DNA of 64,000 bases from Fibrobacter sp. UWB16 (lineage in GTDB: Bacteria; Fibrobacterota; Fibrobacteria; Fibrobacterales; Fibrobacteraceae): contig NZ_OCMS01000001.1 in the NCBI RefSeq assembly GCF_900215325.1, positions 806,001 to 870,000 of the forward strand. The letters run 5' to 3'. The translations under genes were made by a program, and so were the position numbers. How positions within the stretch are numbered: position 1 is the first letter of the stretch; every line of letters begins with the position of its first letter. The notes beneath the pieces are model-generated. The model did no database searches. It was not told the DNA's origin and worked only from the letters and a program-made list of their open reading frames with translations. This document shows positions 1-64,000 of the stretch, piece after piece.

Positions 1-319
1 CAAGGAAGAGTACGGGATAACAGTTCTTGAAAAAACACGTACGTCAGAAACAATCACGGCTTTCGGCCAAACAGTTTCAATCCGTTATGATAACATTCAA
101 AGCGATACCCGATACTACATTTTCAGATCTTACGACGCCACAGTAGAAGCAAACGGCAATTCCTGCAATTACACTTATTTGTACATGAGTGAAGTACCAG
201 AAGAAGCATGCAAGGCTGAATACAAAGATTACATCGAAGTTAAAGACAACAAAGCCGTAAGAGTCAATAGAGACAATACGGAATCATTCGCCCAATGCCT
301 TCTCGGTCTGCTCGAGTAA
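1..319 (+). CDS. Hypothetical protein, C-terminal part
   Basis: An open frame enters from the left edge (first complete codon at position 2) and ends at TAA 317-319, giving about 105 residues. The visible part is hydrophilic, rich in Tyr, Asp and Glu, and has three Cys residues. It ends in a short hydrophobic stretch, CLLGLLE. No membrane segment or known motif is visible. The next gene starts seven bases after the stop, so the two are probably co-transcribed. The N-terminus lies outside the window, so neither a signal peptide nor a family can be judged. Confidence 0.7.
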   Translation, partial: KEEYGITVLEKTRTSETITAFGQTVSIRYDNIQSDTRYYIFRSYDATVEANGNSCNYTYLYMSEVPEEACKAEYKDYIEVKDNKAVRVNRDNTESFAQCLLGLLE

Positions 320-326
320 AGCAAAC

Positions 327-689
327 ATGAGCGATAATTTGAAAAACAAACTCTCCGTGTGGGCGGTTTATAGTGCCGGCGGGCTTATATTTGGGGCTTT
401 TCTAGCTCCTCTTTTCGGCTTTAAAAAAGCGCTCTACATATTCCTTGCATATTCGCTTTTTTCTGCAATAAGTATTTTCGTTTTTGGGAAATTTCCCGGA
501 CGAAGGAACATATTCAAGAAAACCGATAATATGTACATCGACGATTATTTTTCAGAAGAAGACAACCACGGCAACGAAACCGACAAATTCGACGAAATTA
601 TGGGCTTAAGGGAAAGAAAAAAATCCTTTGACGAACTCATCGCCGAAAGGAAGAAAATAAACGAACCCAACGAGAACAAAAAAGTATAG
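327..689 (+). CDS. Small two-helix membrane protein, function unknown
   Basis: The 120-residue product has two closely spaced hydrophobic segments (about residues 9-30 and 33-52). A highly charged cytoplasm-like tail rich in Glu, Lys and Asp follows and ends in KKV. No family is recognised. The ATG lies seven bases after the stop of the preceding frame and has only a weak ribosome-binding site, which suggests translational coupling. A role as a small accessory membrane protein of the upstream gene is possible, but only its position supports this. Confidence 0.65.
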   Translation: MSDNLKNKLSVWAVYSAGGLIFGAFLAPLFGFKKALYIFLAYSLFSAISIFVFGKFPGRRNIFKKTDNMYIDDYFSEEDNHGNETDKFDEIMGLRERKKSFDELIAERKKINEPNENKKV

Positions 690-723
690 ATTGTAAAGAT
701 GAACGATCCATCAGGAGTGTCAA

Positions 724-2208
724 ATGCGTTGGAACAAGCACTTATTTTCTAAAAAATACGCCTCCCTAATGGCAAGCGCCCTCTTGGCGTTTTTCACAGC
801 TTGCAGCAACGCAGTCAATTCGGACGAAGGCGAAGAATCGTCGTCTTCGATTTGCAAGGATTGCACAGATAAAAAATCTTCATCTAGTAGCAAAAAAACG
901 TCGTCCTCCAGCAAAAAGAAATCCGCGTCTTCCTCTTCCAAAAAGGATTCGTCATCATCCAAAACTTCATCGAGTTCTTCGGAAAAATCCAGTTCGAGCC
1001 GTATGGGACTGCCACCTTGCAGAACCGCCGACGGTTCGAAAGATGATTGCGAATATGGAGAGTTTACCGACGTGCGTGACGGTCAAGTATACAAGACCGT
1101 GAAAATCGGTTCCCAGACCTGGATGGCAGAAAACTTGAGGTACAATACGGGAGCCGACTGCGCTATATTCGATGATTACAAATGCTGCAATGAAAAAGGA
1201 CTTGAATATTGTAAGGAAAAATTCTATTCGAGCATAGCAGCTAGCACAGCTTGCCCACCCGGTTGGCATTTGCCGTCTCAAGCCGAATTCGACACCCTGA
1301 TCAATGCCGTCGGAGGCCCGTCAGAAGCGGCAAATTCCCTTAAGTCAACATCAGGTTGGTTTCCTGAGTGGAACGGATTAAAGTGGAACGGTTCGGACGG
1401 CTATGGTTTTAACGCAGAACCTGTTGGCGTAGATGAACTTTGTGAAGGGGATTGTACAACAGTGGATTTCGGTCCCGGTACAGAAACATGTTTCATGAAT
1501 ACATCGGGATGCCTAAAGCTAAACAACTCAAACAATGAGATACGCAATGGATCTTCTATCTGGGGTGGTTCAGTCCGTTGCCTTTTGGGCGATACAGGCC
1601 CGTTCTTTTCGCGTATTCCTCCATGCCGGACAGACAGTAGCGACAATTGCGAATATGGAACGCTTACGGATACTCGCGACAACCAAACATACAAGACTGT
1701 GAAAATTGGCGAACAAATCTGGATGGCACAAAACCTCAACTATGAAACTGACAGCAGTTTCTGCAACAGCAACAAGGAGAGCAACTGTACAAAGTTTGGA
1801 AGGCTCTACCTATGGAATGAAGCCGTCGAAAAGGACATCTGCCCCGAAGGCTGGCATGTACCTTCAAGCGAAGAATTCAGAACCCTTACTTCTGCAGTCG
1901 GAGGGGAAAATCTAGCCGGTTTATATCTCAAGGCCACAACAGATTGGGACTCTTATGTTTTGAACGAAGGCATTGGCAAAGATTCCTATGGTTTTGCGGC
2001 GCTCCCGGCAGGCAGCAAGCACAATAGATTCTTCTCCCCGGGGAAAGAGTACGCCTATTTCTGGAGTTCTTCGAAAAGCGATTACAAAACCAAAAAAGAC
2101 ACAACCGCGTACGCATATGCATTAAACATGGACTACCAAACAGATGCTGCGGAACTTACCTCTTCTCGCATAGATTATGCAAATTCGGTTCGTTGCCTTA
2201 AAGATTAA
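724..2208 (+). CDS. Lipoprotein with two Fibrobacter major-paralogous (FISUMP-type) domains
   Basis: The 494-residue product starts with a lipoprotein signal (hydrophobic core about residues 14-25, lipobox FFTAC). A long Ser/Lys low-complexity linker follows (about residues 37-90). Two homologous domains come next, about residues 100-287 and 299-494. Each begins with a CEYG..TD.RD.Q.YKTVKIG element, then a WMA(E/Q)NL element, a CP.GWHLPS-like element, and ends in SVRCL. This is the pattern of the Fibro_succ_major family, which is expanded in Fibrobacter and predicted to be extracellular. Its function is unsettled; cell-surface binding or adhesion is usually assumed. A GGAG-type ribosome-binding site precedes ATG 724, and a strong terminator follows the stop. 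The poly-Ser linker is typical of Fibrobacter secreted proteins. Confidence 0.9.
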   Translation: MRWNKHLFSKKYASLMASALLAFFTACSNAVNSDEGEESSSSICKDCTDKKSSSSSKKTSSSSKKKSASSSSKKDSSSSKTSSSSSEKSSSSRMGLPPCRTADGSKDDCEYGEFTDVRDGQVYKTVKIGSQTWMAENLRYNTGADCAIFDDYKCCNEKGLEYCKEKFYSSIAASTACPPGWHLPSQAEFDTLINAVGGPSEAANSLKSTSGWFPEWNGLKWNGSDGYGFNAEPVGVDELCEGDCTTVDFGPGTETCFMNTSGCLKLNNSNNEIRNGSSIWGGSVRCLLGDTGPFFSRIPPCRTDSSDNCEYGTLTDTRDNQTYKTVKIGEQIWMAQNLNYETDSSFCNSNKESNCTKFGRLYLWNEAVEKDICPEGWHVPSSEEFRTLTSAVGGENLAGLYLKATTDWDSYVLNEGIGKDSYGFAALPAGSKHNRFFSPGKEYAYFWSSSKSDYKTKKDTTAYAYALNMDYQTDAAELTSSRIDYANSVRCLKD

Positions 2209-2216
2209 ATGATTTT

Positions 2217-2243
2217 ACGGGACTCTTTCGAGTCCCGTTTTTT
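2217..2243 (+). terminator. Rho-independent terminator after the FISUMP-type gene
   Basis: A perfect 9-bp stem, ACGGGACTC / GAGTCCCGT, with a TTTC loop is followed by a T run. It begins nine bases after the stop codon of the upstream lipoprotein gene. Confidence 0.9.
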
Positions 2244-2245
2244 TA

Positions 2246-2277
2246 AAGGAGATGCCCGTTCGGAGACGGGCATGACA
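2246..2277. repeat. Dispersed hairpin element (ATGCCCG type)
   Basis: ATGCCCGT and ACGGGCAT (2252-2273) form a stem with a six-base loop, flanked by GGAG on the left and GACA on the right. Elements with the same layout occur at 10422-10455 and, inverted, at 29467-29500. A divergent ATTCCCGC version lies at 24706-24760. Confidence 0.7.
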
Positions 2278-2284
2278 TAACCAA

Positions 2285-3979
2285 TTACTGTCTCGTAAGA
2301 GTCTTGTACTTGATGGGCTTCGGATTGTCGGCATCTTCGCCAAGGCGCTTGCGACGATCAGCTTCGTATTCGCTCCAGTTGCCTTCGAACCACACGACCT
2401 TCGAATCACCTTCGTAAGCGAGGATGTGCGTTGCAATACGGTCAAGGAACCAGCGGTCATGCGAGATGATCACGGCGCAGCCAGCGAACTTGAGGATAGC
2501 CTGTTCCAAAGCCTGCAATGTTTCGATATCCAAGTCGTTCGTCGGTTCGTCAAGGAACAAGAGGTTGCCCGGCTTCTGCAAGTTCTTTGCCATAAGCACA
2601 CGGTTGCGTTCACCACCAGAGAGCTGCGAGAGCTTCTTCTGCTGGGCAGCACCCGTGAAGTTGAAGAGACCGCAGTAAGCACGGCCATTCATCTTGCGGT
2701 CGCCCACCAAGATTTCGTCATTGCCACCCGTGATGGATTCCCAAACCGTCTTGGAATCGTCCAAGCTTTCGCGGCCCTGTTCCATACTGATGATTTCGAC
2801 AGTTTCGCCAATCTTGAGCGTACCGCCATCCGGCTTTTCCTGGCCCATAATCATCTTGAACAAAGTCGTTTTACCAGCACCGTTCGGACCGATAATGCCC
2901 ACGATACCCGAGCGCGGCAAGCTGAAGTTCAAATCGTCGAACAGCACCTTTTCGCCAAAGGCCTTCTGCAAATGTTCCGCCTGAATGACGACATCGCCCA
3001 AGCGCTTGCCATTTGCAATGTGGATCTGAGCCACCTTGATCTGTTCCTTGGAATCTTCCGCCAAGAGTTCTTCGTAAGCCTTGAGACGAGCCTTGCTCTT
3101 TGCCTGGCGAGCCTTCGGACTCTGCTTGACCCATTCCTGTTCACGAGCGAGACGCTTTTGACGGTCAGATTCGCCCTTTTCTTCGTTCTTCATGCGTTCA
3201 AGTTTCTGGTCAAGCCACTGGGCGTAATTGCCTTCCCAAGGAATGCCGCGACCGCGGTCAATTTCCAAAATCCAGTTCGTTACGTTGTCAAGGAAGTAAC
3301 GGTCATGCGTCACGAGAATCACAGAGCCCTTGTATTCACGGAGGTGGCGTTCGAGCCATGCAACCGTTTCGGCATCCAAGTGGTTCGTCGGTTCGTCCAA
3401 GAGCAACAAATCCGGTTCTTCGAGGAGCAAGCGGCAAAGAGCCACGCGGCGCTTTTCACCACCGGAGAGGTTCGTCACCGGCCAATCGCCCGGCGGGCAA
3501 CGGAGAGCGTCCATTGCAATTTCAATGTTGCGGTCGAGGCTCCACAAGTCCTGAGCGTCGATGATATCTTGAAGCTTTGCCTGTTCGTCGAGGAGCTTGT
3601 TCATCTCGTCGTCTTCCATCGGTTCAGCAAACTTCATGGAAATTTCGTTGAAGCGGTCGAGCACGGCTTGCTTTTTGGCCACCGCCTGCATCACGTTTTC
3701 CTTGACGGTCAAGTTCGGGTCAAGCTGCGGTTCCTGCGGCAAGTAGCCTGCGGTGCGGCCCGGTTCAATCCAAGCTTCGCCCTGGAATTCCTTGTCAATA
3801 CCCGCCATGATGCGGAGGAGCGTAGACTTACCGGCACCGTTCTGGCCGATAATACCAATCTTTGCGCCATAGTAGAAGCTCAAAGAAATATCCTTCAGCA
3901 CCTCTTTGTTAGGCGGATAGGACTTGGTCATTTTGTACATGTAGAAAACGAATTTTTCTGCTTTGTTTTGTTCGGCCAT
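2285..3979 (-). CDS. ettA: ABC-F translation factor EttA (energy-dependent translational throttle)
   Basis: The 564-residue protein has two ABC ATPase cassettes and no membrane segment. Walker A is at about residues 45-53 (GQNGAGKST) and again at about 361-369 (GPNGAGKTT). Signature and Walker B elements are LSGGEKRRVAL with LLLLDEPTNHLD near 170-200, and LSGGERNRVLM with LLFLDEPTNDLD near 455-490. The inter-domain linker is Lys/Arg-rich, as expected for the P-site tRNA interaction motif of ABC-F proteins. The opening (VFYMYKMTKSYPPNK) and the length match EttA rather than Uup or YheS. The family binds the ribosomal E site and couples the ATP/ADP ratio to entry into elongation. It appears to be a single-gene unit, with repeats on both sides. 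Confidence 0.95.
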   Translation of the reverse strand: MAEQNKAEKFVFYMYKMTKSYPPNKEVLKDISLSFYYGAKIGIIGQNGAGKSTLLRIMAGIDKEFQGEAWIEPGRTAGYLPQEPQLDPNLTVKENVMQAVAKKQAVLDRFNEISMKFAEPMEDDEMNKLLDEQAKLQDIIDAQDLWSLDRNIEIAMDALRCPPGDWPVTNLSGGEKRRVALCRLLLEEPDLLLLDEPTNHLDAETVAWLERHLREYKGSVILVTHDRYFLDNVTNWILEIDRGRGIPWEGNYAQWLDQKLERMKNEEKGESDRQKRLAREQEWVKQSPKARQAKSKARLKAYEELLAEDSKEQIKVAQIHIANGKRLGDVVIQAEHLQKAFGEKVLFDDLNFSLPRSGIVGIIGPNGAGKTTLFKMIMGQEKPDGGTLKIGETVEIISMEQGRESLDDSKTVWESITGGNDEILVGDRKMNGRAYCGLFNFTGAAQQKKLSQLSGGERNRVLMAKNLQKPGNLLFLDEPTNDLDIETLQALEQAILKFAGCAVIISHDRWFLDRIATHILAYEGDSKVVWFEGNWSEYEADRRKRLGEDADNPKPIKYKTLTRQ

Positions 3980-4058
3980 ATTTTACTCTCTTCGCTTCAA
4001 GAATGCGCGGACCTTCGGTCCATTGAGGTATGAGGTTAAAAGTTTTTCTCAGGACGAA

Positions 4059-4096
4059 GTCATCCTGAACGAATGTGAAGGATCCAGTTATTTTTT
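4059..4096. repeat. Dispersed element, GTCATCCTGA...GGATCCAGTTA type
   Basis: The sequence runs GTCATCCTGA, about ten variable bases, then AAGGATCCAGTTATTTTT. The same two conserved ends recur in other gaps (21828-21856 inverted, 26751-26811, 43801-43857, 49623-49680), always outside genes. Confidence 0.7.
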
Positions 4097-4130
4097 CCTT
4101 ATTTTCGTTGCGTTCAATATAGAAATATTT

Positions 4131-4778
4131 TTAGGCACGATTTGCAAGGTATTCCTTGATTTTCCCCTTGACAAAAGCCAAGTCCGGATTCGTGAGAATC
4201 GGAATCAGCGTATTGATTTCTTCGACAGGCTTATTCCACCATTTCCACTCGAGCATCAGCGCCGTCAATTCCTCGTCGAAACGATTGCGTATAAACTGCG
4301 CCGGATTCCCCACCACAATCGTGTAAGGTTCCACATCGCTCCCAACAACCGCATTTGCGCCGATAATCGCCCCATCGCCAATATGCACACCCGGCAAAAT
4401 CACAGCGTTCTGCCCAATCCACACATCGTTTCCAATCACCGTATCGCCCTTGAGCGGCAAATTTTCTTTGGCAGGAGGCGCCATATTCCACCCCTGCAAT
4501 GTGTAGAACGGGAACGTCGAAACCGCATTCATCTGATGGTTCGCCCCATTCATCACGAACTCCACCCCTGAGGCAATCTGGCAGAACTTTCCGATAATCA
4601 ACTTATCGTCATTCCACGGATACAGATGCGTCACGTGGCTCTCGAAATCGCTATCGGCAATGTAAGTGAAATCACCCACGACAATCTGCGGATTTTTGAG
4701 CGTCGGCTTCACGTAAATTTCCTTGTCGTAGCCCGCAATCGGGTGGACCGTCATCGGATCAGGGAGTATGTTTGACAT
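4131..4778 (-). CDS. Xenobiotic-type hexapeptide O-acetyltransferase (Vat/CatB-like)
   Basis: The 215-residue protein has the left-handed parallel beta-helix pattern of hexapeptide acetyltransferases, for example IGNDVWIGQNAVILPGV and IGDGAIIGANAVVG. It also carries the XAT-subgroup element with IGKFCQIASGV and MNGANHQMN; His81 corresponds to the catalytic His of Vat/CatB enzymes. Acetyl-CoA is the expected donor. The acceptor is unknown: Vat enzymes inactivate streptogramin A, but many relatives act on sugars or small metabolites. ATG 4778 is chosen because AGAGG lies just upstream of it; a TTG at 4796 in the same frame would put that site inside the gene. There are no obvious operon partners. 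Confidence 0.88.
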   Translation of the reverse strand: MSNILPDPMTVHPIAGYDKEIYVKPTLKNPQIVVGDFTYIADSDFESHVTHLYPWNDDKLIIGKFCQIASGVEFVMNGANHQMNAVSTFPFYTLQGWNMAPPAKENLPLKGDTVIGNDVWIGQNAVILPGVHIGDGAIIGANAVVGSDVEPYTIVVGNPAQFIRNRFDEELTALMLEWKWWNKPVEEINTLIPILTNPDLAFVKGKIKEYLANRA

Positions 4779-4837
4779 AGGGACCTCTATTAACAAATAT
4801 AAGCAAAAATTTAAAACTGATTTTGAGGATCAAGAAA

Positions 4838-4867
4838 CTACCCAATCCTACCCAATCCTACCCAATA
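4838..4867. repeat. Three direct repeats of a 10-bp unit
   Basis: The unit CTACCCAATC occurs at 4838-4847 and 4848-4857, then as CTACCCAATA at 4858-4867. The period is one helical turn, so a protein bound to each copy would sit on the same face of the DNA. The repeats could be iteron-like operator sites. Confidence 0.75.
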
Positions 4868-4913
4868 TAGCGAAAAAGAGCTTTTGATTCTCCATGACCT
4901 CAAAAACAAAAGA

Positions 4914-4991
4914 ATCTGCAACATATTGCAGATTTTCATTGACAAATCATATCAGGTCATACATTTTAATATAAAAACCGCAATATTTTGC
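4914..4991. promoter_or_regulatory. Paired GCAA-N4-TTGC palindromes around a putative promoter
   Basis: The first site, 4914-4933, has perfect 8-bp arms ATCTGCAA / TTGCAGAT around CATA. The second, 4980-4991, is GCAATATTTTGC with partly matching flanks. The centres are 62 bp apart, close to six helical turns. A TTGACA hexamer (4939-4944) lies between them, with AT-rich -10 candidates at 4960-4970. The layout fits two operators for one dimeric repressor acting on the downstream DUF262-RecQ unit. No regulator gene is adjacent. Confidence 0.5.
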
Positions 4992-5142
4992 AGGTTTCAG
5001 CGTATTTCGTATTGATTTAATGGTTGATATTGAAAAGAAACTGAAGCTATAGAAGATTTTTTGCATTTTGAAATTTTATGACATCAACATGATGTATATT
5101 TGGGAAAAATACACGAAAAACTGATTTTTATACAGGCGCCCG

Positions 5143-6504
5143 ATGAGTGAAACTATTTTAAAACCAGAAATTATTTCAGTCAAGCAATTACTAGCCATTC
5201 CAAATTTGCGAATTCCTGAATACCAGCGTCCGTACAAATGGACGGAAAAAAATGTCAATCAACTTATTGACGACATTCGCGACAACCTTGACAAATCAGC
5301 CTACCGCATCGGAACACTCGTCATCCACAATAACAAGGAAGAAGGAAAACTTGATATTGTCGATGGGCAGCAACGAACAATAACATTATTTCTTCTTGCT
5401 ATTAAAATTCTTCCTCTTATCGAAGAAAATAACGACCTACAAAGACACGTTTTCTTACGAGGCGATTCCATCAATAGTTTCAAGCCTCAATCAACACTCA
5501 AGTTTTCCAACGTTATTACCAAGCAAAATGTCCAGAAGAATTTCAAGGCTATGGAACGTAGAAAATCTGATTTAGAAAAAGCAGATTTCTTAAAATTCTT
5601 CTTTAATCAATGCCAATTCGTGAAAATTGTAATTGACGACGTTTCAGAAGCATTCCAGTTTTTCGATTCTCAAAACGCTCGCGGCAAGGACTTGGAACCG
5701 CACGATTTGTTGAAAGCGTATCACCTTCGTGAAATGAACAATTCCTCTACAGAGCAAGAACGTCTAAACGCGGTAAAGAAATGGGAAAATATGGAGCCCA
5801 ACGAGTTGTCCAGTTTATTCTCACAATACCTTTATCGCATCAAAAACTGGGGTCGCGATCTATCGGCGCGGTACTTTACGAAAGACGATGTAGACACATT
5901 CAAAGGTATCAGCCCAAATCTTGAAGAAGACTTCCCATACACAAAACTTTATCGTATCGCCCATTATTACGTTGACGAATTCAATTCATCTTGCCATTCC
6001 AAAATTTTGCATGAATCATTCGATTTTCCATTTCAGATTGATCAGGTAATCATCAATGGGAAACGCTTCTTCGAATATGTATCCCATTACGCCCAAATGC
6101 GTGAAGAAATAGAAAGCAACAGATCACATGAAATTCTAGACATTATACATAATTATGATGGATATAACAGGACTGGAGACCGTTATGTACGCAATCTATT
6201 CTATTGCGCCCTAATTGACTATATCGATAAATTCGGTCAAAAAAACATCGATCGCATTGTAGAGAAGCTGTTTATTTGGGCTTATACACTACGATTAAAG
6301 TTGCATAGTGTCGACATTGAATCAATGGACAACTACGCATTAAATTTGGGACATTCACAGATTGCGATGTTTAAAATAATCCGAGACGCAAATAAGCCAC
6401 AGGATATTTTAAATGTAGAATTGGGCACTCTTTCTGATACCAAAGCAACCAAAGAAGAAAAAATTATTGCGAAATTTAAAACATTAGGTTATTATAATGG
6501 CTAA
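5143..6504 (+). CDS. DUF262 protein (GmrS-like), first gene of putative defence operon
   Basis: The 453-residue protein starts with a DUF262 domain: IPEYQRPYKW (24-33), DGQQR (74-78) and the later FDSQNARGKDLEPHDLLKAY element (about 175-194). In GmrSD, SspE and BrxU the DGQQR motif belongs to the ParB-like nucleotide-hydrolysing domain that controls DNA cleavage. No DUF1524 nuclease motif is visible in the C-terminal half, so this looks like a sensor or regulatory subunit. Its stop overlaps the start of the next gene by 8 bases, implying translational coupling. Codon use is AT-rich compared with ettA or valS, which suggests horizontal acquisition. It is soluble and lacks a signal peptide. Confidence 0.85.
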   Translation: MSETILKPEIISVKQLLAIPNLRIPEYQRPYKWTEKNVNQLIDDIRDNLDKSAYRIGTLVIHNNKEEGKLDIVDGQQRTITLFLLAIKILPLIEENNDLQRHVFLRGDSINSFKPQSTLKFSNVITKQNVQKNFKAMERRKSDLEKADFLKFFFNQCQFVKIVIDDVSEAFQFFDSQNARGKDLEPHDLLKAYHLREMNNSSTEQERLNAVKKWENMEPNELSSLFSQYLYRIKNWGRDLSARYFTKDDVDTFKGISPNLEEDFPYTKLYRIAHYYVDEFNSSCHSKILHESFDFPFQIDQVIINGKRFFEYVSHYAQMREEIESNRSHEILDIIHNYDGYNRTGDRYVRNLFYCALIDYIDKFGQKNIDRIVEKLFIWAYTLRLKLHSVDIESMDNYALNLGHSQIAMFKIIRDANKPQDILNVELGTLSDTKATKEEKIIAKFKTLGYYNG

Positions 6505-8524
6505 CAATCTCACACCATTGTCAATCAAGACCCTTTTTGAAGAAGAAAAAATCCGTTACGAGATTCCAATTTATCAACGAGACTATGCTTGGACAGAGCC
6601 TCAAATCCGTCAGCTAATTTTAGACATTGCGGACTATGCAAAAGATAAAAGTAATTGCAATTATTACATCGGAACACTAATTGTCTACGAACGTAAGGAC
6701 GATTACGAAACCATTTATGAAACAATAGACGGCCAGCAAAGACTAACCACATTAAGCATCATTCTAAATCTCTTATACAATAAAAATAAAGAATTAGATT
6801 GGTTCCATAATGAATTAGGTTGGTTCCGCGGGAATATATTGTCTTTTGCAAGTCGCCCAAGATCCACAGAATCGCTAAAGCTTCTTTCTAATTTGGATAA
6901 GCAATCATACGATAACCCAAACATGAACATCATACAAGGTTATCGTGATGCAGAAAAAGCCTTATCGCAAATTCTAAAAGAAAAGAATCTTGAAGAAAAG
7001 AACTTTGTTAAATACTTAGCAAATCAAGTCTACATTTTACGAGTTCCAGTTCCACGCGATACTGACTTGAACCATTATTTTGAGATCATGAACAGCCGTG
7101 GAGAACAGCTTGAAAAGCACGAAGTTCTTAAGGCTCAATGTTTAAAATGCCTCGATGTGAAAGACCGTGTGGCCTTCAATAAAATTTGGGAAGCAGCGGC
7201 CAATATGGAACGCTATATTCAATATGGGTTTTCTAAAAACGAGCGCAACGCTATTTTCGGAGGCAATGAAAAAGACGGAAACCTATGGGATGTTCTAGAC
7301 AACAACCCTGAGCATGTTTACGAGAATCTTCACAACTCAAATGAAGAAAGTGAAAGCGAAGAAAGTCTCGAAGCCATCGCAAAAAATGACGCCAATATCA
7401 GCGTAAAAGAAGAAGATAACGAAGATACAAACGTCCGTTTTAACACCGTTATCAATTTCTCAAATTTTCTACTTCATGTTTTACGCATTCAAACAAAAAC
7501 AGACATTCCTCTAGACGACAAGCGTTTGCTCGATTTGTTCAAGCCTTACGTAAAATCAGACAACCCTGAGGCGAATCGACAGTTTGTCAAAGAGTTCGGC
7601 TACAATCTTCTAAAAATGAAATACCTATATGACAAATACATTATCAAACGTGAATTTGTCGGTGGAAGCGATCGATGGAGTTTAAAGCGCGTTCGCATTT
7701 ACGAAGGTAAAAAGCGTTCTTATTCATATGTCGGAACATTTAGCGATACATCAAATCCTGATATTGAAAGCGAAGAAAATCGCGAAATCATAATGTTGCT
7801 TTCGATGTTCCACGTATCAACGCCAACGCTTGTGTATAAGCACTGGCTAAACGGCGCTTTAAAATGGTGTTTTGAGCAGTCTGAACCGATTACAGCAAAA
7901 GCCTACAAAGAATATTTGGAAAAGATGGCAGAAGCGTTCTTACGAGATCGTTTCCTGTCCAAATCACCACTGGATTACTTTGAAATTATTTATAAAAATT
8001 CCTGTAATGTTCAAAACATTGACAATAATCAATTAAACACAGACGCATTAAACGCAGGAACAGCCGTAGAAAACTTCATTTTCAACTATCTGGATTATTT
8101 GCTTTGGCAAAATTTCAGGACGACAAAATCTGCATTTGATGTTATCGGTGACAATGAAAAATTAAGAAATGATTCAAGAATAGCCTCATTTGAATTCACA
8201 TTCAGAAGTTCTGTGGAACATTATTATCCGCAAAATCCTATTGAAGGCCCTGATTATAAAATCAGTAAAGAGAATCTTGATTGCTTTGGCAACCTTTGCC
8301 TAATCAGCAACTCAAAGAATTCTCGATTGAGCAATTATATGCCACTCGCCAAAAAAGAACATTATGAGCAAAGTGAAAATCTTGACAGCATCAAGCAAAG
8401 AATCATGATGGCTTATACCGAATGGGACGAAGGCAAACAGTTAATGGACAAGAATGGAGTAAATGAAATTCAGGACCATTATGAAAAAATGGTAAAAGTA
8501 TTACGTGTAGATAACAATTCCTAG
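6497..8524 (+). CDS. DUF262-DUF1524 protein (GmrSD-like putative nuclease)
   Basis: The 675-residue protein carries both halves of a GmrSD-type enzyme. The N-terminal DUF262 has IPIYQRDYAW (23-32), DGQQR (78-82) and FEIMNSRGEQLEKHEVLKA (about 195-213). The C-terminal DUF1524 has EHYYPQNP with His575, followed by CFGNLCLISNSKNSRLSN (about 597-614), the H...N...N arrangement of this His-Me-finger nuclease family. GmrSD and BrxU cleave modified phage DNA, and SspE acts on phage in phosphorothioation systems. The target here is unknown. An acidic low-complexity insert (about residues 275-305) separates the domains. The gene overlaps the preceding DUF262 gene by 8 bases and ends 15 bases before a recQ-type gene. 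Its base composition is AT-rich, like its partner. Confidence 0.88.
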   Translation: MANNLTPLSIKTLFEEEKIRYEIPIYQRDYAWTEPQIRQLILDIADYAKDKSNCNYYIGTLIVYERKDDYETIYETIDGQQRLTTLSIILNLLYNKNKELDWFHNELGWFRGNILSFASRPRSTESLKLLSNLDKQSYDNPNMNIIQGYRDAEKALSQILKEKNLEEKNFVKYLANQVYILRVPVPRDTDLNHYFEIMNSRGEQLEKHEVLKAQCLKCLDVKDRVAFNKIWEAAANMERYIQYGFSKNERNAIFGGNEKDGNLWDVLDNNPEHVYENLHNSNEESESEESLEAIAKNDANISVKEEDNEDTNVRFNTVINFSNFLLHVLRIQTKTDIPLDDKRLLDLFKPYVKSDNPEANRQFVKEFGYNLLKMKYLYDKYIIKREFVGGSDRWSLKRVRIYEGKKRSYSYVGTFSDTSNPDIESEENREIIMLLSMFHVSTPTLVYKHWLNGALKWCFEQSEPITAKAYKEYLEKMAEAFLRDRFLSKSPLDYFEIIYKNSCNVQNIDNNQLNTDALNAGTAVENFIFNYLDYLLWQNFRTTKSAFDVIGDNEKLRNDSRIASFEFTFRSSVEHYYPQNPIEGPDYKISKENLDCFGNLCLISNSKNSRLSNYMPLAKKEHYEQSENLDSIKQRIMMAYTEWDEGKQLMDKNGVNEIQDHYEKMVKVLRVDNNS

Positions 8525-8539
8525 ACCCATTTCAAAATA

Positions 8540-10387
8540 ATGCCCACCGCTCACGAAATTCTAAAATTTGTTTTTGGCTACGATGCATTCCGCCCCATGC
8601 AAGAGGAAATCATCGAGCATGTCGTATCGCGTAAAGATGCGCTTGTGCTGATGCCGACTGGCGGCGGAAAGTCCATTTGCTACCAAATTCCAGCCTTGAT
8701 GTTCAAGGGCATCACGGTCGTTATTTCACCGTTGATTTCACTGATGAAAGACCAGGTGGACGCGCTGAATGCAAATGGCATTGGTGCAGATGCACTGAAC
8801 AGCAACAACGAAGAAGGCGAAAATGCGGCCATCCGTCAGCGTTGCAAAGCAGGGCAAACCAAGATTCTCTACATTTCGCCGGAGCGTTTGCAGCGGGAAA
8901 TTCCGTGGTTGCAAAATCACTTGAACGTTTCGCTATTTGCTATTGACGAGGCGCACTGCATTTCGCAATGGGGGCACGATTTTCGTCCAGAATACACGCA
9001 GCTCGGCGGACTGCACCAAGCGTTCCCAAGCGCAACAATCATGGCGCTGACAGCTACGGCAGATAAACTCACAAAAGAAGATATTGTCCGGCAGCTGAAC
9101 CTGCGCGACTTTAGACTTTTCGTGAGTTCGTTCGACCGTCCGAATTTAAGTCTCGATGTGCGGCGCGGTTATTCCGCTTCCGAAAAGCTGAAAGCCATTT
9201 TGTCCATCATTTCAAAGCACAAGCACGAATCGGGAATCATCTATTGCCTTTCGCGCAAGAGCACCGAAAAAGTCGCCGAAGAACTCATCAACACAGGCGT
9301 TTACGCAAAGGCATACCATGCGGGGCTAACCGCCGAAGAACGCAACAATGTGCAAGAGGATTTCATCAACGACAATATCGATGTCGTGTGTGCGACAATC
9401 GCATTCGGCATGGGCATCGACAAGAGCAATGTCCGTTATGTCATCCATTACAATCTCCCCAAGAGCATCGAGAGCTTTTATCAAGAAATCGGGCGCGCGG
9501 GCCGCGACGGCCTCCCCTCCGAAACCGTGCTGTTCTACAACTTCCAGGACATCATCACGCTCCGCAAATTTGTAAACGAGAGCGGCCAGCGAGACATCAA
9601 CTCCGAGAAGCTCGACCGCATGCAGGAATACGCCGAATCACAAGTTTGCCGTCGTCGCATTTTGCTCAACTACTTCGGCGAAAACAACAATAGCAACTGC
9701 GGGAATTGCGACATCTGCAAGCACCCGCCACAGCGTTTCAACGGCACGATTCTCGTGCAAAAGGCGCTCTCGGCCATAAAACGTACTGGCGAGCATATCG
9801 GCTTTTCAATGACCGCCGACATTCTCAAGGGAACGCTCAGCGACGAGATCGTCCAAAAGGGTTACGACAAGCTCAAGACTTTCGGTGTCGGTAGCAAAAC
9901 AACGCTCAAGCATTGGCACGATTACATGCTGCAGATGTTGCAACTCGGTTACATCGAAATTGCCTACAACGAGAACAACCACCTTAAAATCACCGAGAGC
10001 GGTAACGAAGTCCTCTTCGGGAAGAAAACGGCAGAACTTGCCATCGCCGCAAAAGCAGAAGCAAAGGAAAACGCAAAACCGGGAAGCGGTCACGGCGCAT
10101 TTTCGCGTACTTCTGCCGGCAGTACACGCACAACCTACGCGCACTATTCAGACTCCGACGAAGACAATTCCCTATTCGAAGCTCTGCGAAAAGTCCGCAG
10201 GCAAATCGCCGAAGAGAACAACTGGCCCGCCTACGTCGTACTTTCTGACCGTACGCTAAAAGACCTCGCCTACAAGGCGCCTATTTCCATAAACGAGCTG
10301 CAAGATGTATTCGGCTTTGGCGAAATGAAAATCCGGAAATTCGGGCAGCAATTCGTAGACGCCATCTGCGATTACATGAGGCAATAA
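8540..10387 (+). CDS. recQ: RecQ-family ATP-dependent DNA helicase
   Basis: The 615-residue protein has complete RecQ architecture. It shows Walker A MPTGGGKS (39-46), DEAH box IDEAHCISQWGHDFRPEY (about 134-151) and motif VI QEIGRAGRDG (about 315-324). The RQC zinc-binding Cys set follows (CRRR, then C..C..C within NCGNCDICKHP, about 367-395), and an HRDC domain covers about 540-613. RecQ enzymes unwind DNA 3' to 5' in recombination and repair. The gene sits 15 bases after the DUF262-DUF1524 gene with no terminator between, so it is probably transcribed with the pair. Its codon use is closer to the housekeeping genes than theirs, so it may instead be a resident recQ behind which the pair inserted. 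A hairpin terminator follows. Confidence 0.95.
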   Translation: MPTAHEILKFVFGYDAFRPMQEEIIEHVVSRKDALVLMPTGGGKSICYQIPALMFKGITVVISPLISLMKDQVDALNANGIGADALNSNNEEGENAAIRQRCKAGQTKILYISPERLQREIPWLQNHLNVSLFAIDEAHCISQWGHDFRPEYTQLGGLHQAFPSATIMALTATADKLTKEDIVRQLNLRDFRLFVSSFDRPNLSLDVRRGYSASEKLKAILSIISKHKHESGIIYCLSRKSTEKVAEELINTGVYAKAYHAGLTAEERNNVQEDFINDNIDVVCATIAFGMGIDKSNVRYVIHYNLPKSIESFYQEIGRAGRDGLPSETVLFYNFQDIITLRKFVNESGQRDINSEKLDRMQEYAESQVCRRRILLNYFGENNNSNCGNCDICKHPPQRFNGTILVQKALSAIKRTGEHIGFSMTADILKGTLSDEIVQKGYDKLKTFGVGSKTTLKHWHDYMLQMLQLGYIEIAYNENNHLKITESGNEVLFGKKTAELAIAAKAEAKENAKPGSGHGAFSRTSAGSTRTTYAHYSDSDEDNSLFEALRKVRRQIAEENNWPAYVVLSDRTLKDLAYKAPISINELQDVFGFGEMKIRKFGQQFVDAICDYMRQ

Positions 10388-10418
10388 AAAATCCCGCAGC
10401 ACACGCCGCGAGATTTTT
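10386..10418. terminator. Probable bidirectional terminator between recQ and ompH
   Basis: AAAATCcCGC and GCGaGATTTTT pair across a ten-base loop, with one mismatch inside the stem. An A run lies on the left and a T run on the right. Convergent genes end on both sides. Confidence 0.6.
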
Positions 10419-10421
10419 CAC

Positions 10422-10455
10422 AAGGAGGTGCCCGCTCAGCGGCGGGCATGACAAA
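10422..10455. repeat. Dispersed hairpin element (TGCCCGC type)
   Basis: AAGGAGGTGCCCGC, TCAGC and GGCGGGCATGACAAA form the same hairpin layout as 2246-2277. It lies directly beyond the recQ terminator. Confidence 0.7.
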
Positions 10456-10461
10456 TTGTTA

Positions 10462-10977
10462 TTATCTATTATTCAAATAGTTCAGCACCTTGTTCGTAAG
10501 GTCGTTTTCCTTTTTCCAGAAGAGCACGGCGCCGGTGGCACGGTCAATGACCATGTCATAACCTTCCTGCAACGCAATTTCGTTTACCGCCTTGCGAATG
10601 AGCTGGATAATCGGAGCACTCACCTTTTCGTTTTCGGTGATGAGTTCCCCGTTACGGCCATAGACGCGGTCAATGAACGACTTGAGTTCCGTATCCTTCT
10701 TGTTGTATTCGGCTTCAAGTTCGCGCTTCTTTTCGTCAGAGAGCATCAGGACCTGCTTATCAAGCTTTTCCTTAATGGCAGCAAGTTCCTTCTGCAAGAG
10801 GTTCGCCTGCTGTTCCCACTTAGCCACTTGACGGTCATATTCTTCCTGAGCCTTCTTGGTGCCCTTGAATCCGTCAAAGATAATCTTTGAATCCACATGG
10901 GCAATGCGAAGACCGTCTTCAGCAAAGCTCACGCATGCAAAGACAACCGAAAGTAAAACTATCAACTTGCGAATCAT
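10462..10977 (-). CDS. OmpH/Skp-family periplasmic chaperone
   Basis: The 171-residue protein has a cleavable signal peptide (MIRKLIVLLSVVFACVSFAE). The first beta strand is typical of the family (LRIAHVDSKIIFDGFKG), then comes a long charged coiled-coil stretch (about residues 42-120), and the end returns to beta-strand character (DMVIDRATGAVLFWKKENDLT). Skp-type trimers hold unfolded outer-membrane proteins in the periplasm on their way to the BAM complex. The gene begins 18 bases after bamA in the same direction with a clear GGAGGAG ribosome-binding site, the classical bamA-skp arrangement. Confidence 0.92.
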   Translation of the reverse strand: MIRKLIVLLSVVFACVSFAEDGLRIAHVDSKIIFDGFKGTKKAQEEYDRQVAKWEQQANLLQKELAAIKEKLDKQVLMLSDEKKRELEAEYNKKDTELKSFIDRVYGRNGELITENEKVSAPIIQLIRKAVNEIALQEGYDMVIDRATGAVLFWKKENDLTNKVLNYLNNR

Positions 10978-10995
10978 AGAGCTCCTCCAACCAGG

Positions 10996-13779
10996 TTAGA
11001 AAGCCTGGCCAATGACAAAGTTGAATTCCATATCGCCGACCTTAGAGTACTTCGTACCATTGTAGGCTTCACCCGGGTCAAGCGGCCAAGCAAAGTCGAA
11101 GCCGATAATGCCAAGCATCGGGACTACGACGCGGAAACCAAATCCGATATCCTTCTTGAGTGTCGTCGGATCCCATTCACTGAGCGGGTTCTTCTTAGGC
11201 TTGTCGATTCGGTTATTCGTATCGATACGTTCGCCAAACACGTTACCGGCATCAAAGAAGAACGGCAAGAGGTAGAACGTCTGCGGTACAAGTCCCAACT
11301 GGAGTTCTGCACCAATGTACTGGTAGCTGCGGCCAAGGCGGCTGTTACCAATAGAGCCAGAACCATAACCACGGAGCATGCCGTCGTAGCCAAGCACACC
11401 ACCCATCCTATACAGAGTGCGGTGCTGCAACTTGTCGCCAAAGATTACGCCGTATTCGTTTGTAAGGGCAATCGAGAGACGGTCGCGGAAGAGCGGGAAC
11501 CACCACTTGATGGAGAGGTCCGCCTTCACAAATTCGAAGTCACTACCAAAGGCGGCGTTTGCCCACTGCACGTCGAGCACGTAGCGGGAACCGTCGGTCG
11601 GGAACTGCGGCAAGTTCTTGTCGTCACGCTGGATGCGGAAGTTGAACGCCGATTCAATACCCGTGTAGACCACATAGCTGTTCGCGATGTTCGGGCCCTG
11701 GTCGTTCATGAGCCAGCTATAACCGATCTGACCATAGAAGTAGTCATCCGGCCACTTGAGGCGCTTACCGGCAAAAATGCTTCCACCGTAACGCGTGATA
11801 TCCGGGTCACCGTAATCTTCCATGTTCCACCAAGAGTAGCTGAGGCTTGCGCCAAGCGTAATCGGCTTGTCGAGGAACCACGGTTCCGTAAAGCTAATCG
11901 TTGCGCTCTTCTTGTCGGCACCGTATTCGAGGTTCAAGGCTGCCTGCTGGCCATCGCCCATACAGCAGTTCGGGATGGAGATGCTAGCCGTACCGACAAA
12001 GCCATCGCTTTCGCTATAAGAAACGCCCAAACTGAACTGACCCGTACCGGCCTGCTTTTCTTGCACGGCAAAGTCGAGGTCCACTTCCTGTTCGCCCACG
12101 ACCTTGATATCGGGCACGACCATGTCGAAGTAGTTGAGCTGCATAATGTCACGGAAGCTACGTTCCAAAGCGGACTGGCGGTACGTATCGCCCGGATACA
12201 GGCGAACTTCACGACGGATCACCTTTTCGTTCGTCTTGGTGTTGCCACGCACATGGACCTTGTGGATCTGGGCAGGCAAGCCTTCGTTCATCTTGTAAGT
12301 GAGGTTCACGACAGAATCGTTTTCGAAGGTGCGCTCTTCGTCGAACTGAGCAAAGAGGTAACCGTCTTCACGGTAAGAATCGAGCAAAGCCTTACGGGAT
12401 GCTTCGTAGACATATTGGTCAAACACGGCGCCGCTATCGAGACGGAACACATAACCCAGCATGGCGTCGCTCTGGACTTCGTTACCCGTAAAGTGGAGTC
12501 CACCCATGTAGTAACGGCGACCTTCGGTCACGTCGATATGGACAATAATATCGCTAGAAGTCTTGATGTTATCGTACTTGTAAAGAGCCGGAACCAAGTC
12601 TTCAATCATGTAGCGCACGAGGAGCTTGCTTTCATAAGCGGAGCGCTTCTTGATCTTGAGGAGGGAATCAATCTTCGGATTATTCCACTTGCGGTCAGCC
12701 ACCAAGCCAAGCCATTCATTTCGGGCGGTTTCGTAGCGGATAATGTCGTTCAGGAATTTCCATGCGCTTTCTTCGTCCTTGACTTGCGGCAGGCGTCTTG
12801 TAAGCGGGTTCTTATCCCCGGCCTTGCGCATGTTCCTATAATAGTGAGTCACTTCCATTGTCGGCTTACCCGCCATCTTGTAGAGCGGGTTAGATGTATC
12901 GGCAATGGCGTCGTTCAGCTGAGTGTAAAGCGGAGCCAGGCGTTCTCCAACCGGCACCATGCGTCCAAGATAGAACAGGCAGCTGGAATCCGGAAGGTAT
13001 TCGGCATGGTAGTCGTTCAGTTCTGCATCCAGGTAACCGAAATGGCGGAAGACGTTCAGCACGGTATCGCGGTCGGCTTCAAAGACATTTTCCTTGAATT
13101 CACCACCACCCCACCACTGGTTTTCTTTCGAAAGCATGTGGTCCGTGATTTCTTCGACCGGCACATGGTCATTGCCTTTCACATCGAAACCGCGGATACG
13201 GACCTTGGAACCTTCACGGATTACAAAGGTCACCTTGTTCTGGTATTCGTCCACCGATTCTTCGCGTATTCCAATTTCAGCAAGCAAGAAGCCTTCGGAA
13301 CGATAATGGTCAAGCATGGCCTGGCGCGTGCGTTCCAATTGAGCCTTGCTATAGACCTGACCAGAAATCATGTGAATTTTCAAACGGAGGTCATCTTCAG
13401 ATACTTCGTCACAGCCGTCCAAAATAGCGGTATCAAGAGCCGGGAGTTCCTTCACTTTGAACACCAGGTCTACATAAGAACCTTCATCATCAGTGTAATC
13501 CACCCAGGCGGTCACATCGTCAAACAGGCCCGAAGCATAAAGCGAGCTCACGGAATTCTGGACTTTTTCAGAAAGCGACGTCGGAGAATAGCTCTGACCG
13601 GTACGGATGCCGATACGTCCGAGGACCGAACGTTCATCCATATGATGGGTACCTTCGACACGAATCTTGTTGATCTTATTCTCAACCATATACTTGTCGG
13701 AAATCTGCGACATGTCCAACAGCTGGGCATTCGACATACCGACCAAAGCAAGAACAAATAAAAGCGAACGAGAACGCAG
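10996..13779 (-). CDS. bamA: Outer-membrane assembly factor BamA, probable CTG start
   Basis: BamA inserts beta-barrel proteins into the outer membrane. POTRA-like repeats fill the N-terminal half (elements such as NKIRVEGTHHM, VRIRGFDVKGNDHV, GGLHFTGNEV and IHKVHVRGNTKTNEKV). The last 385 or so residues form the Omp85 barrel, ending in a terminal Phe (FNFVIGQAF), as expected for a beta-signal. At about 927 residues it is longer than the roughly 800 usual for the family; extra sequence lies around residues 270-390. The first conventional in-frame start (TTG 13746) would cut through the signal peptide. CTG at 13777-13779, six bases after AGGTAGG, instead gives RSRSLLFVLALVGMSNAQ, a complete signal sequence. 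An in-frame stop lies farther upstream with no ATG, GTG or TTG in between. ompH follows. Confidence 0.9.
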   Translation of the reverse strand: MRSRSLLFVLALVGMSNAQLLDMSQISDKYMVENKINKIRVEGTHHMDERSVLGRIGIRTGQSYSPTSLSEKVQNSVSSLYASGLFDDVTAWVDYTDDEGSYVDLVFKVKELPALDTAILDGCDEVSEDDLRLKIHMISGQVYSKAQLERTRQAMLDHYRSEGFLLAEIGIREESVDEYQNKVTFVIREGSKVRIRGFDVKGNDHVPVEEITDHMLSKENQWWGGGEFKENVFEADRDTVLNVFRHFGYLDAELNDYHAEYLPDSSCLFYLGRMVPVGERLAPLYTQLNDAIADTSNPLYKMAGKPTMEVTHYYRNMRKAGDKNPLTRRLPQVKDEESAWKFLNDIIRYETARNEWLGLVADRKWNNPKIDSLLKIKKRSAYESKLLVRYMIEDLVPALYKYDNIKTSSDIIVHIDVTEGRRYYMGGLHFTGNEVQSDAMLGYVFRLDSGAVFDQYVYEASRKALLDSYREDGYLFAQFDEERTFENDSVVNLTYKMNEGLPAQIHKVHVRGNTKTNEKVIRREVRLYPGDTYRQSALERSFRDIMQLNYFDMVVPDIKVVGEQEVDLDFAVQEKQAGTGQFSLGVSYSESDGFVGTASISIPNCCMGDGQQAALNLEYGADKKSATISFTEPWFLDKPITLGASLSYSWWNMEDYGDPDITRYGGSIFAGKRLKWPDDYFYGQIGYSWLMNDQGPNIANSYVVYTGIESAFNFRIQRDDKNLPQFPTDGSRYVLDVQWANAAFGSDFEFVKADLSIKWWFPLFRDRLSIALTNEYGVIFGDKLQHRTLYRMGGVLGYDGMLRGYGSGSIGNSRLGRSYQYIGAELQLGLVPQTFYLLPFFFDAGNVFGERIDTNNRIDKPKKNPLSEWDPTTLKKDIGFGFRVVVPMLGIIGFDFAWPLDPGEAYNGTKYSKVGDMEFNFVIGQAF

Positions 13780-14102
13780 AATAGACCTACCTATAAAAGC
13801 AGTTTATTTAAATTTTCTGCCCAAAAATACAAAAATTACATTCCCCCGCCCACACGAGTTTTTTAAAAAAGCCCAATCCGCCGATGAATAAACAGTAATA
13901 AAGGAATAAGGGTTATATCGTCCCGTTTTTTACACTTTTTGAAAGCGTTACGCTATGCGCAAAGGGGACCCATATATATGGATAAAGGCAAGCCGAGCAT
14001 TTTCGCAAAGAAAAAGAAACGCTCCTAAATTAAACGCAACGCAAGCGCATTATATATATTTAAGGCGAAAAATTTTAACCTAACCCTCTAATGAAGGATA
14101 CT
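13780..14102. other. Divergent intergenic region between bamA and the paaK-like gene
   Basis: This stretch of 323 bases carries both divergent promoters. An AT-rich block, TATATATATTTAA, lies at 14050-14062, about 40 bases before the paaK-like start, and is a plausible -10 region. A short basic ORF (13978-14028) is the only coding candidate. No riboswitch was recognised. Confidence 0.5.
13978..14028 (+). CDS. Possible 16-residue basic peptide
   Basis: ATG 13978 opens a 16-codon frame, MDKGKPSIFAKKKKRS, ending at TAA 14028. AAAGGGGA lies about ten bases upstream as a possible ribosome-binding site. The peptide is strongly basic at its C-terminus. It could be a real small protein, a leader peptide for the paaK-like gene, or chance. 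Only conservation across Fibrobacter genomes can tell these apart. Confidence 0.3.
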   Translation: MDKGKPSIFAKKKKRS

Positions 14103-15440
14103 ATGCGATCTACAGCCTGGAACGACGAAGAAAACAAAGTCCTGCCCGAAATGGCGCTTGACTTTATGCCCGAAGAAAAATTGCGCGAATTGCAGTTGCA
14201 GCGTTTGCGTGCAACTGTGAAGCTCGCCTACGAGAAGGTCCCGCTGTTCCACGACCGCATGGTCGAAAAGGGCGTTACGCCCGATGACATCAAGACTTTG
14301 AAGGACATCGTAAAGATTCCGTTCTCCATGAAGAAGGACTTGCGCGACACTTATCCGTACGGTCTCTTTGCCGTCGACATGAGCGAAGTCGTGCGCCTGC
14401 ATGCAAGCTCCGGCACTACCGGTAAACCGATCGTTGTCGGTTACACCAAGGAAGACATGGAAGTCTGGGCACAGGTCGTCAAGCGCGGCCTCCTCGCCTG
14501 CGGTTTCCGCAGCACGGACATTGTGCAGAACTTCTACGGCTACGGCCTCTTTACGGGCGGTCTCGGCATTCACGGCGGTTTCGAAGCCCTCGGCGCCACA
14601 GTCGTGCCGATTAGCGGAGGCAATACCGAACGCCAGGTGATGCTCATGAAGGACTTCGGCGTGACCGCAGTCGGAGGCACCCCGAGCTACTTTGTCCGCA
14701 TTATCGACGTTGCTGAAAAGATGGGCGTCGACATTTCCAAGTTGAACGTGAAGCGCGGCATCTTCGGTGCAGAACCGTGGAGCGATGGCATGCGCGACTA
14801 CATCGAAGAAAAGACGGGCATCAAGGCTTACGATATTTACGGACTTTCTGAAATTGTCGGCCCGGGCGTGGGTTGCGAATGCGAATGCCGCGACGGCATC
14901 CACATTTTCGAAGACCACTTCTACCCTGAAATCGTGGACCCGGAAACGCTTGAACCGCTTCCGGACGGCGAGGAAGGCGAACTCGTCATCAGCACGCTCA
15001 GCAAGCGCGCTATGCCGATCCTCCGCTACCGCACCCGCGACATCACCGCTATTGAAAAGACCAAGTGCGCATGCGGCCGTACCATCCGCCGTATCCGCCG
15101 CATTGGCCGCCGCAGCGACGACATGATTATCATGCGTGGCGTGAACGTGTTCCCGAGCCAGATCGAAACAGCTCTCCTCCGCGCAGAAAAGGCTTTGCCG
15201 CATTACCAGATTGTGCTCGACACCAAGAACAACATGGATACGCTCGAAGTCAAGGTCGAAGTTTCTCGCGACATGGTGAGCGACTCCATGAGCGATATGG
15301 AACAGCTCTCCAAGAAGTTCAAGCACTCCATCGAACAGATTCTTGGCATCTCCGTGATTGTCACGCTCTGCGAACCGGATTCTCTGCCGCGTAGCGAAGG
15401 CAAGGCCAAGCGCGTCATCGACAACAGAAAGAAGATTTAA
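14103..15440 (+). CDS. Phenylacetate-CoA ligase family protein (PaaK-like)
   Basis: The protein (445 residues from ATG 14103) belongs to the acyl-adenylate-forming PaaK group. It has the AMP-binding loop HASSGTTGKPIVVGYT (about residues 100-115), the YDIYGLSEIVGPGVGCE element (about 241-257), a YRTRD motif and a C-terminal AMP-binding domain with GRSDDMIIMRGVNVFPSQIE. Such enzymes activate aryl or short carboxylic acids to CoA thioesters using ATP. In gut anaerobes they handle phenylacetate, indoleacetate or branched-chain acids. ATG 14103 is preferred over ATG 14091 because AAGGA lies just before it. The neighbouring ACT-domain gene starts 14 bases after the stop, a frequent pairing for this family. 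Confidence 0.9.
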   Translation: MRSTAWNDEENKVLPEMALDFMPEEKLRELQLQRLRATVKLAYEKVPLFHDRMVEKGVTPDDIKTLKDIVKIPFSMKKDLRDTYPYGLFAVDMSEVVRLHASSGTTGKPIVVGYTKEDMEVWAQVVKRGLLACGFRSTDIVQNFYGYGLFTGGLGIHGGFEALGATVVPISGGNTERQVMLMKDFGVTAVGGTPSYFVRIIDVAEKMGVDISKLNVKRGIFGAEPWSDGMRDYIEEKTGIKAYDIYGLSEIVGPGVGCECECRDGIHIFEDHFYPEIVDPETLEPLPDGEEGELVISTLSKRAMPILRYRTRDITAIEKTKCACGRTIRRIRRIGRRSDDMIIMRGVNVFPSQIETALLRAEKALPHYQIVLDTKNNMDTLEVKVEVSRDMVSDSMSDMEQLSKKFKHSIEQILGISVIVTLCEPDSLPRSEGKAKRVIDNRKKI

Positions 15441-15454
15441 GAAGGAGAAAAAAA

Positions 15455-15880
15455 ATGAAAATTCCACAGGTTTCAGTTTTCGTGTCGAACCGCCCGGGTC
15501 GTCTCCAGGCTGTTTGCCGCTCGCTCGCTGATGCAGGCATCAACCTTCTCTCGCTCACGCTCGCCGATTCCGGCGAATTCGGCCTTATCCGCCTGATTGT
15601 GAACGATTCTGAAAAGGCTGTCAATGTTCTTGCCAAGGCTGGCCTCAGCGCAACCGTTACCGACGTTGTCGCATGCCCTGTTGCAGACAAGGTTGGCGGT
15701 CTTGCAGACCTTCTCGACGTTCTCGGCGACTTGCAGATTGACTACATGTACGCCTACCCGTCCGAATGCTCGACGGCAACGAACGTCATGATTCTTCGCT
15801 TTAGCGATACCGAAAAGGCGCTCAAGGTCTTGGAAGAAAAGAACTTCAAGACTCTCAGCACCACAGAAATGCTGGGCTAA
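15455..15880 (+). CDS. Double ACT-domain protein, partner of the PaaK-like ligase
   Basis: The 141-residue protein consists of two ACT-like domains. The first (about 3-65) starts PQVSVFVSNRPGRLQAVCRS and the second (about 72-138) includes YMYAYPSECSTATNVMILRF. ACT domains usually bind amino acids. Proteins of this form are commonly encoded next to phenylacetate-CoA ligases, probably sensing an aromatic amino acid or its breakdown product. A strong ribosome-binding site (GAAGGAG) precedes the ATG. A terminator hairpin lies about 90 bases downstream, so the two genes form one transcript. Confidence 0.88.
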   Translation: MKIPQVSVFVSNRPGRLQAVCRSLADAGINLLSLTLADSGEFGLIRLIVNDSEKAVNVLAKAGLSATVTDVVACPVADKVGGLADLLDVLGDLQIDYMYAYPSECSTATNVMILRFSDTEKALKVLEEKNFKTLSTTEMLG

Positions 15881-15967
15881 AATTGCGAGTTGCGCAGTCT
15901 GTGCAAGTTAAACGCGCAGACGAGATGCGCGAATGCGCGGACTAAACTACGCACGCTATTGCAAACA

Positions 15968-16005
15968 AAAACAGCTAAACGGTTTCCCGTTTAGCTGTTT
16001 TATTA
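15968..16005. terminator. Strong bidirectional terminator
   Basis: AACAGCTAAACGG and CCGTTTAGCTGTT form a perfect 13-bp stem around a four-base loop. It is followed by TTTATTAT on the right and preceded by an A-rich stretch on the left. It separates the ACT gene from the convergent CotH gene. Confidence 0.9.
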
Positions 16006-16048
16006 TGGATTTCAAGTAAGTGAAACTTGACTTTCGAGAGCCCGCAGG

Positions 16049-19000
16049 CTACCTGAACACGGCGGTAACAGACGTGACTTCACCCGGGTTCACCTTGCGG
16101 GTCATATCCGTGACGCCATCGCTCCAGCCCGTGAACGTGCTGCCAGAATTTGCCTGAGCCGTAAGCGTGACCGGCACATCCCTGTAGAGCGAGACAGTCA
16201 TCGAAGACTTATCCAGAGCAAGGCCATCCACGAGAATCGTGCCAGAACCCTGCGCCGTAAACGTCATTTCAACCGGAGAAGAAAGCGTAAAGTACGATTC
16301 CATCTGTTCACGAACTTTCGCCTGACGCGTCTGGGCAAAGCTCTTTATCGTTTCCAAAGCTTTGCTCATGCTAGATGCATTATAGCCCCAGAATTCCTGA
16401 TCGCGCGCCACTTCAGGTTCCACCTGCGACTGCAAATCGTTGATACGCTTGAGGAGCCTATCCGCCGAGAAGTTCATCGAAAGGAGCACGCTAAAGCGGT
16501 TGATAAACGCATTCTTGAAGCCCTCGTTACTGAGCAAGCGAATCATAAGAATCGTGTGCGGAGAAATAGAGCCGTTCGTCACCTGCTGCTGGCCACCGCC
16601 CATGCCACCCATGCCGAAGCCCATTCCCATACCCATGCCACTTGTGCCGCTAGCATTCGTCACATAGCTGAACACGTTTCCGGTCTGGGTATTGTAAGAC
16701 ACGCCGAAGCCAAAGTCCGTATCGTACATGAACCATTTCCACTTCGTCTTCTGACTTGCGACACGCCACTTCTTCATATTGTTGTGCGGCCAGTCGCTAT
16801 TGTTCAAGAACATTTCAGCCTGCATGTAATTCATGTAGTTGTCGACATCAACCTGGTCTGCAATCTTCTTGTAGTTTGCATCCGATTTCAAATCGTTGTT
16901 CTGCAGCCAATCCAACATAGATTTGTAATCCGCAGAAGAACCGACACTCGCTTCATCTGTACCGCTAGATGTTGTTGCAAGAAGGTCAATATCGTTCGGG
17001 TCATAGCCGTACTTGGTTTCGTAATAGTATTCGTTGTTGCGTTCACGCAAGTCATGGATACCGTAATACTTGCCATTGTAATACACGATAACATAACGGC
17101 CACGCTGGTAATCAACGCCCAAACCTTCTGTCATCGAAGTGCCCACACGGTCGCGCACGTAATCGTCGCCGGAATTGTTACCAAAGTTTCTGAGCGAGAA
17201 AGCCTTAAACTTCTTGAGTTCCGGATAATCCGGGAACAGCGTGTATTTCAGGCGCTTTTCGCCATACTCTTCGCGCAGCGTCACCGCAAAGGACTTCTTT
17301 TCTTTTGCACGGCTGTACTGGCCAGAAATCTTGTAGTCGCCCATCACGCCAAAAGCCGGAGCCTGCGGCTTGCCAGGTTCAAACATTTCCACATAAACCG
17401 GGAGTTCTCGGTTGCTCCAGAAGTTTGCGCCCTTCTTCGGGTCCATCATCGAAGCATTATTGCCCGTCATGTAAAGGCCGGAATCGGGGCTGAACATCGA
17501 AAGCAGATCGGTCGTCACAAAGAGCGCGGCAAGCGTGGGTTGCTTTTCGAAAACGTAAGTACGAATAATTTCTTCACTCGGATAAGAGCCACCGACATAC
17601 GCACGGCAACGCAAAACCGTCGTAGCGCTAATCGTCACCGTAGTCTGCACCACCGGAGAGTTTGAAGTCGGTTCGGCGCCGCCCTGTTCGCAACGAGTGC
17701 CCGCCGGGAATGTCGCCGTCACCGCAGACGTGTAGAAACCAGAAGGCGGAATGTTCACTTCGGCAACTTGAACTTGTTCTGCAAAGACCTCGCCCGCCGT
17801 ATTGCCATAAGGCGACGGAGTCGCAAAGCCCCACTTGCCCGCGCCATCACGAGACCATGAAGCGGTCGTCGGAACGGCACCAAAACGCACAGAATCCAGC
17901 AAAGCGCCTTCGGCATTTACAAAGTACAAAGCACCGCCATCCTTGTCCACCTTGAACGAAGCGTGCGGTTCATGGCCGCGATTGCGAGCAATGTACGACG
18001 TAATCTGAATGGTCGTCGATTCACTTCCCTGAGTTTCAGTTGCAAAAGTTGTTGCCGTTACATTGTTGCGCTTGAGGTCCTTCGCATTATCATCTAAGCG
18101 GACATAGAACACCGATGACAAATCACCCGTACCGCGGAGATTCTTGCCGCTCCAACTGCTGAGCGAATCGCCTTCCTTAAAGTTCACACGGATTTTGTGA
18201 TTTTTGGTGATAAAGCCACGGACAACAAGCTGGTTGACCTTGCTAAGGCTAGACGCATTATTGGTCTTGACAACCACGCGAGAGTAATCCCCACCCTGGG
18301 CAACCTTCATCACAGACCCAATCTGGACAGAGCCATTTTCGCTAAAGCAGAGCGAAGACTTGCCTTGCAAATTTTCGACGTTGTTGCCAGAAGAAGCAGC
18401 ACCGGTATTGCCACCCATACCGCCCATGCCGCCACCCATGTTGCCGCCCCAGCCGCCGCCACCCCAGTTGCCCATTCCGCCACCGAAATCGCCAAAGTTG
18501 AAGCCGCCCATGCCACCCGATGCAGATTCAGAACTGCAATCCGAGCTCATCATATTAAGCGAATCAGAAGGCAAGACATAGTCAGGATAATTCTTGCCCG
18601 AAAGGAAAACGATCATGAAACTTTTGGCAGGAACAGTCGCATTGCCAAAGACCCAACGACGCGGATTAGACAAATCATCCGTAAGCGAATAGCCCTTCAA
18701 ACTCATCGGAGCATCGGACGAGTTGTAAAATTCAACCCATCCCGGATCGTTGCCGTCATTGTCCTTGAGATTTGCATTTGTCGGAGAAACTTCCGAGAAG
18801 AACACCGGGCTATTCCCTTCGAAATGCGGAATAACAGTAGCGGCGCTCGAAGCCGGAGGAACCTGAGCACTAGAAGTGGGAACTAATGCCGAAGAAGATG
18901 ACTGAACTACAGGAGACGACGTTCCCGGAACACCCGCGGAGGAGCTACCCGGAATGCCAGCTGAAGAAAGTCCCGGAGCAAAAGACGAACTGGACCAACC

Positions 19001-19150
19001 GCCCAATTGACCGTCATTGGAATCGGAGCTAATTTCACCAATTCCCGGAGCCGCCATGCCGAAATCCGAAGAATTCGAATCACCGCATGCGGATAAAACC
19101 AAACCAAAACTAATCCCAAATAACGCTACACCAGAAAAGATTTTTTTCAT
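16049..19150 (-). CDS. CotH-family lipoprotein with lamin-tail domain
   Basis: The protein (1033 residues from ATG 19150) has a lipoprotein signal (MKKIFSGVALFGISF..., lipobox LSAC) and a Ser/Pro-rich linker. A lamin-tail domain follows (FFSEVSPTNANLKDNDGNDPGWVEFYNSS...), interrupted by a Gly/Met/Trp-rich insert of about 50 residues. Next comes a chitobiase-like segment (SGFYTSAVTATFPAGTRCEQ), then a large CotH kinase-like domain (about 540-890) with the core VIVYYNGKYYGIHDLRERNNEYY and a later WKWFMYDTDFGFG. A C-terminal InlB/B-repeat-like module ends it. CotH domains phosphorylate spore-coat proteins in Bacillus; in Fibrobacter the substrate is unknown and presumably extracellular. The start is chosen for the AAGGG site and the signal peptide. 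Its terminator is probably the shared hairpin at 15968-16005. Confidence 0.88.
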   Translation of the reverse strand: MKKIFSGVALFGISFGLVLSACGDSNSSDFGMAAPGIGEISSDSNDGQLGGWSSSSFAPGLSSAGIPGSSSAGVPGTSSPVVQSSSSALVPTSSAQVPPASSAATVIPHFEGNSPVFFSEVSPTNANLKDNDGNDPGWVEFYNSSDAPMSLKGYSLTDDLSNPRRWVFGNATVPAKSFMIVFLSGKNYPDYVLPSDSLNMMSSDCSSESASGGMGGFNFGDFGGGMGNWGGGGWGGNMGGGMGGMGGNTGAASSGNNVENLQGKSSLCFSENGSVQIGSVMKVAQGGDYSRVVVKTNNASSLSKVNQLVVRGFITKNHKIRVNFKEGDSLSSWSGKNLRGTGDLSSVFYVRLDDNAKDLKRNNVTATTFATETQGSESTTIQITSYIARNRGHEPHASFKVDKDGGALYFVNAEGALLDSVRFGAVPTTASWSRDGAGKWGFATPSPYGNTAGEVFAEQVQVAEVNIPPSGFYTSAVTATFPAGTRCEQGGAEPTSNSPVVQTTVTISATTVLRCRAYVGGSYPSEEIIRTYVFEKQPTLAALFVTTDLLSMFSPDSGLYMTGNNASMMDPKKGANFWSNRELPVYVEMFEPGKPQAPAFGVMGDYKISGQYSRAKEKKSFAVTLREEYGEKRLKYTLFPDYPELKKFKAFSLRNFGNNSGDDYVRDRVGTSMTEGLGVDYQRGRYVIVYYNGKYYGIHDLRERNNEYYYETKYGYDPNDIDLLATTSSGTDEASVGSSADYKSMLDWLQNNDLKSDANYKKIADQVDVDNYMNYMQAEMFLNNSDWPHNNMKKWRVASQKTKWKWFMYDTDFGFGVSYNTQTGNVFSYVTNASGTSGMGMGMGFGMGGMGGGQQQVTNGSISPHTILMIRLLSNEGFKNAFINRFSVLLSMNFSADRLLKRINDLQSQVEPEVARDQEFWGYNASSMSKALETIKSFAQTRQAKVREQMESYFTLSSPVEMTFTAQGSGTILVDGLALDKSSMTVSLYRDVPVTLTAQANSGSTFTGWSDGVTDMTRKVNPGEVTSVTAVFR

Positions 19151-19362
19151 GTCTGATCCCTTAGAATTGAGCGATACATTTTGAGCGCCACACCAATCCA
19201 ATCCTTGAGTTAAGTATATATTTAGCCGCGTTGCAAAAGCCTCTTTTTTTAACTTCACGTTGTAAAAGGATTGAGCATTTGACAACACGCAAAAAAGCGG
19301 AACAAGGCGTTCCGTTTTACTATTTTTGTCGTGAAAAAATTTTAACAAAAGCAGGATTTTAC

Positions 19363-20733
19363 ATGAATTTCAGCGACTTCAGCAAGGCGAGCCAGCAGTT
19401 CAATCAGTTCAGCCCCGAGATGAAAGAACAGATGATGAAGATGGCAAAAGCCCGCGTAAAGGAAAAATTACTCAAGTGGTTTGCAACACCGACATTTGTG
19501 CTGCTCGGAATTGTTCTCGGTGCAGTCATCGGTGCGCTCACCGCATGCTTCGGCGACATCAGCGACAGACTTTCTGCCATCCGCGATGCAAACCCATTGT
19601 ACTTTATCCCCGCCCTCGCCATCGGCGGTGCCGCTATCGTATTCGCTTATAAGAAATGGGGACGCTGGACAGAACGCGGCATGGACCAGGTCTTCGCCGT
19701 AGGACTCAACAAGGAATCTGACTTTCCACTCGTCTCTATCCCGATGGCCGCTGTGAGCACTTGGCTGACGCAACTCTTCGGCGGAAGCGCAGGTCGTGAA
19801 GGCGCCGCTATGCAAATCGGTTCCGCACTTTCGTACAACATAAGCAAGAAGTTGCCGTTTGAAAATGCTGCACACGTTATGCTCGTGACCGGGCTTGCCG
19901 CAGGCTTCGCTGGAATCTTCCAGGCCCCGATGGCAGCTACCGCATTTGCTTTGGAAGTTCTGCTCGTTGGCCACTTGGAACTTGGAGCATTGCTCCCCGC
20001 CGCTGCTGCCGCATTCACCGCCTGCAAAGTTTCGAGCATGCTTGGATTCCACAAGTTCAGCGTAGATTTGAACAGCGTTCTCGACGCAAGTGGATTTTCG
20101 GCAAGTATTTTCACGAACGAAGGCGCACTCGACGGCAAGTTCCTCGTGAAGCTTGCGCTGATGGGCGTACTCTTCGGAATTGTCGGTGGCGGGTTTGCAA
20201 AGCTCCTCGGACTCTCACAGAACTTTTTTGCTAAGAAGTTCCCGAACAACATCAAGCGAATCGCCATTATGGGCGTTGGAATAAGCGCTTTGCTGTTCGT
20301 GTTTTTCCAAGGACGCTACGCCGGACTTGGAACAAACTTGTTGGATTTGAGTTTTGGGATTAATGCCGCCGGAACCGCCGACTTGATTGGGAACGTCGCC
20401 GGGTACGACTGGATTCTGAAATTCGCTCTCACAATTCTTACACTCTCCGCCGGATTTATCGGCGGTGTCGTCACCCCGCTTTTCGCCATCGGTGCTACGT
20501 TTGGCGTATTCGTTGCGGGAATGTTCGGAATGCCGCTCCCGCTCGCCGCAGCGCTCGGTTTCGCCGCCGTGTTCGCAAGTGCAAGCAACACGCTCTGGGC
20601 ACCGATCCTCATCGCCGGCGAAATCTTCGGATTCAATTGCCTTCCCGCATTCTTCATCGTCTGCACAGTCGCCTACATTTGCAACGGCGGACAATCGATT
20701 TACAAACAAAAGAAGATTAGGATAAAGATTTAA
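19363..20733 (+). CDS. ClC-family chloride channel or H+/Cl- antiporter
   Basis: The integral membrane protein (456 residues) shows the ClC fold pattern of many helices and the selectivity element GGSAGREGAAMQIG (about residues 140-153). The gating Glu of the GREG motif is retained, which in bacterial ClC proteins goes with proton-coupled exchange. Chloride is the default substrate; a fluoride exporter is possible but not shown. ATG 19363 is used because GCAGGA lies upstream and the N-terminus is then a short amphipathic stretch before the first membrane helix. No regulatory CBS domains follow. A strong terminator lies 18 bases after the stop. Confidence 0.9.
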   Translation: MNFSDFSKASQQFNQFSPEMKEQMMKMAKARVKEKLLKWFATPTFVLLGIVLGAVIGALTACFGDISDRLSAIRDANPLYFIPALAIGGAAIVFAYKKWGRWTERGMDQVFAVGLNKESDFPLVSIPMAAVSTWLTQLFGGSAGREGAAMQIGSALSYNISKKLPFENAAHVMLVTGLAAGFAGIFQAPMAATAFALEVLLVGHLELGALLPAAAAAFTACKVSSMLGFHKFSVDLNSVLDASGFSASIFTNEGALDGKFLVKLALMGVLFGIVGGGFAKLLGLSQNFFAKKFPNNIKRIAIMGVGISALLFVFFQGRYAGLGTNLLDLSFGINAAGTADLIGNVAGYDWILKFALTILTLSAGFIGGVVTPLFAIGATFGVFVAGMFGMPLPLAAALGFAAVFASASNTLWAPILIAGEIFGFNCLPAFFIVCTVAYICNGGQSIYKQKKIRIKI

Positions 20734-20745
20734 TAAAGACTAATG

Positions 20746-20904
20746 CTAAAGTGCCCCGCCATTGAGCGGGGCATTTTTGAATTCGATTTCAGCACGAAGT
20801 TCCATGACAAACTGGACAAGTTCTTCTTCGTTGATTCCTATTACTATTTCCCTAAGACTAGTCTCTGTTGTATATCCCTTGTTGTGGGTATAATCAGTTA
20901 AGCC
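20746..20904 (-). pseudogene. Possible C-terminal remnant of a lost gene
   Basis: A 52-codon frame without a usable start runs between stops (TGA at 20905-20907, TAG at 20746-20748). It encodes plausible protein sequence, for example TSLREIVIGINEEELVQF and MELRAEIEF, ending in NGGAL. The amphipathic, Glu-rich character looks like real coding sequence rather than chance. The frame has no ribosome-binding site and overlaps the ClC terminator. The parent family is not recognised. Confidence 0.35.
20751..20779 (+). terminator. Rho-independent terminator after the ClC gene
   Basis: TGCCCCGC and GCGGGGCA form an 8-bp GC-rich stem with a CATTGA loop, followed by five T residues. Confidence 0.88.
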
Positions 20905-21121
20905 TCAAAAAAATCACACCGCCGTAAACGGCAACGATTCAGTGACACTATTTTAAAATTACTAGAATCGTACCACATCAATACATACTCCGTATAGGTA
21001 TGATTTATCACACTTTTTTGCAGTCAGCTCAAGCTTTTTGCTAAAAAAAATCTGTCATTTTCTTTCACTTTTTCCTATATTTTTTGTAGATTACCAAGAG
21101 ACAAAATACAATAGAGGTCTT

Positions 21122-21652
21122 ATGAACGAAACAATCAAATCCTTACTTTCACGTAGAAGCATCCGCAAATTCAAATCTGACGCCGTGAGCAAGGAGCTCA
21201 TCGCACAAGTCGCCGAAGCGGGTATCTACGCCGCAAGCGGCATGGGCAAGCAGGCCGCTACCGTGGTCGCCATCACGAACAAAGGACTACGCGACCGCAT
21301 CTCCGAAATGAACCGCAAGATTGGCGGTTGGGACGAGGGTTTCGACCCGTTCTACGGAGCTCCTGTAATTCTTCTCGTCCTTGCGAAAAAGGAAATTCCG
21401 ACCTACCTGTACGATGGTTCGCTCGCCATGGGGAATCTCATGAACGCCGCTTACAGCCTCGGTCTCGGCAGCATCTGGATTCACCGCGCCAAGGAAGAAG
21501 TCGAAAGCGACGAGGGCAAGGAAATTCTCAAGTCACTGGGCCTGAACGCTGACGAATGGGTTGGTATCGCTCACTGCGCTTTGGGTTATGCCGACTGCGA
21601 ACAGCCCGCAGCACACCCCCGCAAGGAAGGCCGCATCGTCTGGGCGGAATAA
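21122..21652 (+). CDS. Nitroreductase-family flavoprotein
   Basis: The protein (176 residues from ATG 21122, with GAGGTC just upstream) has the family opening, RRSIRKFKSDAVSKE, for FMN phosphate binding. It also has the later AAYSLGLGSIWIHRAKEEV region and a C-terminal GYADCEQPAAHPRKEGRIVW. Small nitroreductases use FMN and NAD(P)H to reduce nitro groups, quinones or flavins; the natural substrate cannot be read from sequence. The insert (IGGWDEGFDPFYGAPVILLVLAKK) is typical of the short, single-domain clade of anaerobes. It appears to be a single-gene transcript. Confidence 0.88.
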   Translation: MNETIKSLLSRRSIRKFKSDAVSKELIAQVAEAGIYAASGMGKQAATVVAITNKGLRDRISEMNRKIGGWDEGFDPFYGAPVILLVLAKKEIPTYLYDGSLAMGNLMNAAYSLGLGSIWIHRAKEEVESDEGKEILKSLGLNADEWVGIAHCALGYADCEQPAAHPRKEGRIVWAE

Positions 21653-21827
21653 TTATCTGGCGGAGTAATTCAAGCAAATTAACTTTTAGAGCTGTTGCAT
21701 TTTTGCAGCAGCTTTTTTAGCCCAGGCGTTGCGGGCCGGCGAATGAGGGCCCACTCGAAGGGGTAGCGAGCAACGCAGTGCGAGCGAGGGGAAGGCTTTC
21801 CCCTCCTACCCTATTTTCCAAGACTTC

Positions 21828-21856
21828 ACTGGATCCTTCGTTTCACTCAGGATGAC
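21828..21856. repeat. Dispersed element, inverted GGATCCAGT...TCATCCTGA type
   Basis: CACTGGATCCTTCG, TTTCA, CTCAGGATGACG is the reverse orientation of the element at 4059-4096. The surrounding gap (21653-21925) also has a GC-rich block with GCGAGCAACGCAGTGCGAGCG and simple TCTCGTCTCTCGTC repeats just before valS. No gene is seen in it. Confidence 0.65.
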
Positions 21857-21925
21857 GCTTTTTTCTCTCGTCTCTCTCGTCTCTCGTCTTTAGTCTCTCG
21901 TCTATTTTACTAAATTTGGCGCATT

Positions 21926-24688
21926 ATGGAAATGGAAACTCGTTATAATCCGAAAATTGTAGAAGACCGTTGGCACGACCAATGGAACAAGAATAATGAT
22001 TTTGCCCCGAGCGGAAAGGGCGAACCGTTCTCCGTCGTCATTCCGCCTCCGAACGTTACGGGTGCTCTGCACCTCGGCCACGCTCTGAACGACACGTTGC
22101 AGGACATTCTCGTCCGCTATCGCCGTAAGACTGGTCGCGACACGCTCTGGATTCCGGGCACGGACCACGCCGGCATTGCCACGCAGGCTGTCGTCGAAAA
22201 GAGACTTTTCCAGGACGAACACAAGACACGCCACGACATTGGCCGCGACGCCCTCGTGGAACGCATTTGGAAGTGGAAGGACGAATACGAAGCCCGCATC
22301 ACGAAGCAGCTCAAGAGCCTCGGCGTCAGCTGCGACTGGAGCCGTCAGCGATTCACGCTCGACCCGGTTTGCGCAAAGGCCGTGCGCCACGCATTCTTCA
22401 ACCTTTTCAAGAAGGGTCTTATCTACCGCGGCAAGCGTCTCGTGAACTGGGACACCAAGCTCCAGACGGCTGTGGCAGACGATGAAATTTATTACGAAAC
22501 TGTGAAGGGTCACTTCTGGACGTTCAAGTATCCTCTCGCCGACGGTTCGGGATTCATCCCGGTTTCGACGACTCGTCCGGAAACGATCATGGGCGATACG
22601 GCTCTCGCTGTGCACCCGAACGACGAACGCTACAAGCAGTTCATCGGCAAGATGCTCAAGGTTCCGTTCGTGAACCGCGAAATTCCGGTGATTGCAGATG
22701 CCATCCTCGTCGATATGGAATTCGGTACGGGTTCCGTGAAGGTGACTCCGGCTCATGACCCGAACGACTACGCTACGGGCCTCCGCCACAAGCTCCCGAT
22801 GATCAACATCATGAACGACGACGGCAGCCTCAACGAGAACGCCGGTCCGTTCCAGGGCATGAAGGGTCAGGCCGCACGCGACGCTGTGGTGAAGGGTCTC
22901 GAAGATCTCGGCCTCCTCATCAAGGTCGAAGACCACGAAATGCAGGTGGGCCATTCCGACCGCAGCAAGACTGTAATTGAACCGTACTTGAGCGACCAGT
23001 GGTTCGTGAAGATGGACGTCCTCGCCGACAACGCTATGAAGGCTGTCACGAGCGGCGAAATCAAGATCATTCCGGAACGCTATGCAAACAAGTACCTCGA
23101 CTGGCTCAAGGAAAAGCGCGACTGGTGCATCAGCCGTCAGCTCTGGTGGGGCCACCGCATTCCTATTTGGCACGCCGACGAAACGACGACCGAAGAGGAC
23201 TTGAACAAGGCATTCGCAGGCCGTAACGACATTTACTATTACAAGGCACAGAACGGCATCTGGCTCATCTGCTCCGAAGAAGAAAACTTGAAGGAAGATG
23301 CAGTTGCCGGTCACAAGATTGTGCAGGAAGAAGACGTGCTCGACACGTGGTTCTCCAGTGGTCTCTGGCCGCACTCCACGATGGGCTGGCCGGAACAGAC
23401 GGACACGCTCAAGAAGTACTACCCGACTTCCGTGCTTGTGACGAGCCGCGACATCATTACGCTCTGGGTCGCCCGCATGGTGCTCTTCAGCCAGGAAAAC
23501 ATGGGCACGGTTCCGTTCCACACGGTGTACATCCACCCGAAGATTTTGGACGGCAATGGCATGACCATGAGCAAGTCCAAGGGCAATGGCGTGGACCCGA
23601 TGGATATCGAAAAGAAGTACGGCACGGACGCACTCCGCTTCGTGATGGCAAGCCTCTGCACCGACAACCAGGACGTTCGTCTCCCGGTGAAGAAGGAAAA
23701 GCAGGAAGATGGTTCTGTCATCAACACGAGCGAAAAGTTCGAAATTGGTCGTAATTTCTCGAACAAGCTCTGGAACGCTTGCCGCTTCTTGTTCCCGCAC
23801 TTGGAACAGGCTGGCGCACTTTCCAAGGACATGCTCCCGATGGATTCTTCGATCTTCGCACTCGAAGACCGCTGGATTCTCTCTCGCTTGAATTCCACCA
23901 TCCAGGACGCAACGAAGATGCTCGAAGAGTTCCACTTTGCTGAACTCGCCGGCTTCCTCTACCGCTTTGTCTGGGACGATGTCTGCTCCAGCTACTTGGA
24001 AATCAAGAAGGCCGTGATCAACAGCGAAACGCTCACCGCCGAAAAGAAGAACGCTATGGCCATTCTCAGCCATGTGCTCCGCGGCGTGATTGACCTGTTG
24101 CATCCGGTGATGCCGTTCATCACGGAAGAACTGAACGCAACGCTCTTCCCGGGTTCTGAACGCGTGATCAACAGTGCATGGCCGAAGGCCGACGCAAGCC
24201 TCATCGACGCCAAGATCGAAGCCGCTTTCAACCAGGCATTCGCTGTCGTGGAAAGCGTGCGTGGCGTGCGCGGTCGCTACAACGTAAGCCCGGCTACCAA
24301 GCTCAAGGCTGTCGTGAGCGTCGATACCGCCGAAACCGAAGCAAGCGTGAAGGACTGCCAGGCCATCATCACCGAACTCGGTGGACTTGAATCGTTCTCT
24401 GTAGCCGTGAAGGCCGCAAAGCCGAAATTCAGCGCAAGCTCCGTGGTGCCGGGTGGCGAACTCTACATCCCGCTCGAAGGTATCCTTGACCCGGCTGCAG
24501 AAATCGCACGCCTCGAAAAGGAAATCGAAAAGGCAAAGGCATTCGCCGCCAGCATCGAACGCAAGTTGTCGAATGAAAAGTTCGTCAATGGAGCTCCGGA
24601 AGCTGTCGTGAACGCCGAACGCACCAAGCTCGCAACGCAGATGGATATCATCGCGAAGAGCACGAAGGCGCTCGAAGAACTCCGCTAA
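21926..24688 (+). CDS. valS: Valyl-tRNA synthetase
   Basis: This is a class I aminoacyl-tRNA synthetase of 920 residues that charges tRNA(Val). The HIGH-type motif is GALHLGHALN (about 46-55) after PPNVT. The editing domain includes STTRPETIMGDTA, and the KMSKS motif is MTMSKSKGN (about 545-553). A C-terminal coiled coil with repeated Ala/Glu/Lys segments (about 850-920) is the tRNA-binding arm typical of ValRS. Length and domain order are normal. Codon use is strongly biased to C-ending codons, consistent with high expression. The start ATG 21926 could also be the second ATG six bases later. A strong terminator follows. Confidence 0.97.
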   Translation: MEMETRYNPKIVEDRWHDQWNKNNDFAPSGKGEPFSVVIPPPNVTGALHLGHALNDTLQDILVRYRRKTGRDTLWIPGTDHAGIATQAVVEKRLFQDEHKTRHDIGRDALVERIWKWKDEYEARITKQLKSLGVSCDWSRQRFTLDPVCAKAVRHAFFNLFKKGLIYRGKRLVNWDTKLQTAVADDEIYYETVKGHFWTFKYPLADGSGFIPVSTTRPETIMGDTALAVHPNDERYKQFIGKMLKVPFVNREIPVIADAILVDMEFGTGSVKVTPAHDPNDYATGLRHKLPMINIMNDDGSLNENAGPFQGMKGQAARDAVVKGLEDLGLLIKVEDHEMQVGHSDRSKTVIEPYLSDQWFVKMDVLADNAMKAVTSGEIKIIPERYANKYLDWLKEKRDWCISRQLWWGHRIPIWHADETTTEEDLNKAFAGRNDIYYYKAQNGIWLICSEEENLKEDAVAGHKIVQEEDVLDTWFSSGLWPHSTMGWPEQTDTLKKYYPTSVLVTSRDIITLWVARMVLFSQENMGTVPFHTVYIHPKILDGNGMTMSKSKGNGVDPMDIEKKYGTDALRFVMASLCTDNQDVRLPVKKEKQEDGSVINTSEKFEIGRNFSNKLWNACRFLFPHLEQAGALSKDMLPMDSSIFALEDRWILSRLNSTIQDATKMLEEFHFAELAGFLYRFVWDDVCSSYLEIKKAVINSETLTAEKKNAMAILSHVLRGVIDLLHPVMPFITEELNATLFPGSERVINSAWPKADASLIDAKIEAAFNQAFAVVESVRGVRGRYNVSPATKLKAVVSVDTAETEASVKDCQAIITELGGLESFSVAVKAAKPKFSASSVVPGGELYIPLEGILDPAAEIARLEKEIEKAKAFAASIERKLSNEKFVNGAPEAVVNAERTKLATQMDIIAKSTKALEELR

Positions 24689-24705
24689 TAGCGGGCTCGC
24701 GAATC

Positions 24706-24760
24706 GTCATTCCCGCCAGAGCCTGTGCTGAGCGCAGTCGAAGTAAGCGGGAATCTCCTT
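24706..24760. repeat. Dispersed hairpin element (ATTCCCGC type)
   Basis: ATTCCCGC (24709-24716) and GCGGGAAT (24747-24754) enclose about 30 bases, including GTGCTGAGCGCAGTCGAAG, and are followed by CTCCTTTT. This is the ATTCCCGC cousin of the ATGCCCGC elements elsewhere in the window. Confidence 0.65.
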
Positions 24761-24773
24761 TTAAACTTTCAAG

Positions 24774-24805
24774 GCAGGCATTCCACACGGAATGCCTGCT
24801 TTTTT
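24774..24805 (+). terminator. Rho-independent terminator after valS
   Basis: GCAGGCATTCC and GGAATGCCTGC form a perfect 11-bp stem with an ACAC loop, followed by six T residues. Confidence 0.93.
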
Positions 24806-25090
24806 GCATTTTACGGCGCCCATCTCTGTAAAGTAATAATTTACAATCCACTTTTTTGATATTTCAACGCGTATTGTAAACAGCGATTTTGTTGTATCAT
24901 CCAGCATAAAACCCCATACAAAACAAGCAACTTATCCGTATCATATACAAAATTTATATGTATTATACAAGAATACAAAAATCATATAAATTACTTTACA
25001 CAAAATTCAGCTAAAAATAAGTTCATCTTTTTCATTTTAATTTATTTATGTTTACAAAGTCTAACAGAATAAAAACAGGAGGAAATTCTG

Positions 25091-26680
25091 ATGAATAAGA
25101 CAAAGAAAAAAAATATCTCTAAAAAAGCCATATTTGCAGCAACTGCGGCATCTATGCTTTTCACCGGATGCGGCTGTCTCGACGATGTTTTAAATCCGCA
25201 CGATCCAGCAGATGACCATCCGATACAAGCAAGCTCATCTAGCAATCACGTACCATCATCTTCTTCATTTGCAGGCCCACACGATTTATTTGAAACTTGG
25301 TACGGTTACAATGGCGAGCCGCAAATTCAAACCGGATTCGGCAACTTTACAGAAACAAACGGCTATTGGTACCCTAGAGACGACCACGACGAAGGCGGAC
25401 GCTCCGAAATCATTTGGCCTGTTCCTATGGGCAACGAATACAGCGATGTAGCGATGGACCCGATTATCGAGTACTGTGGTGGCCTTTGCGGTGCATACTC
25501 ACTCAAAAAGGGCACCTTGACATACAACCCGTTTGTTGGAGTCGGTTTTAACTTGGTCGGAGAACGAAGCGACAGTGACCTAACCCCAGAAGCGGCAGAT
25601 GCAACCAGTATGGGCGGCGTCTGCGTCACGTACGCATCTGAAATGGCATTATCACTCGAAATGGGACTCACCGAAGCTGCAGAAGCGGAAATCGGTTACG
25701 CTGTTCCGTACGTGAATCTCCCCAAGAGCCCGTATGGCACAACAAAATACATCTCCTGGTCTGAATTCAAGCAGCCATCCTGGTACAAGGGTTTCATCAA
25801 GATGTCTGGCGATAAAGCAGCCCAGCAGCTTGTATCTCTCAATTTCAAGTTCCAAGGTGCAAATGGGACTCTCGGCAGATTTAACATCACTGCAGTAGGC
25901 CCTTACGATGGTTGCCAAGCCTCTCAGCTCCCAGTCTATTTGCCTGAAATGGGAAACCCGAATCCAGTGGACACGATTATTCCCATCGATCCGCCCACAT
26001 TGACTTCAAATAATTTTGAGACGTGGTTTGGATACACTGGTGAAGCACAAATTAACACCGGTTATGATAACGGAACAGAAACTTCCGGCTACTGGTTTAG
26101 CTACAGCGATGACGCAGACGGTGGAGCATCAACAATTAGATGGCCTGTTACCCCAGGCAACGACTACAGCCCCGACGCCATGGACCCGATTATAGCCGAA
26201 TGCAACGGTCTGTGCGGAACAGCTATTTTGGATGCCGGATCTTTAACCTACCATCCGTTCGTAGGAGTCGGTTTCGCCCTTGCCGGTGAAACAATTGACG
26301 GAGGCGAGCTCGAAACTGTCAATGCAAGCGGCATGGGCGGCGTATGCATCACGTACACTTCTGAAGTAGCCCCGTCTCTTGAAATGAGCCTTGGCGAAAA
26401 AAATGACGTTGACATCGGCTTCGCTTACCCAGCAGCTATGCTTCCGAAAAGCTCTGCAGGCACAACGAAGTTCATTCCATGGTCCAGCTTCAAGCAGCCC
26501 TCCTGGTATAAAGGTGACGTAAAATTCACCGGTGAACAGGCAGCAAAGACGCTTGCAGCACTGAAATTCAAAATGCAAGCTCATCCGGGCTCATACAGAT
26601 TCAACATCCAGGCAATCGGCCCGTATGACGGCACTTGCAGTGGCGCACCCTCAGTCACCATCAACAAGAAACGTCACTAA
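25091..26680 (+). CDS. Lipoprotein with two tandem carbohydrate-binding-like domains
   Basis: The 529-residue protein has a lipoprotein signal ending in the lipobox LFTGC, then a short Ser linker (about 48-58). Two homologous domains follow, about residues 62-280 and 312-515. Each begins F(E)TW(Y/F)GY.GE.QI.TG and has a DPII..C.GLCG element with paired Cys. Each continues with a GVGF.L.GE strand, MGGVC(V/I)TY.SE and a KSP/S.GTTK.I.WS.FKQPSWYKG element, and ends with FNI.A(V/I)GPYDG. The last elements resemble the beta-sandwich carbohydrate-binding modules (CBM11-like) seen in Fibrobacter glycosidases. No catalytic domain is present. A role in binding plant polysaccharide at the cell surface is inferred. 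Confidence 0.75.
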   Translation: MNKTKKKNISKKAIFAATAASMLFTGCGCLDDVLNPHDPADDHPIQASSSSNHVPSSSSFAGPHDLFETWYGYNGEPQIQTGFGNFTETNGYWYPRDDHDEGGRSEIIWPVPMGNEYSDVAMDPIIEYCGGLCGAYSLKKGTLTYNPFVGVGFNLVGERSDSDLTPEAADATSMGGVCVTYASEMALSLEMGLTEAAEAEIGYAVPYVNLPKSPYGTTKYISWSEFKQPSWYKGFIKMSGDKAAQQLVSLNFKFQGANGTLGRFNITAVGPYDGCQASQLPVYLPEMGNPNPVDTIIPIDPPTLTSNNFETWFGYTGEAQINTGYDNGTETSGYWFSYSDDADGGASTIRWPVTPGNDYSPDAMDPIIAECNGLCGTAILDAGSLTYHPFVGVGFALAGETIDGGELETVNASGMGGVCITYTSEVAPSLEMSLGEKNDVDIGFAYPAAMLPKSSAGTTKFIPWSSFKQPSWYKGDVKFTGEQAAKTLAALKFKMQAHPGSYRFNIQAIGPYDGTCSGAPSVTINKKRH

Positions 26681-26707
26681 AAAGTCCCATAGACATCTCC
26701 TGATATA

Positions 26708-26739
26708 AAAAATCCGGCCTCGCATGAGGTCGGATTTTT
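26708..26739. terminator. Bidirectional terminator between lipoprotein gene and purF
   Basis: AAATCCGgCCTC and GAGGtCGGATTT pair around a GCAT loop, with A residues on the left and T residues on the right. It serves the convergent genes on both sides. Confidence 0.88.
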
Positions 26740-26750
26740 CAATTTCTAGC

Positions 26751-26811
26751 GTCATTCTGAAAGGCGAAGCCTTGAAGAATCCAGTTAAGTTCTGATGTAA
26801 TAATGTCACTG
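26751..26811. repeat. Dispersed element, GTCATTCTGA...GAATCCAGTTAAG type
   Basis: GTCATTCTGAAAGGCGAAGC, CTTGAAGAATCCAGTTAAG and TTCTGATGTAATAATGTCAC follow in order. The end matches the repeat before thrC (49623-49695), which has the same AGTTAAGTCTTGATGCAA...GTCAC continuation. A further GGCGTCAGGATGACG piece lies at 26904-26918. Confidence 0.65.
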
Positions 26812-26927
26812 GATGGGGCTATAGTCCCAACTCTTTGGCTCGGTTATAAAAATGAGCAAGCTCATTTTTGCAACACTCGCCTTCTGAGTTGTCTTCCGCC
26901 TTCGGCGTCAGGATGACGAGAATGACA

Positions 26928-28403
26928 CTACTTATCTTCTTCCTTTTCCTTATCGTGGCAATGGCACGGGCAATGATAGCAGTCACCCGTTTCGGCGTAG
27001 TCCTTGCCAGTCCAGCAGTAAGTGCAAAGGTCTTCTTCCGGGAGGCCGATAGCCTGGATCAAGTCGTCAATGCGCTGGAACGCAAGCGACGTGAGGTTCA
27101 GCTTTTTGCGGATGTATTCGACCATGTCCTTGTACGGCTGGCCATTCGGATCGGTGTACTTGTCCAAATCAGCATTTTCGCCTTCCTGGTCGCGAATGTA
27201 ACGGCGCGTGATGAGGTCGTATTCATTCTTGGAGCGAGAGAAGTTGATGAACTTGCACGGATAAACGAGCGGCGGGCAAGCGATACGCATGTGCGTTTCC
27301 TTGCAACCCATCGAATAAAGTTTCTGGGCTTGCTTACCGAGCTGCGTTCCGCGAACGATAGAGTCATCGCAGAAAACGAGGCGACGGTCCTTGATGAGCC
27401 CCGGAATCGGGATGAGCTTCATCGAGGCGACATGTTCGCGCTGGCGCTGGTCCTGCGGCATAAAGGAACGAGCCCAAGTCGGCGTGTACTTCACGAACGG
27501 ACGGGCAAACTTGATGCCAGCTTCGTGAGCATAGCCCAAGGCGTGAGACGTACCGGAGTCCGGAATACCGCAAGCGGCATCGGCTTCGGTCGGGGTGCGC
27601 TTCGCAAGAGCGGAACCGCAACGGTAACGGGTCATTTCCACGTTACGTCCTTCGTAACTCGATGCCGGGTAACCGTAATACACCCAAAGGAACGAACAAA
27701 TTGCCATCTTCTTGCGCGGCGGAACGAGCACCGTTTCGCCATCCGGCGTGAGCTCGACCACTTCACCCGGACCAAGATCACGGACGTATTCGTAACCGAG
27801 GTTCGGAAGAGCGCAGCTTTCTTGCAAGGCGATCATGGCGCCATCCTTCTTACCGAGGATTACAGCCGTACGGCCCCACTTGTCACGGCACGCATAAAAA
27901 CGCCCCGCGCTATCCATAATCAGCACGGAGCAACTTCCCTTCACCTTGTCCTGAACATACTTGAGACCGTCAATAATTGAATCCTGCGTAGCGATAAGCG
28001 CTGAAACAACTTCGGTCGGACCGACCATGCCACTCGTTGTCGAGAACTGGAGCTGCATGCAGTTGTTGCGGAAAAGTTCGTTCTTAATATCTTCAATGTT
28101 CGTGATGAGACCGACAGTCACAATTGCGAACGTTCCCAGCTTGGAGGTCATGACGAGCGGCTGCGGGTCCGTGTCAGAGATGACGCCTAAGCCAACCTTG
28201 CCGGAAAAATGTGTTAAATCGTGTTCAAACTTACTGCGGAACGGAGTGTTCTGGATGTTGTGAATCGAGCGATGGAAAACGCCATCCGATTTCAAAACAG
28301 CCATACCGCCGCGGTGAGTACCAAGGTGAGAATGGTAGTCGGTTCCGTAAAAGAGATCGCAAACGCAATCTTCTTTGGAAATAACACCACAAAAGCCGCC
28401 CAT
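26928..28403 (-). CDS. purF: Amidophosphoribosyltransferase
   Basis: PurF catalyses the first committed step of purine synthesis (PRPP plus glutamine to phosphoribosylamine). The N-terminal Ntn glutaminase domain starts after a four-residue propeptide, MGGF, with Cys5 as the nucleophile in CGVISKEDC. The PRPP-binding loop RLVFCDDSIVRGTQL is at about residues 335-349 in the C-terminal phosphoribosyltransferase domain. The tail has EDLCTYCWTGKD followed by a Cys/His-rich end, CYHCPCHCHDKEKEEDK, unusual for PurF and a possible metal-binding extension. ATG 28403, preceded by AGGAG, is chosen because it leaves the short propeptide before the catalytic Cys. It appears to be monocistronic. Confidence 0.93.
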   Translation of the reverse strand: MGGFCGVISKEDCVCDLFYGTDYHSHLGTHRGGMAVLKSDGVFHRSIHNIQNTPFRSKFEHDLTHFSGKVGLGVISDTDPQPLVMTSKLGTFAIVTVGLITNIEDIKNELFRNNCMQLQFSTTSGMVGPTEVVSALIATQDSIIDGLKYVQDKVKGSCSVLIMDSAGRFYACRDKWGRTAVILGKKDGAMIALQESCALPNLGYEYVRDLGPGEVVELTPDGETVLVPPRKKMAICSFLWVYYGYPASSYEGRNVEMTRYRCGSALAKRTPTEADAACGIPDSGTSHALGYAHEAGIKFARPFVKYTPTWARSFMPQDQRQREHVASMKLIPIPGLIKDRRLVFCDDSIVRGTQLGKQAQKLYSMGCKETHMRIACPPLVYPCKFINFSRSKNEYDLITRRYIRDQEGENADLDKYTDPNGQPYKDMVEYIRKKLNLTSLAFQRIDDLIQAIGLPEEDLCTYCWTGKDYAETGDCYHCPCHCHDKEKEEDK

Positions 28404-28626
28404 ATAAGACTCCTGGATAGAAAAGGATTTTCCACGCACAAAAATAGAAATCTTGAGCCATCTGCAAAGACTAAACCTGAAAAATTTTTATTTCAACCGC
28501 CGGGCAGCCCCCGCAAATAGCCATATTTTTTGCTTACGCCCCAAATTGGAGTAATGCCCTATTTTGATTTGGGACCTTTTGAGTATATATTGGTATAAAA
28601 GCATACATTTTCAGAAGGGGAAGCAT

Positions 28627-29376
28627 ATGGAAATTAAAGCCGTACGCATGTTTGACCATGGTTTCATGAACCAAGCGTTTGCCTTTAGCGGTGAAGAAGG
28701 CAAGGACAAATTCGATGAGCAGATTATCTACCGCAGTAGTCTGCAAAACTTTCTCATCGACACCGGGAGCGAAATCATCCTCGTCGATACGGGATTCGTC
28801 AACGACTTTGCATCACCCGAAAAGAAACTTGGCGCGCCGCTTTATATGGGCGAAAAGCTAAAGGACTACACCCAAGCTTTTGCGGAACTCGGTTACAAGC
28901 CCGAGCAGGTCACGAAAATTCTCATCACGCACAAGCATCCGGACCATTCCGCAGCCATCCAGTATTTCCCGAATGCAAAGGTTTTTGTCTCGCCCGAAGA
29001 TGCCGACGCCATGAAGCTTGACGCCCCTAACATTGTGCGCTGCACCTACAAGGACGGACCTTACCACAACTTCCCGAAATGCGAAAAAATCGCCGACGGA
29101 ATTTACTTTATCGAAGCTAAGGGCCACACCAAAGGAAACAGCATCGTCATTGCCGAAAGCGAAGGACTTTTCTACCTAATGCATGGCGACGTAACCTACT
29201 GCGATGCGGCCCTCAAAGCAAACAAGTTAAGCATCGTCTTTGAAGACATAGCCACCGCCCGCGAAACGCTCGACCGTGTCCGCAAATTTATCGCCAACAA
29301 CCCAACCGTTTACCTCTCGACGCATTGCCCCGAAGGCTACGAAAATCTCGAGATGAAGCGCGTGATGAAACTATAG
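28627..29376 (+). CDS. MBL-fold metallo-hydrolase
   Basis: The protein (249 residues from ATG 28627, after AAGGGGAAGC) has the metallo-beta-lactamase fold signature THKHPDHSAA (residues 101-110), giving metal ligands His102, His104, Asp106 and His107. Later elements are EAKGHTKGNS (third His), MHGDVTYCD (bridging Asp) and STHCPEGYENL (last His). The overall pattern resembles AHL-lactonase/glyoxalase-II-type hydrolases. The substrate is not known. The N-terminus lacks a signal peptide, so it is probably cytoplasmic. It is divergent from purF and followed by a repeat that contains a hairpin plus T run and may act as its terminator. Confidence 0.88.
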   Translation: MEIKAVRMFDHGFMNQAFAFSGEEGKDKFDEQIIYRSSLQNFLIDTGSEIILVDTGFVNDFASPEKKLGAPLYMGEKLKDYTQAFAELGYKPEQVTKILITHKHPDHSAAIQYFPNAKVFVSPEDADAMKLDAPNIVRCTYKDGPYHNFPKCEKIADGIYFIEAKGHTKGNSIVIAESEGLFYLMHGDVTYCDAALKANKLSIVFEDIATARETLDRVRKFIANNPTVYLSTHCPEGYENLEMKRVMKL

Positions 29377-29420
29377 AAAGTTCCGCAGTCTCGCCTGCAA
29401 CAAAGCGCGTCAAGACAGAT

Positions 29421-29500
29421 TGTCATGCCCGCCACTCTACACTTGTCATCCCGGCCACTTTACACTTGTCATGCCCGCCACCGAGCGGGCATCTCCTTTT
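29421..29500. repeat. Tandem 23-bp units ending in the ATGCCCGC hairpin
   Basis: Two 23-base units (29421-29443 and 29444-29466, starting TGTCATGCCCGCCACTCTAC and TGTCATCCCGGCCACTTTAC) are followed by ATGCCCGC-caccga-GCGGGCAT (29471-29492), CTCC and a T run. The last hairpin probably terminates transcription of the MBL gene. Confidence 0.8.
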
Positions 29501-30910
29501 TTACAAATCCCCTGATTTCGGGCCGTATTCGATTGTACCGTCGTGATGGATGATGATATAATCATAGAAATGTGTCGAATCCGGCATATAACGTGGTATA
29601 ATTTCAGCTTGTCGTTTGTAGCCTCTAAAATAGGGTCTATCATCTTCGATATTAAGCAAATTATCGCCATCAGCCACCCAAGCCGTAGTCACTAGAACAT
29701 CACCGCTATCGCTTAATGCAAATTCATAATAAAGATCTCCATATTGCAGCGATCCAACATATTCTCCCCTCATTCCCACATCTTTCCAAGCAGAGTCTCT
29801 TGGAACATGATAGAATAGACCCAATGAATCTCGATAAGTCAAAGTCACCTCTGTGTAATTCATCAGAGAATTTTTATAACGCAACCATTTTTCAAACGAC
29901 GGATTTTTACGAACGGCAATCAAAGTTTTCAAAAAAAGCTTGACTGATTCAATCGGATCTTCATAGAAATTTTCATACTTGATGAGCCGCAAAACAAGTT
30001 CATTAAAAGGCGTTTCCCCTTTCAGCGTTACATAAACAGAATATTCAACATCATCTACAGAATGAGTTCGACCGGCTACAGCTTTGATATCAAAGAAGTC
30101 CTCAAAGCGTTTAAATTTTGAGTCTTCACGGAATGTTTTTAAAATTTTTTCACTTCCTTTATCGTCTAGCTCTTGACGAAGGCTATCTAGAACCTTGTAA
30201 TAAGCGCTAAAGGGAGAAGTTGTTTCTTTGTAAATCTCAGGATTTTTTTCATACCGTTCTTCTACATAAGAATGGGGAATCGTACAAAATTTTAAATTAC
30301 CCCGTTTATTTAGTTTATACAGACCATCCTTGGAAAGACGAACCTTGGGCAACGATAGAGTTCGTCCATTTTTGACTACAAATTCATAAAAGCTTTTTTC
30401 ACATTCAAAACCTATAGTATCACTGACAAAATCAGCAAGCAACGGTTCACTCTTCTGTTTTTTAAAAGTTCGTTTTTCAGCTGACGTATTCAGAACAATT
30501 TCTTGCGGAGGAATATTCACAGAAACAATTCTAGGGTCCAATTCTTTTCCATTGAAAAATTTATCAGGAAGAGCTATTGAACGTGAATACGATTTTATTT
30601 GTACACTATCCAAGTAAAGCAAAGAATCATGAAGACTCCAATATGCCGAATAGCCACCACCTTCTTCAGGATTGAAATACGTATATATCGGAGCAGAATT
30701 CCAATCCCGAATCGATGGCCTAAATGGCCACGTTGAATAATGCTTGGCTATATATTCATTTAGCGGATGAGTTAAAATACGGCATTGTTCGCCATTGATA
30801 TAGAAATGATCCGTGCCACCCTCGATACAAGTACGATCAGGAAGTTTGATAATGATTGCACAAGCGGCACACGCAAACGCAACTACCAAAAAACAAATTC
30901 TCTTTATCAT
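29501..30910 (-). CDS. Putative lipoprotein of unknown function
   Basis: The 469-residue protein begins with a signal sequence with a lipobox-like AFACAAC or ACAACA (Cys near residue 15-17). The mature part is hydrophilic, rich in Tyr, Asp, Ser and Lys, and has no repeated domain or recognised catalytic motif. Codon use is AT-rich compared with housekeeping genes. The tail DYIIIHHDGTIEYGPKSGDL looks like a beta strand. It is followed downstream by the repeat at 29421-29500 and has no clear operon partner. Confidence 0.7.
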   Translation of the reverse strand: MIKRICFLVVAFACAACAIIIKLPDRTCIEGGTDHFYINGEQCRILTHPLNEYIAKHYSTWPFRPSIRDWNSAPIYTYFNPEEGGGYSAYWSLHDSLLYLDSVQIKSYSRSIALPDKFFNGKELDPRIVSVNIPPQEIVLNTSAEKRTFKKQKSEPLLADFVSDTIGFECEKSFYEFVVKNGRTLSLPKVRLSKDGLYKLNKRGNLKFCTIPHSYVEERYEKNPEIYKETTSPFSAYYKVLDSLRQELDDKGSEKILKTFREDSKFKRFEDFFDIKAVAGRTHSVDDVEYSVYVTLKGETPFNELVLRLIKYENFYEDPIESVKLFLKTLIAVRKNPSFEKWLRYKNSLMNYTEVTLTYRDSLGLFYHVPRDSAWKDVGMRGEYVGSLQYGDLYYEFALSDSGDVLVTTAWVADGDNLLNIEDDRPYFRGYKRQAEIIPRYMPDSTHFYDYIIIHHDGTIEYGPKSGDL

Positions 30911-30973
30911 GAGGATAAATTACAAAAATGCTTATGCAAGACGTATGGATTCCATCGCCCAACTCGGTGATTC

Positions 30974-31060
30974 GGCCCTTCGGCAGGCTCAGGGACCTTG
31001 ACAAGGTTGGTGAGTTTGTCGAACTACACCAACCTTAATCCGGGATGACAAGCGTAAGGG
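30974..31060. repeat. Composite dispersed element with a long inverted repeat
   Basis: CCCTTCGGCAGGCTCAGGGA is followed by AAGGTTGGTG (31003-31012) and CACCAACCTT (31027-31036), a perfect 10-bp inverted repeat extended by AGTT/AACT inside. It ends in CCGGGATGACAAGCG. The GGATGACA end links it to the other intergenic elements. Confidence 0.7.
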
Positions 31061-31075
31061 TTTACGCCCCATTAA

Positions 31076-32239
31076 TCATTCACCAAGGACAAACGAAACT
31101 GCTTTTTCGAGGTCCTCTTGCTGGCGTTTATGCACTTCAGCATAACGTTTCAAAGCACGAGAAGCGTACATCGCATAAATGTTCGAATCAAGCAATTGAA
31201 TCATGCGGTTCTTGATTTCACTCACGGAATAAGGGTCAAAATAAAGTGCAGCATTTTCGCAGACTTCGGGCACAGACGTCGTACCGCTTGCAGCCACAGG
31301 CACGCCATAACGCATCGACTGCACCGGCGGGTAGCCAAAGCCTTCGTTCAAGCTCGGGAAAATAAACGCATACGCGTTCTTGTGCAAGAATTCGAGTTCC
31401 TTAGATTCCACGTAACCGAGAAACACAAACGCATCCTTGTTGCGGATATGCTTGCGGTAAACTTTCACGTTCGTTGCCCCCGTAATCACGAGTTTCATGT
31501 CAAACAAGTGATTCGTCGAACGCATCATCGTCACGAGTTCATCGAACGCCTTGACCGCACGCAAATTGTTCTTTTCCCAGCGGGCACCGCTCGTGAGCAA
31601 GAAATACTTCTTCGTTTTCACGCCCGGCGGCAAGAATCCTTCCGGTTCGTAATCCAGCATCGGGCTATAGAAAACCGGGATTTCCTTGTCCAAAAGCTCC
31701 GGGAAGAAGGACTTGATAGAAGCACGGCTATGTTCGCTTACAGTAATGCATTCGGCACGGCCGTCGGCAATGCGGACCGCCAAATCGCGGTACTTGGGCG
31801 CATAGAAATACTTTTTCCAACAGTCGCGGTAACGCACAAGCGCTTCGAGCTTTTGAGCAAGCTTTTTCGCAAAGCCAACGCCTTGCCAGCTGTACTGCAT
31901 TTCAAGAGCGCGCACGCCATGCCACGTGAACACAAAACGCTTCACCTGAATTTGCCATTTGCCTTCGAGCGAATAAAGCGGCGTGTAGAACGCATCAATC
32001 GCATTTTCGTCGATAATCTGCTGCGGCATCTTTTCGGCAATGTCAAAGAGCGGAATGCTGCACTTTTCGCATGCTTCGAGAATATCCGGCGACAAGTATT
32101 TGCGGCTATCGTAAACGCAACTGAACTTTGCGCCACGCTTCACAAGCGCCCAGAAAATCACTTCGCCATAGCTGCCGCCACCATGAAACTTTGCACTGTG
32201 AATCGGCTGCACAGCCACGAGATTAAAAAGCAAATTCAT
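31076..32239 (-). CDS. GT4-type glycosyltransferase
   Basis: The 387-residue protein has the C-terminal GT-B donor site of family 4: FPSLNEGFGYPPVQSMRYGV with the Glu-x7 spacing, followed by GTTSVPEVCENAALYFDPYS. The preceding region has TSGARWEKNNLRAVKAF, the usual strand-loop at the start of the nucleotide-sugar domain. It probably transfers a sugar in surface polysaccharide synthesis. It starts 10 bases after the next glycosyltransferase gene, and its ribosome-binding site (AGGGGGCG) overlaps that gene's stop, so the two are co-translated. Cytoplasmic, no signal peptide. Confidence 0.85.
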   Translation of the reverse strand: MNLLFNLVAVQPIHSAKFHGGGSYGEVIFWALVKRGAKFSCVYDSRKYLSPDILEACEKCSIPLFDIAEKMPQQIIDENAIDAFYTPLYSLEGKWQIQVKRFVFTWHGVRALEMQYSWQGVGFAKKLAQKLEALVRYRDCWKKYFYAPKYRDLAVRIADGRAECITVSEHSRASIKSFFPELLDKEIPVFYSPMLDYEPEGFLPPGVKTKKYFLLTSGARWEKNNLRAVKAFDELVTMMRSTNHLFDMKLVITGATNVKVYRKHIRNKDAFVFLGYVESKELEFLHKNAYAFIFPSLNEGFGYPPVQSMRYGVPVAASGTTSVPEVCENAALYFDPYSVSEIKNRMIQLLDSNIYAMYASRALKRYAEVHKRQQEDLEKAVSFVLGE

Positions 32240-32249
32240 AAAACGCCCC

Positions 32250-33260
32250 CTAGAAAAGCTTGCCCAGGATTTCCAAAGGCTTCACGAGGAACGGCATTTT
32301 CTTATACAGCCAGGCAAGCGATTTTGCAAACGCGTAAGAGCGGATGATGTAAGCACCCGCAGCACCCACCTTGTTCGTCTGGTACATGAATTCATCCTTC
32401 GCATGCGCAATCACATCATCGTAATACTCGTTGATGTGAATGGACTTGTCCGCATTCACCGTCACGGGGAGGTTCTTCAAGTTCGTATAAAAGTCCTTGC
32501 GCAAAATCTTCGGCAAAAAGATGTTCATCGATTCCGGCACCTTGCGGCCTCGCGTATCGATAATGCGCGAGCCAAAGAAGTGCAACACTTTCGCCGTCGG
32601 CAAGAATCGGTTGCCATAAGCAAGCTGGCAGTTCCAGCCGCCATCCATCTTTTTCGTGATATAACCGAACTTGTAATTGGTTTCAGCAAGGCTTGCCATA
32701 TCGTACGGGAAGTTCTTGGAAACGCAGTAAAGCCAAAGTTCGTGCCAAGTCTTGAAGAACTCGCGGGCTTCAGGCGTATCGGCGGCAAACATCACGCCCC
32801 CGTTAAAAATTTCGTCGTTCAGAATCGGCGAAAAGCCCATCATCTTTGCGTTGTTCAAAATTTTCTTGCGGTTGATAGCCTTCGAAAGATTCGTATGGAA
32901 ATCGAGCACGGCATAAATGCCACCGCGCCATTCGTCAGGAATCGTCAAATCATCAACAATCGCGATGTCCGAATCCATGTACAAGAAATCGCCATCGACC
33001 ACGTTGCGCATCACCGTCTTGAGGTAACGAGAACGAAGCATCGGCGTGAACTTTTCATCAAGCGTGAGTACCTTGAGTTCATCGACAGCGTCCTTCAAGA
33101 CCGCACGCGATCCCGTCAAAGTTTCAGCAGTTTTATCATCCGTCAAAAGCGTCACGAACGCATTCGGATTATGGACACGCAACGAAGCAATTGCCACGAG
33201 CGTCTGCTCGCAGAAAAAGTCCTTCGGGGAACTTGTCAACACAAAAAGATATTTGGTCAT
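32250..33260 (-). CDS. GT8-like DXD glycosyltransferase, paralogue A
   Basis: The 336-residue protein shows a GT-A fold pattern: an N-terminal strand, YLFVLTSSPKDFFCEQTLVA, and the metal-binding DXD in DGDFLYMDSDIAIVDDL. It has late elements FNGGVMFAAD, GWNCQL and VLHFFGS. These match family 8-like transferases (donor UDP-hexose). The protein is clearly homologous to the one encoded at 38677-39636, with the same opening and the same NGG and HFFGS elements. ATG 33260 is chosen to start at the first strand; it has only a weak ribosome-binding site. It forms a two-gene unit with the GT4 gene downstream. Confidence 0.85.
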   Translation of the reverse strand: MTKYLFVLTSSPKDFFCEQTLVAIASLRVHNPNAFVTLLTDDKTAETLTGSRAVLKDAVDELKVLTLDEKFTPMLRSRYLKTVMRNVVDGDFLYMDSDIAIVDDLTIPDEWRGGIYAVLDFHTNLSKAINRKKILNNAKMMGFSPILNDEIFNGGVMFAADTPEAREFFKTWHELWLYCVSKNFPYDMASLAETNYKFGYITKKMDGGWNCQLAYGNRFLPTAKVLHFFGSRIIDTRGRKVPESMNIFLPKILRKDFYTNLKNLPVTVNADKSIHINEYYDDVIAHAKDEFMYQTNKVGAAGAYIIRSYAFAKSLAWLYKKMPFLVKPLEILGKLF

Positions 33261-33322
33261 AGGTAAAATATACCAAAAAATAGCTATATTACCGGATAAA
33301 TAACCCAAAATACGTTTTCATC

Positions 33323-35065
33323 ATGCGCAAAAAGCACCATTTCTTTCTATTCCACGCCATCATAGTTCTACTATTTTCTGGAATAGTTCTTTTCCTTTGT
33401 GCCAAGTACTTTATCAATCAGTCCATCTACCTGCTTGTCGGTTTACTTGTCGCGCTGTTCCTCCTTGGTGCTTTGAGGTCTCTCCCTGTCGCTGCAGCAT
33501 CTAAAAGCGATCGAAAATTCGGTTCTCTTCTTGCAGGCACATCACTCTATTTCATCGGCCTTGCCATTCTATTCCTCAAAAGATTTTCCCTGGAGCGTTT
33601 CCCCATTGATGATCCTGAAATGGTTATTGCAGGCCTCACGAATATCAACGGAGCCATCGACAGAGGTATCTATTACGACATTTTTGCAGCCCTCGCCTAT
33701 GCACTCGGGCTAACACTAGTATTTTTCTTTCTTGTTCTCCTGTATCAAAAAAAGACAAAACACTTTTACGTTGTCTCTAGACTTCCGTTCAGGGTTCATT
33801 CCAACCGCTTTTTCCTCGTTTTCGGATTGATAATCCTCATCAGTTCGCTTTCTGATACATACCACGACCTTCACATTTACGACTACAGCAAGGCCATCAA
33901 AAAGCTTTACGCCGATCCTATCGATTCTGAATTTTACCGTACCGAATACATTGCACCCGACACAAGCAAAATTGTATTTCCGGAGAAAAAGCGGAATTTA
34001 GTCATCATCTTACTTGAATCCATGGAAAGCTCTTTTGCCGACAAAGAAAAAGGCGGACTTTTCGACAACAACCTGATCCCCAACCTGACCCGACTTGGTG
34101 AAGAGAACATCAACTTTTCGAACACAGACAAGTTGGGCGGAGGATTAGACCTTTCGGGTACTAGCTGGACCATCGCCGCGATGACGGCTAAGTTTGCCGG
34201 TTTACCATTCAACTTGATTGGCGACGAAAACCATTCCCGCCGCACCACATTCTTGCCGAAAGCAGTCACATTGACCGACATCCTTGCAGCAAACGGATAC
34301 AAGCAACTTTACGTTTTTGGTAGCGATAAAAAATTTGCCGGTCGCGACTTGCTCCTCGAAACGCACGGGAATGTAGAGATCCATGATATTGCATGGTACA
34401 AGCAAAACAACTATATTCCAGAAGATTACTTCAAGTTCTGGGGCTTAGAAGACCTTGAGCTCTACCGCCTTGCCAAGATGGAACTTGACAGTTTGGGCAA
34501 AGGTTCCCAGCCGTTCATGTTCGGCATGCTGACCATCGACACGCACATGCCAACCGGGCTTCAATACGACAACTGCGGAAAGCCGGACCAATATCCGATG
34601 AAGCAATCCATCAACTGCGCCGACATCCTTTTGATGGACTTTATCGACTGGATGAAACAGCAACCTTGGTTCGAAGAAACGACAGTAGCAATCATGGGCG
34701 ACCACCTCTTTATGGCAACCGAAAAGACAAACTTTTTCGGCAGCAACGAATACCTCGCCCTCAAAGAAAAAAAGACCGACCTCACCAACATTTCCGGGAA
34801 TCCGCGCCGTTGGCTTGATGTCTTTATAAACGCAAAGCCGGTCAACAACGATTATTCGAACCGAATCAAGAACAGGGCTTTTTCGTCCATGGACATGTTC
34901 CCGACAATTCTTGCATCCATCGGCTGCACCATCAAAGATGACCGCCTTGGCTTCGGAACAAACCTTTTCAGTCAGGAAAAAACACTCTGCGAACGCTTTC
35001 CAGAAGAATTTATCAATACAAAACTGATGGAACGCACCAAACAATATGTAGATTTAGAAAGATAG
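33323..35065 (+). CDS. LtaS/sulfatase-fold phosphoglycerol or phosphoethanolamine transferase
   Basis: The 580-residue protein has about five membrane helices in its first 175 residues and then a large extracytoplasmic alkaline-phosphatase-fold domain. Visible elements are RNLVIILLESMESSFAD (about 225-241, metal-binding Glu), LSGTSWTIAAM (about 277-287, with the probable catalytic Thr), FGMLTIDTHMPTG (about 398-410) and AIMGDHLFM (about 456-464). This is the layout of LtaS, OpgB and related enzymes, which attach phosphoglycerol or phosphoethanolamine to an acceptor outside the membrane. In a Gram-negative glycan cluster the acceptor is more likely a surface polysaccharide or periplasmic glucan than lipoteichoic acid. 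Confidence 0.85.
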   Translation: MRKKHHFFLFHAIIVLLFSGIVLFLCAKYFINQSIYLLVGLLVALFLLGALRSLPVAAASKSDRKFGSLLAGTSLYFIGLAILFLKRFSLERFPIDDPEMVIAGLTNINGAIDRGIYYDIFAALAYALGLTLVFFFLVLLYQKKTKHFYVVSRLPFRVHSNRFFLVFGLIILISSLSDTYHDLHIYDYSKAIKKLYADPIDSEFYRTEYIAPDTSKIVFPEKKRNLVIILLESMESSFADKEKGGLFDNNLIPNLTRLGEENINFSNTDKLGGGLDLSGTSWTIAAMTAKFAGLPFNLIGDENHSRRTTFLPKAVTLTDILAANGYKQLYVFGSDKKFAGRDLLLETHGNVEIHDIAWYKQNNYIPEDYFKFWGLEDLELYRLAKMELDSLGKGSQPFMFGMLTIDTHMPTGLQYDNCGKPDQYPMKQSINCADILLMDFIDWMKQQPWFEETTVAIMGDHLFMATEKTNFFGSNEYLALKEKKTDLTNISGNPRRWLDVFINAKPVNNDYSNRIKNRAFSSMDMFPTILASIGCTIKDDRLGFGTNLFSQEKTLCERFPEEFINTKLMERTKQYVDLER

Positions 35066-35096
35066 GAGACATTGGCTTAAAACAGATTTCCTTTTT

Positions 35097-36251
35097 ATGA
35101 AAAAGACAAAAGTACTTCATTACATCGACAGTCTTGATCCGGGCGGAGCAGAAACAATCGTCATGAACTACGCCCTCTTGATTGACAGGCAACAAATCGA
35201 CATGACGATTGTCTGCCACGATCGAAAAGGAACTCCGTACGAAGCCATACTCTCTTCTGCAGGTGTTCGCGTCATTTACATGAGCGATTACCTGCACCTA
35301 AAAAAACTCTGCAAGCATTACATTGTCCGCCGGTATTTCCATAAGAGCGGTTTAGACAAGTACATTCTCCGTCACATATTCCACAAAGAAAAGCCAGATA
35401 TCATCCACACGCACTTGCGCTGCAACGAGATTATCAAATTTGCAGTGGACGGGACAGACTGCAAAATACTGCACACCGTACATTCGCAGCCATCGGCCTA
35501 TTGGAACAACAAGACCGCAATCGCGCAAAACGATTTTAAGGCCTGCACATACTTGGTCGAAAAAAAGCATATGCAATTAATCGCCTTGCACGACGGGATG
35601 CGTCAAGAACTGAACGAGCTATTCCACGTCAACGACACGCTCGTTTTCAACAATGGCGTTAATTTCGACAAGTTCAAAATTAGCGAAACCAAGGAAAGCA
35701 TCCGCGACAGTCTCGGTATTCCAAATTCAAAATTCGTTGTCGGGCATGTCGGGCGTTTTGTCCCCGTCAAGAACCACGACCTGATTATCGAAAGTTTCAA
35801 GAAGTTAAGCGAGCTCAGAGACAACGCGCACTTGCTCCTAGTCGGACAAGGGCCGCTTCGCCCCGCCATCGAAAAGAAAATCGAAGAATACGGTCTTAAG
35901 GAAAACGTCACCATTCTCGATCCGCGAAACGACATTCCGAGAATTTTAAAAGCGATGGACGTGTTCTTGCTCCCCTCCCTGTGGGAAGGCCTTGGCATCG
36001 TCCTCGTAGAATCCCAAACCATGGGCATTTACTCCATTGCCTCAAACAATGTCCCTGCAGATACCGTATTCTCGAATCTCGTTTTGCGAATGCCTCCCGA
36101 CGCAGATGCAGCTGCATGGGCAAAAGCCATTCATTCCGCACCGCAATTGACGCCCGAGTATCACGGCATCGAGAACTGGAACATGAAGAAAATCGTTAAG
36201 GATCTTGAAGCGCTGTACCAAAATTCGGCTCTCGAAAGGATTGCAAAATGA
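35097..36251 (+). CDS. GT4-type glycosyltransferase
   Basis: The 384-residue GT-B enzyme begins VLHYIDSLDPGGAETIVMNY, the typical GGAE acceptor-side loop of capsule-type GT4 proteins. The donor side has VGHVGRFVPVKNHDLIIESF and LLPSLWEGLGIVLVESQTMG. It resembles EpsF/CapM-like transferases that add a hexose or HexNAc to a growing repeat unit. It starts 31 bases after the LtaS-like gene and overlaps the next gene by four bases (ATGA), so the three plus-strand genes form one operon. Confidence 0.87.
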   Translation: MKKTKVLHYIDSLDPGGAETIVMNYALLIDRQQIDMTIVCHDRKGTPYEAILSSAGVRVIYMSDYLHLKKLCKHYIVRRYFHKSGLDKYILRHIFHKEKPDIIHTHLRCNEIIKFAVDGTDCKILHTVHSQPSAYWNNKTAIAQNDFKACTYLVEKKHMQLIALHDGMRQELNELFHVNDTLVFNNGVNFDKFKISETKESIRDSLGIPNSKFVVGHVGRFVPVKNHDLIIESFKKLSELRDNAHLLLVGQGPLRPAIEKKIEEYGLKENVTILDPRNDIPRILKAMDVFLLPSLWEGLGIVLVESQTMGIYSIASNNVPADTVFSNLVLRMPPDADAAAWAKAIHSAPQLTPEYHGIENWNMKKIVKDLEALYQNSALERIAK

Positions 36252-37183
36252 ACTTGAACAAAGCCTTTATCATCACGATCGATACCGAAGCGGACAACCA
36301 GTGGGATTACGACGCCCCGATCAAAACGGAGAACATCAAGTTTCTCCCCCGCTTTCAAGAGCTCAGCGAAAAATACGGATTTAAGCCTGTTTGGCTCACC
36401 AACTACGAGATGGCCGAAGATCCGCATTTTGTAGAATACATGCGCGAAAAGCAAGACAAGGGACTTTGCGAAATCGGGATGCATCTGCACGCCTGGAACA
36501 CGCCCCCTGAAAGCCCACTCAACCGCAGCGTGCGCGAACGCGATTACCTCATTGAATACCCGGTCGATGTCATGGAGAAAAAAATTGCCACCATGACCGA
36601 AACTCTCGAAAAGAATTTCGGACGCGCACCAGTATCGCACCGCAGTGGACGCTGGACGACGAACGAGGACTACTTTAGGCTTTTGCACAAATTCGGCTAC
36701 AAAGTCGACTGTTCCGTCACGCCGCACATTGACTGGTCGCACAAACCAGGATCAACCGGCAAAATGGGGAACGACTATTCCCAATGCCCCCAAAAGCCCT
36801 ATTACATTTTCGAGGACATCCTAGAAGTTCCCATGACCATCCGTCCGATGAGGACTTTCACTTGCGAACCCTCATTTGCAAAGCCTTCTGTCGGTCGCGA
36901 AATCAAGAAATTCTTCTTGGGACGCAAGCAGTGGCTGCGCCCAGACTGCCATTTACAAAAGAAGCCTCTGTTCAAGCTTATCGACAGGGTTTCGCACGAA
37001 AATCAGTACCTGATGTTCATGCTGCACTCATCGGAAATGATGCCCGGCGGAAGCCCAAGCTTCAAGGACGAAGCGTCCATCGAAAAGCTCTACGAAGTCA
37101 TCGAAGCCGTTTTTGCACGCGCCCATTCACTCGGATACACCGGGACAACGCTCCGAGAATTCGCCGAGGCCTACTCGAAGTAG
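36248..37183 (+). CDS. NodB-like polysaccharide deacetylase-family protein
   Basis: The 311-residue protein begins ITIDTEADNQWDYD, giving the Asp12/Glu14 pair of the divergent deacetylase group. His79 and His81 follow in MHLHAW, then SHRSGRWTTNEDYFRLL and finally FMLHSSEMMPGGSPSF. This pattern occurs in polysaccharide deacetylase-like proteins of surface glycan clusters. Removal of acetyl groups from HexNAc is the expected reaction, although the metal site differs somewhat from classical NodB. The ATGA overlap with the preceding glycosyltransferase implies coupled translation. Only five bases separate it from the end of the convergent flippase gene, so no terminator fits between them. Confidence 0.8.
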   Translation: MNLNKAFIITIDTEADNQWDYDAPIKTENIKFLPRFQELSEKYGFKPVWLTNYEMAEDPHFVEYMREKQDKGLCEIGMHLHAWNTPPESPLNRSVRERDYLIEYPVDVMEKKIATMTETLEKNFGRAPVSHRSGRWTTNEDYFRLLHKFGYKVDCSVTPHIDWSHKPGSTGKMGNDYSQCPQKPYYIFEDILEVPMTIRPMRTFTCEPSFAKPSVGREIKKFFLGRKQWLRPDCHLQKKPLFKLIDRVSHENQYLMFMLHSSEMMPGGSPSFKDEASIEKLYEVIEAVFARAHSLGYTGTTLREFAEAYSK

Positions 37184-37188
37184 GCTCA

Positions 37189-38664
37189 CTACTTCGACTT
37201 TTTGCCGTACTTCTGTCCGGCGAGGCCCTGCTTCCAGAACGTGAGAAGAATAAGCCCTGCAATAATGACAGCGGCAATAATCTTTGTCACCATAGGCGGA
37301 TCATAGACAAAATTCAAGATGTAATCGCAAGTAATTAGCGATACAATCCAGATGCCCTGAATCCACAAATCCTTTCGATACGGCCAATAGCCCATCTTTT
37401 TCAAGTAAAGGTTCATCCAGATGCACTGCATAATCTGGTATGCCACCGTAGAGATTGCAGCACCGGCAATTCCAAAAATCGGGATGCAGATTCTGTTCAG
37501 CAAGAGCGACAACGCCAAAGAAACAATATTCATCATCAGCATGAACTTGCTTTTCCCAAGTCCATTGATAACAGAACCGGACAAGCCCCAGAAACCATCG
37601 AGCAAGTTACCGATAATGAGGATGCCAAGAACCGCCGCCGGATTTTCCTTAGACACAAACGATTTGCCAGCAATCATCATCGTCTGCTCCGGGAACAGCA
37701 CTATAAAAAATCCAATGCCAAGCTGGATCAACGTCGTCATCGAAACGCAATACGAAAATACCGGCTTCAAGTCCGTATCGAGCCTGTCGGTAGACATCCC
37801 TGCAACCACGGGCTGCAAAATCGGTCCATAGCTCTGACGGATTGTCTTTAGTCCATTCGAAATCGTCACCATCACCGCATAGACGCCAGCCGCTTCAGGG
37901 CCAATCAGCGCAAGAACCATCCACAAGTCCACGCGAATCAAGAACGCCGCCACCACTTCAGAAAATCCGAGCGGCAAGGAGAAATTCAAAAGTTCCGCAG
38001 GAATTTTTTTGCGAATAAACCACTGGATTGTCGGGAACTGCTTATTCATGAGAACCAGATAGGTCGACATGCCAAGCATATTCGAGATAAAGAAGCCAAT
38101 CGGGAGCGCATACTTGTCTGTAACGCCCGTGTAATGCAAAAGCAAGGCAATCACCGGAGCAAGCGCCGTAATAGCAAAGTCATTGATAAAAATCTTGTAC
38201 TGCGGATGGCGATTCCCTTCAGATGCCCCTGCAAAAAGGGAAATCATGGTGTAAGGAATGATGGACATCGCAAAAAGCGAAATCTCAAGCGACGAAAGCA
38301 TCGCAAGCCCAGACGAAACCCGCTGCAAGTTGAAAAACGACCCGATCCAGATAACAAGCGAAAAGCCAAGAGCAATCGAAACGGTCACCCACAGAGATTC
38401 GGCAATTCCTTCGTAAGGCGCACGGTTGTGAACTTTATTTTGCGGCAGATGGCGATGCAAGCCCTTGTCAAGTCCAAGAACAGCAATGCGGCAAAGCGTC
38501 AAAATAAACAACTGGGTCGAAACATAAATACCGAAAATTTCCTTGCCAAATACGCGCGCCACCACAATCGTAAGCACCGGCCCCACCACTTTGAGGCAAG
38601 TTCCAATAAGGTTAAACGCCGTACTTTTCAGCAAAAACTTCTGGTCATTCTGAATAGAATCCAT
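37189..38664 (-). CDS. Polysaccharide flippase (Wzx/MATE-like membrane protein)
   Basis: The 491-residue protein is very hydrophobic and has about 12-14 membrane helices. The opening, LLKSTAFNLIGTCLKVVGPVLTIVVARVFGKEIFGIYVS, is the standard start of the polysaccharide-transport family (Wzx/RfbX). Such proteins flip undecaprenyl-linked oligosaccharide units. Few charged residues lie inside the helices. The C-terminus ends in a Lys-rich stretch, GLAGQKYGKKSK. It is transcribed together with the GT8-like gene upstream (12 bases apart). Its presence supports a Wzx-dependent surface polysaccharide for the cluster, although no Wzy-type polymerase is seen here. Confidence 0.87.
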   Translation of the reverse strand: MDSIQNDQKFLLKSTAFNLIGTCLKVVGPVLTIVVARVFGKEIFGIYVSTQLFILTLCRIAVLGLDKGLHRHLPQNKVHNRAPYEGIAESLWVTVSIALGFSLVIWIGSFFNLQRVSSGLAMLSSLEISLFAMSIIPYTMISLFAGASEGNRHPQYKIFINDFAITALAPVIALLLHYTGVTDKYALPIGFFISNMLGMSTYLVLMNKQFPTIQWFIRKKIPAELLNFSLPLGFSEVVAAFLIRVDLWMVLALIGPEAAGVYAVMVTISNGLKTIRQSYGPILQPVVAGMSTDRLDTDLKPVFSYCVSMTTLIQLGIGFFIVLFPEQTMMIAGKSFVSKENPAAVLGILIIGNLLDGFWGLSGSVINGLGKSKFMLMMNIVSLALSLLLNRICIPIFGIAGAAISTVAYQIMQCIWMNLYLKKMGYWPYRKDLWIQGIWIVSLITCDYILNFVYDPPMVTKIIAAVIIAGLILLTFWKQGLAGQKYGKKSK

Positions 38665-38676
38665 CGATAAACCACT

Positions 38677-39636
38677 CTAGAAGATATGAACCAATTTAAG
38701 CAACTTGCAAATCAACGGGAATTGCCTATAGATGAAAAACAGCGGGAATCGGATTTCCGGATTCAGCACCGATGGCGCCCCAAAGAAAGCCGTCTTTGCA
38801 TTGTAGATAATCTGCAACGATTCTTCAGAAACCTTCTGTTCCGCCTTGATTTTTTCGAAGAAGTCCTTTTTCATAAGCGGGTGTGGTTCCTTTTTGCCGT
38901 CAATACCCGAACCAAAGAAATGGATGATCTTTGCATTACAGAGCATCGGGTAAATAATCTTGACGCGATATAGATGGTTGTAAGCCTCGCGCACCTGGCA
39001 GTTCCATTCACCAGGGAGTTCCTTCATCGGGAATCCAAGCAGACGGTTCGTCTCGTTAAACGAAATCTGGTCGGTAAAAATGCCCTTGGTGTTGCAATAC
39101 TGGTAAAGTTCATGCCACTTGTCAAAGAACCTCTTGGCATTATCGTTATCGCGGGCAAAAATAATCCCGCCGTTAAAGAACAGGTCGCCCAAGTTGAGCG
39201 TAAAGCCAAGAATATTTTTATTCTTGTTGTTTTTCTTGTGCTTGACGTGGTACTTGTCGTTTTCACGGGCATGCAAGTCGGCAATAGCTCCGACATCGCA
39301 ATTATCATCGACCTTCAAATCAAGCTTATCGGCAATAGCCGTATCGCCGTCAATATAAAGGAAATCCCCTTCAAGCAGGTTGCGCATGTTCGTCTTGAGA
39401 AGCCTCGAACGCGCAAGTCCCGAAATTTTATCGTCAAAGGAGACAACTTTATATTCGTTGACCAGGGTCTTGATTTCGGCCCTAAAGCCCATCAAATTAG
39501 CATCAGTCTTATCATCGACAAGGAGTGTTACGAACGCATCAGGATTGTAATGGCGAAGCGACAAGATAGAGACAAGCGTTTGTTCATAATAGATATCACT
39601 CTCTTTGCTCACCAGAATATACAGGAACTTCACCAT
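38677..39636 (-). CDS. GT8-like DXD glycosyltransferase, paralogue B
   Basis: The 319-residue protein is a paralogue of the product of 32250-33260. It opens FLYILVSKESDIYYEQTLVSILSLR, has the metal motif DFLYIDGDTAIADKL (DGD in place of the paralogue's DSD), then FNGGIIFARD, GEWNCQV and IIHFFGSG. ATG 39636 has a good GGAG site; a GTG five codons upstream is less likely. The two paralogues sit near the two ends of the glycan cluster and probably add related sugars. It leads the minus-strand pair with the flippase gene. Confidence 0.85.
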   Translation of the reverse strand: MVKFLYILVSKESDIYYEQTLVSILSLRHYNPDAFVTLLVDDKTDANLMGFRAEIKTLVNEYKVVSFDDKISGLARSRLLKTNMRNLLEGDFLYIDGDTAIADKLDLKVDDNCDVGAIADLHARENDKYHVKHKKNNKNKNILGFTLNLGDLFFNGGIIFARDNDNAKRFFDKWHELYQYCNTKGIFTDQISFNETNRLLGFPMKELPGEWNCQVREAYNHLYRVKIIYPMLCNAKIIHFFGSGIDGKKEPHPLMKKDFFEKIKAEQKVSEESLQIIYNAKTAFFGAPSVLNPEIRFPLFFIYRQFPLICKLLKLVHIF

Positions 39637-39723
39637 AGAACACTCCTTCACATATCAAAAAATCAACTGAAATTTAGAAATTTGCACCCAATTTTGATTT
39701 CTTTTTTCTAAATTATCGGACAT

Positions 39724-40236
39724 ATGGTTCAATTCAGTCAAACTTCTTGGCAATACGGCACACTTTCGGAGACGCTCGATATCTTGCGCTATGCGCCGAT
39801 GTCTCTCCCCATCGGAACGAACGCCGTACTTTACTACACATTGCCCAAGACTATTGAATCTGGCGAGTTTATCCGCTACACCATTATGGCGGGTTTCAGA
39901 AAATTAAGTTGGACTGGCATCATTGGAGCGGTCACGCCGGGCAAGACGAGCAACGTTGTTGAAATCGCCGTGCGCCTTGGCGAAGGTCCTTTCCGTGGCT
40001 TTACGGCAACACACACGTTTGATTCCGTTAAAGGCATGACGACCTGCTTTGATAACCTCACCTTCCAGGGATGCAAGGATTTTGCAGAAGACACATTCGC
40101 AATTGTCATGAACAGCGCTAGCTTGGTTTACGCCATGAAGGCTAGAGAAATGGCTCGCGAACAAATCGCTATTGTAGAAGCAAAGAAGAAGACGCAGGCT
40201 TTCGAAGCGTTGGATCAGTCCGCAACCGCCGGATAA
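39724..40236 (+). CDS. Conserved-looking hypothetical protein
   Basis: The 170-residue protein has no signal peptide, membrane helix or recognised motif. The predicted core alternates strands (AVLYYTLPKTIESGEFIRYTIMAG, GIIGAVTPGKTSNVVEIAVRL) and ends with a charged helix (KAREMAREQIAIVEAKKKTQAFEAL). The start ATG follows an AT-rich promoter-like region. The stop lies four bases before the UbiD-family gene, so co-expression with it is likely. Function is unknown. Confidence 0.7.
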   Translation: MVQFSQTSWQYGTLSETLDILRYAPMSLPIGTNAVLYYTLPKTIESGEFIRYTIMAGFRKLSWTGIIGAVTPGKTSNVVEIAVRLGEGPFRGFTATHTFDSVKGMTTCFDNLTFQGCKDFAEDTFAIVMNSASLVYAMKAREMAREQIAIVEAKKKTQAFEALDQSATAG

Positions 40237-40240
40237 CATC

Positions 40241-42133
40241 ATGTACAAGTCCCTCGAACAGGCCCTGCTGGATTTGGAAAAAGCGGGAATGCTCAAACGT
40301 ATTCACGCCGAAGTCGATCCGCATTTAGAAATGGCCGAAATCGCGAGGGAAAATTTTAGGCAGGGTGGCCCAGCGCTCCTTTTTGAACATGTCAAGGGGA
40401 GCAAGTTCCGCGCCGCCTGTAACATTTTCGGAAGCGACGAAAGATTCAATTTTCTGTTCCGTGAAGGCTTTGAGCAGACAAAAACAGCTGTAAACTTCAA
40501 GGCAAATCCGGTCGAATTTTTCAAGCATGCCACGCCTGCGAAACTGCTGCGCGCCATGCGCGCCGGGATAAGCTCCCTGCCCAAACGCTCCGGTAGCATC
40601 AAGGACTTCGAAGAATGCAGCCTCAGCGACTTGCCTCAGCTGGTCAGCTGGCCGCTAGACGGCGGAGCGTTCATCACGCTCCCGCAAGTCGCCACACGCC
40701 CGAGTGAAAATACAAGCATCATGCAGACGAACGTAGGCATGTACCGCATCCAGATTTCGGGAAATGAATACATTCCGAACGAAGAATGCGGATTGCATTA
40801 CCAGATCAAGCGAGACATCGCAAGGCACCACCAAAAAGCTCTCGAAGAAGGTCGCCCGCTCAAGGTGAGCATTTTCATTGGCGGGCCTCCATCGCACACA
40901 TTTGCCGCCGTGATGCCCATGCCCGAGAACCTCTCGGAACTCTTGTTCGCAGGCATGCTCGGCAACCATCGTTTCCGTTACTTTGAACATGACGGTTACC
41001 TTGTCTCTAGCGATGCCGACTTTTGTATTTTAGGAGAACTCGAACCCGGTTTAAAGCCCGAAGGCCCATTTGGGGACCACATCGGTTATTATTCCGGCAA
41101 ACACGATTTTCCTTGTATGAGAGTCCAAAAAGTGCTTTGCAAAAAGAATGCGATTTTCCCGTTCACGGTCGTCGGCCGCCCGCCCCAAGAAGATACGCTT
41201 TTTGGCAAGTTCATTCACGAAATCACAAAGCCGATGGTCCCCGCTTCGCTCCCGGGCGTTTACGGGATTCACGCGGTCGATGATGCTGGCGTACACCCGC
41301 TTTGCCTAGCGCTCGGATCAGAAGCGTTCCGGCCGTACGCGAGCATCGAAGAACGCGAGCCGATGGAACTTTTAAAGACGGCAAATGCGCTGCTCGGATT
41401 CAACCAGGCAAGTTTAACAAAGTATTTGCTCATTGCAGCAAAAGAAGACGCCGCGGGCATTTCTACTGACGCGAACGCCATCGCAAATGAAACAGCCGCA
41501 GGCCTCGATGTAAACAACGTTCCCGCGTTCTTCGGACACGTTCTCGAACGTGTCCATTTCGACCGCGATTTGCATTTCCAGACCGCGACGACCATCGACA
41601 CGCTCGACTACACCGGCACAAGCCTCAACCACGGTTCCAAAGTCGTGATTGCCGCTGCCGGCACAAAGATTCGCGAACTCCGCAACGATCCGAATGATTT
41701 AAAAGCGCTTGCACTCCCGCATGGATTCAAGAACGCAACCATCGTGATGCCCGGCGTGCTCATGATCGAAGGCCCGGCGCATCTCGAGAACGGCAACGAA
41801 ACATTCCGCGAGTTCAAAGAAGCCCTCGCCCACTGGGAATTCCGCGAAAACTACCCCTGGATTTCCATCATCGACGAAGGCGCCCGAAATGCCGGCAACG
41901 GCGCAAACGCAAACAACATCTTGAGCGATTTCCTCTGGCTCACGTTTACGCGTTCTGACCCCGCCCAAGATATTTACGGTCTCGATGAAGTTGTCGAGAA
42001 CAAGCACTGGAAATGCAAGGCGCCCTTGCTTATCGATGCACGCGTCAAGCCGCAGCATCAAAAGCCGCTGACGATTCCAACCGAGATTACCGAAAAGGCA
42101 AAAAGAATTCTCAAAGACGCAGGAGTTTTATAA
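40241..42133 (+). CDS. UbiD-family (de)carboxylase, probably menaquinone-type
   Basis: The 630-residue protein matches the UbiD family, whose members use prenylated FMN to decarboxylate aromatic or conjugated acids. The N-terminus is family-typical (LLDLEKAGMLKRIHAEVDPHLEMAEIARE), then RAACNIFGS and YRIQISGNEYIPNEECGLHY, with GGPPSHTFAAVMPMPENLSEL as the nucleotide-binding region. The segment LEPGLKPEGPFGDHIGYYSG holds the conserved Glu and metal-binding elements. The length above 600 residues fits the long UbiD proteins of Bacteroidetes and Fibrobacter, often labelled menaquinone biosynthesis decarboxylases. The substrate is not shown by sequence. It is tightly packed between the hypothetical gene and the secreted-protein gene. 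Confidence 0.88.
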   Translation: MYKSLEQALLDLEKAGMLKRIHAEVDPHLEMAEIARENFRQGGPALLFEHVKGSKFRAACNIFGSDERFNFLFREGFEQTKTAVNFKANPVEFFKHATPAKLLRAMRAGISSLPKRSGSIKDFEECSLSDLPQLVSWPLDGGAFITLPQVATRPSENTSIMQTNVGMYRIQISGNEYIPNEECGLHYQIKRDIARHHQKALEEGRPLKVSIFIGGPPSHTFAAVMPMPENLSELLFAGMLGNHRFRYFEHDGYLVSSDADFCILGELEPGLKPEGPFGDHIGYYSGKHDFPCMRVQKVLCKKNAIFPFTVVGRPPQEDTLFGKFIHEITKPMVPASLPGVYGIHAVDDAGVHPLCLALGSEAFRPYASIEEREPMELLKTANALLGFNQASLTKYLLIAAKEDAAGISTDANAIANETAAGLDVNNVPAFFGHVLERVHFDRDLHFQTATTIDTLDYTGTSLNHGSKVVIAAAGTKIRELRNDPNDLKALALPHGFKNATIVMPGVLMIEGPAHLENGNETFREFKEALAHWEFRENYPWISIIDEGARNAGNGANANNILSDFLWLTFTRSDPAQDIYGLDEVVENKHWKCKAPLLIDARVKPQHQKPLTIPTEITEKAKRILKDAGVL

Positions 42134-42134
42134 A

Positions 42135-43763
42135 ATGCGCCTCTTGACTTTTGTTATCATCGCTTCAATTTGTTTTGCGCACGCCTACAATGGCACATGC
42201 GGGACATGGAACATCCTTAAGAACCGCACCAAGCACAAACAAAAGGTTTATTCCCTGTCGAACTACAACAGTGAAAGATGCAGCTACGAGCAATACTACG
42301 ACTCGGTCTATACCATCAAAACACCTCATATTCAAGTATTCTACGTGTTGTCTGGTCCTCATACAACAACTAAAGCTTTTGCCGAAACTACAGCCGAAAG
42401 CATGGAAGCCGCATGGGAATTTTATGTAGGCAAGCTACAAATGCGCGCCCCCAAAGGACCAAGCACAACGCACCATTTTCAACAAGAAGTTAAAGACGGT
42501 CTATACCCCATTGAAATCATTGATATCGAACAAGTTCGAGATCCCTATGGCGAGTATTCGTGTGCATCTTGCTATGGTTTAACCATTCAACAAGAAGAGA
42601 ATACAGCAACTCAAATTTTCATGGAAAATGACTTCTATTACGGATCGTCACATGGAACCAATAGTGAAAAAATAATTGCCGACGGCGACACTTGCTACTA
42701 CGCCAAAAGCACCATTCCTCTCCTTAACAAAACCCATAACTACTCCTATACCGATGAATGGGCTAAAGGAATCCGTCTAACATCATTCCATGAATTCTAT
42801 CACGCCGTACAGTTACAATACCTCAATACAGTTTCTTCAAATAACATATTCTGGTTCGAAGCATCCGCTACAGGCTACGAAGAAGTAACCAATCCAGAAG
42901 TTGACGATTATTTCTCATACCTGCCATCATTCTTCAACGACATGGGCGTTCCCCTGTCCCAGATAAACCAAATCAACAATCACAAGATATATGGCGTTTC
43001 TACATTTTTCCTTTATCTTTACAACAAAGTTTCTAAGAATATCGACAAGTCCATTTGGGAAAATTTCTCCAGAAATCCAGACAAGCCTTTTGAAACACAA
43101 CTAGAATCTTCACTGCAAAAAATCAAGTTAAATGCAGACAGCATATTCCACGATTATTCTGTTGATCTTTCTTTTTCTGGAGAACGCAGCCAGTTTATCC
43201 CCAAAAAAGACTGGATAACAAGCGATCAAGAGCTTTGGCCCAGTGCAAACGTACTTAGCGAAGATTCCATCACGCCAGAAATTGAAAGCCTTGCATTTAA
43301 ATTTTACCGTTCACCCAACAATTACACAGAGCCCAACTTTACAGATTATCTCGGCAAAGCATCCATTATCTCATTTAGCAAAGGCGAAGCGACCGTTCAC
43401 ACCATTAAAAGCACCAAGTCACTCGACAGCCTTGTTTCAATCTTGTCGACAAGCGATTCTACGATTTGGGTTTTCAGCCGTTTCGGTGTTTCCGAAAACA
43501 TTCCCATTACAAGCAAAGACGCATCGCCACACGCATTCCCTGTTCCGTGGAAACAAGGGCCACTCTGTTTTGCACCCCTCCCTCGTGACAAGAAGTTCTT
43601 TGAAATACGCAATAGACGTGGTGATTTAATCACTCAACAAAAATACGACGGAACATCATTCTGCATGCAAGAAGACCAAGTCAAATCGATGATGGCTCCG
43701 GGTATTTACCGCTTCCGCGTTGGGAATAAAGGCAAAACCACCAGCTTTATGGTGATTTACTAG
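42135..43763 (+). CDS. Secreted putative metallopeptidase-like protein with HEFYH motif
   Basis: The 542-residue protein starts with a cleavable signal (MRLLTFVIIASICFAHA). A central TSFHEFYHAVQLQYL holds an HExxH zinc motif (about residues 215-219), followed about 20 residues later by WFEASATGYEE, whose Glu could be the third ligand. A YGVSTFFLYLYNK helix follows, the layout of gluzincin-like proteins such as the MXAN_6640 group. The C-terminal region is beta-rich and may be a sorting or binding module (SMMAPGIYRFRVGNKGKTTSFMVIY). Peptidase activity is inferred from the motif only. It starts one base after the UbiD-family stop, an odd partner, so coupling may be incidental. Its codon use is more AT-rich than that of ubiD. 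Confidence 0.7.
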   Translation: MRLLTFVIIASICFAHAYNGTCGTWNILKNRTKHKQKVYSLSNYNSERCSYEQYYDSVYTIKTPHIQVFYVLSGPHTTTKAFAETTAESMEAAWEFYVGKLQMRAPKGPSTTHHFQQEVKDGLYPIEIIDIEQVRDPYGEYSCASCYGLTIQQEENTATQIFMENDFYYGSSHGTNSEKIIADGDTCYYAKSTIPLLNKTHNYSYTDEWAKGIRLTSFHEFYHAVQLQYLNTVSSNNIFWFEASATGYEEVTNPEVDDYFSYLPSFFNDMGVPLSQINQINNHKIYGVSTFFLYLYNKVSKNIDKSIWENFSRNPDKPFETQLESSLQKIKLNADSIFHDYSVDLSFSGERSQFIPKKDWITSDQELWPSANVLSEDSITPEIESLAFKFYRSPNNYTEPNFTDYLGKASIISFSKGEATVHTIKSTKSLDSLVSILSTSDSTIWVFSRFGVSENIPITSKDASPHAFPVPWKQGPLCFAPLPRDKKFFEIRNRRGDLITQQKYDGTSFCMQEDQVKSMMAPGIYRFRVGNKGKTTSFMVIY

Positions 43764-43800
43764 TAGGAAGTAGACAGTAGACGGTAGGAAGGAGGAAGAA

Positions 43801-43857
43801 GTCATCCTCAGCCAGTCATCCTGAGGAGCAAAGCGACGAAGGACCCAGTTATTTCTT
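43801..43857. repeat. Dispersed element, GTCATCCTGA...GGACCCAGTTA type
   Basis: A truncated GTCATCCTCAGCCA copy is followed by GTCATCCTGAGGAGCAAAGC, GACGAAGGACCCAGTTATTTC. It lies between convergent genes, and no separate terminator hairpin was found there. Confidence 0.65.
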
Positions 43858-43881
43858 GTTTTTAAGCAAACGTTAGAATTA

Positions 43882-45504
43882 TTATAGGCATTCACCTATG
43901 AACGGGAACAAGTTATTCTTTTGTTCTAGCTTTTTGAGCAATTTCGTGTCGGGATTAGCCTTCACCGCTTCTTTATAAAGCGCACAGACATTTTCATAAT
44001 GTCCGTTCAAACGGGCGCGAGCATAATCTGCAGCCGAATTGTTATGAATCATGAACGCCCAGTCCGAAGCCTGGAACAGCACGAGTTCGCGCGCCATCTG
44101 TGCCAAGAAGCGCTTCGCCATCGCAGCCTTTGAACCGCGCGCATTCCCAACAGCACTTCCTGAAGCCTTCCCTGCAACTTTAGAAATGCGCAACTTCAAA
44201 TCGTCCATCATCTTACGCATTCTAAAGAACATCGGGTACAGGAAAGCGACTTCATCGTTCATCCAGACTTCACCAAAGCCGCCCTCGCCCCAAGATGAGA
44301 AAATCGGTTTGTGAACGTCTTTATCCGCAGGCTCGCGAATCGAATCTTCAAGAGAAGCCATTTCGACCACGTTCGAGCTTGCCGCGCGTTCAAACATTTT
44401 CTCGATGAACAGCGGACCTTCGAACCACCAATGTCCAAAAAGTTCGGCATCGTACGGGCAAAGAATCGAGACCTTATTGCCATCCATGTTCGGAAGCAAG
44501 CTCGACACAGTCGCTTCGCGATTGGCGACAAAAAGTCGCGCGTGGTCTTCAACAAGACGTAGCGCATTCCACGGGCGATAAATCTTCTTGTCTTCGCTTC
44601 CCGTGATGCGGTAATACTTGAGGCCCGTTTCGATATGTGCGCCCGCCGCCAAGAAGTAATCGCCTAGATACTCGCTCTCGCGTTCGTGAGCAATGTCCTT
44701 AAAGAACTCACGATATTCCGGATGCCCCGGGTAACCCGTTTTGCGGCTCCAGACTTCCATGGAACTGCTCTGTTCACGGCCCATGCAATAAAGCCCAGCC
44801 GGAGTCTTGACCGGCGAGAACACGCCATACTTTGGCGCAGGCTTTGCCAAGAGCACGCCATGCGTTTCCAGGAAGAAATACTTGAATCCATATTCTGCAA
44901 GAATCGCATCCAAGCCTTCAAAATAGCCACATTCCGGAAGCCACAATCCACGAGGCTTTTTGCCAAAAGCATCTTCGAAAGCGCGGACTGTAATCTTCAG
45001 CTGCAAGCGGATCGCTTCGACATCGTTCTGGTACGCAGGCAAAAACGGGTGCGTCCCCACGCACGTGAGCAAGTTGATTTTTCCAATCTGCTCCAAGCGC
45101 TTTAACGCAGGTACAATTTCACAACCGCAATCGCGCTCCCAGGTATTGATGAGCGCAAGCTGCCTGCGGTAATAAAAATCCACCACTTCCATAAGCTCGG
45201 AATTGCCCTGGAAACGGACTTTTTCGCGTTCAATCAGTTCAAGCTGTTTGTGCAAATGCGCCGAAAAACGGGTAAGCAAAAGCTTATCCGTTAGCATCGC
45301 TAAAAGCGCCGAAGAAACGCTAAAATTGAGAGTGCCTGGCACACCCTTTTCTTCCAGACGGTTGAGCATCTGGATGATGGGCAAATACGTCTCCGCCATA
45401 GCCTCAAAAAACCAGTTCTCTTCCAAGAACCGGTCAAAAGAGGGTTCACGCACAAAAGGCAAATGTGCGTGAAGCAAAAGATGTACACGACCAGGCTTCG
45501 CCAT
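43882..45504 (-). CDS. GH57 1,4-alpha-glucan branching enzyme (DUF1957-type)
   Basis: The 540-residue protein matches glycoside hydrolase family 57 branching enzymes. The N-terminal VHLLLHAHLPFVREP holds the metal/substrate His pair. GLWLPECGYFEGLD (about 183-196) carries the likely Glu nucleophile, and CPYDAELFGHWWFEG (about 350-364) carries the Asp acid/base. The C-terminal half is a helical DUF1957 region with SSWGEGGFGEVWMNDEV. It creates alpha-1,6 branches in glycogen, which Fibrobacter stores. The start codon overlaps the stop of the DUF4912 gene (TAATG), so it is the last gene of a four-gene operon. Confidence 0.9.
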   Translation of the reverse strand: MAKPGRVHLLLHAHLPFVREPSFDRFLEENWFFEAMAETYLPIIQMLNRLEEKGVPGTLNFSVSSALLAMLTDKLLLTRFSAHLHKQLELIEREKVRFQGNSELMEVVDFYYRRQLALINTWERDCGCEIVPALKRLEQIGKINLLTCVGTHPFLPAYQNDVEAIRLQLKITVRAFEDAFGKKPRGLWLPECGYFEGLDAILAEYGFKYFFLETHGVLLAKPAPKYGVFSPVKTPAGLYCMGREQSSSMEVWSRKTGYPGHPEYREFFKDIAHERESEYLGDYFLAAGAHIETGLKYYRITGSEDKKIYRPWNALRLVEDHARLFVANREATVSSLLPNMDGNKVSILCPYDAELFGHWWFEGPLFIEKMFERAASSNVVEMASLEDSIREPADKDVHKPIFSSWGEGGFGEVWMNDEVAFLYPMFFRMRKMMDDLKLRISKVAGKASGSAVGNARGSKAAMAKRFLAQMARELVLFQASDWAFMIHNNSAADYARARLNGHYENVCALYKEAVKANPDTKLLKKLEQKNNLFPFIGECL

Positions 45505-46697
45505 TATTCCGTGCGCTTCACCACGATCGGGACGATTGTCGTCGGGAAATCGCCATCCTTATCGGTCGCAAAGACAGGGATAATCTTCGTCACGTCCGGG
45601 AGGTCTTCTTCAAAGCTGAAGGTGCCATCCGGGTTGAGCGGGAACGGTTCGCCACGCACCTGCAAGTGCGCATCCGGACGCGTGCCACCGTAGACGATCA
45701 AGCGGGTCTTCACCCACAAGAAGAAGTCCTTGCCGTAGTTCACGGAATCCTTCGGGAGTTCAAGCTTGTTGCTCTTGAGAGCGGCACTAGAAAGTGCGCC
45801 AGAGAACATGGAGCCCGAAGAGCTCGAAAGCGATTCAAGCCAGTTCTTTGCAGACATCGAAGAAAGTCCCGAGCTGCCAAAGCCACCGAGAGTTGCCCCG
45901 CCGAGGGAAGCGCGGACAAATACGTTGTCCGTATTCACTTCGGAACCTTCGAGCGTGAACGTCTGCATCGGACCAGCTTCGACGAGCGGTTCAAACTTGC
46001 CAGCGGCAACAACGCCAAGAGCAGCAGCGCAGTTCTGCGTTGCCTTGTTTTCCACGTACCAGCTACGGGCGTCTGCCGGAACTTCGATATCGTGGAACTT
46101 GAGCTTCTTGTTGCGCTTCACGGTCAAGTCGTTCGAGATGTCGAACAGGCGGAGCACGAGCTTGCCCTTGCCCTTCTTGGCGGCCTTGATGCGTTCTTCA
46201 GAAACTTCCCAGAAGGCTTGCATCCAGTTCGGATCCTTTTGCATGAGCACGAGGTATTCGGCATCAAAGGATTGCGACAGAGCTTCCGGAGCAGCAGATT
46301 TTGCAACCTTAGCCTTCGGAGTTTCTACAACTTCAACTTCGACCTTCTTGGCCTTCGTTGCAGCCTTCACGACCTTCTTAGCAGCGGCAACAGACATTTC
46401 CGTCTTCGCAGAAACCTTAGCGGTCTTTGTTGCAGTCTTTGCAGCCGGTTTTTCGGCCTTTTCAGCCTTAGCCTTCACAGTCTTCTTTGCCGGAGCAGCC
46501 TTAGCAGCAACCTTTTCAATCGTTGCGCTAGGCTTCTTGGCGACAACCTTCTTTTCGGCAGGAGCTTTCTTTGTAGCTGCCTGCGTCTTTTCTGCTGTAG
46601 CCTTCTTGGCTACAGTCTTCTTTTCAGAAACTTTTGTCGAAGCCGTCTTCTTAGCGGCGGTCTTCTTTACTTTCTCTTCATTCTTCTTAGTAGCCAT
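45504..46697 (-). CDS. DUF4912 protein with Lys/Ala-rich N-terminal tail
   Basis: The protein is 397 residues from ATG 46697 (AAGGAGATCG just upstream). The first 130 residues or so are low-complexity Lys/Ala/Thr/Val repeats (e.g. KKTAAKKTASTKVSEKKTVA), like histone H1-type tails. The DUF4912 part (about 155-260) has DAEYLVLMQKDPNWMQAFWEVSEERI and YVENKATQNCAAALGVV. A proline/glycine-bearing segment and a final region with FLWVKTRLIVYGGTRPDAHLQV and PLNPDGTFSFEEDLPD follow. DUF4912 genes are frequently beside GH57 branching enzymes, as here; a polyglucan-binding role is plausible. The basic tail could bind nucleic acid or anionic polymers. It starts 22 bases after the outer-membrane protein gene. 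Confidence 0.85.
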   Translation of the reverse strand: MATKKNEEKVKKTAAKKTASTKVSEKKTVAKKATAEKTQAATKKAPAEKKVVAKKPSATIEKVAAKAAPAKKTVKAKAEKAEKPAAKTATKTAKVSAKTEMSVAAAKKVVKAATKAKKVEVEVVETPKAKVAKSAAPEALSQSFDAEYLVLMQKDPNWMQAFWEVSEERIKAAKKGKGKLVLRLFDISNDLTVKRNKKLKFHDIEVPADARSWYVENKATQNCAAALGVVAAGKFEPLVEAGPMQTFTLEGSEVNTDNVFVRASLGGATLGGFGSSGLSSMSAKNWLESLSSSSGSMFSGALSSAALKSNKLELPKDSVNYGKDFFLWVKTRLIVYGGTRPDAHLQVRGEPFPLNPDGTFSFEEDLPDVTKIIPVFATDKDGDFPTTIVPIVVKRTE

Positions 46698-46719
46698 TTC
46701 GATCTCCTTCTGTTGAATC

Positions 46720-47964
46720 TTATTGACCACGGGTTTTACCCCAACTTCCGACACCGAGCAAACCGAGACGTATACCAATATAGGATTCACTCCAGTTGCG
46801 GTCATCGTCCGTCAGGCGAACGCCCCCCTGAATGGCCAAATCCAGCATAGTTCCCTTTCTACCAAGCGGGAAACCAGCACCGATGGATCCACCAATTTCA
46901 GAAACATCTTGAACATACCAGTTCTTGAACCAAGCACCGGCTCTATAAGTAATGCGTTTCCAGTACGAATCATAGAAAATATCACTACCATCGCGCTGGT
47001 AACCGACAGAAATATTAAAATCGTTCTGCGTCTTGGTCACCTTGGACAAATCCCAGCTACCTGCTGCATTTTCGATGTCCTTATCCCAGGCTCGCCATGC
47101 AATATCGGCCATCACATTGTGGCGCTTGTTAAAGCGGTAATTGACACCCGTTGCAAGCATTGCAGGCACCTTGATTTCGCGAGTGTGCTTAGTCGGAGCA
47201 AGCGTGTCCAGTTCGCTAAACTGCGTATTGTACACAAGCTCATTCGACAGCGTATAGGGAGTCGTAAACGAGAAGAAATACGAAGCCATACGACCGCGGT
47301 ATTGAGCCGCAATAGAATAATATGCCGGGTGGTTCTTGATTTCCCAGTCGCCCTTCACATAATCCGAAACATCAGAGCTCGTTGTAGCCCAGGAGTCTTC
47401 CGAACTAATAGCGCTGTTATCCGGACCAAGCGTAAGGTTACGAGTAAAGCTGCCCATTACAAAATGAGCAGAGGCGCCCAAAGAAATCGCACGGAAGAAC
47501 GGAAGCCTAATCGCATAAGTCGGCACCAGTTCGTAGATACTGCTCTGGTACTCAATTTCAGCCTTCACCTGTTCTTCTTCGTTTTCGACGTCTTCACGCA
47601 TCGTTGCAGAATAATGCTGCCACAGAGAAACACCGAACGTTCCAAAGTCACCCATCGGGAATGACAAATTCATCGAAGGAATCGAAACGTTGGTCTTTGT
47701 GAAATGCGAATTAGAGCGATCTGCAGTAGAAATATCAAGCAAGAAGTTGATATTCAAAGAGACCTTCGTATCAAAAGCCTGACGAGCCGGATTCACCAAA
47801 GAAATACCTTCGGCATCGCCCGTCTTTGCATTACCCGCAAAACCGCGACCAGCCATGGCAGCAGAACCGCCAGCAATCTGTTCCTGGCCCAAAGCTTCAA
47901 GACCGATCATCGATGCAAAGGAAAAACTCGAAGCACAAAGCAAAGCACTAATTAACTTTTTCAT
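46720..47964 (-). CDS. Putative outer-membrane beta-barrel protein
   Basis: The protein is 414 residues from ATG 47964. It has a cleavable signal, MKKLISALLCASSFSFASMI. The mature start, GLEALGQEQIAGGSAAMAGRGFAG...DAEGISLVNPA, resembles PorV/FadL-like barrels, and many alternating amphipathic strands ending in aromatic residues follow. The C-terminal part (GGSIGAGFPLGRKGTMLDLAIQGG and SYIGIRLGLLG) is typical barrel sequence, although the final residues are not a classical terminal Phe. Its ATG overlaps the stop of the upstream lipoprotein gene (TAATG). Confidence 0.8.
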   Translation of the reverse strand: MKKLISALLCASSFSFASMIGLEALGQEQIAGGSAAMAGRGFAGNAKTGDAEGISLVNPARQAFDTKVSLNINFLLDISTADRSNSHFTKTNVSIPSMNLSFPMGDFGTFGVSLWQHYSATMREDVENEEEQVKAEIEYQSSIYELVPTYAIRLPFFRAISLGASAHFVMGSFTRNLTLGPDNSAISSEDSWATTSSDVSDYVKGDWEIKNHPAYYSIAAQYRGRMASYFFSFTTPYTLSNELVYNTQFSELDTLAPTKHTREIKVPAMLATGVNYRFNKRHNVMADIAWRAWDKDIENAAGSWDLSKVTKTQNDFNISVGYQRDGSDIFYDSYWKRITYRAGAWFKNWYVQDVSEIGGSIGAGFPLGRKGTMLDLAIQGGVRLTDDDRNWSESYIGIRLGLLGVGSWGKTRGQ

Positions 47965-49439
47965 TATTCCTCCCCACGCTTGGAAGCAAGCCACAACTTA
48001 AGCGTAGCAGGCTTATCCTTGATAGAGGTAAAATCATAACGAGCATAGTCAAAATACGGGAACGTCACGTAAATAGACCCGCCTTTAGAAATCTTGACCG
48101 TTTCGCCATTAGAAAGTTTAAGCGTATCGCCATCGGTGCTGGATCGATCATAAAAAAGCGTATCCTTATCCAGCAAGATCGAATGATCAAGGCGCATCAT
48201 CATTTTAAACGTACGACCGTCATGAGCGCGATTCAAGAAATCGCGCATGCCGCTTGTCACCTGCAACGAGATGGAGTCACGACCATCAAACACCGTGTTC
48301 GGGTGGCCACTTTTTGCAATGCGATCTTTATCCAACTTGTAGCTTTCTACACGACGGACAGAGACATCGGCGCTATCCTCAAACGAAGCCGAAGCCACAA
48401 TAATCGGATAGTTCAATTCCTGAGAGCCCTTAGAATCATCCTTGTAGAACGTCACCTGAGCCATGATTACCGCCTGGCGGACATCTTCATCGCTGTAGGG
48501 GAATTCATCGCCATAAAATTCAGACAAGGCCTTCATGATAGGCTTAGACGGGAACTCCACGACTAGAGAATCGTAGATGCCGCTATGCAGAATAAGGCAG
48601 TCCGAGCAATCTTCGCGGTTCGAGGAAATTGAGGACGCGTGAACCGACTTATACTCTACGTAATCCCCATTTTCGTTATTAAGTTCCATACGGAAACGCG
48701 GATAGACCAAATCGTTTCCCGGACCGTAGAATCGGTAGATGTGTTCTGCATTCGGAGCAGAAAGGCGCAACTGCAAACGACGGTTGCCAGAATTCTTGCG
48801 GAGATCTTCCACAAGAGCCTTCGGCATTTCAATCTTCAGAATGGAGTCCACCAGAACAGTCTGCGTCTTCCCTTTTACGACCGTATCCTTCTTGCCGATG
48901 GAAACAGAATATGTCGTTTCGGCCGACTTCTGCGGGCGCCAGGTTTCAAGATCATGGAACCAGGCAGAATCCGTAATCGAAGTGATTTTATTGAGATTGC
49001 TGGAACTGAGCTTTTCAGAAATTATCCAGCTTACATCAAACTTCACATCTTCTTCAATCGGTAAAATGTCAGACGGCAGGTAGTCCGACATATAGTACGA
49101 ATCCACAAGCTGGAGCTTCAAATAGGACTTCGGCAACTTTGCAGAACTCAATCTGGCCAAGAATACGCTATCCAGCCCAAAATCCAAAACGACATCGTGC
49201 GACAAGCCTGAAGTTGCCCCAAGAATACCACGAGACCGGGCGTTCTTCGGAAGAGTGTCCATAAAAACATCGGCCGAAATAGGGTTCAAGTCATTGATTG
49301 ATACCGTCTGAACCTTATAACTGCCGGGCATTCCCTGGTCAGAAAGCCAGCTAGACAGGCCATCGTCATCCGTATCAAACAGGCACGACGACAGAAAAAG
49401 CGCCAAAAACGGCAACAGAATAAATTTTTTCTTGTTCAC
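47964..49439 (-). CDS. Putative lipoprotein, first gene of the GH57 operon
   Basis: The 491-residue protein has a clear lipoprotein signal (MNKKKFILLPFLALFLSSC, Cys19). The mature part has no catalytic signature. It shows repeated beta-type segments with DSILKIEMPKALVEDL and GIYDSLVVEFPSKPIMKAL, suggesting two related domains, and a tail with YVTFPYFDYARYDF. It probably sits in the outer membrane together with the beta-barrel encoded by the overlapping next gene. Its specific function is unknown. Confidence 0.78.
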   Translation of the reverse strand: MNKKKFILLPFLALFLSSCLFDTDDDGLSSWLSDQGMPGSYKVQTVSINDLNPISADVFMDTLPKNARSRGILGATSGLSHDVVLDFGLDSVFLARLSSAKLPKSYLKLQLVDSYYMSDYLPSDILPIEEDVKFDVSWIISEKLSSSNLNKITSITDSAWFHDLETWRPQKSAETTYSVSIGKKDTVVKGKTQTVLVDSILKIEMPKALVEDLRKNSGNRRLQLRLSAPNAEHIYRFYGPGNDLVYPRFRMELNNENGDYVEYKSVHASSISSNREDCSDCLILHSGIYDSLVVEFPSKPIMKALSEFYGDEFPYSDEDVRQAVIMAQVTFYKDDSKGSQELNYPIIVASASFEDSADVSVRRVESYKLDKDRIAKSGHPNTVFDGRDSISLQVTSGMRDFLNRAHDGRTFKMMMRLDHSILLDKDTLFYDRSSTDGDTLKLSNGETVKISKGGSIYVTFPYFDYARYDFTSIKDKPATLKLWLASKRGEE

Positions 49440-49742
49440 TCAGGACTCCGAGTTTTTTTACTTGTAACAAAATCGCCCATAATATAGCAAATTAGATGGT
49501 GGCGGATGTAGAAAGCAACCAGACGTAGGCTGAGCTTAGCGATGTCATTCTGAACGGCGACTGAGCTTAGCACCGTCATTCTGAACGGCGACTGAGCTTA
49601 GTACCGTCATTCTGAACAGCGACTGAGCTTAGCACCGTCATTCTGAACGGCGTTAGCCGTGAAGAATCTAGTTAAGTCTTGATGCAACGAGTCACTAAAT
49701 TTTAAATTGCTATATTTGCCTCGTAAAATTCAAGAGGAAATT
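49440..49742. other. Gap upstream of thrC
   Basis: These 303 bases contain the divergent promoters, 31-bp tandem repeats (49530-49652), the dispersed-element tail AAGAATCTAGTTAAGTCTTG (49662-49681) and the AT-rich sequence just before thrC. A GAGGAAATT ribosome-binding site precedes ATG 49743. Confidence 0.5.
49530..49652. repeat. Four tandem copies of a 31-bp unit
   Basis: The unit begins CTGAGCTTAG and ends GTCATTCTGAACGGCGA. Copies are at 49530-49560, 49561-49591, 49592-49622 and 49623-49652 (the last runs into CGTTAGCCGTGAAGAATC). Differences are limited to a few bases, for example CGAT versus CACC and AACGG versus AACAG. The unit contains the GTCATTCTGA end of the dispersed elements. 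Confidence 0.92.
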
Positions 49743-51083
49743 ATGTCTCAGTTTAACGCTCATTTTAGAAACATCAACGGCGACGATACCTACCCGCTGA
49801 CCGACGTCATTTACCGCAGCAAGGTGGACGGTAGCCTGCTCGAAGTCGAACACGACCGCGCAGCACTCGCCAGCCGCAGCCCGGAAGAATGGAAGAAGCT
49901 CTTTGCCGAACGCCGCATGAGCTTTAAGCCCGAAGACATGAGCGGTATCTGGAGCAAGCGCGAAATGGTGCTCCCGGATATTCCGGTCGAAGACATCGTC
50001 ACCATGCGCGAAGGCTGGAGCCCGCTCTTTGACGCAGCCCCGCTCGCCAAGGAACTCGGCATCGGAAGCCTCAAGGTGAAGCTCTGCGGCAACTCCCACA
50101 CGGGTTCTTTCAAGGACCTCGGCATGACGGTTCTCGTGAGCCAGGTGAATCACATCATCAAGAAGGGCATCCACCCGATTGACGCCGTCGCTTGCGCTTC
50201 TACCGGAGATACCTCTGCAGCCCTCAGCGCTTACTGCGCCAAGGCAGGCATTCCCTCCATCGTGTTCCTCCCGGCCGGCAAGACCAGCACTGCACAGCTC
50301 ATCCAGCCAATCTCTAACGGCAGCATCGTGCTCGCTCTCGACACCGACTTTGACGGTTGCATGAAGATCGTTCAGGAAGTCACGAAGGACAACCGCATTT
50401 ACCTCGCCAACTCCATGAACAGCCTCCGCGTCGAAGGCCAGAAGACAATTTCTCCGGAAATCTGCCAGGAACTCGGCTGGACGGTGCCTGACACCGTGAT
50501 TATCCCGGGCGGCAACCTCGGTAACGTGAGCGCTCTCGCCAAGGGCTTCGAAGACTGCAAGGCTATGGGCCTCATCGACCGCATCCCGCGCATCATCGTC
50601 GCTCAGGCCGAAAACGCCAATCCGTTCTACCAGGCATACGAACGTGGCTTCGACAAGCTCGTTCCGGTTCAGGCCAAGAAGACTCTCGCATCTGCCATCC
50701 AGATCGGCAACCCGGTTAGCTATCCGAAGGCCGTTCGCGCTATCCAGAAGACCAACGGCATGGTTGTAAGTGTCTCTGAAGAAGAACTCGCCAACGCAGC
50801 CCACCGCGGCGACCGCATCGGTCTCTACTGCTGCCCGCACACGGGTGTCGCTCTCGGCGCTCTCGAAAAGCTCGTCGCCGCAGGCAAGATTGCAAAGGAC
50901 GAAAACGTCGTCGTCATCAGCACGGCTCACGGCCTCAAGTTCACGGAATTCAAGGTCGGCTATCACGAACAGAAGCTCGAAAACATCGCAAGCAAGTACG
51001 CAAACCCGGTGTTCAAGGCCCCTGCCGAAATCGGTGCCGTCATGGACATCCTCACGAAGGAAATGGCTGCAAGACGCCGCTAA
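49743..51083 (+). CDS. thrC: Threonine synthase
   Basis: This PLP enzyme converts O-phosphohomoserine to threonine. The 446-residue protein has the PLP-lysine motif GNSHTGSFKDLGMT with Lys124. The phosphate-binding region ACASTGDTSAALSAY follows, then IPGGNLGNVSALAKGF for cofactor binding. The opening, FNAHFRNINGDDTYPLTDVIYRSKVDG, and the length match the longer bacterial type with an N-terminal extension. ATG 49743 is chosen for the GAGGAAATT site upstream. Codon bias is strong, as in valS. A perfect terminator follows. Tandem repeats occupy the upstream region. Confidence 0.94.
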   Translation: MSQFNAHFRNINGDDTYPLTDVIYRSKVDGSLLEVEHDRAALASRSPEEWKKLFAERRMSFKPEDMSGIWSKREMVLPDIPVEDIVTMREGWSPLFDAAPLAKELGIGSLKVKLCGNSHTGSFKDLGMTVLVSQVNHIIKKGIHPIDAVACASTGDTSAALSAYCAKAGIPSIVFLPAGKTSTAQLIQPISNGSIVLALDTDFDGCMKIVQEVTKDNRIYLANSMNSLRVEGQKTISPEICQELGWTVPDTVIIPGGNLGNVSALAKGFEDCKAMGLIDRIPRIIVAQAENANPFYQAYERGFDKLVPVQAKKTLASAIQIGNPVSYPKAVRAIQKTNGMVVSVSEEELANAAHRGDRIGLYCCPHTGVALGALEKLVAAGKIAKDENVVVISTAHGLKFTEFKVGYHEQKLENIASKYANPVFKAPAEIGAVMDILTKEMAARRR

Positions 51084-51140
51084 TGTGCAAACATTAGCCA
51101 ATGGCCTTAAGCCGTTGCTAATACAAATCTGCAAAGATTC

Positions 51141-51170
51141 AAAAAGACGATGTATTTACATCGTCTTTTT
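51141..51170 (+). terminator. Rho-independent terminator after thrC
   Basis: AAAAAGACGATGT and ACATCGTCTTTTT form a perfect 13-bp stem around an ATTT loop. The T-rich end continues into TATTT. Confidence 0.92.
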
Positions 51171-51357
51171 TATTTCATAAAATTCACAACAGCTTTAATC
51201 CATAAATAGCGAGAAAGATATCAAACCAATAATTTAAAGGTCTTACGTTGTGAGAATAGAGCGTCGGCCACAACCTTAAAAGGCGAGTGCCGCGACCATA
51301 CTTGTATGGTCATGGCTGAGCCGTAAGGTTGGCGCTTGCGCCAGGATGAAAGTGCAT

Positions 51358-51495
51358 AAAAAAAAGAGAAAGGGCTCTAAAAGAGCCCTTTCCTAAGAAG
51401 GAGAAAATATTGAGCGGTTTCCAGAACCTTGAACCTATCAGGAGGGGAGCAATGATAAAGTCGTTTCAGGATTTACCTTTCCAACCATTCTCAAC
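51358..51495 (-). ncRNA. Candidate small RNA with anti-Shine-Dalgarno segments
   Basis: Read on the minus strand, a TATATT box (51507-51502) is followed by about 135 bases with no good ORF. A perfect 11-bp hairpin GAAAGGGCTCT / AGAGCCCTTTC (51368-51392) and a run of U residues then form a textbook terminator. Two segments complementary to ribosome-binding sites are visible, UGCUCCCCUCCUGAUAGG and UUUUCUCCUUCUUAGG. Pyrimidine-rich loops of this kind are typical of small RNAs that pair with mRNA start regions. The alternative is read-through from the gene at 51641-52939. Confidence 0.45.
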
Positions 51496-51640
51496 ACTCT
51501 AAATATACCAAATTGATAAGGGTCCGATTCTTCCGTTTTTCTTATTTCTTCACTTAATAAAATTTACCGTTCTTACCTTTTACTACCAATCATAAATTTC
51601 GCTTTACAATCACCTGCAAAACGGCAAGAACAAAGTAATT

Positions 51641-52939
51641 TTACTCTTCCCTGAAGATGATTTTGCACTTCGGAACAAAGCGGAAACCACCACGGCGGTG
51701 ACGTTCGATTTCGAAGTACTTCTTCACACCTTCACTCGGATGTTCCGGATCGTCAGAGCCATTGATATGGGCAATGACGCGGTTCAACCTGCTCTCGAAG
51801 TTCGGGCGAAGCGGGTCCATGCAAATAGCCGGATCGCGCTTGAATTCGCGGTTCTCGTATTCTTCACGGCCGGTCACAGTGTATTCGCGGAGCAAGTTGC
51901 GGAGGATTCGAGCCGGAACGTTACGCATGAGGTGTTTGCTGTTCACGGAGATCGAGTCATCGCTCTTGTAGTACACGATCGTGACAGAATCGTTCATGGC
52001 ATCGAGGAGCTGTTCGTGAGCCTTCTGGATCGGAGCCCAAGCTTCGAATTCCTGCTTCACGACAGAGCTCATGAGCTTGAGGAACGGTTCGGAAGCGTTC
52101 ACGTTAGCCTTGAAATTAAACTCGAGAATGTAAGCCGGAGCACCGTAGTAGCAATCCTTTTCGATGAGGAGCGCGCCGGTCTTCGGGTCGCGGATGTTGG
52201 TCAGAGAACGGACGCAGCCAATGCTCTTTTCGACATCGTTCTTCCATTCGAGGTTGTGTTCCTTGATGCAGTCTTCAAACGTGGCATGACGGCCAACGAG
52301 TTCACCCTTGATATAGATGCCGCCGTCTTCCTTCATTTCGGCAGGGACTCTATTTTCAAGAGCTTCAATAAACGAGGTCTGCGTGGCGAGGTAGCTAATG
52401 TGTTCGTATGCAGGCGTGTTCAAGAGAAGCGGTCCGATGTTGATCATGCTACGGATCCAGCGCATCGGGTTCGCGGCGAGCACCCCCGGAGTCTCGAACT
52501 GGAACGTGAAGTCCACCCTGCGGTTGCCATCAATAACGTCGTTACGGAGGATGCTTGCCTTCGTAAGGAACGGGTAACGTTTCGGAATGATTTCCAAGCA
52601 GAGTTCGCGAGCATCTTCAGCAGAGTAGAACGAAGAGACGAACGGCAAGTAGGAGCGGAGAACGCTACGAGCAGGAACTGCTTCAAAAGCAGCGCAACGC
52701 TTCACGATGCGTTCGATGAATTCATCAGGATTTTCACCGCGTTCGTACAACCACGCGACGATGTTGTCCATTATGAAACGGTAAGCGCTTTCATCTACGT
52801 ATGAATCTTCGAAGTACAAATCATTTAGGAGTTTCACGTTGAATCGCGAATCTCGTTTGACCAAGGTCAAAATGTCCTTGACCGGGTAAGACATCAGTAA
52901 TTCAATGTGTGCTAGCTGAAGGAATAGATTTGAAACCAT
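51641..52939 (-). CDS. Protein of unknown function with possible winged-helix end
   Basis: The protein is 432 residues from ATG 52939 (AGGTG six bases upstream); a GTG at 52948 is also in frame. It is soluble, has no signal peptide and is rich in charged residues. The N-terminal third is helical (HIELLMSYPVKDILTLVKRD, RFIMDNIVAWLYERGENPDEF). The C-terminal segment, PARILRNLLREYTVTGREEYENREF, then FESRLNRVIAHING and YFEIERHRRGGFRFVPK, resembles the helix-turn-helix plus wing of OmpR-type DNA-binding domains, but this is only a visual resemblance. No catalytic motif or partner gene identifies its role. Confidence 0.7.
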   Translation of the reverse strand: MVSNLFLQLAHIELLMSYPVKDILTLVKRDSRFNVKLLNDLYFEDSYVDESAYRFIMDNIVAWLYERGENPDEFIERIVKRCAAFEAVPARSVLRSYLPFVSSFYSAEDARELCLEIIPKRYPFLTKASILRNDVIDGNRRVDFTFQFETPGVLAANPMRWIRSMINIGPLLLNTPAYEHISYLATQTSFIEALENRVPAEMKEDGGIYIKGELVGRHATFEDCIKEHNLEWKNDVEKSIGCVRSLTNIRDPKTGALLIEKDCYYGAPAYILEFNFKANVNASEPFLKLMSSVVKQEFEAWAPIQKAHEQLLDAMNDSVTIVYYKSDDSISVNSKHLMRNVPARILRNLLREYTVTGREEYENREFKRDPAICMDPLRPNFESRLNRVIAHINGSDDPEHPSEGVKKYFEIERHRRGGFRFVPKCKIIFREE

Positions 52940-53040
52940 TTCACTCACCTCACTTGTTCATAAAAATTCATTAGCTATATTTATAATATAGCAATCAAAT
53001 ATTAAAAAGTATATACAAAGAGCTACATATAAAAGCGAAA

Positions 53041-54960
53041 ATGGCTGAAATTCACCTTTTATCCGATGAAATCATCAATAAAATTGCTGCTGGCGAGGTC
53101 ATTGAGCGCCCTGCATCGGCTGTCAAGGAACTTATAGAGAACGCAATCGACGCCGGAGCAACCCGAATTCAAGTCCAGATTGAACAAGGTGGAAAGAAAA
53201 AAATCCAAGTCACAGACAACGGTAAGGGCATGGGAGCCGCCGATTTGGATCTATGCTACCTCCGTCATACTACATCCAAACTAACAAAAGCAGACGACTT
53301 ATTCCACCTCCATACAAATGGTTTCCGCGGTGAAGCAGTCGCCTCCATCGCAGCCGTTTCGAAGCTGACCATCACTAGCGCCACGCAAGAAGGCGAAAGC
53401 GGTCGCATCGTTGTGAAGGGTGGCGAAGTTATCGAAAAAGAAGATATCCAGGCAAGCCGTGGCACCACATTCCTCGTCGAAGACCTGTTCTACAACACGC
53501 CCGTGCGCCGCACGTTCCTCGGCAGTGAAACGTCCGAGTGCTCCCGCATTTTAGACATCGTATTAAAGACCGCCATTTCGCACCCGGAAATCCGTTTTGA
53601 CTATAAAGTTGGCGATAGGACGGTCTTCACTGGCGTTCCCGGAGAACTCCGCAGCCGCATCGCCGAAGCCATCGGCTCCAAGGTCGCCAAGGGGCTGCTC
53701 CCCGTTGATTACACCGAAGCAGGCGTCCATGTGACAGGCTATATCTCGCCCACGACCGAAACGAACGGCAAACGCAACCACCAGTTCCTTTTCATGAGGA
53801 ACCGTCCCATCGAAAACAAGATGGTGAGCAAGGCCGTTTCGCAAGCATACGAGCCGTATGGAGCGCAGTGCAAGCCCGTAACGGTACTGTTCTTGGACAT
53901 GCCGGACATGGAATTCGACATCAACGTGCACCCGGCCAAGCGTGAAGTCCGTTTCGCGAACGGGAACTTGGTGTTCCTTGTCGTCACGCACGCCATCCGC
54001 GATACGTTTACTAAGGATTTGGAAGCGCACTCCCCCATCATCGACTTGAGCGATGAATTTATGGGAAGCCCGGCACCTGCAGCAGCTCCGGCCGTAAAGT
54101 CCGAGATGCCGGGAACTTTCGAGATGCCGGCACAGCCGCAAAACGACTTGCCATGGGAAAATCCGTTCCAGCAGGCAAAGCCATACGCGGCGCAAACCCA
54201 GCAGCCAAGTTTTGCAAGCAAGCCATTCGCTCAACCGGCAAAACCGGCAACAGCGCTTTCGGACAAAAAGTCTAAATACGACGTAAGCGACGATGTTCAG
54301 GATCTCTTTTCGCTCCCTGAATACGGCAAGATTATTTCGTTGGAACCCGACCACAGTAAGCCTGCTCCGCCTCCCGAGACGCCGTGGGCGCCGCCCTCGT
54401 TCTTCCAGATTGCAAACACGTATATCGCCGGCGAAGATTCCAATGGTCTATTGATTATCGACCAGCACGCTGCCCACACGCGAGTGCTCTTTGAACAGGC
54501 CATGGAATCGCTCCAGAACAACATCATGCAAGATAGCCAGGAACTCCTGTTCCCGGAACTCATCGACCTTTCCAAGCAAGAGAAAGAAATATTCCGAAAC
54601 GTCGATGAGCAATTGCGCAAGCTCGGATTCTTTGTCGAGCCGTTTGGCGGGGATACCTACCAGATCCGCTCGATTCCAAGCGCACTCCCGCTTTCGCGTG
54701 CCGCCAAAGCGGTTCACGACTTCTTGAACGATGTCGACGAAAACGACACCAAGAATGACATGGTCAAGTTCCAGGAAGCGATTGCGAAATCCTGGGCAAA
54801 GACAAATGCTTACCAGGCAGGCGACAAGCTCAAGCCCGAAGAAATCACGGCACTCGTCGGCCAGTTGATGATTACGCAGGATCCGCTCAAGTCCCCGTTC
54901 GGGAGCCCGACGCTCATGCGCTTAACGCTTGAGGAACTGAGCAAGAAATTCAGACACTAG
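53041..54960 (+). CDS. mutL: DNA mismatch repair protein MutL
   Basis: The 639-residue protein has the GHKL ATPase motifs KELIENAIDAGATRI, DNGKGM and GFRGEAVASIAAVS, followed by the transducer domain with YNTPVRRTFL and NVHPAKREVRF. A Pro/Ala/Gln-rich linker (about 345-410) joins it to the C-terminal dimerization domain. The C-terminal region aligns with nicking-type MutL proteins, but the endonuclease motifs are altered. DQHA(x)2E reads DQHAAHT (Thr480), and the CPHGRP motif reads SPFGSP (618-623). No ACR-type Cys is present near residue 584. It is therefore predicted to lack its own endonuclease. The 3' end overlaps lpxB by 39 bases on opposite strands. Confidence 0.95.
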   Translation: MAEIHLLSDEIINKIAAGEVIERPASAVKELIENAIDAGATRIQVQIEQGGKKKIQVTDNGKGMGAADLDLCYLRHTTSKLTKADDLFHLHTNGFRGEAVASIAAVSKLTITSATQEGESGRIVVKGGEVIEKEDIQASRGTTFLVEDLFYNTPVRRTFLGSETSECSRILDIVLKTAISHPEIRFDYKVGDRTVFTGVPGELRSRIAEAIGSKVAKGLLPVDYTEAGVHVTGYISPTTETNGKRNHQFLFMRNRPIENKMVSKAVSQAYEPYGAQCKPVTVLFLDMPDMEFDINVHPAKREVRFANGNLVFLVVTHAIRDTFTKDLEAHSPIIDLSDEFMGSPAPAAAPAVKSEMPGTFEMPAQPQNDLPWENPFQQAKPYAAQTQQPSFASKPFAQPAKPATALSDKKSKYDVSDDVQDLFSLPEYGKIISLEPDHSKPAPPPETPWAPPSFFQIANTYIAGEDSNGLLIIDQHAAHTRVLFEQAMESLQNNIMQDSQELLFPELIDLSKQEKEIFRNVDEQLRKLGFFVEPFGGDTYQIRSIPSALPLSRAAKAVHDFLNDVDENDTKNDMVKFQEAIAKSWAKTNAYQAGDKLKPEEITALVGQLMITQDPLKSPFGSPTLMRLTLEELSKKFRH

Positions 54961-56088
54961 TTCGCTAGAAGTCTTACCGACATCCAGAGCCTTGCGGAGA
55001 CGCAAGGCTATTTCGTCTGCAGATCCAATATCTTGCTGGAAAAGTGCATCGACAATAGCATCGGCCATGCGGTCGTTCAGCTTATGGCGAATGATAAATT
55101 CCGGAGTCACGCCGCAGCCAAAAATCGCATTCGGAAGCGACAGAAATTCGGACTTGACCATCAACTTGCCCATTGCATACGTGAGGAAATCCGGCATCGT
55201 ACAAGCCGCAAACGGAATCCCGACACAGGCCATTTCAAGCGTACTCGTTCCAAACGACGTGAGCGCAGCCGAATATGCCGAATAGAAATTCAAGCGTTCG
55301 CTAATAACCTTTGGCGCGACAACAACCTTCAGCCAGCTCGGCAAATGCCCATCATAAAGCTTTTCGAGCGCGACCAAAAGAGGCACTTCCAAATGTTCAC
55401 GCGAAGCAACGACAATCACATCCGGGAGCGGTCCCGAATTGCGTTCTGCCCACGTGTTGCGATACCTTTCGGCGACCTTTACAAAAGACGGCAAATTGCG
55501 TAAGGCGCTATCACGGCGGCTTCCCGGCAAAAGCAACATATCAGACCGCGGTTCAACCTGGTCATAAACCCAGCCTGCAATCGGATGCTTGATACGAACC
55601 GTTTCGACCCCCATCTGCTGGTAGGCCTTCGCTTCGATATCAAAGAACACCGCCAAACGGATATTGTTAGCTTGCTTAAAGAGGCTTGCCCGCTTGGATT
55701 TCCACGCCCAGACCTGCGGAGGCGCCACATAAAGCATGGGCTTGCCCCACTTTTTCGCAAGGCGTGCAAGCTTCATATTAAACCCAGGATAGTCAATTGC
55801 CACAATGCCAAGGCATTTCCTAGATTCTGCGGCATCGCTCAAGACTTCAAAAACGTTCTTTAACGAGAAATACTTCGGCACCACATCGCCCACACCCGAA
55901 ACCGGGAGTTCGTTGTAGTCCCACAAGGGCTGGAGCCCTTTCTCCTGCATCAACGGACCGCCAAGGCCAATAACCTTAAAGCCCTGCTGCACGGCAGTCG
56001 ATACCATCTCGGCGCCAATCATGTCGCCGGAATCCTCTCCTGCACAGAAGAGGATATAAGGAGAATTTTCTTCGTTAACGTTTTGCAC
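54922..56088 (-). CDS. lpxB: Lipid-A-disaccharide synthase
   Basis: LpxB joins UDP-diacylglucosamine and lipid X to form the lipid A disaccharide at the inner membrane. The 388-residue protein opens YILFCAGEDSGDMIGAEMV, the family GE(A/D)SGD motif. It has the YVAPPQVWAWKSKRA element and LLPGSRRDSALRNL for nucleotide binding. TSFGTSTLEMACVGIPFA is the donor site. The start appears to be GTG 56088, lying inside the end of dnaE (14-base overlap), which implies coupled translation. The 3' end overlaps mutL by 39 bases, an unusually compact convergent junction. Confidence 0.93.
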   Translation of the reverse strand: MQNVNEENSPYILFCAGEDSGDMIGAEMVSTAVQQGFKVIGLGGPLMQEKGLQPLWDYNELPVSGVGDVVPKYFSLKNVFEVLSDAAESRKCLGIVAIDYPGFNMKLARLAKKWGKPMLYVAPPQVWAWKSKRASLFKQANNIRLAVFFDIEAKAYQQMGVETVRIKHPIAGWVYDQVEPRSDMLLLPGSRRDSALRNLPSFVKVAERYRNTWAERNSGPLPDVIVVASREHLEVPLLVALEKLYDGHLPSWLKVVVAPKVISERLNFYSAYSAALTSFGTSTLEMACVGIPFAACTMPDFLTYAMGKLMVKSEFLSLPNAIFGCGVTPEFIIRHKLNDRMADAIVDALFQQDIGSADEIALRLRKALDVGKTSSELVSEFLAQFLKR

Positions 56089-59000
56089 GATTCGATACCC
56101 AAACCTTCAGAGCGCCTAAATCTGTTTTAAGCCACTGCAACAATTCCTGAGTATATACAACTTTATATTTTTTTAGAACAACGACATGTTCAAATCCGGA
56201 ATCTGCCTCCAAATGGAACACCATTTGGCACCCATGGCAATATTCATCGGCCAAATTGGCCTTCATTTCGACTTCAAGCTTGTCCAAGAACTCGTCTGTA
56301 AGCATGCCAACGGTGAAATTCGCATGAATGTAATCCACCATATCGCAACGCACGCGGTCGAGCTGAATCACTTCTTCGACAATAATCTGGTAGCCATCGC
56401 GGTCGCGCTGCTGTTCCAAGACGCCCTTCACAAGCACGCGGTCATCAACAGAAACCGTATCGCGCAAACGTTCCCAGACATCCTTCTTGAAGAACATTTC
56501 GATTTCACCCTGGAAATCCTGAATAGCGCCAGAGCCAATCGTATCGCCACGCTTTGTTTCGATAGAGCGCATGCGGATAACGACGCCGCCCACAACGACC
56601 GTATCGCCCACATAGCGGGTGATTTCGTCTTCCGAGAGCGAGCAGCTCGTAAAGCCCTGTAATTCCGGGCGGAATTCATCAAGCGGATGCCCAGAGAGGA
56701 ACAAGCCAAGCACGCTGCGTTCCTTGTTGAGCATTTCCATCGCCGTCCATTCTTCAGCTTCTTCCAAGACTTCAGCAGTGTTCGGCATGGCAGCAGGGCC
56801 ACCCAAGTCAAACAGCGAAACCTGGCCCTTGGCCTTGTCTTCCTGGCTGCGCATAGCAACTTCCAAAGCGCGGTCCACGGTAGCCACCTGCACGGCACGA
56901 CTACCCGGTAAATCGTCCAAGGCGCCCGCCATAATCAAGCATTCCAAGACCTTCTTATTGAGCGGCGGGCGTTTTTCAGGCTGGGCCGCCTGGTATTCCG
57001 TCACGCGCTTGCAGAAGTCAAAGATGTCCTTGTAGATGCCGCGACGTTCGCGTTCCGCGACCACGTCTTCGACAACAGCAATACCCACGTTGCGGATACC
57101 CGCTAGACCGTAAAGAATCTGGCCCTTCGTGTTCGCCGAGAACACTCCCAAAGACGTGTTGATGTTCGGCGACAAGACCGGGATTCCAAGGCGTTTGCAT
57201 TCCAAAATGATGGTCACCGTATCTTCGGTCTTACCCATCTTGGAAGTCATGGAAGCCGCCATGTATTCCGGGCCGTAATGCGTCTTGAGGTACGCCGTCT
57301 GGTAAGCCACGTAAGCATAAGCAGCAGCATGGCTCTTGTTAAATGCGTATCCGCAGAACGGAAGCACGGCGTCCCAGACCTTCTGGATCATGGCCTTGTC
57401 GTAACCCTTATCCAAGCACTTCTGGAAGAATTCCGGTTCGAGCTTCGCCATCTTTTCCGGCATCTTCTTAGCCATGATACGGCGGATGTTGTCAGCGCCA
57501 CCCAGCGAGTAGCCACCCAGAATCTGGGCGAGCTTCATCACCTGTTCCTGATACACGATAACGCCGTACGTTTCGCCAAGCACCTGTTCCAAGTCCGGAT
57601 GGTAACAGTCAATCTCTTCCTTGCCGTTCTTACGGGCAATGAAGTGCGGAATCTGGTCAATCGGCCCCGGTCGGTACAGGGCGTTCATAGCGATAAGGTC
57701 AAAGATTCGGGTCGGCTTCAGTTCGCGCAGGTACTTCTGCATACCCGGAGATTCAAACTGGAACACCGTCGTCGTAAGGCCCTTGCCCAAAAGTTCGAAC
57801 GTCGCCTTGTCATCAATCGGAATCTTGTTCATCACAAGCTTGATGTTGCGGTTCTGTTCGACCATCTTCACCGTATCCTGAATGATGGACAAGTTGATAA
57901 GCCCAAGGAAGTCCATCTTCAAAAGTCCGATGTCTTCGGCGTAGTGCTTATCGTACATCACCACCGGCGTATCTTCCGGAGCGGCTCGGTACAGAGGAGC
58001 AAGGTTGTAAATCGGAGTCGGCGTAATCACCACGCCGCAAGCATGCACGCCCGTCTGGCGCGGCAAATCTTCAAGTCGCTTCGCGACATCCCAAAGGTTC
58101 TGGTAGCTCGCGCGGCTGCCAATCATCGCCTGCAACGGTTCCGGGCTGTAACCATCTTCGAGGTTGTTACCCTTCTTGTCCTTACCCGTCCAGGCCTGCT
58201 TTAGGCTAAAGTTCAACGTACGCTGCGGGAAGAGTTTAGTAATGGACTTCGCTTCGGCAGGCGGAATTCCGAGCACGCGCGCGACGTCCGTAATCACCGC
58301 CTTCGACTTGAGCATACCGTAGGTAATAATCTGGCCCACGCACTCCTTGCCGTATTTGTCCGTCACGTACTGGATCACGCGGCCGCGGTCACGGTCAGCA
58401 AAGTCCGTATCGATATCCGGCATGGACACACGTTCCGGGTTCAGGAATCGTTCAAAAAGGAGGTCGAACGTCAAGGGGTCAATGTCGGTAATACCGATGA
58501 TGTAAGTGACCAGGGAACCAGCAGCAGATCCACGCCCCGGGCCCACGGGAATGCCATGTTCACGAGACCAGTTAATGAAGTCCCACACAATGAGCAAGTA
58601 GCCTGCGACGTTCATGTTGCGGATACAGTTAAGCTCCTTGTACATGCGCTTGCCCACGTTCGTCTCGTGAGCCGGGAACTTAAAATCTTCGTCAGGGAAT
58701 CGCCACTTTAAGCGTTCATTGCAAAGATGCGTGATGTAGATATCGGCATCGCCCCCCGGTTTGCACCAACGGTGGATGTTCTTTTCCCACGCCTTGTTGT
58801 CGTCTGCATCAAAGAATTCCGGCTGCGAGAGGCGGTCGATTTCAGCATTGTCCGCATCGGTCAACGCATCTTCGGCAATGCCTTTTTCGGCACAGTAATT
58901 TGCCTTGACCTTCTTTTTGCGGTCCTTGATAACGCCCTTGAGTTCACGTTCACGGACGACCGGATATTCCGCATCGTATTCCGCCTTCATGATGGCCTTG

Positions 59001-59932
59001 ATGTTCTGGTATTCCTCAGAAGCGAGGAATTCATCAGGAATCTTGAATCGCGGCCAGAACTCATCACCGATACCGGTTTTCACGGTAAAGTTACAGCGCT
59101 CGGCAATTTTGACCGTATTCTCGATAGCGCCCGGGATATGCCCAAACAGCTCCACCATTTCCTTTTCGGTACGGAAATAGAACTTTTCCGTCGGGAAGCG
59201 CTTGTCTTCAAAACCGTTCAGCGTGACCTTGAGCGAGATGCAGCGCAGAATCTTGTGCGATGTAGCGTCTTCGGGCTTGATGTAATGAACATCGCCCACA
59301 GCAACGACTTCACGACCGTACTTTTTCGCAAGCTCCACGTTGAATTCGTTCACGTGCTTTTGCTGCGGAATCCCGTTATCGCAAACCGAGATGTACAGGT
59401 GGTCGTGGTCAAAAATCTCGTTCAGGCGGTCCATGTACTCGAGCGCAAGAGAATCCCTGCCCGAAGCCACATTCTGGCCGTAACGGCTAAAATAATCGCC
59501 AGCAATGGCGATAATGCCTTCCTTAAATTCGTTAATCGTCTCGAGCGGCACGGACGGAATTTCTGCCCAGCGCTCCCCGTCTTCGTAGCGGTAACTCACA
59601 ATGCGGAGCAGATTGTAATAGCCCTTTTCGTTCTCGACGAGGAGCGTCAATCGTTCAAATGTAGTCGGATCTTTCTGGCTAGCACTCGGTGTGTCCACGT
59701 AAATGTGGCAGCCATAAACCGTCTTGACTGGCGGGAGCCCCTGCTCCTTGCGCTTTTTGTTCAGTTCCTTGCCACGCGTCTGGATTTCAAGAATACCAAA
59801 CATGGCACCATGGTCCGTCAAAGCAACAGCAGGTGCGTTTTCTGCTGCGGCAGCCGCCAAAATATCATCAAGTCGGGCCGAAGCCTGCAAAATCGAAAAT
59901 TCGGAATGAGTCTGTAAATGAACGAACGCCAT
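56075..59932 (-). CDS. dnaE: DNA polymerase III subunit alpha
   Basis: This is the replicative polymerase subunit of 1285 residues. An N-terminal PHP domain opens VHLQTHSEFSILQASARLDD and includes LTDHGAMFG. The catalytic core has GPGRGSAAGSLVTYIIGITDIDP and the acidic motif MPDIDTDFADRDRGRV (about residue 500). The finger region has FQFESPGMQKYLRELKP, a helix-hairpin-helix region follows, and an OB domain lies near residues 1105-1190 (VVVGGVVIRMRS, FKKDVWERL). Length and order match the DnaE1 type. lpxB overlaps its 3' end. The minus-strand terminator just upstream (59957-59994) belongs to the next operon. Confidence 0.96.
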   Translation of the reverse strand: MAFVHLQTHSEFSILQASARLDDILAAAAAENAPAVALTDHGAMFGILEIQTRGKELNKKRKEQGLPPVKTVYGCHIYVDTPSASQKDPTTFERLTLLVENEKGYYNLLRIVSYRYEDGERWAEIPSVPLETINEFKEGIIAIAGDYFSRYGQNVASGRDSLALEYMDRLNEIFDHDHLYISVCDNGIPQQKHVNEFNVELAKKYGREVVAVGDVHYIKPEDATSHKILRCISLKVTLNGFEDKRFPTEKFYFRTEKEMVELFGHIPGAIENTVKIAERCNFTVKTGIGDEFWPRFKIPDEFLASEEYQNIKAIMKAEYDAEYPVVRERELKGVIKDRKKKVKANYCAEKGIAEDALTDADNAEIDRLSQPEFFDADDNKAWEKNIHRWCKPGGDADIYITHLCNERLKWRFPDEDFKFPAHETNVGKRMYKELNCIRNMNVAGYLLIVWDFINWSREHGIPVGPGRGSAAGSLVTYIIGITDIDPLTFDLLFERFLNPERVSMPDIDTDFADRDRGRVIQYVTDKYGKECVGQIITYGMLKSKAVITDVARVLGIPPAEAKSITKLFPQRTLNFSLKQAWTGKDKKGNNLEDGYSPEPLQAMIGSRASYQNLWDVAKRLEDLPRQTGVHACGVVITPTPIYNLAPLYRAAPEDTPVVMYDKHYAEDIGLLKMDFLGLINLSIIQDTVKMVEQNRNIKLVMNKIPIDDKATFELLGKGLTTTVFQFESPGMQKYLRELKPTRIFDLIAMNALYRPGPIDQIPHFIARKNGKEEIDCYHPDLEQVLGETYGVIVYQEQVMKLAQILGGYSLGGADNIRRIMAKKMPEKMAKLEPEFFQKCLDKGYDKAMIQKVWDAVLPFCGYAFNKSHAAAYAYVAYQTAYLKTHYGPEYMAASMTSKMGKTEDTVTIILECKRLGIPVLSPNINTSLGVFSANTKGQILYGLAGIRNVGIAVVEDVVAERERRGIYKDIFDFCKRVTEYQAAQPEKRPPLNKKVLECLIMAGALDDLPGSRAVQVATVDRALEVAMRSQEDKAKGQVSLFDLGGPAAMPNTAEVLEEAEEWTAMEMLNKERSVLGLFLSGHPLDEFRPELQGFTSCSLSEDEITRYVGDTVVVGGVVIRMRSIETKRGDTIGSGAIQDFQGEIEMFFKKDVWERLRDTVSVDDRVLVKGVLEQQRDRDGYQIIVEEVIQLDRVRCDMVDYIHANFTVGMLTDEFLDKLEVEMKANLADEYCHGCQMVFHLEADSGFEHVVVLKKYKVVYTQELLQWLKTDLGALKVWVSNRAKR

Positions 59933-59956
59933 GACTGCAAATATACTTATTCGTCA

Positions 59957-59994
59957 AAATAAAAAACGCAACGAAATTATTAATTCCGTTGCGT
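59957..59994 (-). terminator. Rho-independent terminator, minus strand
   Basis: On the minus strand, ACGCAACGGAATT, then ATT-containing loop sequence, AATTTCGTTGCGT and a T run form a stem with one mismatch. It lies between the LamG-type lipoprotein gene and dnaE and serves the former. Confidence 0.85.
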
Positions 59995-60031
59995 CTATCT
60001 CCTTCTGTTTTTAAAAGCGAACTTTTAAATC

Positions 60032-62485
60032 TTATTTCTCCGCATCAGCCGATTCCTGATCAACACCGTAACGCAACACAGAAGAGATTCTGAGCTGGTC
60101 AAAAGCTCCATCAGTCGTCATGCTCTTTCTCTGACCGGCACCTTCCATGCAGCAGCTGGACTTGTAACCAACCACCACGAGATTTTCGTCTACAATCGGA
60201 CGAGTGGACGGTACATAGCCTGCGGAGTGCTTCACGCTTGCGACCTTTTCGCCATTCAGCCAAAGGCTTATATAGCCATCCCCCCACTGACCGGCAATCA
60301 AGTTCCAATCGTTCTTGAGCGTTACAGCAGCCTTGACAAAATGATGTACATCCGGAAGATTCTTCTGGAAAATAAGCTCGCCATCCTTCACAAAGAAATG
60401 GAGTCTGGAACCATCATTGCCAAGAAGCGTACGGGGCGTTTCCATGTCGAAATTCTCACCCGGACGGAACCAGAATTCAGCCGTACCTACCGGAATTTTT
60501 GTAGAGAGTTCAATTTCAGTCTTGATGTCTTCGCCATCCGTCAAGGAAATAGCCTTGCCGCAGACGCCATCAACCAAAGTGCCTTCTTTGTATTCCGATT
60601 CGAATTCATCAAAGTAAAGGGTCTTGTCGTCCTTGACAAGTGCATTTTCAGAGCACTTGCGATTCAAATCCTGAGCAACCGTATCTATAATCACAATTGT
60701 ATCAACTGGAACAATGGTAGTATCTACAGGTGCAATTGTATCAACCGGAACAATGGTAGTATCTACAGGTGCAATTGTATCAACCGGAACAATGGTAGTA
60801 TCTACAGGTGCAATTGTATCAACCGGAACAATGGTAGTATCTACAGGTGCAATTGTATCAACCGGAACAATGGTAGTATCTACAGGTGCAATTGTATCAA
60901 CCGGAACAATGGTAGTATCTACAGGTGCAATTGTGTCAACCGGAACAATGGTATCAACCGGAACATCCTCGCCCAGGATTCTACCCACGCGGATATAGTC
61001 GATGGCACCCAAGAAGTACCTACTATGGTAGCTCTGTTCCACAGCATCGTAACCAATGCCCCACGGGTAAAGCAAGCCATCATAATTTCCGGCAATTTCC
61101 TTTTCCAACTTGAGAGTATCGTTCAAGAAGAGGGCTACAGACTTAGAAGTGCATTCCACTCGGATATTGAGCCACTGATTGGCTTTGATACCACCAACAC
61201 TCACTTCCTGCCAATCAGCGTTCCGATTCACTTTTAACCAGTCAGCATCGCGAACAAAGAACTTCAGGCTTCCGTTTTCAATGCGGAGAATCCAGCCATC
61301 AGGACCATGTCCTGGAGGTTCAGTTACAATGATATTTCTATATCCAGAAACAGATTCCGGGTAAACACGAGCTTCGACTACAAAATCGCCAAGCTTAATA
61401 TCCTTGCCTTCAGCAAGCGTAAGTCCGGACTTTCCGTTGAAATAGGCTAAACCCGAATCCGAGGAAACGCTACCTTCATCGACAATGGCATGATAGCCGT
61501 TCCCAGAAAAGTCCTGACCAACATTCTTCGGATTGTTAAATTCATAATCAACAATCCACTTCGTGTTAGGGACAAAGGGCTCGATTTCAGGAACCGTATC
61601 GGCAGCCAAAGAATCCTGCTTCACCTCAGCGGTATCGCTAATCTGGTAACGCGGAATATTAGAAATCTTCACCTGGTCATAAGAACCGGAAGTCATCAAA
61701 GATTCATACTGTCCTGGGCCTTCCATGCAGCAGCTGGACTTGTAACCGATTACAACCAGGTTTTCGAACGGAACACCACGCAAAGCAGGCACATACCCCT
61801 TATCGTGCTTGATCTTTGCAACCAATTTACCATTCAACCAAAGGCTCATGTAACCATCGCCCCACTGGCCTGCAATCAGGTTCCAGTCATCGCGCTTAAG
61901 TTGAGCCTCGCCATAAGCATAGAAGTGCTGGTCATGATGGTTTTTCTGGAAATAAAGGTTTCCATCCTTGTAGAAGAAATGGATTCTAGCGCCATCGTTA
62001 CCAAGAAGCGTTCTCGCATTCTTGTCAAAGAAGTCCTCATTCGGACGGAACCAGAATTCGACCGTTCCAACACTCAAAGAATCAATCAAATTCACGCCGA
62101 GCGGAGCTACCTGACCAGCTTTCAGCTTGAGAGCTTTACCGCAAACACCTTCGACTTGTTCCCCCTCGTCAAAAAGTGATTCCAGTTCATCAAGGTAACG
62201 TGTGTTTTCATCCATTTTAAGAGCGGGAGCATCGCAACGAACACTAGAGCGTGAAGAAACACCAATAGTCGGGACTCCCCCCTCCTTTGAAAGGGAATCG
62301 AAGTAAGTTGCGATGCTACCAGTTGCATTAATTCGAGCCCAAATCTGCTTGCTATCATTTTTCAAATAGGTTCCATCAGACTCAACAGAAAGAGGTTCTG
62401 ACGTATTCGATTCAGAACAGCCAGCAATCAAGGCACCCATGGCTACCAGGGAACCAGAAATCCATTTGACCATTTTGTTACTCAT
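60032..62485 (-). CDS. Lipoprotein with LamG-like domains and a VDTIAP repeat
   Basis: The protein is 817 residues from ATG 62485 (GCAGGAG site) and has a lipoprotein signal with lipobox ALIAGC. Three concanavalin/LamG-like domains are visible: about 60-290, about 310-520 and about 640-805. The first and third are close homologues (VEFWFRP, LLGNDG, DDWNLIAGQWGDGY, SLWLNGKLVA, VIGYKSSCCMEGPGQ). Between the second and third lies a Pro/Asp/Thr linker of six 13-residue units, VDTIAPVDTTIVP. LamG folds often bind polysaccharide. A surface role in plant-fibre binding is inferred; no catalytic domain is seen. The upstream region shares its motif with the lipoprotein gene at 25091. Confidence 0.8.
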   Translation of the reverse strand: MSNKMVKWISGSLVAMGALIAGCSESNTSEPLSVESDGTYLKNDSKQIWARINATGSIATYFDSLSKEGGVPTIGVSSRSSVRCDAPALKMDENTRYLDELESLFDEGEQVEGVCGKALKLKAGQVAPLGVNLIDSLSVGTVEFWFRPNEDFFDKNARTLLGNDGARIHFFYKDGNLYFQKNHHDQHFYAYGEAQLKRDDWNLIAGQWGDGYMSLWLNGKLVAKIKHDKGYVPALRGVPFENLVVIGYKSSCCMEGPGQYESLMTSGSYDQVKISNIPRYQISDTAEVKQDSLAADTVPEIEPFVPNTKWIVDYEFNNPKNVGQDFSGNGYHAIVDEGSVSSDSGLAYFNGKSGLTLAEGKDIKLGDFVVEARVYPESVSGYRNIIVTEPPGHGPDGWILRIENGSLKFFVRDADWLKVNRNADWQEVSVGGIKANQWLNIRVECTSKSVALFLNDTLKLEKEIAGNYDGLLYPWGIGYDAVEQSYHSRYFLGAIDYIRVGRILGEDVPVDTIVPVDTIAPVDTTIVPVDTIAPVDTTIVPVDTIAPVDTTIVPVDTIAPVDTTIVPVDTIAPVDTTIVPVDTIAPVDTTIVPVDTIVIIDTVAQDLNRKCSENALVKDDKTLYFDEFESEYKEGTLVDGVCGKAISLTDGEDIKTEIELSTKIPVGTAEFWFRPGENFDMETPRTLLGNDGSRLHFFVKDGELIFQKNLPDVHHFVKAAVTLKNDWNLIAGQWGDGYISLWLNGEKVASVKHSAGYVPSTRPIVDENLVVVGYKSSCCMEGAGQRKSMTTDGAFDQLRISSVLRYGVDQESADAEK
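60694..60950. repeat. Coding minisatellite, 39-bp unit in six copies
   Basis: Six full units start at 60694, 60733, 60772, 60811, 60850 and 60889, followed by a partial seventh from 60928. On the plus strand the unit begins CAATTGTATCAACCGGAACA and ends TCTACAGGTG. Units are virtually identical (only CAACTGG in the first and TTGTGTC in the last differ). They encode the linker VDTIAPVDTTIVP. Confidence 0.95.
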
Positions 62486-62602
62486 GATAACTCCTGCAAA
62501 AAAGAACAAGAATGTTTACATAAATGAAGATATCAAATAATTCATTTGTTGGCATTTTTTTCATACACGAAAGTTTGTATATTTTCGTTTACAAAAGCCT
62601 TT

Positions 62603-62651
62603 TTGATACATTATGATACAATATCCCAATTGATGATACATACGTGATACG
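62603..62651. promoter_or_regulatory. Phased TGTATCAT motif cluster
   Basis: Read toward the lipoprotein gene on the minus strand there are four copies: CGTATCAC (62651-62644), TGTATCAT (62640-62633), TGTATCAT (62620-62613) and TGTATCAA (62610-62603). Spacings of 11, 20 and 10 bases place all on one helical face. The cluster lies between divergent genes and could serve both. No regulator gene is adjacent. Confidence 0.55.
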
Positions 62652-62720
62652 ATTGCCCTGCAAAAACATTCGTTTTGCCCCCATTGAATACCGTGTAATT
62701 TTTTTATTCTTTATCTACAA

Positions 62721-63827
62721 ATGGAACTGATACACCTCATCTACGACCATCCACAGAATCCCTGGTTAGGCGGCGGCGCGGCACTAAGAGCGAAAGCCGT
62801 TTATTCTTTTTTCGCTAAAAAAGGGGACTCGATTCACTATGTGTCGGGAGGATTCCCCAACTGTAACCAAAACAGTGGAGAGGACCAGATCCAATACCAT
62901 TACACATCCTGTAGCAAACGTTATCTGTTCAGCAGACTTTTGTTTTCACTCAAAGCAGGCTTTATCGTCCGCAAGCTTAAGAAAACAAACAAGATTGATT
63001 TGCTCGTCGAAGACATATCCATCTTCAATATCATCTTTCCGAGGTTGTTCTGGAAAGGCCCAATGGTATCGCTAGTGCATAATTACCTAGGCCGTCAAAG
63101 CTTCAAGAAATTGGGAATTTTTGGAATTATCCCCTTCTTGATGGAACGTCACTACCTCAAGCACCGAAAGAACTTCATCGTCGTGAGCGAAGCGCTAAAA
63201 AAGCACATTCTGGAGCTGAACCCGACCGCAAACGTCACCGTCATCTACAACGGCATCGATGAATCCGTCTTTTCTTACGAAACACAGCCTAAAGCCGAAA
63301 AAATCGGGTTCATCGGAAGAATCGAAATCAACCAAAAAGGACTTGATACACTGGTTCAGGCGCTTTCGATTCTCAAAAGCGAAAATTTCCCATTCAAGGC
63401 GCTATTAATCGGTGGCGGGAAGGACGAACAAACTCTCAATAAGTTGATTGCAAAGCTCGAACTTGAAGATTCTATCGAAATCACGGGAAGGCTCGACGAA
63501 AAACGATTTGCGCGACTCAGCGAATGCCGCATTGTCTGTATGCCAAGCCGCTTCGAAGGCTGGGGTATCACCGCTATCGAGGCTGCCGCCGAGGGCATCC
63601 CCGTGATAGCATCCGACATTGAAGGCCTAAGAGAAGCGGTCCAAGACAACGAAACAGGCGTTTTAATCGAAAGCAACCCGCAAAATCTCGCAAACGCCAT
63701 CAAAGACCTGCTGAGTAACCCCGACAGGATTCAGGCGCTATCGCAAAATGCCAAGAAACACGCCTCCAAATTCCATTGGGAATCGATAGCGAACGAACAA
63801 CGTGCCATTTACGAGAGCCTCATTTAA
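62721..63827 (+). CDS. GT4-type glycosyltransferase
   Basis: The 368-residue GT-B enzyme has an acceptor-side loop with NPWLGGGAALRAKAVYSFF. Donor-side elements are VIYNGIDESVFSYE, IGFIGRIEINQKGLDTLVQA and MPSRFEGWGITAIEAAAEGIP, then ASDIEGLREAVQD. It probably transfers a sugar in surface glycan or glycolipid synthesis. A partial gene for a multi-pass membrane protein follows 16 bases later in the same direction, suggesting an operon that continues beyond the window. The ATG has only a weak ribosome-binding site. Confidence 0.88.
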   Translation: MELIHLIYDHPQNPWLGGGAALRAKAVYSFFAKKGDSIHYVSGGFPNCNQNSGEDQIQYHYTSCSKRYLFSRLLFSLKAGFIVRKLKKTNKIDLLVEDISIFNIIFPRLFWKGPMVSLVHNYLGRQSFKKLGIFGIIPFLMERHYLKHRKNFIVVSEALKKHILELNPTANVTVIYNGIDESVFSYETQPKAEKIGFIGRIEINQKGLDTLVQALSILKSENFPFKALLIGGGKDEQTLNKLIAKLELEDSIEITGRLDEKRFARLSECRIVCMPSRFEGWGITAIEAAAEGIPVIASDIEGLREAVQDNETGVLIESNPQNLANAIKDLLSNPDRIQALSQNAKKHASKFHWESIANEQRAIYESLI

Positions 63828-63843
63828 CGAAACCGAAGATATC

Positions 63844-64000
63844 ATGAACAAGTCGCCCTCAAAACTTTCTCGTTACCTCTGGAACCTCCTAAAGGTTTCT
63901 GTCAGCTGTGGCGGTCTTACCTATATCTTCATGAACATTCCGTTCCACGAAGTGAGTCAACACTGGACGCACGAAGCTTTGCCGTGGATACTCGTCACTC
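63844..64000 (+). CDS. Multi-pass membrane protein, N-terminal part (AglD/MprF-like region possible)
   Basis: The frame starts at ATG 63844 and leaves the window, so 52 residues are visible. It has a basic start, MNKSPSKLSRYLWNLLKV, followed by SVSCGGLTYIFMNIPFHEV and another hydrophobic stretch, ALPWILVT. The beginning resembles the lysylphosphatidylglycerol synthase/AglD-type membrane family often found beside glycosyltransferases. Too little is visible for a firm call. Confidence 0.55.
   Translation, partial: MNKSPSKLSRYLWNLLKVSVSCGGLTYIFMNIPFHEVSQHWTHEALPWILVT

Follow-up and report, generated by a model that had tools for sequence, protein, structure and literature searches.

The closest described systems are the HipBST toxin-antitoxin operons of E. 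coli O127 and Legionella pneumophila, in which the genes follow the order hipB-hipS-hipT (PMC8262856). HipB of the E. coli system has been reported to be both required and sufficient for repression of its promoter (PMC10627512). For Legionella HipB, three 18-nt operators with 53-bp gaps were reported in 2023 and called the first HipBST operators; the same report mentions homologues of the Legionella system in the Fibrobacterota-Chlorobiota-Bacteroidota group and states that HipBST operators differ from those of HipBA (PMC10653801). HipBA of E. coli resembles the systems treated here in having an HTH antitoxin with palindromic promoter operators (PMC8262856); unlike HipBA, the relatives of our strain encode HipB, HipS and HipT as separate proteins. 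The type IV restriction systems of the GmrSD (DUF262) kind are also represented, since both proteins encoded beside the operators match GmrSD_N and the second also matches GmrSD_C; at other loci, in contrast, the two stand as neighbouring genes without Mrr or RecQ, and the homologues lack the operators.

We analysed a window of Fibrobacter sp. UWB16 (the whole stretch of 64,000 nucleotides introduced above). We consider it very probable that its positions 4913-4997 once belonged, as promoter and operators, to a hipBST operon that has been deleted, and that they are now orphaned; the sites are probably unoccupied.

Paired palindromes and their linkage to hipB

The first operator (4913-4934, no strand) is a perfect palindrome, AATCTGCAA-CATA-TTGCAGATT, with the core GCAACATATTGC at 4918-4929, and it is kept before hipB in relatives; it extends by one base on each side beyond the form first reported, ATCTGCAA-CATA-TTGCAGAT at 4914-4933. 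The second (4980-4991, no strand) is GCAATATTTTGC (GCAA-TATT-TTGC). With centres at 4923.5 and 4985.5, the palindromes lie 62 bp apart, and the first-pass annotation, which had described two GCAA-N4-TTGC palindromes at this distance with a TTGACA box between them, was accurate in both coordinates and letters. On its own, GCAA-N4-TTGC does not stand out: the window has 3 copies where 2.53 are expected, and the genome of 3.56 Mb has 142, the reversed pattern used as a control giving 69. It is the extended form and the pairing of the palindromes, not the 4-bp half-site, that go beyond chance, as seen in a 23-nt direct repeat, in folding z-scores near -5 on either strand and in the exact pair pattern treated below.

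To the right of the first site lies TTGACA, the -35 box that once served hipBST (4939-4944, plus strand), followed after 17 bp by the -10 box CATTTT (4962-4967, plus strand), just 3' of which stands the second operator. A sigma-70-like scan reported nothing on the plus strand at 4939, since CATTTT shares only 3 of its 6 positions with TATAAT; TTGACA-17-CATTTT was identified through comparison with relatives. The intergenic region, used as a DNA query, matched relatives, several of the matches being limited to about 4913-4997; genomes G006, G007, G019, G025 and G031 were also among those with matches. By this comparison, the arrangement operator, TTGACA, 17 bp, -10 box, operator proved homologous to the promoters of intact hipB-hipS-hipT operons in related genomes.

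The matched promoters of relatives sit directly 5' of operons of three genes, whose products measure 68 aa (an HTH protein), about 110 aa and 333 aa; in G014 they were assigned by Pfam to HTH_3, Couple_hipA (the HipA N-terminal domain) and HipA_C. Both the gene order and the domains are those of the HipBST operons of E. coli O127 and L. pneumophila. Among solved structures, the 333-aa protein was matched best by HipT of Legionella (E 2.2e-24), followed by 7ab3-7ab5 (E about 1e-11); matches to HipA-family toxins were weaker (E 1.7e-7). The Legionella system is also similar in having several inverted-repeat operators around its promoter (PMC10653801); it differs in that the Fibrobacter promoters carry two operators with the GCAAYATNTTGC core 61-63 bp apart in place of three 18-nt operators with 53-bp gaps, and in that the genes themselves are gone from the window.

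The exact pair, defined as GCAANATNTTGC-N(40-62)-GCAANATNTTGC, was searched for in 61 genomes of the genus, our own included. It was found at 24 places in 23 of them, and once (the window) in our own genome; the reversed control gave no match in any of the 61. The core letters at these places are fixed by the search pattern and are hence no proof of conservation. The narrow spacing (61 bp at 8 places, 62 bp at 14 and 63 bp at 2) and a TATTTT box 17 bp from TTGACA are informative, as neither was demanded by the pattern. TTGACA is present at 21 of the 24 places (G013, G034 and G069 contig 2 lack it), and at 19 of these 21 the -10 box is TATTTT, with CATTTT limited to the window and G001. The nine other GCAANATNTTGC sites of our genome fall within ORFs of at least 90 aa (seven) or near gene starts, with the spacer AATT (two).

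The pair accompanies hipB, which was detected (E <= 1e-5) at 28 loci in 26 of the 61 genomes. Pair and gene occur together in 22 genomes, and among the 35 genomes without hipB only that of the window carries the pair (Fisher p = 1.4e-11, a value to be taken as a guide only, as the genomes are related). The exact pair precedes 23 of the 28 hipB loci, and the 24th place is the window, from which hipB has been deleted. At the hipB loci of G024, G072 and G076 an exact site is paired with one that differs by a single base, while that of G075 has the proximal operator alone, with no HipT found there (some of these loci are short). In G001, G013 and G034 the operators precede hipB, with HipS and HipT not found, and HipS was not found on G069 contig 2 (again, some loci are short). 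A chance origin of the pair was ruled out by its co-occurrence with hipB in 22 other genomes.

These data uphold part of the layout proposed in the first-pass annotation: the sites seem to be genuine paired operators that flank a promoter at conserved spacing, but they belong to a hipBST promoter and not to a DUF262-RecQ unit. The GCAAYATNTTGC pair looks like an undescribed class of HipBST operator; no description of this motif was found in the HipBST and Hip papers searched, which is not proof that there is none.

G069 contig 3 has, at its hipB locus (L193), a variant motif instead of the normal pair. This is a second, diverged hipBST within one genome, the promoter of which carries the repeated variant motif GGAAATATATTAC; it is possible that operator and HipB are changing together there. 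To the left of the first operator, the window contains a tandem 10-bp repeat, CTACCCAATC (4838-4867), which differs in copy number in G001 and G004, and similar stretches were noted elsewhere in G014 (L085), G003 and G015.

Remnants of the operon and the probable present promoter

No match to hipB, hipS or hipT was found at the window locus, where only remnants of the two operon ends persist, so that the three genes of a functional HipBST operon are missing; what is present is a region homologous to hipBST promoters, with paired inverted repeats at the spacing conserved over the 24 places. The left remnant (4917-5032, plus strand) comprises the promoter, the operators and the hipB leader and is 78% identical to G014; its operator stretch is identical in G001, whose hipB is intact. 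The right remnant (5046-5110, plus strand) consists of the end of hipT and the segment following it, with 86% identity to G014 from the hipT stop onward, and about 1.54 kb of G014 lying between the two is absent from the window. A predicted frame of ten codons (5020-5052, plus strand), read from the sequence, runs from the hipB leader into the last codons and the stop of hipT. Further 3', the last codons of a deleted Mrr-like gene can be recognized (5107-5124, plus strand), positions 5107-5142 being identical at 36 of 36 to G004, where this gene is whole.

Two sister loci show other states of this region. G001 has the same promoter and an intact hipB without hipS and hipT. In G004 the operators have been lost and the first codons of hipB are fused to the last codons of hipT; an intact Mrr-like gene follows, and then the same DUF262 pair (DUF262a 99% identical). 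The state of the window may thus be read as the outcome of successive deletions, of hipBST and also of mrr. Partial gain in other lineages is less likely, since both operon ends persist in the window. Positions 4900-5032 are 99% identical to G001, compared with about 90% for the flanking genes. This could be a sign of continuing constraint, as opposed to decay; an explanation by recent exchange is equally good.

In the relatives, HipB, the HTH protein, presumably binds both GCAAYATNTTGC sites, one just 5' of the -35 box and one just 3' of the -10 box, at 61-63 bp or about six helical turns, and would thereby repress hipB-hipS-hipT. Deletion of hipBST in the window would have joined the promoter and leader to the 3' end of hipT, with neighbouring mrr deleted as well. 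The sites are probably unoccupied because no close HipB is left in the genome.

The DUF262 genes are most likely transcribed from a promoter of their own, of which TATATTTG (5095-5102, plus strand; 5 in the window against 1.31 expected) is the probable -10 region. It ends 40 bp 5' of the start of DUF262a and also precedes different cargo genes in G004, G014 and G073, from which we infer that it is the promoter of the cargo. Just 5' of TATATTTG there is a short perfect inverted repeat, ACATCA-ACA-TGATGT (5081-5095); G004 and G014 have no perfect repeat at this place.

A different fate of the old promoter, which we regard as rather unlikely, is its capture: the deletion would have fused it to the DUF262 pair, now expressed constitutively from 4939-4967 with the repressor gone. 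The promoter does point in the plus-strand direction with TTGACA at the right spacing, no plus-strand terminator-like site lies between it and DUF262a, and a close HipB is absent from the genome. Its -10 box is CATTTT, however, where TATTTT stands at 19 of 21 places, and the other promoter motif, at 5095-5102, is nearer to the genes. Under the orphaned-promoter reading, the old promoter would perhaps contribute a weak, unrepressed read-through into DUF262a and DUF262b.

The variable slot and the search for a regulator

DUF262a (5143-6504, plus strand; GmrSD_N and DUF7834) and DUF262b (6497-8524, plus strand; GmrSD_N and GmrSD_C) are followed by recQ (8540-10387, plus strand; TIGR01389 above cut-off), and on the left, divergent from the operators, lies a gene for a Vat-like hexapeptide acetyltransferase (4131-4778, minus strand; Pfam Hexapep, NCBIfam Vat models below cut-off). 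The first-pass annotation treated the pair and recQ as one unit. Among 23 other DUF262 loci, all of which contained a DUF262b-like match, neither RecQ (0/23) nor Mrr (0/23) was found, several of these loci being on short contigs and one, L177, a fragment. RecQ (E <= 1e-100) occurs in 15 of 38 genomes, including 7 of 24 of the same genus; elsewhere recQ follows McrBC, fused GmrSD or YhcG genes, and the sequences 5' of it differ among six genomes, except that the window equals G004. Given these varied neighbours and the lack of RecQ at the 23 loci, the supposed DUF262-RecQ unit is therefore a local neighbourhood in a variable defence slot, with recQ as a right-hand neighbour that is not specific to the pair.

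This slot, the interval vat-recQ-ompH (window 4778-10462 and its relatives), holds hipBST and restriction genes (McrBC, Mrr, GmrSD, YhcG) that vary from genome to genome within one genus. It has vat on the left (also in G001, G004, G014, G019, G061, G067 and G073) and recQ, where present, on the right. The contents were typed by Pfam in G014, G001, G004 and G006. In G014 and G073 the slot carries hipBST, a 266-aa protein without a Pfam match, an AAA_5 protein (two frames in G073) and McrC; in G001, hipB, a fused GmrSD and DUF3990; in G004, Mrr and the GmrSD pair; and in G006, hipBST and a YhcG nuclease before recQ, vat not being found on the available DNA. G020 has vat and recQ with neither hipBST nor restriction genes between them, and in G019 and G061 an OmpH-like gene accompanies vat and hipBST, recQ not being found.

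The idea put forward in the first-pass annotation, that the operators silence a DUF262-RecQ unit through a regulator encoded elsewhere or through one of the DUF262 proteins, is in our estimation very unlikely. In its favour stood the position of the sites, which bracket a promoter 5' of the genes at helical spacing. We examined up to 600 bp upstream of 20 DUF262a homologues (only 180-227 bp being available for three) and found GCAA-N4-TTGC at none, so that operators proper to the DUF262 genes are not supported; this is the outcome by which the first-pass annotation itself would have its proposal refuted. These 20 exclude the fragment L177, the matches more distant from DUF262 (L024-L033, L044-L045), locus L017 of G004, and L018, which is probably the same contig as L160; L022, L023 and L043, searched whole, contained no palindrome. 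Autoregulation by DUF262 finds no support because the sites accompany hipB rather than DUF262, and RecQ is, as described, not tied to the pair.

A dedicated regulator elsewhere was not seen either. In our own genome HipT was not found at E <= 10, in a search without an internal positive control; HipB was not found at E <= 1e-5, where the same search was positive in 26 genomes; and HipA_C did not exceed its cut-off, as it did in 4 of 14 control genomes. This search was sequence-based and could miss a diverged regulator. The best remaining HTH protein, a weak relative of HipB that speaks for a regulator in trans, is 32% identical to it (E 3.3e-4) and encoded at a separate locus at about 956 kb, beside a sub-threshold HipA_C match (26.2 bits against a cut-off of 30.5); one GCAA-N4-TTGC with another spacer occurs there, and the pair is absent. 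We rejected it as the trans regulator in view of its low identity, its different locus and the missing pair. At about 3328-5307 of the same locus (L159, C1:952000-960000), a 321-aa HipA-like frame and an HTH gene of 72 aa face each other; a 77-aa gene and a DUF3990-like gene, so labelled by its resemblance to the G001 protein, adjoin them.

That the hairpins are RNA elements or intrinsic terminators instead of DNA operators is scarcely credible and was rejected: both palindromes fold (z about -5 on both strands) and minus-strand terminator-like scores are in excess (2 found against 0.2 expected), but no annotated minus-strand transcript enters this divergent intergenic region, before hipB genes the sites stand on either side of a promoter at a fixed distance, the first lies 5' of the -35 box and hence outside the transcript, and no Rfam family was matched at its gathering score.

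Toxin-antitoxin and restriction genes in one slot

A further, rather improbable proposal concerns the intact islands, where the hipBST promoter might also feed the adjoining type IV restriction genes (McrBC, Mrr-GmrSD), so that HipB, through one operator pair, would couple a translation-stopping kinase to restriction. If this were true, loss of the toxin-antitoxin genes in the window strain would have left a restriction pair under an unrepressed promoter, which an incoming HipB could still silence.

The locus illustrates how what convincingly looks like a "regulated defence operon" can turn out to be an evolutionary scar, in which operators have outlived the genes that they once controlled. 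With the GCAAYATNTTGC pair, 61-63 bp apart, a specific operator that can be tested is defined for HipBST in this genus of Fibrobacteraceae, and at the vat-recQ slot, where hipBST has exchangeable restriction genes for neighbours, one may ask whether toxin-antitoxin and restriction systems are co-regulated.
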